25,093 bases of DNA, taken from positions 8,650-33,742 of the IMG/VR virus record IMGVR_UViG_3300030098_003853. One strand, written 5' to 3'. The notes beneath the pieces are model-generated. The model searched no databases. It saw only the letters and a program-made list of their open reading frames with translations, and was not told the DNA's origin. This stretch comes from a virus. Below, piece after piece: positions 1 to 25,093 of the stretch. Each line of letters starts with the position of its first letter. Positions within the stretch are counted from its first letter, which is position 1. Both the position numbers and the translations under genes were made by a program.

Positions 1-2
1 TC

Positions 3-185
3 AAATACTCTGTATTCAAAACCTCCTTTAAGTGTTCGCACTTAATAAGTAGAATATATAGAATACTCTTAGGTGAAGAGGATATACCAACATCAGAAAA
101 GAGTATATTTTTTAATAACAAATCATACACCGATAAGGTAATGAATAAGTCTATCGATGATATGATTAGAGATAATGAGAGATGA
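3..185 (+). CDS. Unrecognised protein, C-terminal 60 residues (5' end outside window)
   Basis: This frame is open from the left edge to a TGA at 183-185; the other two forward frames close at 32 and 45, so this is the only candidate for the 3' end of an upstream gene. It ends in an ATGA overlap with the holin-like gene, the same tight coupling used elsewhere in the window. The visible part is 60 residues, mostly polar and basic, ending in SIDDMIRDNER. I see no membrane segment and no motif I recognise. Its position next to a holin makes a lysis or late-gene role possible, but nothing in the residues shows it. The real start and length cannot be seen. Confidence 0.6.
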   Translation, partial: KYSVFKTSFKCSHLISRIYRILLGEEDIPTSEKSIFFNNKSYTDKVMNKSIDDMIRDNER

Positions 186-598
186 TAAGAAATTTAATTG
201 GTGGTTTATTCAGCAAAGTAGTAGATAATGCAGAAGGAATACTTGACAAAGTTATTACGACAGACAAAGAAAGAGATGAAGCTAAGCTTGCTCTTAGGAG
301 ACTATTACTCGACGCTGAAACAGAAGCCTTCAAACAAGAAGTCGAAGACAGAAAGAGCGCTAGAAATATGTATAAAGACGATGCGTTCATTCAAAAAGTA
401 CTTGCGACGTTATTCACAGCAGCGTACTTTGGATTAAGTTTTATGATGTTTAGAGTCTTCGTAATGGGGGATATGGATTTAGGGGAATTTGAGATAAGTT
501 TTATCTCCACAATATTTGGCGCAATGAGCGCAAAAGTTAACACGGTTGTCGATTTCTTTTTCGGCGGATCGTCTAAAAAGAATCAAGAACAAAAATAA
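182..598 (+). CDS. Holin-like membrane protein (GTA-type 3TM holin family candidate)
   Basis: This 138-residue protein probably forms the inner-membrane lesion that times lysis. The N-terminal half (about 1-70) is a charged amphipathic helical region with VEDRKSARNMY at 54-64. That Asp-Arg-x-Ser-Ala-Arg signature followed by hydrophobic helices is what I recall from the family called 'holin of 3TMs, for gene-transfer release'. Two clear membrane segments follow at about 72-94 and 103-127, then a short Lys/Gln-rich tail (SKKNQEQK). If the N-terminal amphipathic segment counts, the usual three segments are present. The start overlaps the preceding stop (ATGA). No endolysin is visible in the window, so the partner enzyme may lie to the left or far away. 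The membrane topology is seen; the lysis role is inferred from the family. Confidence 0.65.
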   Translation: MIRNLIGGLFSKVVDNAEGILDKVITTDKERDEAKLALRRLLLDAETEAFKQEVEDRKSARNMYKDDAFIQKVLATLFTAAYFGLSFMMFRVFVMGDMDLGEFEISFISTIFGAMSAKVNTVVDFFFGGSSKKNQEQK

Positions 599-608
599 TA
601 AATAAATT

Positions 609-1241
609 ATGGGAATGAATTCACAAGGAGTTGCTTACGACTTCGGACAATTAGGTAGTATGTTTGTTAGTGGTACTACTGTTTTTTATCCTCCAAAAGG
701 AATGGTTATTGTAGCAATGACATCATTGCATGCAACTACAGAATTTAATAACGCTGGTTTAATATCAGAAACAGACGAACATGGTAACAGCCCTTGGGTG
801 ACCACAGCTACCGCTGCTCACGGAACTGGTGTTAGTGCCGCTCAAAATGCACATAATGACGCTGGTGGTGGAGCTGGTACTAACCCAACTGGTGTTATAA
901 CTTTAGCTGGTGCTGACGCTAATATTACGGTTGGTATGATAGTTGAGCAAAGCACAATGTGCCCTAGGAGTTTAACGGATCCATATATAGTTAAATCTAT
1001 AAGTGGCACTACTTTAACTGTGGCAAAAAAGTCAAACAGAGGAGCAACAGCAGCTACAGCTGGTAATTTAGCTAGTGGCGCTGCAGCTGCTATTTACTTT
1101 TTTGAAAATCATGGTGGTCAAGGTTTTGGTGGAGATCAATTAACTGACGCAACTACAATTCCCGCTGGAGTAACAATATATGGTAGATGGACTGCTGCCA
1201 CATTAGACGAGGGAGCAGTAATAGCTTATTTCGGGTACTAA
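609..1241 (+). CDS. Beta-rich virion surface protein with an inserted domain, paralogue of 1603-2007
   Basis: This is a 210-residue Gly/Ala/Thr-rich protein without signal peptide or membrane segment, probably a small capsid or tail decoration protein. The N-terminus has DFGQLGSMFVSGTT (11-24) and the C-terminus has AGVTIYGRWTAATLDEGAVI (186-205). The 134-residue protein at 1603-2007 has the same two motifs at its ends (FGQYGS and GITIYGFW), so the two genes share an ancestor. The middle (about 60-165) is extra here. Part of it (VGMIVEQS, then IVKSISGTTLTVAKKS, then AAIYFF) looks like the beta module also present near residues 615-685 of the protein at 20961-23549. The leader is AT-only. The stop TAA at 1239-1241 shares its last base with the next ATG. 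The exact virion location is unknown. Confidence 0.6.
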   Translation: MGMNSQGVAYDFGQLGSMFVSGTTVFYPPKGMVIVAMTSLHATTEFNNAGLISETDEHGNSPWVTTATAAHGTGVSAAQNAHNDAGGGAGTNPTGVITLAGADANITVGMIVEQSTMCPRSLTDPYIVKSISGTTLTVAKKSNRGATAATAGNLASGAAAAIYFFENHGGQGFGGDQLTDATTIPAGVTIYGRWTAATLDEGAVIAYFGY

Positions 1242-1252
1242 TGGCATTAGGT
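1239..1252 (+). repeat. 14-base stop/start junction repeat, copy 1
   Basis: TAATGGCATTAGGT at the junction between 609-1241 and 1241-1591 occurs again at 2005-2018. It includes the stop, the start and the first four codons (MALG). The sequence differs on both sides. Confidence 0.7.
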
Positions 1253-1591
1253 AATTCATCTTCCATGGGTCAGGCTAGAGGAAGAAATAAAGGTACAATA
1301 GTAAAAAGAGCTAAAGAATATCACGACGCGAGGAATTACTACTCTATAGCAGGATCAACTCGAGCTGCAAGTGATACTTGTAGAAGCGCACCTCCAGTTA
1401 GTGTAACTTATTATCATAATGGTAGCGCGTCAGTACCTGCTGTTAATGATATAATGTACACATCAAAGCGAGCTAGAAATCCTAACACATTCACATCTGG
1501 TCATTATAGAATATTCGATGGTACAGCAATGTACTTTAATATAGAAGTAGATAGCGCTGGAGTTATAACAGCAAGAACATTATGTAGATAA
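1241..1591 (+). CDS. Small basic conserved marine-phage protein, probably virion-associated
   Basis: I place the start at 1241 rather than the longer open frame from 1187. The ATG at 1241 overlaps the previous stop as TAATG, and the protein then begins MALGNSSSMGQARGRNKG, a beginning I recall from small marine-phage proteins. The extra upstream residues (MDCCHIRR...) merely read the preceding gene out of frame. The product is 116 residues. It has a basic N-terminal third (about 11-30), then a beta-rich part with VTYYHNGS, AVNDIMYTSKRAR and NTFTSGHYRI. It has only two cysteines, one of them the penultimate residue. There is no enzymatic motif. Lying between two related structural proteins and before a LamG-like protein, it is probably part of a tail-tip or fibre assembly. 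Function unknown. Confidence 0.6.
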   Translation: MALGNSSSMGQARGRNKGTIVKRAKEYHDARNYYSIAGSTRAASDTCRSAPPVSVTYYHNGSASVPAVNDIMYTSKRARNPNTFTSGHYRIFDGTAMYFNIEVDSAGVITARTLCR

Positions 1592-1602
1592 AATATAATA
1601 AT

Positions 1603-2007
1603 ATGGCATATAGAGATAATTTAACAGATTGGGGATTTGGACAATATGGTTCTACATATTTGACTGGTGATGGAGCAAGATTGCAATTAACAGGATCAAC
1701 AGCTAAGTATTATATTTGTGCTATAACCTTAACAGAAGATACAACGTTTCAAAAACTAGAAGTATTAGATGGCGGTGTTGGAATGGGTGTTATCAATAAC
1801 ACGTCCTGTGTTGCAACTGATGGCCCATATCCTTTAGATACAGATTGGCATGGTTATACAACACTTGAAACAACTAACGAAGCTAGTGAAGACAGCGATC
1901 AAGTAACAACATCTCACGTGTTCCCTAGAGGTATAACAATATATGGTTTTTGGGATCAAGTAGAATTAAATTCTGGAGCGTGTATAGTTTATGTAGCTCC
2001 TAAGTAA
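1603..2007 (+). CDS. Small virion protein, paralogue of 609-1241 without the inserted domain
   Basis: This 134-residue protein is predicted mostly beta. FGQYGSTYLTGDG at 12-24 matches the N-terminal motif of the 210-residue protein at 609-1241. PRGITIYGFWDQVELNSGAC (108-127) matches that protein's C-terminal motif (AGVTIYGRW, EGAVIAY). Thus the same shell is present but the roughly 75-residue central insert is missing, so this is likely the simpler form. It has no membrane segment or enzyme motif. The leader is AT-only (aaatataataat). The stop overlaps the next start as TAATG at 2005-2009. A role as a decoration or tail-tip subunit is inferred from the neighbours. Confidence 0.6.
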   Translation: MAYRDNLTDWGFGQYGSTYLTGDGARLQLTGSTAKYYICAITLTEDTTFQKLEVLDGGVGMGVINNTSCVATDGPYPLDTDWHGYTTLETTNEASEDSDQVTTSHVFPRGITIYGFWDQVELNSGACIVYVAPK

Positions 2008-2018
2008 TGGCATTAGGT
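2005..2018 (+). repeat. 14-base stop/start junction repeat, copy 2
   Basis: Second copy of TAATGGCATTAGGT, at the junction between 1603-2007 and 2007-2984. As at the first copy, it joins a member of the same paralogous family to an unrelated downstream gene. Confidence 0.7.
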
Positions 2019-2984
2019 TTAGTTGGAGGTTTAGCATGGGGTGGAGATTCAGTATCATTTGGAGAACCACCACAAGATAATTTAGTCGGACATTGGGATT
2101 TTTCTGATGTAACACAGATGTATGAAGAAAGAACTTCTTACACAACACAAGTTTCTTCAGATGGAGATCCTATAGGTAGATGTAAAAATAAAGCACCCGC
2201 TACAGCTCTTATGTTAGGTTCTTTTGTTAGAGCTGTGGGTGATTCTAATAGACCATTATTTTACACCGGGGGAGCAAACGGAAATACTTATGCTAAGTTT
2301 GATAACTCATCGAATACCCAAGGATTAGTATGTAGATCCACTGGTTCATCTTATGGAGCTCTTGCTACAGACCAATTAAGTGGTACTGTGTTGAAAGCTG
2401 AAGACTTAAGTATATTTATAGTTGGAGAACCACTTGATGATGATAATGATGGAACATTAGAAAATGTATTCTCATACTTTGGGTATTATAATGATCCATC
2501 TGGATTTAGCGATAGTGATACTGTAGCGTTTACTTTTCAAAGAGAAGATGATGAAGATATGCGTGCAGTATGGAATATAGGTGGTGGTGCTGTTAGTCCA
2601 AATAATGTGACTGCAGCAGAAGCTGACAACCACTGGAACTCCGGTGATGTTAGTGTTATAAACGTGCAGACATCTATAGATGTTGGTGGAAGTTATGTGT
2701 ATACTAATAACTTACCTGACGTTGGACAAAGTGTGTTCCATCCTGGTTCTGGAGTTTTCGCTCAAAATAACTGGTGTGACTTTGCTCCAACTTCCTACGA
2801 TGATAGTTTAACAGCTTCCATTGGAGTTGGTGGTCGAGTGAGTGCTAGCGGAACAATAGACTCTAATAGTTTTGAAGGTAAAATATATGAAATACTAGTT
2901 TACAAAGAAGCTCTTGGAGCAATAGATAGAGTGTTGCTAACATACTATTTAGGATATAAATACGGAGCAAATATAACTACATAA
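2007..2984 (+). CDS. LamG/concanavalin-A-like domain protein, probable adhesin or receptor-binding protein
   Basis: This 325-residue protein is likely exposed on the virion and binds host glycans. After a Gly-rich start it has NLVGHWDFSD (25-34), a typical first strand of LamG/ConA-like beta-sandwich domains (the hhGxWxF pattern). A middle strand, DLSIFIVGE, fits the same fold. The C-terminal part, from FEGKIYEILVYKEAL to VLLTYYLGYKYG (about 287-320), is the classical closing strand pair plus helix of such domains. Several acidic runs (EPLDDDNDGTLEN, REDDEDMRA) could bind calcium. The start overlaps the preceding stop. It uses the same first codons (MALG) and the same 14-base junction as the gene at 1241. 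The fold assignment is by pattern; receptor binding is inferred. Confidence 0.6.
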   Translation: MALGLVGGLAWGGDSVSFGEPPQDNLVGHWDFSDVTQMYEERTSYTTQVSSDGDPIGRCKNKAPATALMLGSFVRAVGDSNRPLFYTGGANGNTYAKFDNSSNTQGLVCRSTGSSYGALATDQLSGTVLKAEDLSIFIVGEPLDDDNDGTLENVFSYFGYYNDPSGFSDSDTVAFTFQREDDEDMRAVWNIGGGAVSPNNVTAAEADNHWNSGDVSVINVQTSIDVGGSYVYTNNLPDVGQSVFHPGSGVFAQNNWCDFAPTSYDDSLTASIGVGGRVSASGTIDSNSFEGKIYEILVYKEALGAIDRVLLTYYLGYKYGANITT

Positions 2985-2993
2985 ATAATTAAT

Positions 2994-3013
2994 AATTAAA
3001 TAAAATTAAATAA
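2994..3013 (+). repeat. Tandem 10-base A/T repeat in a leader
   Basis: AATTAAATAA occurs twice in tandem and ends one base before the ATG at 3015. It may only reflect the A/T-only leaders of this genome, or it may act as an unstructured ribosome landing site. Confidence 0.6.
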
Positions 3014-3014
3014 A

Positions 3015-3320
3015 ATGGCAAAAACAAAAGAAAAGGAGGTTGAATTAAAACCTAGAGTAGAAAAAATATCAGGAGAACATTTACAAGAATTACAACGAGT
3101 TGTAAATAGAATAAATGGAACTCAATTCAATATAGGTAAAATGGAATTACAAAAACATACTCTCTTGCATGATTTAGCTGTAGCTCAAGATGAAGTAACT
3201 ATGCTACAGGATAAACTCATGAAAGAATACGGTAGTTACGATGTTAACTTGAGTGATGGTAGTATTAATTGGCCTGAGAACACACCTGGAATAGAAAAAC
3301 CTAAAGGTAATGAAAAATAA
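3015..3320 (+). CDS. Small coiled-coil protein of unknown function
   Basis: This is a 101-residue soluble, charged protein. Residues about 18-70 form one long predicted helix with heptad-like spacing (HLQELQRVVNRINGTQFNIG, then MELQKHTLLHDLAVAQDEVT), followed by a short conserved-looking tail, YGSYDVNLSDGSINWPE (72-88). I recall proteins with this helix plus 'DVNLxDGxINW' ending from pelagic phages, always without a known role. The leader is a 10-base A/T tandem repeat ending next to the ATG and has no Shine-Dalgarno. The 3' end overlaps the next gene by 11 bases. A chaperone-like or assembly role would fit the neighbours but is not shown. Confidence 0.7.
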   Translation: MAKTKEKEVELKPRVEKISGEHLQELQRVVNRINGTQFNIGKMELQKHTLLHDLAVAQDEVTMLQDKLMKEYGSYDVNLSDGSINWPENTPGIEKPKGNEK

Positions 3321-3534
3321 TATAATTAGAAAAATTACTATAGGTAAAGATTATAAAAATGACTCCATGCACTACGCTGTTGAACAGGAAGTGTATGGAG
3401 GTCATAAGATCTGTGATATAATAGAGGAGGAAGATAAATACTCTATTTATATTAGAAAAAAAGATATAGTTATACCTTGGAAGGATTTTAATAAAAACAT
3501 GGCTATATCAGTTGAGTATAATTTAGAATACTAA
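3310..3534 (+). CDS. Small conserved hypothetical phage protein
   Basis: This 74-residue protein starts inside the end of the preceding gene (11-base overlap) and ends in a TAATG overlap with the next one, so the three genes are almost certainly co-translated. The sequence alternates beta strands and charged turns: KITIGKDYKNDSMHYAVEQE, then YSIYIRKKDIVIPWKDFNKN, ending SVEYNLEY. There are no cysteine pairs, membrane segment or catalytic motif. I have an impression of similar proteins in marine phages that also sit before the cochaperonin-like gene, but I cannot name a function. Confidence 0.65.
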   Translation: MKNNIIRKITIGKDYKNDSMHYAVEQEVYGGHKICDIIEEEDKYSIYIRKKDIVIPWKDFNKNMAISVEYNLEY

Positions 3535-4121
3535 TGAAAGCTTATAAAGATTTTATCATTTCACCTATTGGTGATAGATATAATAATTCTAAAAAAATTA
3601 ATGATAAAGAACTTATAATTAACACTGAGGTATATAATCATCACTTTGTAAATAGGAAAGCAAAGATAATCGCTACTCCATTATTATTCTCATCACCTAT
3701 TAACGTGGGTGATGAAGTAATAGTACATCATAATGTCTTTAGAAGATGGCATGATGTGAAGGGTAGAGAAAGGAATAGTAGATCTTACTTGGAAGATGGT
3801 AAATATATTATTTCAGAGGATCAAATATATCTATACAAACAAGGTATATGGAAAGCAACACCAGGGAATAGTTTTATAAAACCAATTAAATCTACGAATA
3901 AATTTAATATGGAAAACGAAAGATTATTAGTTGGTATTATTAAATACTCAGATGGATCTTTCAAAGAAGGGGAATTGGTTGGATTTGTTCCTAAAAAACA
4001 ATGTGAAGATTTTATTGATGGTGAGAGGTTATATAGAATTATGAATCAATTTATTACAATTAAATATGAATATCAAGGAAACGAAGAAGAATATAATCCA
4101 AGCTGGGCACAAAGCAGTTGA
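3534..4121 (+). CDS. GroES/gp31-like cochaperonin candidate with two GroES-like halves
   Basis: This 195-residue protein probably caps the host GroEL chamber so that the phage capsid protein can fold, as T4 gp31 does. The first half opens with FIISPIGDRYNN (7-18), like the GroES 'lrPLgDRv' strand. It continues with KIIATPLLFSSPINVGDEVI (43-62), the hydrophobic stretch then V-x-x-G-D-x-V, and closes with DGKYIISEDQIYLYK (88-102), like 'Geeyliv.e.dIlav'. A weaker second copy follows: SFIKPIKSTNKFN (113-125), LVGIIKYSDG, EGELVGFV, then DGERLYRIMNQFITIKY. The length, about twice GroES, fits a tandem arrangement. The start overlaps the previous stop (TAATG) and the 3' end overlaps the next gene by 56 bases. 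Fold by pattern only; the partner is inferred. Confidence 0.6.
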   Translation: MKAYKDFIISPIGDRYNNSKKINDKELIINTEVYNHHFVNRKAKIIATPLLFSSPINVGDEVIVHHNVFRRWHDVKGRERNSRSYLEDGKYIISEDQIYLYKQGIWKATPGNSFIKPIKSTNKFNMENERLLVGIIKYSDGSFKEGELVGFVPKKQCEDFIDGERLYRIMNQFITIKYEYQGNEEEYNPSWAQSS

Positions 4122-4341
4122 AGAACTAATTAAAGTTGCTAGAGAAGAAATAGTTGATTCAGACGAAGATATATCAGCAGACAGATTAAAGAATGCTGCC
4201 GCTACTAAAAAACTAGCTATATTCGACGCTTTTGAGATATTAAACAGAATCCATGAGGAGGAAAATATGTTGGAGGGAAAACCGATAGAAGAAGAGAAGA
4301 AAAACGTTTTTAAAGGATTCGCAGAAGGGAGATCTAAATAA
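4066..4341 (+). CDS. Small helical protein, candidate terminase small subunit
   Basis: This is a 91-residue, almost fully helical and highly charged protein placed directly before the large terminase. Their TAA and ATG share a base at 4341. Size and position fit a small terminase subunit that recognises DNA for packaging, but I see no clear helix-turn-helix. Conserved-looking stretches are KKNIIQAGHKAVEELI (7-22), SADRLKNAAATKKLAIFDAF (37-56) and the C-terminal FKGFAEGRSK. The start at 4066 lies 56 bases inside the preceding gene in another frame; the well-formed N-terminal helix supports it. The only later ATG, at 4267, would leave about 24 residues. Small-subunit function is inferred from position. 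Confidence 0.55.
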   Translation: MNIKETKKNIIQAGHKAVEELIKVAREEIVDSDEDISADRLKNAAATKKLAIFDAFEILNRIHEEENMLEGKPIEEEKKNVFKGFAEGRSK

Positions 4342-6575
4342 TGTACGAACAAACATTATATAAGGTTGTAGAACCAATAAAGTCAAACACTTTAAATAGA
4401 TTGAATAAATCTAAAAAGTGGAAGTATGGCTATAATAAAGAAAACGATATTGTAGTTATATCTAAAACTGGAATGATAGGTGAGATACTTGAAATTCAAG
4501 GTTTTAAAATAGCACTTCCAAAAGAACCAAAAGAAGTTTATTCTTGTAGTAAAAATAAATCAGAGCAGAAATGGAGACAGTTCCCTGCTAACCCTGATTT
4601 CAAAAGAATAAAAACAGTATTTGACTGGCAAGGATATCCAGATGATTTTAAAGAAAAACATTATGGATATATAGACGAGGAGTTTAAAAGAAGAGAAGAA
4701 GGATTTTGGTTTATGAATAATGGTAAACCAACATATTTAACTGGTACACATTACATGTATTTACAATGGAGTAAAATTGATGTTGGAGCTCCTGATTTTA
4801 GAGAAGCTAATAGATTGTTCTTTATATTCTGGGAGGCTTGTAAAGCTGATAAAAGATGTTATGGAATGTGTTATTTAAAAAATAGACGTTCTGGTTTTTC
4901 ATTTATGAGTTCAGCTGAAACCGTTAATTTAGCTACATTAGCGAGTGATAGTAGATTTGGTATACTATCTAAAACTGGTGCTGATGCGAAAAAGATGTTC
5001 ACAGATAAAGTGGTGCCAATTAGTTTAAACTATCCATTCTTCTTCAAACCAATACAAGATGGTATGGATCGTCCAAAATCAGAGTTAGCATATAGAGTTC
5101 CTGCTAAAAAGTTTACTCGAAAGAAAATGAGGGAACGAGAAGAGCAGGACGATATGGAAGGACTAGATACAACTATTGATTGGAAGAATACAGGTGATAA
5201 TAGTTATGACGGAGAAAAACTTTCTTTGTTAGTGCATGATGAAAGTGGTAAATGGGAGAGACCTGATAATATAAAAAATAACTGGAGAGTTACAAAAACT
5301 TGTTTACGATTAGGTAGTAGAATTATAGGTAAATGCATGATGGGGTCAACTTCTAATGCGTTAGATAAAGGAGGTGATAATTTTAAGAATCTATATAATG
5401 ATTCAGATGTTACGAAAAGAAATCGTAATGGACAAACTAAATCAGGATTATATTCTTTATTTATTCCTATGGAATGGAACTACGAAGGATTTATTGATGA
5501 ATATGGACAACCCGTGTTTAACACTCCTAAAGAAGAAACATTTGATCCACATGGATTGGAGATTGATTGCGGTGTTATAGATCATTGGAATAATGAAGCT
5601 GATGGATTAAAAGATGACCAAGACGCTTTAAATGAATTTTATCGACAATTCCCAAGAACTGAAGAACATGCATTTAGAGATGAAACAGGTAATAGTTTAT
5701 TTAACTTAGTAAAGATATACGAACAAATAGACTATAATGAGGGAAATAGGAATTCATCAGTATTAACCACTGGTAATTTTCAATGGACAAACGGAGTTAA
5801 AGATACTCAAGTAACTTTTAATCCAGATCCAAATGGAAGATTTAGAGTTAGTTGGATTCCAAGTAGAACCTCACAGAATAACGTTATAATAAAAAATGGC
5901 GTAAAATATCCAGGTAATGAACATATGGGTGCGTTTGGTTGTGACTCGTATGACATATCGGGAACAGTAGATGGTAAAGGATCTAAGGGTGCTTTACACG
6001 GATTAACAAAGTTTTCAATGGAAGACGCTCCAGCTAATACATTCTTCTTAGAATACATAGCTAGACCACAAACTGCTGAGATATTTTTTGAAGATGTTTT
6101 GATGGCACTAGTGTTTTATGGAATGCCATTACTAGCAGAGAATAATAAACCTAGACTTCTATATTACTTACGAAGAAGAGGATATAGAGGATTTAGTATG
6201 AATAGACCGGATAAGGTTTGGAATAAGTTATCAGTTGCAGAAAGAGAAATTGGTGGAATACCTAACTCTAGTGAGGATATAAAACAGGCACACGCGGCAG
6301 CAATTGAAATGTACATAAATGACCACGTTGGATTATTAAGTGACGGCACTTATGGTACCATGTATTTTAATGAAACATTAAATGATTGGTCTAAGTTTGA
6401 TATAAACAAAAGAACAAAACACGATGCGTCAATAAGTTCTGGTTTAGCAGTAATGGCTTGCAATAGACATCTGTATAAACCAAATCCAAATAAGGAAAAA
6501 ACCTCATTAAACCTAAATATATCAAAATATAATAACAAAGGAATTTCATCAAGAATAATTAAACAGGAGATATGA
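4341..6575 (+). CDS. terL: Terminase large subunit (packaging ATPase and nuclease)
   Basis: This 744-residue protein is the motor that pumps DNA into the prohead and cuts it. The ATPase half has a deviant Walker A, KNRRSGFS (180-187). The usual GK(S/T) lysine is replaced by Phe and a lysine stands at the front, as in lambda gpA (KSARVGYSK). Walker B is LLVHDE (296-301) and the coupling motif is MMGST (333-337). The nuclease half has a first acidic motif, GCDSYD (533-538), and a likely last one, HDASISSGLAVMA (694-706). Conserved-looking parts before the ATPase include YLTGTHYMYLQW. The start overlaps the preceding stop, and the end overlaps the portal gene as ATGA. It is longer than lambda gpA (about 640) and T4 gp17 (about 610). 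Confidence 0.9.
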   Translation: MYEQTLYKVVEPIKSNTLNRLNKSKKWKYGYNKENDIVVISKTGMIGEILEIQGFKIALPKEPKEVYSCSKNKSEQKWRQFPANPDFKRIKTVFDWQGYPDDFKEKHYGYIDEEFKRREEGFWFMNNGKPTYLTGTHYMYLQWSKIDVGAPDFREANRLFFIFWEACKADKRCYGMCYLKNRRSGFSFMSSAETVNLATLASDSRFGILSKTGADAKKMFTDKVVPISLNYPFFFKPIQDGMDRPKSELAYRVPAKKFTRKKMREREEQDDMEGLDTTIDWKNTGDNSYDGEKLSLLVHDESGKWERPDNIKNNWRVTKTCLRLGSRIIGKCMMGSTSNALDKGGDNFKNLYNDSDVTKRNRNGQTKSGLYSLFIPMEWNYEGFIDEYGQPVFNTPKEETFDPHGLEIDCGVIDHWNNEADGLKDDQDALNEFYRQFPRTEEHAFRDETGNSLFNLVKIYEQIDYNEGNRNSSVLTTGNFQWTNGVKDTQVTFNPDPNGRFRVSWIPSRTSQNNVIIKNGVKYPGNEHMGAFGCDSYDISGTVDGKGSKGALHGLTKFSMEDAPANTFFLEYIARPQTAEIFFEDVLMALVFYGMPLLAENNKPRLLYYLRRRGYRGFSMNRPDKVWNKLSVAEREIGGIPNSSEDIKQAHAAAIEMYINDHVGLLSDGTYGTMYFNETLNDWSKFDINKRTKHDASISSGLAVMACNRHLYKPNPNKEKTSLNLNISKYNNKGISSRIIKQEI

Positions 6576-8962
6576 TAGAGTCTATTATAAATTTTCCATC
6601 ACAAGCAGTTAGTGATTTAGAAAAAATGAGTCATGATTATGGCTTGCAGGTAGCTAAAGCTATAAAATATGAATGGTTTTCTAGTTCAACTAATAAATTT
6701 GAAAGCAACAGAAGAAACTTTCATCAATTAAGATTGTACGCTAGAGGAGAACAATCGATCCAAAAATATAAAAATGAATTATCAATAAATGGTGATTTAT
6801 CTTATCTCAATTTAGATTGGACACCTGTTCCAATAATCTCTAAGTTTGTGGATATCGTTGTTAACGGTATGGCTCAAAGATCTTATGAAATAAATGCTTT
6901 TTCTCAAGACGCATTTGGAGTTAGTAAAAGAACTGAGTATATGGAATCTATGCTTAGAGATATGGCTTCTAGAGAATATAATGATTTAGCGAAAGCTAAT
7001 TTTGGTATTGAATTATACGAGAACGATAAAGAAAAATTACCAGATAGCGAAGAGGAGTTACAACTTCACATGCAGTTAGATTATAAGCAGGCTGTGGAAA
7101 TAGCTGAAGAGCAAGCTATAAATGTTTTAATGGAAGGTAGCAGGTATGATCTTGTTAGAAGAAGATGTTTATATGATTTAACTACAATAGGAATAGGTGC
7201 AACTAAAACAACATTCGATTGGAGCGATGGAGCTAGAGTTCAATATGTTGATCCAGCTAATATAATATATTCCTATACAGAATCACCTTACTTCGATGAT
7301 TTATATTACATTGGAGAAGTTAAAGAAATTCCAATAAATGAGTTGGTTAAAGAATTTCCTGATTTAAGTGAACATGAAATAAAAGAAATAACTGAGTATA
7401 AAGGTTCTTACGAATACTCTTATAAAAGAACAGCAGACAAGAATAAAGTAGAGGTATTATATTTTAATTATAAGACTCATGCTAATGATGTTTATAAATT
7501 AAAAACAACTGGAACTGGAGCGGATAAGATAATTCAAAAAGACGACACATTTAATCCACCTAAAGATAAGGAAGGAGATTTTAGTAAATTAGAAAGAGTT
7601 GTAGAATGTTTATATGAAGGCGTTTATGTAATTGGATGTAATAAATTGTTGAGATGGAGAATGGCTCCAAATATGATGAGGAGTCAATCTGATTTCAGTA
7701 AAGTAAAGATGAGTTATCAAGTAGTAGCTCCAAGAATGTACGAAGGTAGGATTGAATCTTTAGTTAGTAGAATAACTGGTTTTGCTGATATGATTCAGTT
7801 GACACATTTAAAGTTACAACAAGTGATGTCTAGAATGGTACCTGATGGTGTATATCTTGACGCTGATGGACTTGCTGAAATTGATTTAGGAAACGGGACG
7901 AACTACAATCCACAAGAAGCTTTAAACATGTTCTTCCAAACTGGTAGTGTTATTGGTAGGAGTTGGACGTCAGAGGGAGATCCTAATCCTGGTAAAATAC
8001 CAATTCAACAAATACAGAACGGAGCTGGAGGTAATAAAATACAAAGTTTAATTTCAACTTACAACTATTATTTACAGATGATAAGAGATGTAACTGGATT
8101 AAATGAAGCTAGAGATGGTAGTATGCCTGACGCAAATTCTTTAGTCGGTGTTCAAAAATTAGCGGCAGCTAATTCGAATACAGCAACAAGGCACGTGTTG
8201 CAATCAATGTTGTATTTAACAGCTGAGGCGGCAGAATGTTTATCCCTAAGAATATCTGATATTATAGAATATTCTCCAACAAGAGACGCTTTCATAAGAG
8301 CTATTGGTGCTCATAATGTAGCAACATTAGAAGAACTTAAAGATTTATATCTTTATGACTTTGGTATATTTATAGAGTTGTTACCAGATGAAGAAGAAAA
8401 ACAAATACTAGAGAATAATATCCAAGCTGCTTTATCTCAACAAACTATTGATTTAGATGACGCGATTGATCTTAGAGAGGTTAGAAATGTGAAACTAGCT
8501 AATCAATTACTTAAAGTAAAAAGAAAAAAGAAAATTGAGAGAGATCAAAAGTTACAACAAGATAATATAAAAGCTCAATCAGACGCTAATGCTCAAGCTC
8601 AACAAGTTGCTTCACAAGCTGAGGTTCAAAAGAATCAAGCTATAACAGAGTCTAACGCGCAGCTTGAAAGAACTAAAAATGAATTGAAAATTCAATACTT
8701 ACAGCAGGAAGCTCAAGTTAAAAAAGATCTAATGGCTTATGAATTTGAATTAAATTCTAAACTTAAAAAAGAAGAACGATCAGTCAATAATCAATTGAAT
8801 GTTATGAAAGAAGATAGAAAAGATGATAGAATTGATAGACAAGCAATGCATCAAAGAGATATGATAGATCAAAGAAAACAGGGTGATTCACTTAAAAGAT
8901 TTGAATCATCAGGTAATGATATAATTACAGGGGGAGTGGATCTTGATAGGTTTACACCCTAA
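6572..8962 (+). CDS. Portal protein
   Basis: This 796-residue protein is predicted to form the dodecameric ring at one capsid vertex through which DNA enters and leaves. Evidence: it follows the terminase with an ATGA overlap, precedes scaffold and capsid genes, and has portal-like segments. Examples are PVPIISKFVDIVVNGMAQR (about 87-105), a long clip/stem-like region with RRRCLYDLTTIGIGATKTTF (about 192-211), YVDPANIIYSYTE, and a helical region with RDVTGLNEARDGS and VGVQKLAAANSNTATRHVL. Residues about 650-770 are a Gln/Lys/Glu-rich continuous helix, which could form the long barrel seen in P22-like portals. That barrel and the size (P22 gp1 is 725) suggest a podovirus-type portal. There is no Shine-Dalgarno; translation is probably coupled. 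Confidence 0.88.
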   Translation: MIESIINFPSQAVSDLEKMSHDYGLQVAKAIKYEWFSSSTNKFESNRRNFHQLRLYARGEQSIQKYKNELSINGDLSYLNLDWTPVPIISKFVDIVVNGMAQRSYEINAFSQDAFGVSKRTEYMESMLRDMASREYNDLAKANFGIELYENDKEKLPDSEEELQLHMQLDYKQAVEIAEEQAINVLMEGSRYDLVRRRCLYDLTTIGIGATKTTFDWSDGARVQYVDPANIIYSYTESPYFDDLYYIGEVKEIPINELVKEFPDLSEHEIKEITEYKGSYEYSYKRTADKNKVEVLYFNYKTHANDVYKLKTTGTGADKIIQKDDTFNPPKDKEGDFSKLERVVECLYEGVYVIGCNKLLRWRMAPNMMRSQSDFSKVKMSYQVVAPRMYEGRIESLVSRITGFADMIQLTHLKLQQVMSRMVPDGVYLDADGLAEIDLGNGTNYNPQEALNMFFQTGSVIGRSWTSEGDPNPGKIPIQQIQNGAGGNKIQSLISTYNYYLQMIRDVTGLNEARDGSMPDANSLVGVQKLAAANSNTATRHVLQSMLYLTAEAAECLSLRISDIIEYSPTRDAFIRAIGAHNVATLEELKDLYLYDFGIFIELLPDEEEKQILENNIQAALSQQTIDLDDAIDLREVRNVKLANQLLKVKRKKKIERDQKLQQDNIKAQSDANAQAQQVASQAEVQKNQAITESNAQLERTKNELKIQYLQQEAQVKKDLMAYEFELNSKLKKEERSVNNQLNVMKEDRKDDRIDRQAMHQRDMIDQRKQGDSLKRFESSGNDIITGGVDLDRFTP

Positions 8963-8988
8963 TATTTAATATTTTATAAAATTTTATT

Positions 8989-10200
8989 ATGGCAGAAGAA
9001 AAAGAAAATGTTGTTCAAGAGGTGACTGAACAACCGGTTAGTCAACCTGAAAAAACAGTTGAACAACCAAGAGATAATCAAGGTAGGTTTAAATCTAAAT
9101 TTGAAACAGCTGGAGACGATAGTGTAGCTAGAGTTGATTTAAGTAAACCACCACCACCACCACCAAGTGAAAACGAAAAGGTTGAGCAACAACCCGTTGA
9201 AGAACAAAAGGTGGACGTAGTCGATGAGAAGCCAGAATCTACTGAAAATGAGGTTGTCGAGGAAAAACAAGACATACCTGTATTAGAAGAGATCAGTGTA
9301 GATGATGATACTATTAGTGAGGTTGAAACACAAATAGAAGAAGCTATAACTGAAGCAGAAGAAACTGGGACACCAATACCTGAAAATATACAAAAGCTCA
9401 TGAATTTCATGGATGAGACAGGTGGTGATTTAAGCGACTACGTACAATTAAACAGAGACATTGAAAGCATGGATGACTCTGAAGTATTGGATGAATATTA
9501 TCGCGCTACAAAATCCCATTTATCACCAGAAGAAAGAAATTTTTTATTAGAAGATTCTTTCGGTGTAGATGAGGATGCGGATGATGAGAGAACTATACGA
9601 ATGAAAAAAATAGCCCTCAAAGAGCAAGTTGCCGAGGCTAGAGCCCACTTAGACAGGCAAAAGTCTAAATACTATGAAGATATCAAGGCTGGGTCAAAGT
9701 TGACCGAAGAACAACAAAAAGCTATTGATTTCTTTAATAGATATAACAAGGAATCTGAAGAGAAGAAAAAATTATCTGAAAGAAGTAAAAGTATTTTTAA
9801 CGAAAGAACTAATAAAGTTTTTAATGAAGATTTCAAAGGTTTTGATTATCAAGTTGGAGACAAAAAATTTAGATTCAATGTTAAAGATACAAATGAGATT
9901 AAAGAGACTCAAAGCGATATTAATAATTTTATCGGCAAGTTTGTCGGTGAAGATTCAACTATAAAAGACGCTAAGGGTTACCATAAATCTTTATTTACTG
10001 CAATGAATGCTGATGCTGTCGCTAAACATTTTTATGAACAAGGGAGAGCTGACGCTATTAAAGATAGAGTTGCGAAAGATAAGAATATAAACATGGAACC
10101 TAGAAAATCACATGGTGAAGTTAATACTGGTGGTATTAAGTATAGGGTTTTAGGTGATTCTGTTGATGATTTCAAATTTAAAATTAAAAAGAAAAAATAA
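8989..10200 (+). CDS. Acidic scaffolding-like protein
   Basis: This 403-residue protein lies between portal and major capsid genes, the usual place of the scaffold that guides prohead assembly and is then removed. The first 130 residues are low-complexity, rich in Glu, Val, Pro and Gln. They include RDNQGRFKSKF (27-37), GDDSVARVDLSK, and a run of six prolines coded by six CCA repeats. The rest is helical and charged: VAEARAHLDRQKSKYYEDIK and KLTEEQQKAIDFFNRYNKES in the middle, and a basic C-terminal tail ending FKFKIKKKK, a plausible capsid-binding end. There are no catalytic residues to suggest a fused protease. The leader is A/T only. The scaffold role is inferred from position and composition. 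Confidence 0.7.
   Translation: MAEEKENVVQEVTEQPVSQPEKTVEQPRDNQGRFKSKFETAGDDSVARVDLSKPPPPPPSENEKVEQQPVEEQKVDVVDEKPESTENEVVEEKQDIPVLEEISVDDDTISEVETQIEEAITEAEETGTPIPENIQKLMNFMDETGGDLSDYVQLNRDIESMDDSEVLDEYYRATKSHLSPEERNFLLEDSFGVDEDADDERTIRMKKIALKEQVAEARAHLDRQKSKYYEDIKAGSKLTEEQQKAIDFFNRYNKESEEKKKLSERSKSIFNERTNKVFNEDFKGFDYQVGDKKFRFNVKDTNEIKETQSDINNFIGKFVGEDSTIKDAKGYHKSLFTAMNADAVAKHFYEQGRADAIKDRVAKDKNINMEPRKSHGEVNTGGIKYRVLGDSVDDFKFKIKKKK
9148..9165 (+). repeat. CCA x6 microsatellite coding for hexaproline
   Basis: Six perfect CCA codons in a row code for PPPPPP in the disordered N-terminal part of the scaffold-like protein. Such runs can change length by slippage, and polyproline normally slows ribosomes unless EF-P is present. 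Confidence 0.9.
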
Positions 10201-10220
10201 CAATTTAAAAAAAATATATT

Positions 10221-11726
10221 ATGGCAATTACTGCGAGTGGTAATTTGAATAGTGTGGCAGCTTCACAGCAACAAGCACTAGCTTCGAATTACATCGATTT
10301 TAGAGACCAAACCACTGCTGGTTGGGCTCAACAATATTTACCAGACCTAATGGAGAAAGAAGCTGAAGTGTTCGGTCAAAGAACAATTTCAGGTTTTCTT
10401 GCTCAAGTAGGTGCTGAAGAGGCTATGGCGGCCGATCAAGTCATATGGTCTGAACAATCAAGATTACATTTATCATATGTAGGTACTATAGATTTAGATG
10501 GTGATACTAATGGTACTTTTCAAGTAGTATCTGATATTGATGGTAATATTTTAGCGGATGGATTTAATCCAGATAATCACGGTATTAGAGTAAACGATAT
10601 GGTACTTTTAGCAAGTGCTGGAAAAGTTTCAAAATGTTTAGTGGTAGAAACTCCAGCTGGAGATAAAGTATCTTTAGAAGCTTATGACGAAACTGTTTTA
10701 ACTAGTCATTCTGAAACTGCAAGTGCTGCGACATTATTAGTTATTGGTTCTGAATTTGGTAAAGGACAATCTTACTCTGATATTACTGGTACGTGGAATG
10801 CGGAAAGAAGAACAGCTTTAGAACCTACGTTCAAATCTTTTAGTAATAAACCAATTATTATGAAAGATTACTACGAAGTTTCTGGATCTGACGCTTCTCA
10901 AATTGGTTGGGTTGAAGTTTCTGGTGAAGAAGGACAAAATGGTTATCTTTGGTATTTGAAAGCTGAAGGTGACACTAGAGCTAGATTTACTGATTACTTA
11001 GAGATGGCAATGCTAGAAGCTGAAAAAACAGACGCTAATTCTATCATTGGTTTCGCTGATAAGCAAATTAGAGGTGCTGCAGATTCTGGTGCTGGTGGTT
11101 CTGGTACTGAAGGTTTATTCGCTGCTATTGAGGCAAGAGGTAATATGACTTCAGGTATCACTGGTGTTAACGCTGCAACTGATTTAGCTGAATTTGACGC
11201 TATCTTAGCTGAATTTGATAATCAAGGTGCTATTGAAGAAAATATGATGTTTATAAATAGAGCTACGTCTCTTGCTGTAGATGACATGCTTGCTTCAATG
11301 AATTCTTACGGAGCTGGAGGTACTTCTTATGGAGTATTTGACAACGACGAAGATATGGCATTAAATTTAGGTTTCTCAGGATTTAGAAGAGGTTCTTATG
11401 ACTTCTACAAGTCTGACTTTAGATACTTAAATGACAAAGCTACAAGAGGTGGAATTAATGACGCTGCTACTACTGCTGCTATTAGAGGTGTTATTGTTCC
11501 AGCTGGTACATCTTCAGTTTACGATCAATCTTTAGGGAAAAACTTGAAACGTCCATTCTTACACGTTAGATATAGAGCTTCTGCTACTGATAACCGAAAA
11601 ATGAAAACTTGGGTTACTGGTTCTGTAGGTGCTTCTACATCAGCGCTTGATGCGATGCAAATTCACATGCTTTCTGAAAGATGTTTAGTTACTCAAGGTG
11701 CTAACAACTTTATGTTAATGAACTAA
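10221..11726 (+). CDS. Major capsid protein
   Basis: This 501-residue protein is the likely HK97-fold capsid subunit. It follows the scaffold-like gene and is closed by the strongest terminator in the window, as expected for the most abundant virion protein. The N-terminal part has DFRDQTTAGWAQQYLPDLME (about 28-47) and FGQRTISGFLAQVGAEEAM, then IWSEQSRLHLSYVG. I recall this beginning from capsid proteins of uncultured marine phages. The middle has Asp/Gly-rich loops and a long helix (FTDYLEMAMLEAEKTDANSI). The C-terminal third has FLHVRYRASATDNRKMKTW and SERCLVTQGANNFMLMN. Codons lean to T-ending GCT, GGT, TCT and ACT more than in neighbours, consistent with high expression. The leader has no Shine-Dalgarno. 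Confidence 0.82.
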   Translation: MAITASGNLNSVAASQQQALASNYIDFRDQTTAGWAQQYLPDLMEKEAEVFGQRTISGFLAQVGAEEAMAADQVIWSEQSRLHLSYVGTIDLDGDTNGTFQVVSDIDGNILADGFNPDNHGIRVNDMVLLASAGKVSKCLVVETPAGDKVSLEAYDETVLTSHSETASAATLLVIGSEFGKGQSYSDITGTWNAERRTALEPTFKSFSNKPIIMKDYYEVSGSDASQIGWVEVSGEEGQNGYLWYLKAEGDTRARFTDYLEMAMLEAEKTDANSIIGFADKQIRGAADSGAGGSGTEGLFAAIEARGNMTSGITGVNAATDLAEFDAILAEFDNQGAIEENMMFINRATSLAVDDMLASMNSYGAGGTSYGVFDNDEDMALNLGFSGFRRGSYDFYKSDFRYLNDKATRGGINDAATTAAIRGVIVPAGTSSVYDQSLGKNLKRPFLHVRYRASATDNRKMKTWVTGSVGASTSALDAMQIHMLSERCLVTQGANNFMLMN

Positions 11727-11740
11727 GCACTCATTATTTT

Positions 11741-11780
11741 AAAAGAGGGTGGAGCATAATCTCCACTCTCTTTTATTTTT
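11741..11780 (+). terminator. Intrinsic terminator after the capsid gene
   Basis: A 14-base stem (11741-11754 with 11761-11774) has one G.U pair (AAAAGAGGGTGGAG against CTCCACTCTCTTTT). The loop is CATAAT, and a T-rich tract follows. Because the stem starts with A4 and ends with T4, it could also stop transcription on the other strand. It lies 14 bases after the capsid stop codon. Confidence 0.9.
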
Positions 11781-11803
11781 ATTAATTTTTATTATATTAT
11801 ATT

Positions 11804-12670
11804 ATGGCAAAGAAAAAGAAAGAAGTTGTAGAAGAAACTACAACTGAAGAAACGGTTGTTATGGAAACACCGGTAATTGAAACTCCAAAAGTGGAGGTTG
11901 AAATAAAAAAACCAAAAAGAACAGAACCAACTTACAAGAAAGCTGAAGATGGTTGGGAGATAAAAGATAGAATATATAGATTAAAAGGTAATAAGAGACC
12001 TTTGTCTAGAATGATTAAATCTGCGGGTATTTACTATTTTGATGAGGAAAAGGGTTATGAAAGAGAACTTAAGTATTGTCAAAACCAAAGAACAGTATTT
12101 GTAGATGAGATGAAAGGAGATCAAAGACTAGAACATATTATTTTTAGAAATGGTCTATTAATTGTTCAAAAAGAAAAAACTGTATTACAGAAATTTTTAT
12201 CATTATATCACCCTTCAAGAAATGTTATTTTCTATGAAGAAAAACCAGTTGTTCAAGCTGCTAATCAAGTTGACATGATTGAATTAGAAATAGAAGCGCT
12301 TAATACAGCTCAAGCTCTAGATATAGATATGGCTGAAGCAGTTATGAGAGTAGAGATTGGATCTAAAGTTAATAACATGAGTTCTAAGGAACTTAAAAGA
12401 GATTTATTACTATATGCTAAGAGAAATCCTGGATTATTCTTAGAATTAGCTAATGATGAAAACGTTGTACTTAGAAACTTTGGTATTAAAGCTACAGAAA
12501 TGGGGATATTAAAATTATCGTCAGATCAAAGAACATTTAGTTGGGGTTCTAATGATAGGAAGTTGATGACAGTTCCATTTGATGAACACCCATACTCAGC
12601 ATTAGCTGCTTGGTTTAAAACTGATGAAGGAATGGAGATATACTCAAATATAGAGAAAAGATTAAATTAA
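11804..12670 (+). CDS. Unknown conserved protein next to the capsid gene, with its own terminator
   Basis: This 288-residue soluble protein has a disordered N-terminal tail (1-45, Lys then Glu/Thr/Val/Pro-rich) and a folded, mixed alpha/beta remainder. Recognisable segments are DRIYRLKGNKRPLSRMIKSA (about 54-73), IYYFDEEKGYERELKYCQNQ, TVFVDEMKGDQRLEHIIFRN and FLSLYHPSRNVIFYEE. The second half is helical (VDMIELEIEALNTAQALDID; SSKELKRDLLLYAKRNPGLF). I recall this 'KGYERELKYCQNQxTxFxDEM' segment next to capsid genes of marine phages, but I know of no assigned function. It lies between two terminators without an obvious promoter, so it may depend on read-through past the capsid terminator. A capsid-associated role is inferred from position only. 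Confidence 0.6.
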   Translation: MAKKKKEVVEETTTEETVVMETPVIETPKVEVEIKKPKRTEPTYKKAEDGWEIKDRIYRLKGNKRPLSRMIKSAGIYYFDEEKGYERELKYCQNQRTVFVDEMKGDQRLEHIIFRNGLLIVQKEKTVLQKFLSLYHPSRNVIFYEEKPVVQAANQVDMIELEIEALNTAQALDIDMAEAVMRVEIGSKVNNMSSKELKRDLLLYAKRNPGLFLELANDENVVLRNFGIKATEMGILKLSSDQRTFSWGSNDRKLMTVPFDEHPYSALAAWFKTDEGMEIYSNIEKRLN

Positions 12671-12689
12671 TAATCTTTTAAACTAGTAG

Positions 12690-12720
12690 AAATAGCCACC
12701 CGAAAGGAGTGGCTATTTTT
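12690..12720 (+). terminator. Intrinsic terminator with GNRA-capped stem
   Basis: AAATAGCCAC (12690-12699) pairs perfectly with GTGGCTATTT (12709-12718). The top can extend by two C-G pairs closing a GAAA tetraloop (12702-12705) with one bulged A at 12708, and a T run follows. It ends the transcript of the gene at 11804 and lies directly before the promoter-like element at 12748. Confidence 0.9.
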
Positions 12721-12747
12721 ATTTAAATGCTAACCTTTTGCTTTAAT

Positions 12748-12768
12748 ATGTAACTATAATAAAGTAAA
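12748..12768 (+). promoter_or_regulatory. Putative phage late promoter, copy 1 (21-base repeat)
   Basis: These 21 bases are identical to 24085-24105. The core is GTAACTATAATAAAGTAAA and contains TATAAT at 12755-12760. The element lies between a terminator and the first gene of the neck/tail module, 12 bases before its ATG. The bases upstream of the two copies differ and no shared -35 hexamer is visible, as in T4 late promoters, which have only a TATAAATA-type box. A short leader of about 10-13 bases would result. A promoter is the simplest reading; an RNA-level element is possible. Confidence 0.65.
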
Positions 12769-12780
12769 ATATATTATAAT

Positions 12781-12945
12781 ATGGAACGATCAAAAGGATT
12801 AGGAGATTCAATAGAAAAAATAACAAAGGCAACTGGATTAAAATCATTAACTGAAATAGCTTCAAGAGCAGTCGGTTTCAAGGATTGTGGATGCGACAAA
12901 AGAAAACAATGGTTAAATAATCAATTTCCTTATAAGTATAAATAA
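12781..12945 (+). CDS. 54-residue CxC microprotein of the phage neck module
   Basis: This short gene fills the gap between the promoter-like element and the next gene. The ATG is 12 bases after the element, and the TAA at 12943-12945 is two bases before the next ATG. The product begins MERSKGLGDSIEKITKATGL, an amphipathic helix, and ends with KDCGCDKRKQWLNNQFPYKY. The Cys-x-Cys, Arg, Leu-Asn, Phe-Pro-Tyr pattern (C36, C38, R41, L45-N46, F49-P50-Y51) is one I recall from many small phage proteins encoded among structural genes. That makes this a real gene rather than a random frame. Two cysteines could bind metal if the protein dimerises. Function is unknown; position suggests a head-completion or assembly factor. 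Confidence 0.7.
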   Translation: MERSKGLGDSIEKITKATGLKSLTEIASRAVGFKDCGCDKRKQWLNNQFPYKYK

Positions 12946-12947
12946 TA

Positions 12948-13640
12948 ATGGTAAGTGTAGATACAGTATATCAAAAGGTTTTAGCTTTAGCTAATAAAGA
13001 ACAAAGAGGTTATATAACACCTCAAGAATTTAACTTATTAGCTTCAGAGGCTCAAGACAATATATTTGAAAGTTATTTTAACTCAGATAAACGTAAATTG
13101 CATAATGAGCAATTACCTATGGGAGATGAATTAGATTTGCTAGAAGAAAAAATGAATGAATTCTATACTACAACAACATCATCTTTAGCTATAGGTGTTT
13201 CATCATTAACACTTCCAACTGATTTTTACAAGTTAGATATAATGTATACCAATGAAGGAGAAGTCACCGAACTAAGTAGAAAAGAAGCGTTACACGCACA
13301 GAACAATCCTTTAACTCAAGCAACAACTAAAAGACCAACATACGTAAAAGGAGTAAATAGTGTTTTAGACTTCTATCCAACACTAACCGTAGCAACTGAT
13401 TTTATTATTAATTACTGGCGTCGTCCAAACACAACTCCAAATTGGAATTATGTTGTTGTTAACGGTAAAGCATTATTCAACGCTGGAACAAGTACCAATT
13501 TTGAACTACATAGTAGTGAACAAGAATTACTTGTCGCTAAAATATTAGAATACGCTGGTATTACTATACAGAAACCAGATCTACAACAAACCGCATTAAT
13601 GAATTCTCAATTAATAAAATCAGAACAAAATAAACGGTAA
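12948..13640 (+). CDS. Putative head-tail connector (neck) protein 1
   Basis: This 230-residue protein has a helical N-terminal half and a beta-rich C-terminal part. VYQKVLALANKEQRGYITPQ (about 7-26) and EFNLLASEAQDNIFESYFNS (27-46) open it. Then come a long helix with DELDLLEEKMNEF and a beta segment (SSLTLPTDFYKLDIMYTNEG) that resembles neck/ring proteins of podoviruses. The motif DFIINYWRRPNTTPNW (about 151-166) follows, and it closes with a helix (SEQELLVAKILEYAGITIQK). It lies after the capsid region and before the second connector-like and nozzle-like genes, the T7 gp11/P22 gp4 position. It has no membrane segments. The connector role is inferred from order and architecture; which of the two genes is the first adaptor cannot be told. 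Confidence 0.55.
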   Translation: MVSVDTVYQKVLALANKEQRGYITPQEFNLLASEAQDNIFESYFNSDKRKLHNEQLPMGDELDLLEEKMNEFYTTTTSSLAIGVSSLTLPTDFYKLDIMYTNEGEVTELSRKEALHAQNNPLTQATTKRPTYVKGVNSVLDFYPTLTVATDFIINYWRRPNTTPNWNYVVVNGKALFNAGTSTNFELHSSEQELLVAKILEYAGITIQKPDLQQTALMNSQLIKSEQNKR

Positions 13641-13642
13641 TT

Positions 13643-14542
13643 ATGGGATTATTAGACAATCAAACTCAATATCAATGGTACAGTAGTTCTCCAAAGGGTG
13701 ACTATCAATTCACCACTATGGATAACATCATAAATGCTTTTATGGTTAATTATGTTGGAGAAGGTAAAATAATTCCAAAGGTTAGTAGAACAGACGTTCA
13801 ATTTAATGCGATGAGAGCTATACAGGAATTATCCTACGATGTATTTCGTTCTGTTAAGTCTCATGAGATAGAGGTACCAAATACTCTTAGAATGCCTCTA
13901 CCGCAAGACTATGTTAATTATGTGAAGATAGTTAGAGTTGGTAGTGATGGTATAGAGAGAGTATTATATCCAACTGGTAAAACTTCAAATCCATTTGCTA
14001 TAGAGCAAGATAGTAACGGTGTTTATCAATTCGAAGATACTGATATGGATGCGGTTGATGATACATTGGTAGAACAAGGTACCACATCATTTGAAAGTGA
14101 TACGTGGACTAAATATCAAGATCAAACACAAGCGGACATCTACACTGACGATTCTGTTGATATAGATTGGGACTACAAAGGTAGAAGATATGGATTAGAT
14201 CCGCAACACGTTCAATCTAACGGAACTTTCTTTATAGATCAAAGAATGGGTTATATACATTTTGGATCTACTCTAGCGGGGGAAACTATTACCTTAAAAT
14301 ATATTAGTGATGGTTTAGGTACTGACGGAGAAATGGTTGTTCATAAGTTTGCTGAGGAAGCTTGTTATAAATGGATAGCTTATGGTATACTATCAACTCG
14401 ATCAAATGTTCCAGAGATGTTAGTGCAAAGATTTAAAAAGGAAAAGTTTGCTGAAACTAGGAAAGCAAAAATTAGATTATCTAATATTAAAATAGAAGAA
14501 TTCACTCAGGTTCTTAAAGGAATGAGTAAGCAAATAAAGTAA
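13643..14542 (+). CDS. Putative head-tail connector (neck/ring) protein 2
   Basis: This 299-residue protein begins two bases after the previous stop. The N-terminal helix region has FTTMDNIINAFMVNYVGEGK (about 23-42) and TDVQFNAMRAIQELSYDVFR (about 50-69), followed by a beta region with EIEVPNTLRMPLPQDYVNYV. A polar acidic loop (about 115-185) separates these from GTFFIDQRMGYIHFGSTLAG and ITLKYISDGLG. It ends in helices: HKFAEEACYKWIAYGILSTR, then KIRLSNIKIEEFTQVLKGMS. The plan of helix bundle, 'hhLPxDYVxhhKI' strand and long C-terminal helix is what I associate with tail-adaptor proteins (T7 gp11-like or crAss-like ring proteins). Placement directly before the nozzle-like gene agrees. No enzymatic motifs. 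Confidence 0.6.
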   Translation: MGLLDNQTQYQWYSSSPKGDYQFTTMDNIINAFMVNYVGEGKIIPKVSRTDVQFNAMRAIQELSYDVFRSVKSHEIEVPNTLRMPLPQDYVNYVKIVRVGSDGIERVLYPTGKTSNPFAIEQDSNGVYQFEDTDMDAVDDTLVEQGTTSFESDTWTKYQDQTQADIYTDDSVDIDWDYKGRRYGLDPQHVQSNGTFFIDQRMGYIHFGSTLAGETITLKYISDGLGTDGEMVVHKFAEEACYKWIAYGILSTRSNVPEMLVQRFKKEKFAETRKAKIRLSNIKIEEFTQVLKGMSKQIK

Positions 14543-14546
14543 TATT

Positions 14547-17500
14547 ATGCCAGAAATAAAACATACTTTTCAAGCTGGGAAAATGAACAAAGATCTCGAT
14601 GAGAGACTTGTTCCCAATGGCGAATATAGAGACGCGATAAACGTTCAGGTGAGAACATCTGACGGTGATGATATTGGTACTGCTCAGAATATACAGGGTA
14701 ATACAGCTATTGGTGGTTCTTTTGCTGACTACACTCCTCATCATCCTAGTTATTTAAGTGAAGAAAGATTTAAACAAACGGTTGTAGCAAGTATTGCAGA
14801 TGAAAAAACAGATAAAGTATATTTCTTTTTTGCGTCTAGTTTAATTGATTACCGAAATGAAGTACTTATTGAACATTTTCAAAGAACCGATCCAAACATA
14901 TTATTTATAGACGCTATAATAGAACAACATGTAGATGGTACAACGCTACCTGTCGTTGTTGATAACTACGCTATAGTGAGTACTTGGCAAGAGGTGTTTG
15001 GAGACACATATAACAATCTTAACGCAGACGATCAAAACCCAGTTTGGCAACTAGACATTCAATCAAGTTATGTGAATAAAGATAAAATAAGACCGGGGAT
15101 GATTATTAGAATTGATGTACTCAATTCAGCAACTAACATCTTTAGTACCGTAACAAATCAACCGGGTCCTTATGGAAATAATTTTGGTCAACCAATAGTT
15201 CAGTCGGTGTCATCACCCGCATATCTTGCTGGAGGTGTTAGATTAACATTTAGTGTTCCACTTTCAAACGCAGCTGTTTCAACATGGGAGGATAATAACG
15301 CTCTTATTTGGTTTCTAGATGAGAGAGTTTTAAATTTTTCAAGAGATAATGTAATAACTGGTGTAAATATAATAGATAATTTATTATTTTGGACAGATAA
15401 TTCAACAGAACCCAAAAAAGTAAACATTGATAGATCTAAAGCTGGAACGGAATTAAGTACATCTGACGAAATATCTAACTTTCAACTAGGGCTTGATCCC
15501 GATGGTAACGCTATAACATCTAATATTCCAGTATCAAATATATTTGACCATCACACTAAAGTGTTTTGTCAAAATCCAAACAACGTTGGAATAATAGATT
15601 ATATGGATGTAGGTGACGAACCAGGAGTGAACCCAACCCAACAGCTAGTTCCATCTGAAGGTGGTTGGACTACAAACAGTTATTTAAAAGAAAGACATAT
15701 AACTACTATACGTAGAGCGCCGAGAACTGCTCCAACATTAGAAATGTATGAAGATGATAGAGATGGATTGAATACATTTAATATAGATTGGGTTCCATGG
15801 ACTAATCCTGTAATTCAATGTCAAGGAACTTTTGCGGAAATTGGATCAAATGTTATTATAGAAGCTGGTTGGAATGGGAATTTTACTGATTCAGAACTAT
15901 ATAGTGGAGATATTGTTGTTCTAACTCAAACTAATGTAAACACTGATATATTAGAACCTGTAGTAATTAAAGTAAAATTTCAACAATACCAGCAATGGGG
16001 ACAAGATCCTAATAATCCCTGTGATTGGGTGGTACCAAATACGACGGGTAATGCTATTTTAGCTACAGTATTAAGTATAACTGGTCCACTATCTGCAGAA
16101 ACGAATCAGTGGGATGTTAGTCTAGAAAAAAGAAAACCTTTATTTGAGTTAGGATTTGGTAGATTTGGTTATAGATATAAATATGAGGATGGAGAATATT
16201 CATCTTTCTCCCCATGGTCTGAACTAGCTTTTTTACCGGGAGAGTTTGACTACAAACCTAAAAAAGGTTATAATCTTGGTATGACTAATATAGTTAGAAA
16301 ATTAATTGTAAAAGGTTTCGTACCAACTAATAGACCATTAGATATGGTGGCTGTTGATATATTATATAAGAAAACTGATTCACCAAATGTATATGTTGTG
16401 AAATCAATAAAGAGAGGAGTTGATGATGAATGGGAGTTGTTTGATTTACCTCAAAACTTAGGAAATGATCCGACATACGCGCAATCTGTAACTGGACAAC
16501 TGCAGATAACATCTGAAATGATTCATAAAGTTTTACCAGCTAATCAAACATTGAGAGCGTGGGATAACGTACCAAGATACGCTCTTGGTCAAGAAATAGT
16601 TGGAAATAGATTGGTTTTTGGTAATTACGTACAAGGATATAACTTTCCTGATAAAGTAGAGTTATTACAAAATTTAAATAGTTATTATACTCCAACCCCA
16701 GAAAATCCAGAGAAGTCGGTTAAGTCTATTAGAAATTATAAATGGGGAATGGTATTTGGTGACAAGTATGGTAGAGAAACCCCAGTTATAGCTTCGGGTT
16801 ATACAACTGGATCAAACGCTAGTGATTTTGAAACTGTCACCGGAGATACTATTATTTCAAAATCGTTTGCTCAAACAAAAAATGTTTTTGATCTACAACA
16901 AAGTTGGCCTGGATCGGGAGGTGGTCCTCCATCATGGGCTGATTATGTTAAGTACTACGTTAAAGAAACTTCTAATGAGTACTATAATTTGATTTTAGAT
17001 TACTGGTATTGGGCTGATGAACACGACGCTAACGTTTGGTTATCTTTCCCATCAGCTGATAGGAATAAAGTTGATGAAGAAACTTATTTGATATTAAAAA
17101 ACAAACACGACACTCAAGAACCTATAGAAGATAAGGCTAGATATAAAATAATAGCAATTGAAAGCGACGCACCAGATTTTATAAAGACGTACGGTAAGAG
17201 TTTAGGTAGAGTTGAAATACATAAAGATAATACTGGTGGCGCGGCTGCTGCTTCTGGTGGAACAATGTGGTCATGTGCCCAGGGTTCACTAGATCTTGAT
17301 AACCCTGCAGGTGAAGGTCCTGAAAACTTAATGAACAGGACACATTTAATAATAAATCGAGATGATTGGCGTAGAGCTATACATTTTTATGTGTCTACTG
17401 CTCCAGATGGTTCAGCAGGAGCCTCAGTACCGATAAATATTTTTGGTCGAGAAGTTAAAGGTGGTATAAGAATGAGATTATGTGCTGAAGAAATAGACAG

Positions 17501-20500
17501 TGCACTAGTAGGTGATCAACAAGTCACAAATAGACTATACTCATCTTATAGAACACTGTATACGTATAATTTGATAGGTGCTGCTGGTGATGGCCCAGAC
17601 GACGAGTGTGGAGGAGCTGCAGGCTATCCCAACGCTGTTTATGTAGAATGGGATGAAGCTTGGGAGCAAGAAGCACACTTTCAGAGTAGATTCCTTGCTG
17701 CTGGTTTAAATATAACAGATCCGTCAAATGCAAATCAACCATTTAAATTATATGTCGAGTTTGAAGAAGTTATCGTTGAAAATAAACCTCAATTTGATGG
17801 AAGATTTTTCTGTAAAGTAGAAGTCGATTCAGATTTAAGAAACAACGTGTTGTACACGGCTGGTGAATCAGCTGATTGGAAAGTAATAAGAACTTTTGAC
17901 GTTAGATATATAGAAACAGCTTACCAGAATGAAGGTGTAGCTGGATCTGGACAATATGCGGCACAATCATATTCACAACTTCTAGGAAGCACATTTAGTT
18001 CATTTAGTGGTTGGACAGGTCTCATACCTGGTGCAGGTTTAGGTGACCTAGATCAATACTTTGCGTCATGTGACTTAAAAACACAAACTTGGGAGTTTTG
18101 GTATGATTTTATATGGAGTATATCTGGACCTCCCACTGCTCAAGATTCTGGAATAATAGGTAATAGATCTATGTTTTTAGATGGAGCAAATTATAGAGTA
18201 AGATGGGAAGCAGGTGGAACTAACCAAGACAACTATGGTAAATCTATAGCAATGGATTATGATCCAGATTGCACAAATTGTGAACCTGGGCATTTAACAA
18301 GAATGACATTATCTTATCTTGACGCATTTAACATGCCATTTCCAGGTTCTAATAGTGGAACGTTGTTTAGTGATATGATTGAAGTTGGTACGAGGTTTAG
18401 ATGGAGTTTAGATGGCGAACAGAAGGTTTATGAAATAGTAAACATAGAAGTACTTGGTGCTAAAAATTTCTCTAATGATTATCCATACTGGGACTCTAGT
18501 GGAATACCTGATCTAATAGCTGAGGCACAGGGTGATTGTAGTTACTGTGGATCAGAGGTCCCAGGAGTATCAGGATCACCTGCTTCTTTCACATATAATC
18601 CACCAAATAACGTATGTAGACGTCATACTAGACGGATAAGTTTTAGGTATGTTAACATAGAGGGTGTTACCGTATTAACAGAGGGGTTAGATCCTAATGA
18701 ATTTGATCCAAGAGGACAAATGCCAGTAGATGGACGAGCAGTGGAAGATGAAATGTTAAGAATACAGTTGGTTATGGAACCAGAATCAAACGCTGGATAT
18801 GGTTCAGAATACACACAAACTGGAGCTTGTTGGGAAACGGAACCCAAAGAAGATGTTGGATTAGATTTATATTATGAAGCTTCTAATGCTGTACCAACAG
18901 TATTAAATGAAAATAATATATATGATTATATACCAATAGGAACACAAATTGGTTTGCAATCATATATAAATGGACCGGAGATTCCACTATCAAATATGGA
19001 TGCAACAGGTTATTCAGTGCCAGTTGACACTGTTTGGGTTGAGCAAATATACTGGGCTGATAGAGTGCCAATACTTAGGATAAGACAAGAAAATCCAGGA
19101 GGCGATAATATTAGACATAGATGGAATATTCTACCTGGACACGCAATGTCTTTTCATCATCCAGATGGTACAATAACTAGAAGTGAAGTTTTAAATATAT
19201 ATGCACTATCATTTCCGCAGGTGTTGCCAACTGAAAATTATTGGTTTTACCAAGCACCCATGTACGACGCGTTATTTATTTGGAATCCACCAGCTAACTC
19301 TAATCCCGGACAAGCTATATATCACGTACTCGAACCTATAGAAAATACAGTGCCAAATATGACTCAATTTGAAAATATATATTATAGTAATGAAGAGGCA
19401 ATAGGAACGAAAGTGGTGAATCAAGCGGGACAAACAATTGACTCTGAATCTATTTTACCAAACGCAACTAATATAACAAACTTTTATAATCCTGGAGATA
19501 CAGTTAATGGAGTACAATTAACTGACGGGGGAATAAGGTTAGATAATGATCCTTTAACTCAAGGTGTTTTAAGTCCTGGTGATGTCGTAGCAATTAATGT
19601 TGGATATGAAAGAACAGGATATTACGCTATAGATCCTGAGGTTTGGAAATATCCAATAACACTCGGTTGGCATAATTGTTATTCTTTTGGTAATGGTGTG
19701 GAATCAGATAGAATAAGAGATGATTTCAATGCCCCACAAATAGATAATGGAATTAAAGTATCTTCTACTTTTACTGGATATAAAAAGGAAGACAAATCCA
19801 GTGGAATGATTTACTCTGGTTTATATAATTCAACTTCAGGAGTAAATGATTTGAATGAGTTTAATATGGCTGAAAAGATTACTAAAGATTTAAATCCAGC
19901 ATATGGTTCAATTCAAGCTTTAAAAACTAGAGATACTGACATAGTGGTATTAACAGAGGATAAAGTACTAAAGGTTTTAGCAAATAAAGACGCATTATAT
20001 AATGCTGATGGTAATCCACAATTAACAGCTACAAATAGAGTTCTTGGTACAGCCACGCCATTTTCTGGTGACTATGGTATATCTAAAAATCCAGAGTCAC
20101 TAGCTTGGGATCAGTTTAGAATATATTTCGCAGACATGCAGAGAGGAGCAGTTCTTAGATTGTCTATGGACGGATTAACTCCAATATCTAATGTTGGAAT
20201 GAAAACATGGTTTAGAGATAACTTAAAGCAACGTAATTTACTATTGGGTACGTTTGACACTGTTAATGGTGAATATAACTTAACAATGAAAAAAGAATTA
20301 CCTAACGACAACCCGTTTATTGATAAAACTATTTCTTTCAATGAAGGATCTAAAGGTTGGGTTAGTTTTAAATCATTTATACCTCAATCTGGAAAATCTG
20401 TTAGTGGTAAATATTTAACAGCTAAAAACAGTGAGATATATGAACACTACAAGTCAAGGGATCAATATGGAAACACAAAACCATATAATAGTTTCTACAC

Positions 20501-20951
20501 GTATGGTTCAGCAAATTCTAGCATAACTGTAATGTTTAATGCTAACCCCGGTGATATTAAATCTTTTAAAACTATGAACTATGAAGGTTCTCAAGCAAGA
20601 ATAGTAGAAAATACAGAAGATGAACAATACTATAATTTAACGTCAGAGAGAGGTTGGTGGGTACCAAGAATTTTTACTGATCTAGATCATGGTCAAGTTC
20701 CTGAATTTATAAATAAAGAAAATAAATGGTTTAATAGAATATCTGGTATTCTAACGAACCAATATAATTTAGATGAAGATGAATTTACTGTTCAGGGAAT
20801 AGGTTCACCTAGTTTTGCATTTACTCAAGAACAAATATTAGAGAACGAACCTTTTATATTTGAAGTAGTTGATGATGATTGGGACGATCAAAACCAGGGA
20901 CAATATATATATGACAACTTCGACGAAGATGAAGGTATAATTTCAGAATAA
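14547..20951 (+). CDS. Very large tail nozzle/hub-like protein (2134 residues)
   Basis: By position this is the counterpart of T7 gp12 or P22 gp10, the tail nozzle or stabilisation protein, but far longer (T7 gp12 is 794 residues). The N-terminal part has FQAGKMNKDLDERLVPNGEY (8-27), VITGVNIIDNLLFWTDN (about 268-284), TEPKKVNIDR, and KWGMVFGDKYGRETPVI (about 732-748), like the propeller segments of such proteins. The C-terminal part, about 1705-2134, has NCYSFGNGVE, IRDDFN, AYGSIQALKTRDTDIVVLTE, GDYGISKNPESLAWDQFRIY and RLSMDGLTPISNVGMKTW, again repeated-blade-like, and a very acidic tail. Between them about 950 residues look inserted and hold most cysteines, including CTNC near 1241 and CSYC near 1330. 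No signal peptide, no lysozyme motif seen. Nozzle role inferred. Confidence 0.65.
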   Translation: MPEIKHTFQAGKMNKDLDERLVPNGEYRDAINVQVRTSDGDDIGTAQNIQGNTAIGGSFADYTPHHPSYLSEERFKQTVVASIADEKTDKVYFFFASSLIDYRNEVLIEHFQRTDPNILFIDAIIEQHVDGTTLPVVVDNYAIVSTWQEVFGDTYNNLNADDQNPVWQLDIQSSYVNKDKIRPGMIIRIDVLNSATNIFSTVTNQPGPYGNNFGQPIVQSVSSPAYLAGGVRLTFSVPLSNAAVSTWEDNNALIWFLDERVLNFSRDNVITGVNIIDNLLFWTDNSTEPKKVNIDRSKAGTELSTSDEISNFQLGLDPDGNAITSNIPVSNIFDHHTKVFCQNPNNVGIIDYMDVGDEPGVNPTQQLVPSEGGWTTNSYLKERHITTIRRAPRTAPTLEMYEDDRDGLNTFNIDWVPWTNPVIQCQGTFAEIGSNVIIEAGWNGNFTDSELYSGDIVVLTQTNVNTDILEPVVIKVKFQQYQQWGQDPNNPCDWVVPNTTGNAILATVLSITGPLSAETNQWDVSLEKRKPLFELGFGRFGYRYKYEDGEYSSFSPWSELAFLPGEFDYKPKKGYNLGMTNIVRKLIVKGFVPTNRPLDMVAVDILYKKTDSPNVYVVKSIKRGVDDEWELFDLPQNLGNDPTYAQSVTGQLQITSEMIHKVLPANQTLRAWDNVPRYALGQEIVGNRLVFGNYVQGYNFPDKVELLQNLNSYYTPTPENPEKSVKSIRNYKWGMVFGDKYGRETPVIASGYTTGSNASDFETVTGDTIISKSFAQTKNVFDLQQSWPGSGGGPPSWADYVKYYVKETSNEYYNLILDYWYWADEHDANVWLSFPSADRNKVDEETYLILKNKHDTQEPIEDKARYKIIAIESDAPDFIKTYGKSLGRVEIHKDNTGGAAAASGGTMWSCAQGSLDLDNPAGEGPENLMNRTHLIINRDDWRRAIHFYVSTAPDGSAGASVPINIFGREVKGGIRMRLCAEEIDSALVGDQQVTNRLYSSYRTLYTYNLIGAAGDGPDDECGGAAGYPNAVYVEWDEAWEQEAHFQSRFLAAGLNITDPSNANQPFKLYVEFEEVIVENKPQFDGRFFCKVEVDSDLRNNVLYTAGESADWKVIRTFDVRYIETAYQNEGVAGSGQYAAQSYSQLLGSTFSSFSGWTGLIPGAGLGDLDQYFASCDLKTQTWEFWYDFIWSISGPPTAQDSGIIGNRSMFLDGANYRVRWEAGGTNQDNYGKSIAMDYDPDCTNCEPGHLTRMTLSYLDAFNMPFPGSNSGTLFSDMIEVGTRFRWSLDGEQKVYEIVNIEVLGAKNFSNDYPYWDSSGIPDLIAEAQGDCSYCGSEVPGVSGSPASFTYNPPNNVCRRHTRRISFRYVNIEGVTVLTEGLDPNEFDPRGQMPVDGRAVEDEMLRIQLVMEPESNAGYGSEYTQTGACWETEPKEDVGLDLYYEASNAVPTVLNENNIYDYIPIGTQIGLQSYINGPEIPLSNMDATGYSVPVDTVWVEQIYWADRVPILRIRQENPGGDNIRHRWNILPGHAMSFHHPDGTITRSEVLNIYALSFPQVLPTENYWFYQAPMYDALFIWNPPANSNPGQAIYHVLEPIENTVPNMTQFENIYYSNEEAIGTKVVNQAGQTIDSESILPNATNITNFYNPGDTVNGVQLTDGGIRLDNDPLTQGVLSPGDVVAINVGYERTGYYAIDPEVWKYPITLGWHNCYSFGNGVESDRIRDDFNAPQIDNGIKVSSTFTGYKKEDKSSGMIYSGLYNSTSGVNDLNEFNMAEKITKDLNPAYGSIQALKTRDTDIVVLTEDKVLKVLANKDALYNADGNPQLTATNRVLGTATPFSGDYGISKNPESLAWDQFRIYFADMQRGAVLRLSMDGLTPISNVGMKTWFRDNLKQRNLLLGTFDTVNGEYNLTMKKELPNDNPFIDKTISFNEGSKGWVSFKSFIPQSGKSVSGKYLTAKNSEIYEHYKSRDQYGNTKPYNSFYTYGSANSSITVMFNANPGDIKSFKTMNYEGSQARIVENTEDEQYYNLTSERGWWVPRIFTDLDHGQVPEFINKENKWFNRISGILTNQYNLDEDEFTVQGIGSPSFAFTQEQILENEPFIFEVVDDDWDDQNQGQYIYDNFDEDEGIISE

Positions 20952-20960
20952 AAAATAATT

Positions 20961-23549
20961 ATGGCAACAGCATTAGAACATTGTATAATAACAAATCATA
21001 AGTCAATTGAATATTGGCAGGATTCCCCCTACCCACCTAACGTACCAGCTGGAACCCACACCCTACCTAATACATTTCTGATAGTTATACAACCAAATAG
21101 AAATTTAAGCGGTCCTAATGGGTCGACTAATGGATATTGGGCTGTAGACTCTAGAGATTTCTCTATAAGTGAAGCTCCAACAAATAATACTGGTATAGAT
21201 ATCAGCTTGTTTATGAATAATCTTAGTGGTGCTGCGGGTATTGATAGTCTTGCTAATAATGTTGATGTAAGTGGTGGAACATATACAGCTACAAACGAAG
21301 CTATAGGTCTTGGTAATGAAGATAATGGAGAGTTTGTAAGATTAAATCTATTACATAAATCACTTAGTGCAGCGCACGATATTCAACAGTTTTCATTATA
21401 TATAGATACTCTTGATCTAAGTAGTAATGGTAATACGATTGGATCTATTTTAGCACTTCCAGATAATAACAACTGGTGTGTTTGCTGCGATATTAATCAA
21501 AACGGAATAAATCCTGAAAGTTTTACCGAGGGTGGATTTAATGCTGCTAACAATATTATTAGTGGACTTGAGTATTGTGATCAATCGGTTTATCAAAGTT
21601 CTGATACGATATTTAATTTATTTCGACATTTAACAACGATACCTCAAAATGCTAATTCTAGAGTAGATAAAGTATATCATTTAGGATCTTCATTAAATAT
21701 ATCTGATAACAGCACGTGGTTCTATAATCAAATACAAAGTTACGCTCCAGCAACAACATGGAACACTGCGGCTAGACAAAACATGTATGAAAAATGGGAT
21801 CCAGAAGTAGGTTATATTGGTATTTCGAATTGGTTTGATACTCAAAACTTTAACACTGACACTCCTCCAGGGGACAATGTAGTTCTTGTTTGGGTTAGAT
21901 TAAAAGATAACTTTTCAATGCCACCTGAAGACCATAAAATTAAAATTGACATCAATGGAGATGCTAAGTGGGTTGAAACAAACCCACAAGGAATGCCAGC
22001 TTATAGTGATGGGGGATTTAATTTAATTAGTAGTAGTTCTAATAGCGCAACAGAAACAATTACAGCGATAGATAATGCAACTATAACTCAAGAAGTGTTA
22101 GATGGTGGTTTCCCAATTAACAATTACAGTTACAATCCTGGAGAAAGAACGGTATATAAAATATCTGGTAAGTTTAAAAAGAATGAACCAACTGTTGTAG
22201 CTAAAGTTAAAGTTGAAGCTGGTGATGGAAAGTATTTACCATCATTTCCACGTTTAAATACATACTCTAAATTAAGACATTTAAATGTAGACTCTGAGGA
22301 CTTTATAAAGTTAGTATTAACTAATGTTGAAAAAACTAATAATAAGAAAACATTATGTGAATATAATTTAGTTTATAATAATTTAAAAGATATCACACAT
22401 AGTGACGGATTGAGTGCTAACTTAAATCACAAGGCTATAGATATACCTATTAGAACGCACTGTATAGGACAAGTATCTGTTGGTGGAACAATTATTGCAG
22501 ATAGTGGTGCAGGTAAAATCATAAAAATATCCGGTACACCTGGATCAAGTTTTGCTATTAGTGTTGATGAAAATATTTATGATCTAGAAAATGAAAGCTA
22601 TAGTGAAGACGGAACTAAAGCGAGAGTTAGACAAAGAGTGTTAGATAAATCCATAATAGATTCTAGAATATCTACAAGTCGTGTTGATGAGTATGGAAAT
22701 ACGAGGAGCATAATTGAAGGTGTTATTGATTCTAGTGGTGGTCACTCGTTTACCCAAAAATTCCCTAGCAGTGTGATTAAGAAAACTAAACTAAATGGAG
22801 CTAGAGATGGGGTTAGTTCACTTGTATTAGATGATATAACCGGAATTAAAGTAGGTGATAGAGTTATTATACAAAAAACAGCTGGACACGCTGGAATACC
22901 AGATACTAACGCGGTGACAACAGTTTCATCACTAACACCAGCCACCAATACAATAGGTGTATCTTCTTCTGTTACAGCTGCTGATGAAGCTGTTGTTATT
23001 TTTAAAAGAAGAAGAACCTATAGTTTAAATTTAATAGAAAATCTTAGTTCACCTTCTTGTACTAATACAATAACTGATTTTGTGTTTGAACAACACTTGG
23101 ATCCTCTCTTAACACTGAAGGTTTCTACTGCTGGTAGTGCGTATAAAATAAATGGAGGTGGAATGGGTGTTGATTATACTAGCACTTACCTAGGTAAAGC
23201 ATATAAAACGGCAAATAGTTTGAAAGCTAATAGAAGACATGAGGTATTTTATGATATCACCTATAGCTTAACAGACGCGACAAGTAATTTTGCTACAGTA
23301 ACATCGCCAGTGTTTGATATAAATAAAAACGCAGTGTATGATGATAGTGGTAATCATATAGAAGGATCTCATTGGTCTAACTCTATTCCTAGTGAAAATG
23401 GAGGAACTAGCGTAAATATACAAGTAGTTTCTATTAGTGCTGTGGGTAGTACTAGTTTAACTATTAAAGTTAGATTAGGTATAGCAAAATGGGGATCAGA
23501 AGACGTTACAATGGAATTAAACTTAGACAAAATATTAACATTAACATAA
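20961..23549 (+). CDS. Large virion (tail) protein with beta-module, function unknown
   Basis: This 862-residue protein lies directly after the nozzle-like gene and is probably another tail component. It is mostly beta strands and Asn/Ser/Gly turns, without signal peptide or membrane segment. It opens with MATALEHCIITNHKSIEYWQ. A CVCC motif stands near 172 (NNWCVCCDINQNG). The central part has VYKISGKFKKNEPTVVAKVK and FAISVDENIYDLENESY. At about 615-685 there is a compact module (SSLVLDDITGIKVGDRVIIQ, then TNTIGVSSSVTAADEAVVIF). It looks like the insert in the protein at 609-1241 and resembles beta inserts I recall in many marine-phage virion proteins. The C-terminal part has GGMGVDYTSTYLGKAY and ends VTMELNLDKILTLT. 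It may be a fibre base or an adaptor for fibres; not recognised. Confidence 0.55.
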   Translation: MATALEHCIITNHKSIEYWQDSPYPPNVPAGTHTLPNTFLIVIQPNRNLSGPNGSTNGYWAVDSRDFSISEAPTNNTGIDISLFMNNLSGAAGIDSLANNVDVSGGTYTATNEAIGLGNEDNGEFVRLNLLHKSLSAAHDIQQFSLYIDTLDLSSNGNTIGSILALPDNNNWCVCCDINQNGINPESFTEGGFNAANNIISGLEYCDQSVYQSSDTIFNLFRHLTTIPQNANSRVDKVYHLGSSLNISDNSTWFYNQIQSYAPATTWNTAARQNMYEKWDPEVGYIGISNWFDTQNFNTDTPPGDNVVLVWVRLKDNFSMPPEDHKIKIDINGDAKWVETNPQGMPAYSDGGFNLISSSSNSATETITAIDNATITQEVLDGGFPINNYSYNPGERTVYKISGKFKKNEPTVVAKVKVEAGDGKYLPSFPRLNTYSKLRHLNVDSEDFIKLVLTNVEKTNNKKTLCEYNLVYNNLKDITHSDGLSANLNHKAIDIPIRTHCIGQVSVGGTIIADSGAGKIIKISGTPGSSFAISVDENIYDLENESYSEDGTKARVRQRVLDKSIIDSRISTSRVDEYGNTRSIIEGVIDSSGGHSFTQKFPSSVIKKTKLNGARDGVSSLVLDDITGIKVGDRVIIQKTAGHAGIPDTNAVTTVSSLTPATNTIGVSSSVTAADEAVVIFKRRRTYSLNLIENLSSPSCTNTITDFVFEQHLDPLLTLKVSTAGSAYKINGGGMGVDYTSTYLGKAYKTANSLKANRRHEVFYDITYSLTDATSNFATVTSPVFDINKNAVYDDSGNHIEGSHWSNSIPSENGGTSVNIQVVSISAVGSTSLTIKVRLGIAKWGSEDVTMELNLDKILTLT

Positions 23550-23555
23550 TATAAT

Positions 23556-24074
23556 ATGGCTTCATTATCATTAGGTTTTACGGGAAGTATAAATAACTCT
23601 TTACAAGTTGGAGATTTTGTGTTTTATGTAAATGTAGCAGTTGTACAGGGAGTACAAAATACTGACGCCTCTTTTACAAGTAATACCAATACAACGAACG
23701 CTGCTGGTAATCAGGCTACACCTGTACTTATTGGGGAGGTACTTGATATTCAAACCAACCCTATCGATTCAAATGCTAACAGCGGTACATTGAGTGATTT
23801 TTATGATCCAACAACTAGTTTAACAACACTTGGTATTACCCCAGATTTTATTGTTACTATTACTCAAGTAGCAAATTGGCCAGCTGATGCTAACCAACTA
23901 CTAGCTAATAATGGGGTTTGTGATGATGGAGATTTTATATTATTTGCTAAAAATAATAAATATAATAAATCTTCTTTAAAAGGATATTACGCTCAAGCAA
24001 CGTTTTCAAATAACTCAGCTGAAAAAGCTGAACTATTCGCCGCAACTTGTGGTGTAGAAGAAAGTAGTAAATAA
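23556..24074 (+). CDS. Small virion-associated protein of marine-phage type
   Basis: This is a 172-residue beta-rich protein with Asn/Thr-rich loops. Its start, MASLSLGFTGSINNSLQVGD (1-20), and its end, SLKGYYAQATFSNNSAEKAE plus ELFAATCGVEESSK, are the two parts I recall as conserved in a family of short marine-phage proteins. The middle (about 30-75) is a low-complexity TNTN-type stretch. Only two cysteines are seen (near 121 and 166). There are six bases between the previous stop and this ATG, with an A/T-only leader. It is the last gene before the second promoter-like element. Tail location is inferred from neighbours; function unknown. Confidence 0.6.
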   Translation: MASLSLGFTGSINNSLQVGDFVFYVNVAVVQGVQNTDASFTSNTNTTNAAGNQATPVLIGEVLDIQTNPIDSNANSGTLSDFYDPTTSLTTLGITPDFIVTITQVANWPADANQLLANNGVCDDGDFILFAKNNKYNKSSLKGYYAQATFSNNSAEKAELFAATCGVEESSK

Positions 24075-24084
24075 ACGGTAAAAA

Positions 24085-24105
24085 ATGTAACTATAATAAA
24101 GTAAA
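24085..24105 (+). promoter_or_regulatory. Putative phage late promoter, copy 2 (21-base repeat)
   Basis: Exact copy of 12748-12768, lying between the stop at 24074 and the ATG at 24115, with TATAAT at 24092-24097. The distance from the end of the element to the ATG is 9 bases, against 12 in the first copy. It would drive the ejection/internal-virion module. No terminator precedes this copy, so read-through from upstream can add to its output. Confidence 0.65.
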
Positions 24106-24114
24106 TTAATAACT

Positions 24115-24585
24115 ATGGCGAAAAAAAGAGGATTTAAAATGAAAGGATTCGAACCTTACACTGGGGCTTCACCTATGAAGTGGGATTGGGGTAAGGCGTT
24201 AGATAGAGTTCAAACTGGATTAACAGCTGCTGGTATGGTACCCGGTCTTGGTAATTTAGCGGATATGGCTAATGTTGCTGTATCTGGAGGTAGAGCTGCT
24301 CACGCGAAACTAACTGGAGATACTGAAGCTGCTAAAAGATTTGCTAAAGAAGGAGCTATAAACGCTGCTGCGGCAGTACCTGGAGCAGGGTTAGCTGTTG
24401 GTGGTGCTAAGTTAGCTTCTAAAGGAGTTCAGAAAGGTGCTGAAGTTTTGAAGACGGGTAGTAAAGTAGCTAAGAAAGTTAAAAAAGTTAAAAAAGGAAA
24501 AGAGGTTGCAAAAGATGTTAAGAAGGAAATTGAAGATCCAAATAGAGCAAAAACATCAAATTTAGGAGGATACGGTAAAGCGTAA
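24115..24585 (+). CDS. Ala/Gly-rich, Lys-tailed protein with pre-toxin-like segment, candidate ejection protein
   Basis: This is a 156-residue basic protein. After a short basic head, residues 32-105 form an Ala/Gly-rich helical pair. MVPGLGNLADMANVAVSGGR (41-60) is followed by LTGDTEAAKRFAKEGAINAA (66-85) and VPGAGLAVGGAKLASKG (88-104). The plan 'hPGhGxhADxAN...GDxxxA...A..hPGhG...K' is what precedes toxin domains in polymorphic toxins (PT-TG-like pre-toxin). Residues 115-140 are nearly all Lys, Val and Ala. No toxin domain follows. A membrane-active protein packed with or ejected with the DNA would fit both the composition and the gene order, directly before a Gln-rich internal virion protein. 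This is inference; alternatively it is a DNA-binding packing protein. Confidence 0.5.
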   Translation: MAKKRGFKMKGFEPYTGASPMKWDWGKALDRVQTGLTAAGMVPGLGNLADMANVAVSGGRAAHAKLTGDTEAAKRFAKEGAINAAAAVPGAGLAVGGAKLASKGVQKGAEVLKTGSKVAKKVKKVKKGKEVAKDVKKEIEDPNRAKTSNLGGYGKA

Positions 24586-24624
24586 AATAACATACTAATT
24601 AATAACAATAAAACAGTTTAAATT

Positions 24625-25093
24625 ATGTCAGTAGGAATGGTAGCGCAAGGAATAGGCGCGATAAGTAAAATAGCTGGAAGTATTGCTGCGAAAAAAAGAG
24701 CAAAAGAAGCTCAACGTAAAGCTGAAGCTCAAGAAAGAAAAGCGCAATTCGAAATGAATAGAATGAAAGATATCTATTCTAGCCTAGACACTAGCAATCC
24801 TTATTTAAACATGGAAAACAAAATGGAGGATCTAACTGTTAATCAACAGCAAGCACAATTCCAACAACAACAATTTCAACAAAGTCAAGCTAATATAATG
24901 GATTCAATGAGAGGAGCCGCAGGAGGTTCTGGTATAGCAGCGTTAGCTCAACAGCTATCACAATCAGGACAATTAGCAGCACAACAAGCTTCAGCTTCTA
25001 TTGGTCAACAAGAAGCAGCTAATCAACAGGCTGCAGCAAGTGAAGCGGCTAGACTACAAGGTATGGAAAGAAAAGGTGTTGTAGAATCTAGAG
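24625..25093 (+). CDS. Internal virion/ejection protein, N-terminal 156 residues (truncated by window end)
   Basis: A frame opens with ATG at 24625 and stays open to the right edge. It begins MSVGMVAQGIGAISKIAGSI, a hydrophobic Gly/Ala segment (1-22). Next is a basic helix (KKRAKEAQRKAEAQERKAQF), then NPYLNMENKMEDLTVNQQQA, and long Gln/Ala-rich helices (FQQQQFQQSQANIMDSMRGA; GSGIAALAQQLSQSGQLAAQ). Such Gln/Ala coiled coils with an N-terminal hydrophobic segment are typical of podovirus ejection proteins in the T7 gp14 position, which enter the host envelope with the DNA. Location after connector and nozzle genes agrees. The leader lacks a Shine-Dalgarno. The C-terminal part lies outside the window. 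Confidence 0.65.
   Translation, partial: MSVGMVAQGIGAISKIAGSIAAKKRAKEAQRKAEAQERKAQFEMNRMKDIYSSLDTSNPYLNMENKMEDLTVNQQQAQFQQQQFQQSQANIMDSMRGAAGGSGIAALAQQLSQSGQLAAQQASASIGQQEAANQQAAASEAARLQGMERKGVVESR

Follow-up and report, generated by a model that had tools for sequence, protein, structure and literature searches.

The window, by which we mean the whole 25,093-nt stretch of viral DNA analysed here, contains two perfect copies of a 21-base element in gaps between genes, which raises the question of whether the element is a promoter and, if so, what reads it. The two copies described in an earlier note are real: the window holds exactly two occurrences of the core GTAACTATAATAAAGTAAA, each on the structural-gene strand and each an exact 19-base match (12750-12768 and 24087-24105), and shuffled windows (n = 100) hold 0.09 copies on average, with two copies in 0/100. 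Both 21-mers are intergenic, 12 bases separating the first from the ATG at 12781 and 9 bases separating the second from the ATG at 24115. The first is preceded by a terminator and followed by a 54-aa ORF, with which the neck genes begin, and the second is flanked by a 172-aa gene on its 5' side and the first ejection-type gene on its 3' side. The same note saw no third copy, which holds for the window, where neither strand has a further 19-base core with up to 3 mismatches, and the whole 33.7-kb virus record has no exact core beyond these two; a divergent two-box copy nevertheless stands where the late gene block begins, outside the window (G000:2370-2397). Of the seven exact 19-mers in IMG/VR, the one in L086 was set aside as a chance match, as its surroundings are unrelated and lack the upstream box described below. 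The features of the neck-gene site (J1) and the ejection-gene site (J2) are as follows.

12688..12726, + strand: intrinsic terminator (-18.9 kcal/mol; stem, then TTTTTATTTAA) ending the head-gene unit, directly 5' of the putative promoter
12729..12734, + strand: -35-like box GCTAAC of J1, a fixed 15 bases before GTAAC
12735..12751, + strand: 17-bp spacer of J1 (two-box scan), its last three bases being the TGT (12749-12751) that belongs to the extended -10
12752..12757, + strand: -10-like hexamer AACTAT of J1 (consensus RAYTAT; sequence, alignment), A-11 and T-7 invariant
12764, + strand: predicted transcription start of J1, a G 7 nt after T-7 with a 17-nt leader (from sigma70 geometry)
12748..12768, + strand: 21-mer of the earlier note, spanning the extended -10, the predicted start site and the beginning of an A-rich leader
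12781..12945, + strand: 54-aa ORF (ORF call) opening the neck/tail unit; roughly half of the relatives have a homolog
24066..24071, + strand: -35-like box AGTAAA of J2, sharing bases with the final codons of the 172-aa gene and kept in L016 and L058
24086..24094, + strand: extended -10 of J2, TGT-AACTAT (sequence comparison, two-box scan)
24101, + strand: predicted transcription start of J2, a G with a 14-nt leader to the ATG at 24115 (from geometry)
24085..24105, + strand: second copy of the 21-mer (exact match)
24115..24585, + strand: 156-aa gene (ORF call), first of the proposed ejection unit

In terms of architecture, comparison with relatives indicates that the 21-mer forms the right-hand portion of a putative two-box promoter with the consensus NSTAAM, 17 bp, TGT-RAYTAT, which resembles a -35 box and an extended -10 of the sigma70 type. 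The pattern STAAM-N15-GTRAYTAT has 55 matches in 21 clade contigs, a few of which lie inside genes and are probably due to chance, whereas each of the other spacers from 8 to 25 gives 0-5 matches, the reversed sequence gives 5, and relatives that lack the sigma gene introduced below give none. The separation of 17 bp falls within the 16-18 bp of sigma70-type hexamers, and A-11 and T-7, the two bases that sigma flips out, are conserved with TGn upstream in the aligned consensus of all four junction classes (J0-J3, below). Among 28 distinct J1 sites, the CTAA of the -35-like box is invariant and the next C is kept in 27, and the predicted start is a G in 24. The absence of a common -35 box, as stated in the earlier note, is thus incorrect: GCTAAC and AGTAAA stand at an identical distance from the 21-mer, and the box was overlooked because the two copies differ there. 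The related statement that the upstream sequence is not shared also needs correction: these 5-6 bases, exactly 15 bases before GTAAC at both sites, make the sharing partial. Boxes 1 and 2 look alike (GTAAA and GTRAY); a generic scan of IMG/VR with GTAAA-N15-GTAACTATA was too unspecific and was discarded. The element is very probably a promoter.

The location of one copy directly behind a terminator was also confirmed by the hairpin and T-run at 12688-12726, and the same hairpin is found in L084, L085, L087, L089, and L090. We gathered 80 relatives with the second neck protein as query. In contigs of the clade, the element recurs at four junctions: the start of the late operon (J0), the neck genes (J1), the ejection genes (J2), and the region behind a sigma-factor gene (J3). 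The J0 site sits in a divergent control region and faces the late genes; in the window's own record it is the divergent copy at G000:2370. At J1, CTAACCTTnCnCTTTATTATGTAACTATAnTATAGTAAAATA is kept in most relatives even though the first neck protein is only ~35-57% identical, and more generally the J1 and J2 sites are conserved beside proteins that are mostly 26-60% identical. A good part of the relatives have no copy at J1; members without the J1 promoter (L044, L045, L047, L053, L069-L071, and L076) mostly have a GC-rich hairpin without a T-run (CTGTAGAGCGGTCGCCCTACGGGGCGATCGTAACTAC) instead, and in these the promoter and the terminator seem to have been lost together. J2 is kept more widely, even in a subclade devoid of J1, with the relaxed core GTRAYTATA, and almost always lies 12 bases past a stop codon that has AGTAGTAAATAA in front of it. 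The ORF ends earlier in L016 and L058, yet GTAAATAA-N12 is kept there, and the upstream box is therefore constrained in its own right.

The J3 site lies immediately 3' of the sigma gene and 5' of genes for an ERF annealing protein, an exonuclease, and a primase-helicase. The motif is found at most 110 nt past the sigma stop codon in 70 of 75 loci, compared with 44 of 3750 random stretches (1.2%) from the same contigs, and its spacer is one base longer in 15 of 69 sites behind sigma; the automatic sorting into J0 and J3 is rough, and class counts from that scan are approximate. A profile built from J1 and J2 sites only independently detects the J3 site behind sigma in seven contigs, and the 11 of 43 sigma contigs with no match to this profile at E<=0.01 are more distant members. 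A common, strand-specific, intergenic element thus precedes middle and late gene units at J0-J3. The earlier expectation that the same junctions would carry it in relatives was borne out at J1 and J2, a phage-specific promoter of late genes is supported, and the proposed division of these genes into head, neck/tail, and ejection units is likewise supported. The designation "late promoter" fits the late units but is too narrow, as the element also precedes the replication and recombination genes behind the sigma gene.

The protein encoded at J3 (~251 aa, phrog_351) contains sigma70 regions 2 and 4, with matches to PF04542 and PF04545 above cut-off and sequence matches to sigma chains in the PDB; its predicted structure, a model of moderate confidence, matches bacterial sigmaA folds by Foldseek. 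One example is encoded at 63415-64170 of contig IMGVR_UViG_3300030104_005504. The gene is present in the clade contigs that extend into its locus (G001, G003, G004, G005, G006, G008, and G012); other clade contigs appear to end short of it, judging from J0 sites or early-class sites (below) near the contig end. The 33.7-kb fragment to which the window belongs has no sigma gene. In an alignment to bacterial sigma, Gln437 and Thr440 of E. coli sigma70, the residues that read position -12, correspond to the invariant Gly106 and Arg109 of the phage protein, a substitution that would fit a purine rather than T at -12. The gene directly 5' of sigma in G001 (62349-62969), and likewise in G008, specifies a 206-aa protein whose C-terminus has an HTH; this protein is possibly a co-regulator or another candidate reader. 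When bacterial genomes were searched for a host, close matches to the phage sigma were found only in one 'Aliivibrio' MAG (Ust_30). The matching sequences (L237, L238, and L239) are sigma-bearing phage contigs, each with a site behind sigma, and are likely misbinned.

Cultured relatives outside the clade offer a comparison at the J1 junction. The window virus is akin to Cellulophaga phi38:1 and the Flavobacterium elemo podophages in its terminase, portal, capsid, and neck genes; its late gene block also encodes a phage GroEL (521 aa) and GroES (85 aa; L003:5773-7582, G000), which are present in elemo and MW202828 too. The complete genomes of phi38:1, elemoA, MW202828, and Panino were found to contain neither a sigma gene nor the motif. 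At their J1 junction, mostly also behind a terminator, all four have TATATTTG or TATCTTTG, which is the -7 box of the Bacteroidota primary promoter (-33 TTTG / -7 TAnnTTTG; PMC6847099). With the Bacteroidota consensus, stretches from the four sigma-less relatives have 31 host boxes upstream of genes (control, 4), and eight window-clade contigs together have 3 (control, 6). The -7 box TAHHTTTG is absent at both window sites, and its occurrence 5' of genes in the window clade, 0-1 per genome, does not exceed the control. The terminase of MW202828, which lacks the motif, is 64% identical to the window's, and clade members are at 70% or more; the promoter switch therefore falls between them.

The reading that best accommodates these results, and probably the correct one, is a phage-sigma-dependent class of middle and late promoters, a regulon of known kind but new. 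Such a promoter would have NSTAAM as its -35 box and TGT-RAYTAT as its extended -10 box, with 17 bp between the hexamers, and transcription would start at a purine ~7 bases on. Host RNA polymerase carrying the ~251-residue phage sigma would read these sites, and it is likely, from the adjacency and co-occurrence of gene and site, that this sigma is indeed the reader. Of the two readers envisaged in the earlier note, a sigma-like factor is accordingly the favoured one and a phage polymerase, for which no candidate was found in relatives, is unlikely. Sigma would be made early and then turn on at least four promoters, namely those of the replication and recombination genes behind its own gene, of the late-operon start, of the neck/tail genes, and of the ejection genes. 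The neck/tail promoter would act after the terminator that closes the head unit, and the window's own genome would carry the sigma gene in its missing part.

The strongest competing explanation, though an improbable one, treats the two boxes as a tandem direct repeat of GTAAM, 20 bp apart, that is bound by a phage activator such as the 206-aa HTH protein, with host polymerase starting at a weak -10 further to the right (TATAG/TATAGTAAAA). The likeness of the boxes, their nearly rigid spacing, a right-hand TATAG element that shifts by -1 to +3, and the position of the HTH gene (a weak HTH_11 match, below cut-off) before sigma are consistent with it. However, TGn, A-11/T-7, and a 17-bp spacer constitute exactly the sigma70 geometry, the longer spacer at some sites behind sigma is a variation that sigma promoters tolerate, and box 1 is variable (CTAAC, GTAAA), the extended TG being a feature of box 2.

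The early strand, including that of G001, G003, G004, and G012, has an element of a different kind, ACAAAnTAAATACGA-N9-GATAATAT, with 63 matches at spacer 9 and 0-7 at others. It occurs ~4-13 times per genome and is unlike the host boxes; to the left of the window it is found at the following positions.

G000:987-, 1684-, 2130-, 2216-: early-class sites

Among 30 of the contigs returned by a search of IMG/VR with this element alone, mostly with at least 2 copies, 26 carry the window's terminase family and 3 further ones encode the sigma; the early element thus marks the same clade. In G004 (3571+) and G012 (47519+), an early-class match lies ~550 bases before sigma, apparently within the HTH gene, and may be sigma's own promoter. 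Within the window, a strong terminator follows the capsid gene (11740-11775) with no promoter of either class behind it. An early small protein (L003:1166-1438(-)) and the C-terminus of a 2942-aa giant late-strand protein of G001 carry Cys/His-rich repeats that resemble each other and have C-x-HH or C-x-AH at their ends. It is conceivable, if somewhat doubtful, that the clade has abandoned host promoters entirely for two private alphabets, an early one read by a virion-delivered factor or an unrecognised host sigma and a middle/late one read by its own sigma.

The early class bears on another, distinctly unlikely, explanation, in which the window element is served by the ordinary sigma of a host whose promoters differ from TAnnTTTG and the phage sigma serves something else. 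The early sites are likewise without host boxes, as this explanation would have it, yet two unlike promoter classes coexist in these phage genomes, nearly all loci have the site behind the phage sigma gene, and the relatives infect Flavobacteriia and use TAnnTTTG. In addition, only 4 of 65 genes have a Shine-Dalgarno sequence, which fits Bacteroidota; together with the relatives, this scarcity points to a Bacteroidota host.

A promoter for a single-subunit polymerase of the T7/SP6 type is very improbable: its sole support is that TGnnACTATA resembles the SP6/T7 consensus, whereas such promoters have no -35 box at 17 bp, no PF00940 match was found in 21 contigs (in a search in which no positive control scored), and the giant proteins match no RNAP family. 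A virion RNA polymerase in the giant proteins of relatives was rejected as well, as they have neither a DFDGD-type catalytic motif nor a Pfam or PHROG RNAP match. Least probable is an RNA or N4-type hairpin element (ACTAT-NNN-ATAGT), for although a 5-bp stem is possible in many relatives, it is broken in the window's own copies, shows no covariation, reaches a score equalled by 71 of 500 shuffles, and leaves the upstream box unexplained; the N4 vRNAP promoter, with a conserved 5-7 bp stem and a 3-nt loop, was rejected on the broken stem in many members and the same absence of covariation.

No publication on the promoters of these phages, or on their sigma factors, was found in a literature search, and the two classes provide a readable early and middle/late regulatory map for an abundant uncultured marine viral clade. 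The Bacteroidota primary promoter is represented by a host-type box at the neck junction of sigma-less relatives but differs from the window element in box sequence and geometry and is absent 5' of window-clade genes. In Crassvirales, a virion polymerase transcribes early genes and host polymerase transcribes late genes (PMC10136315). The window clade resembles them in its early, middle, and late gene blocks and in a weak muzzle-domain match in relatives (a 2708-aa tail protein, L039:10875-18998, which matches the C-terminal domain of the Crassvirus muzzle below cut-off), but no virion RNA polymerase was found, and a phage sigma with dedicated promoters would serve instead. The early class in turn raises the question of how the first genes are transcribed without host boxes or a recognisable phage polymerase. 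Compared with the window clade, phi38:1, elemo, MW202828, and Maribacter Panino have homologous terminase, portal, and neck genes and a promoter at J1, but lack the sigma gene and use host-type boxes; homologous viruses thus differ in sigma, and the promoter at a homologous junction differs along with it, a natural comparison. T4 gp55 with TATAAATA, and gp28 and gp33/34 of SPO1, define phage late sigma regulons, in which, as proposed here, a phage sigma diverts host polymerase to a distinct middle or late consensus. T4 late promoters have a -10 box only and require the clamp; the window clade differs from T4 and SPO1 in having a two-box promoter, with a -35 and an extended -10, and a full sigma with regions 2 and 4.
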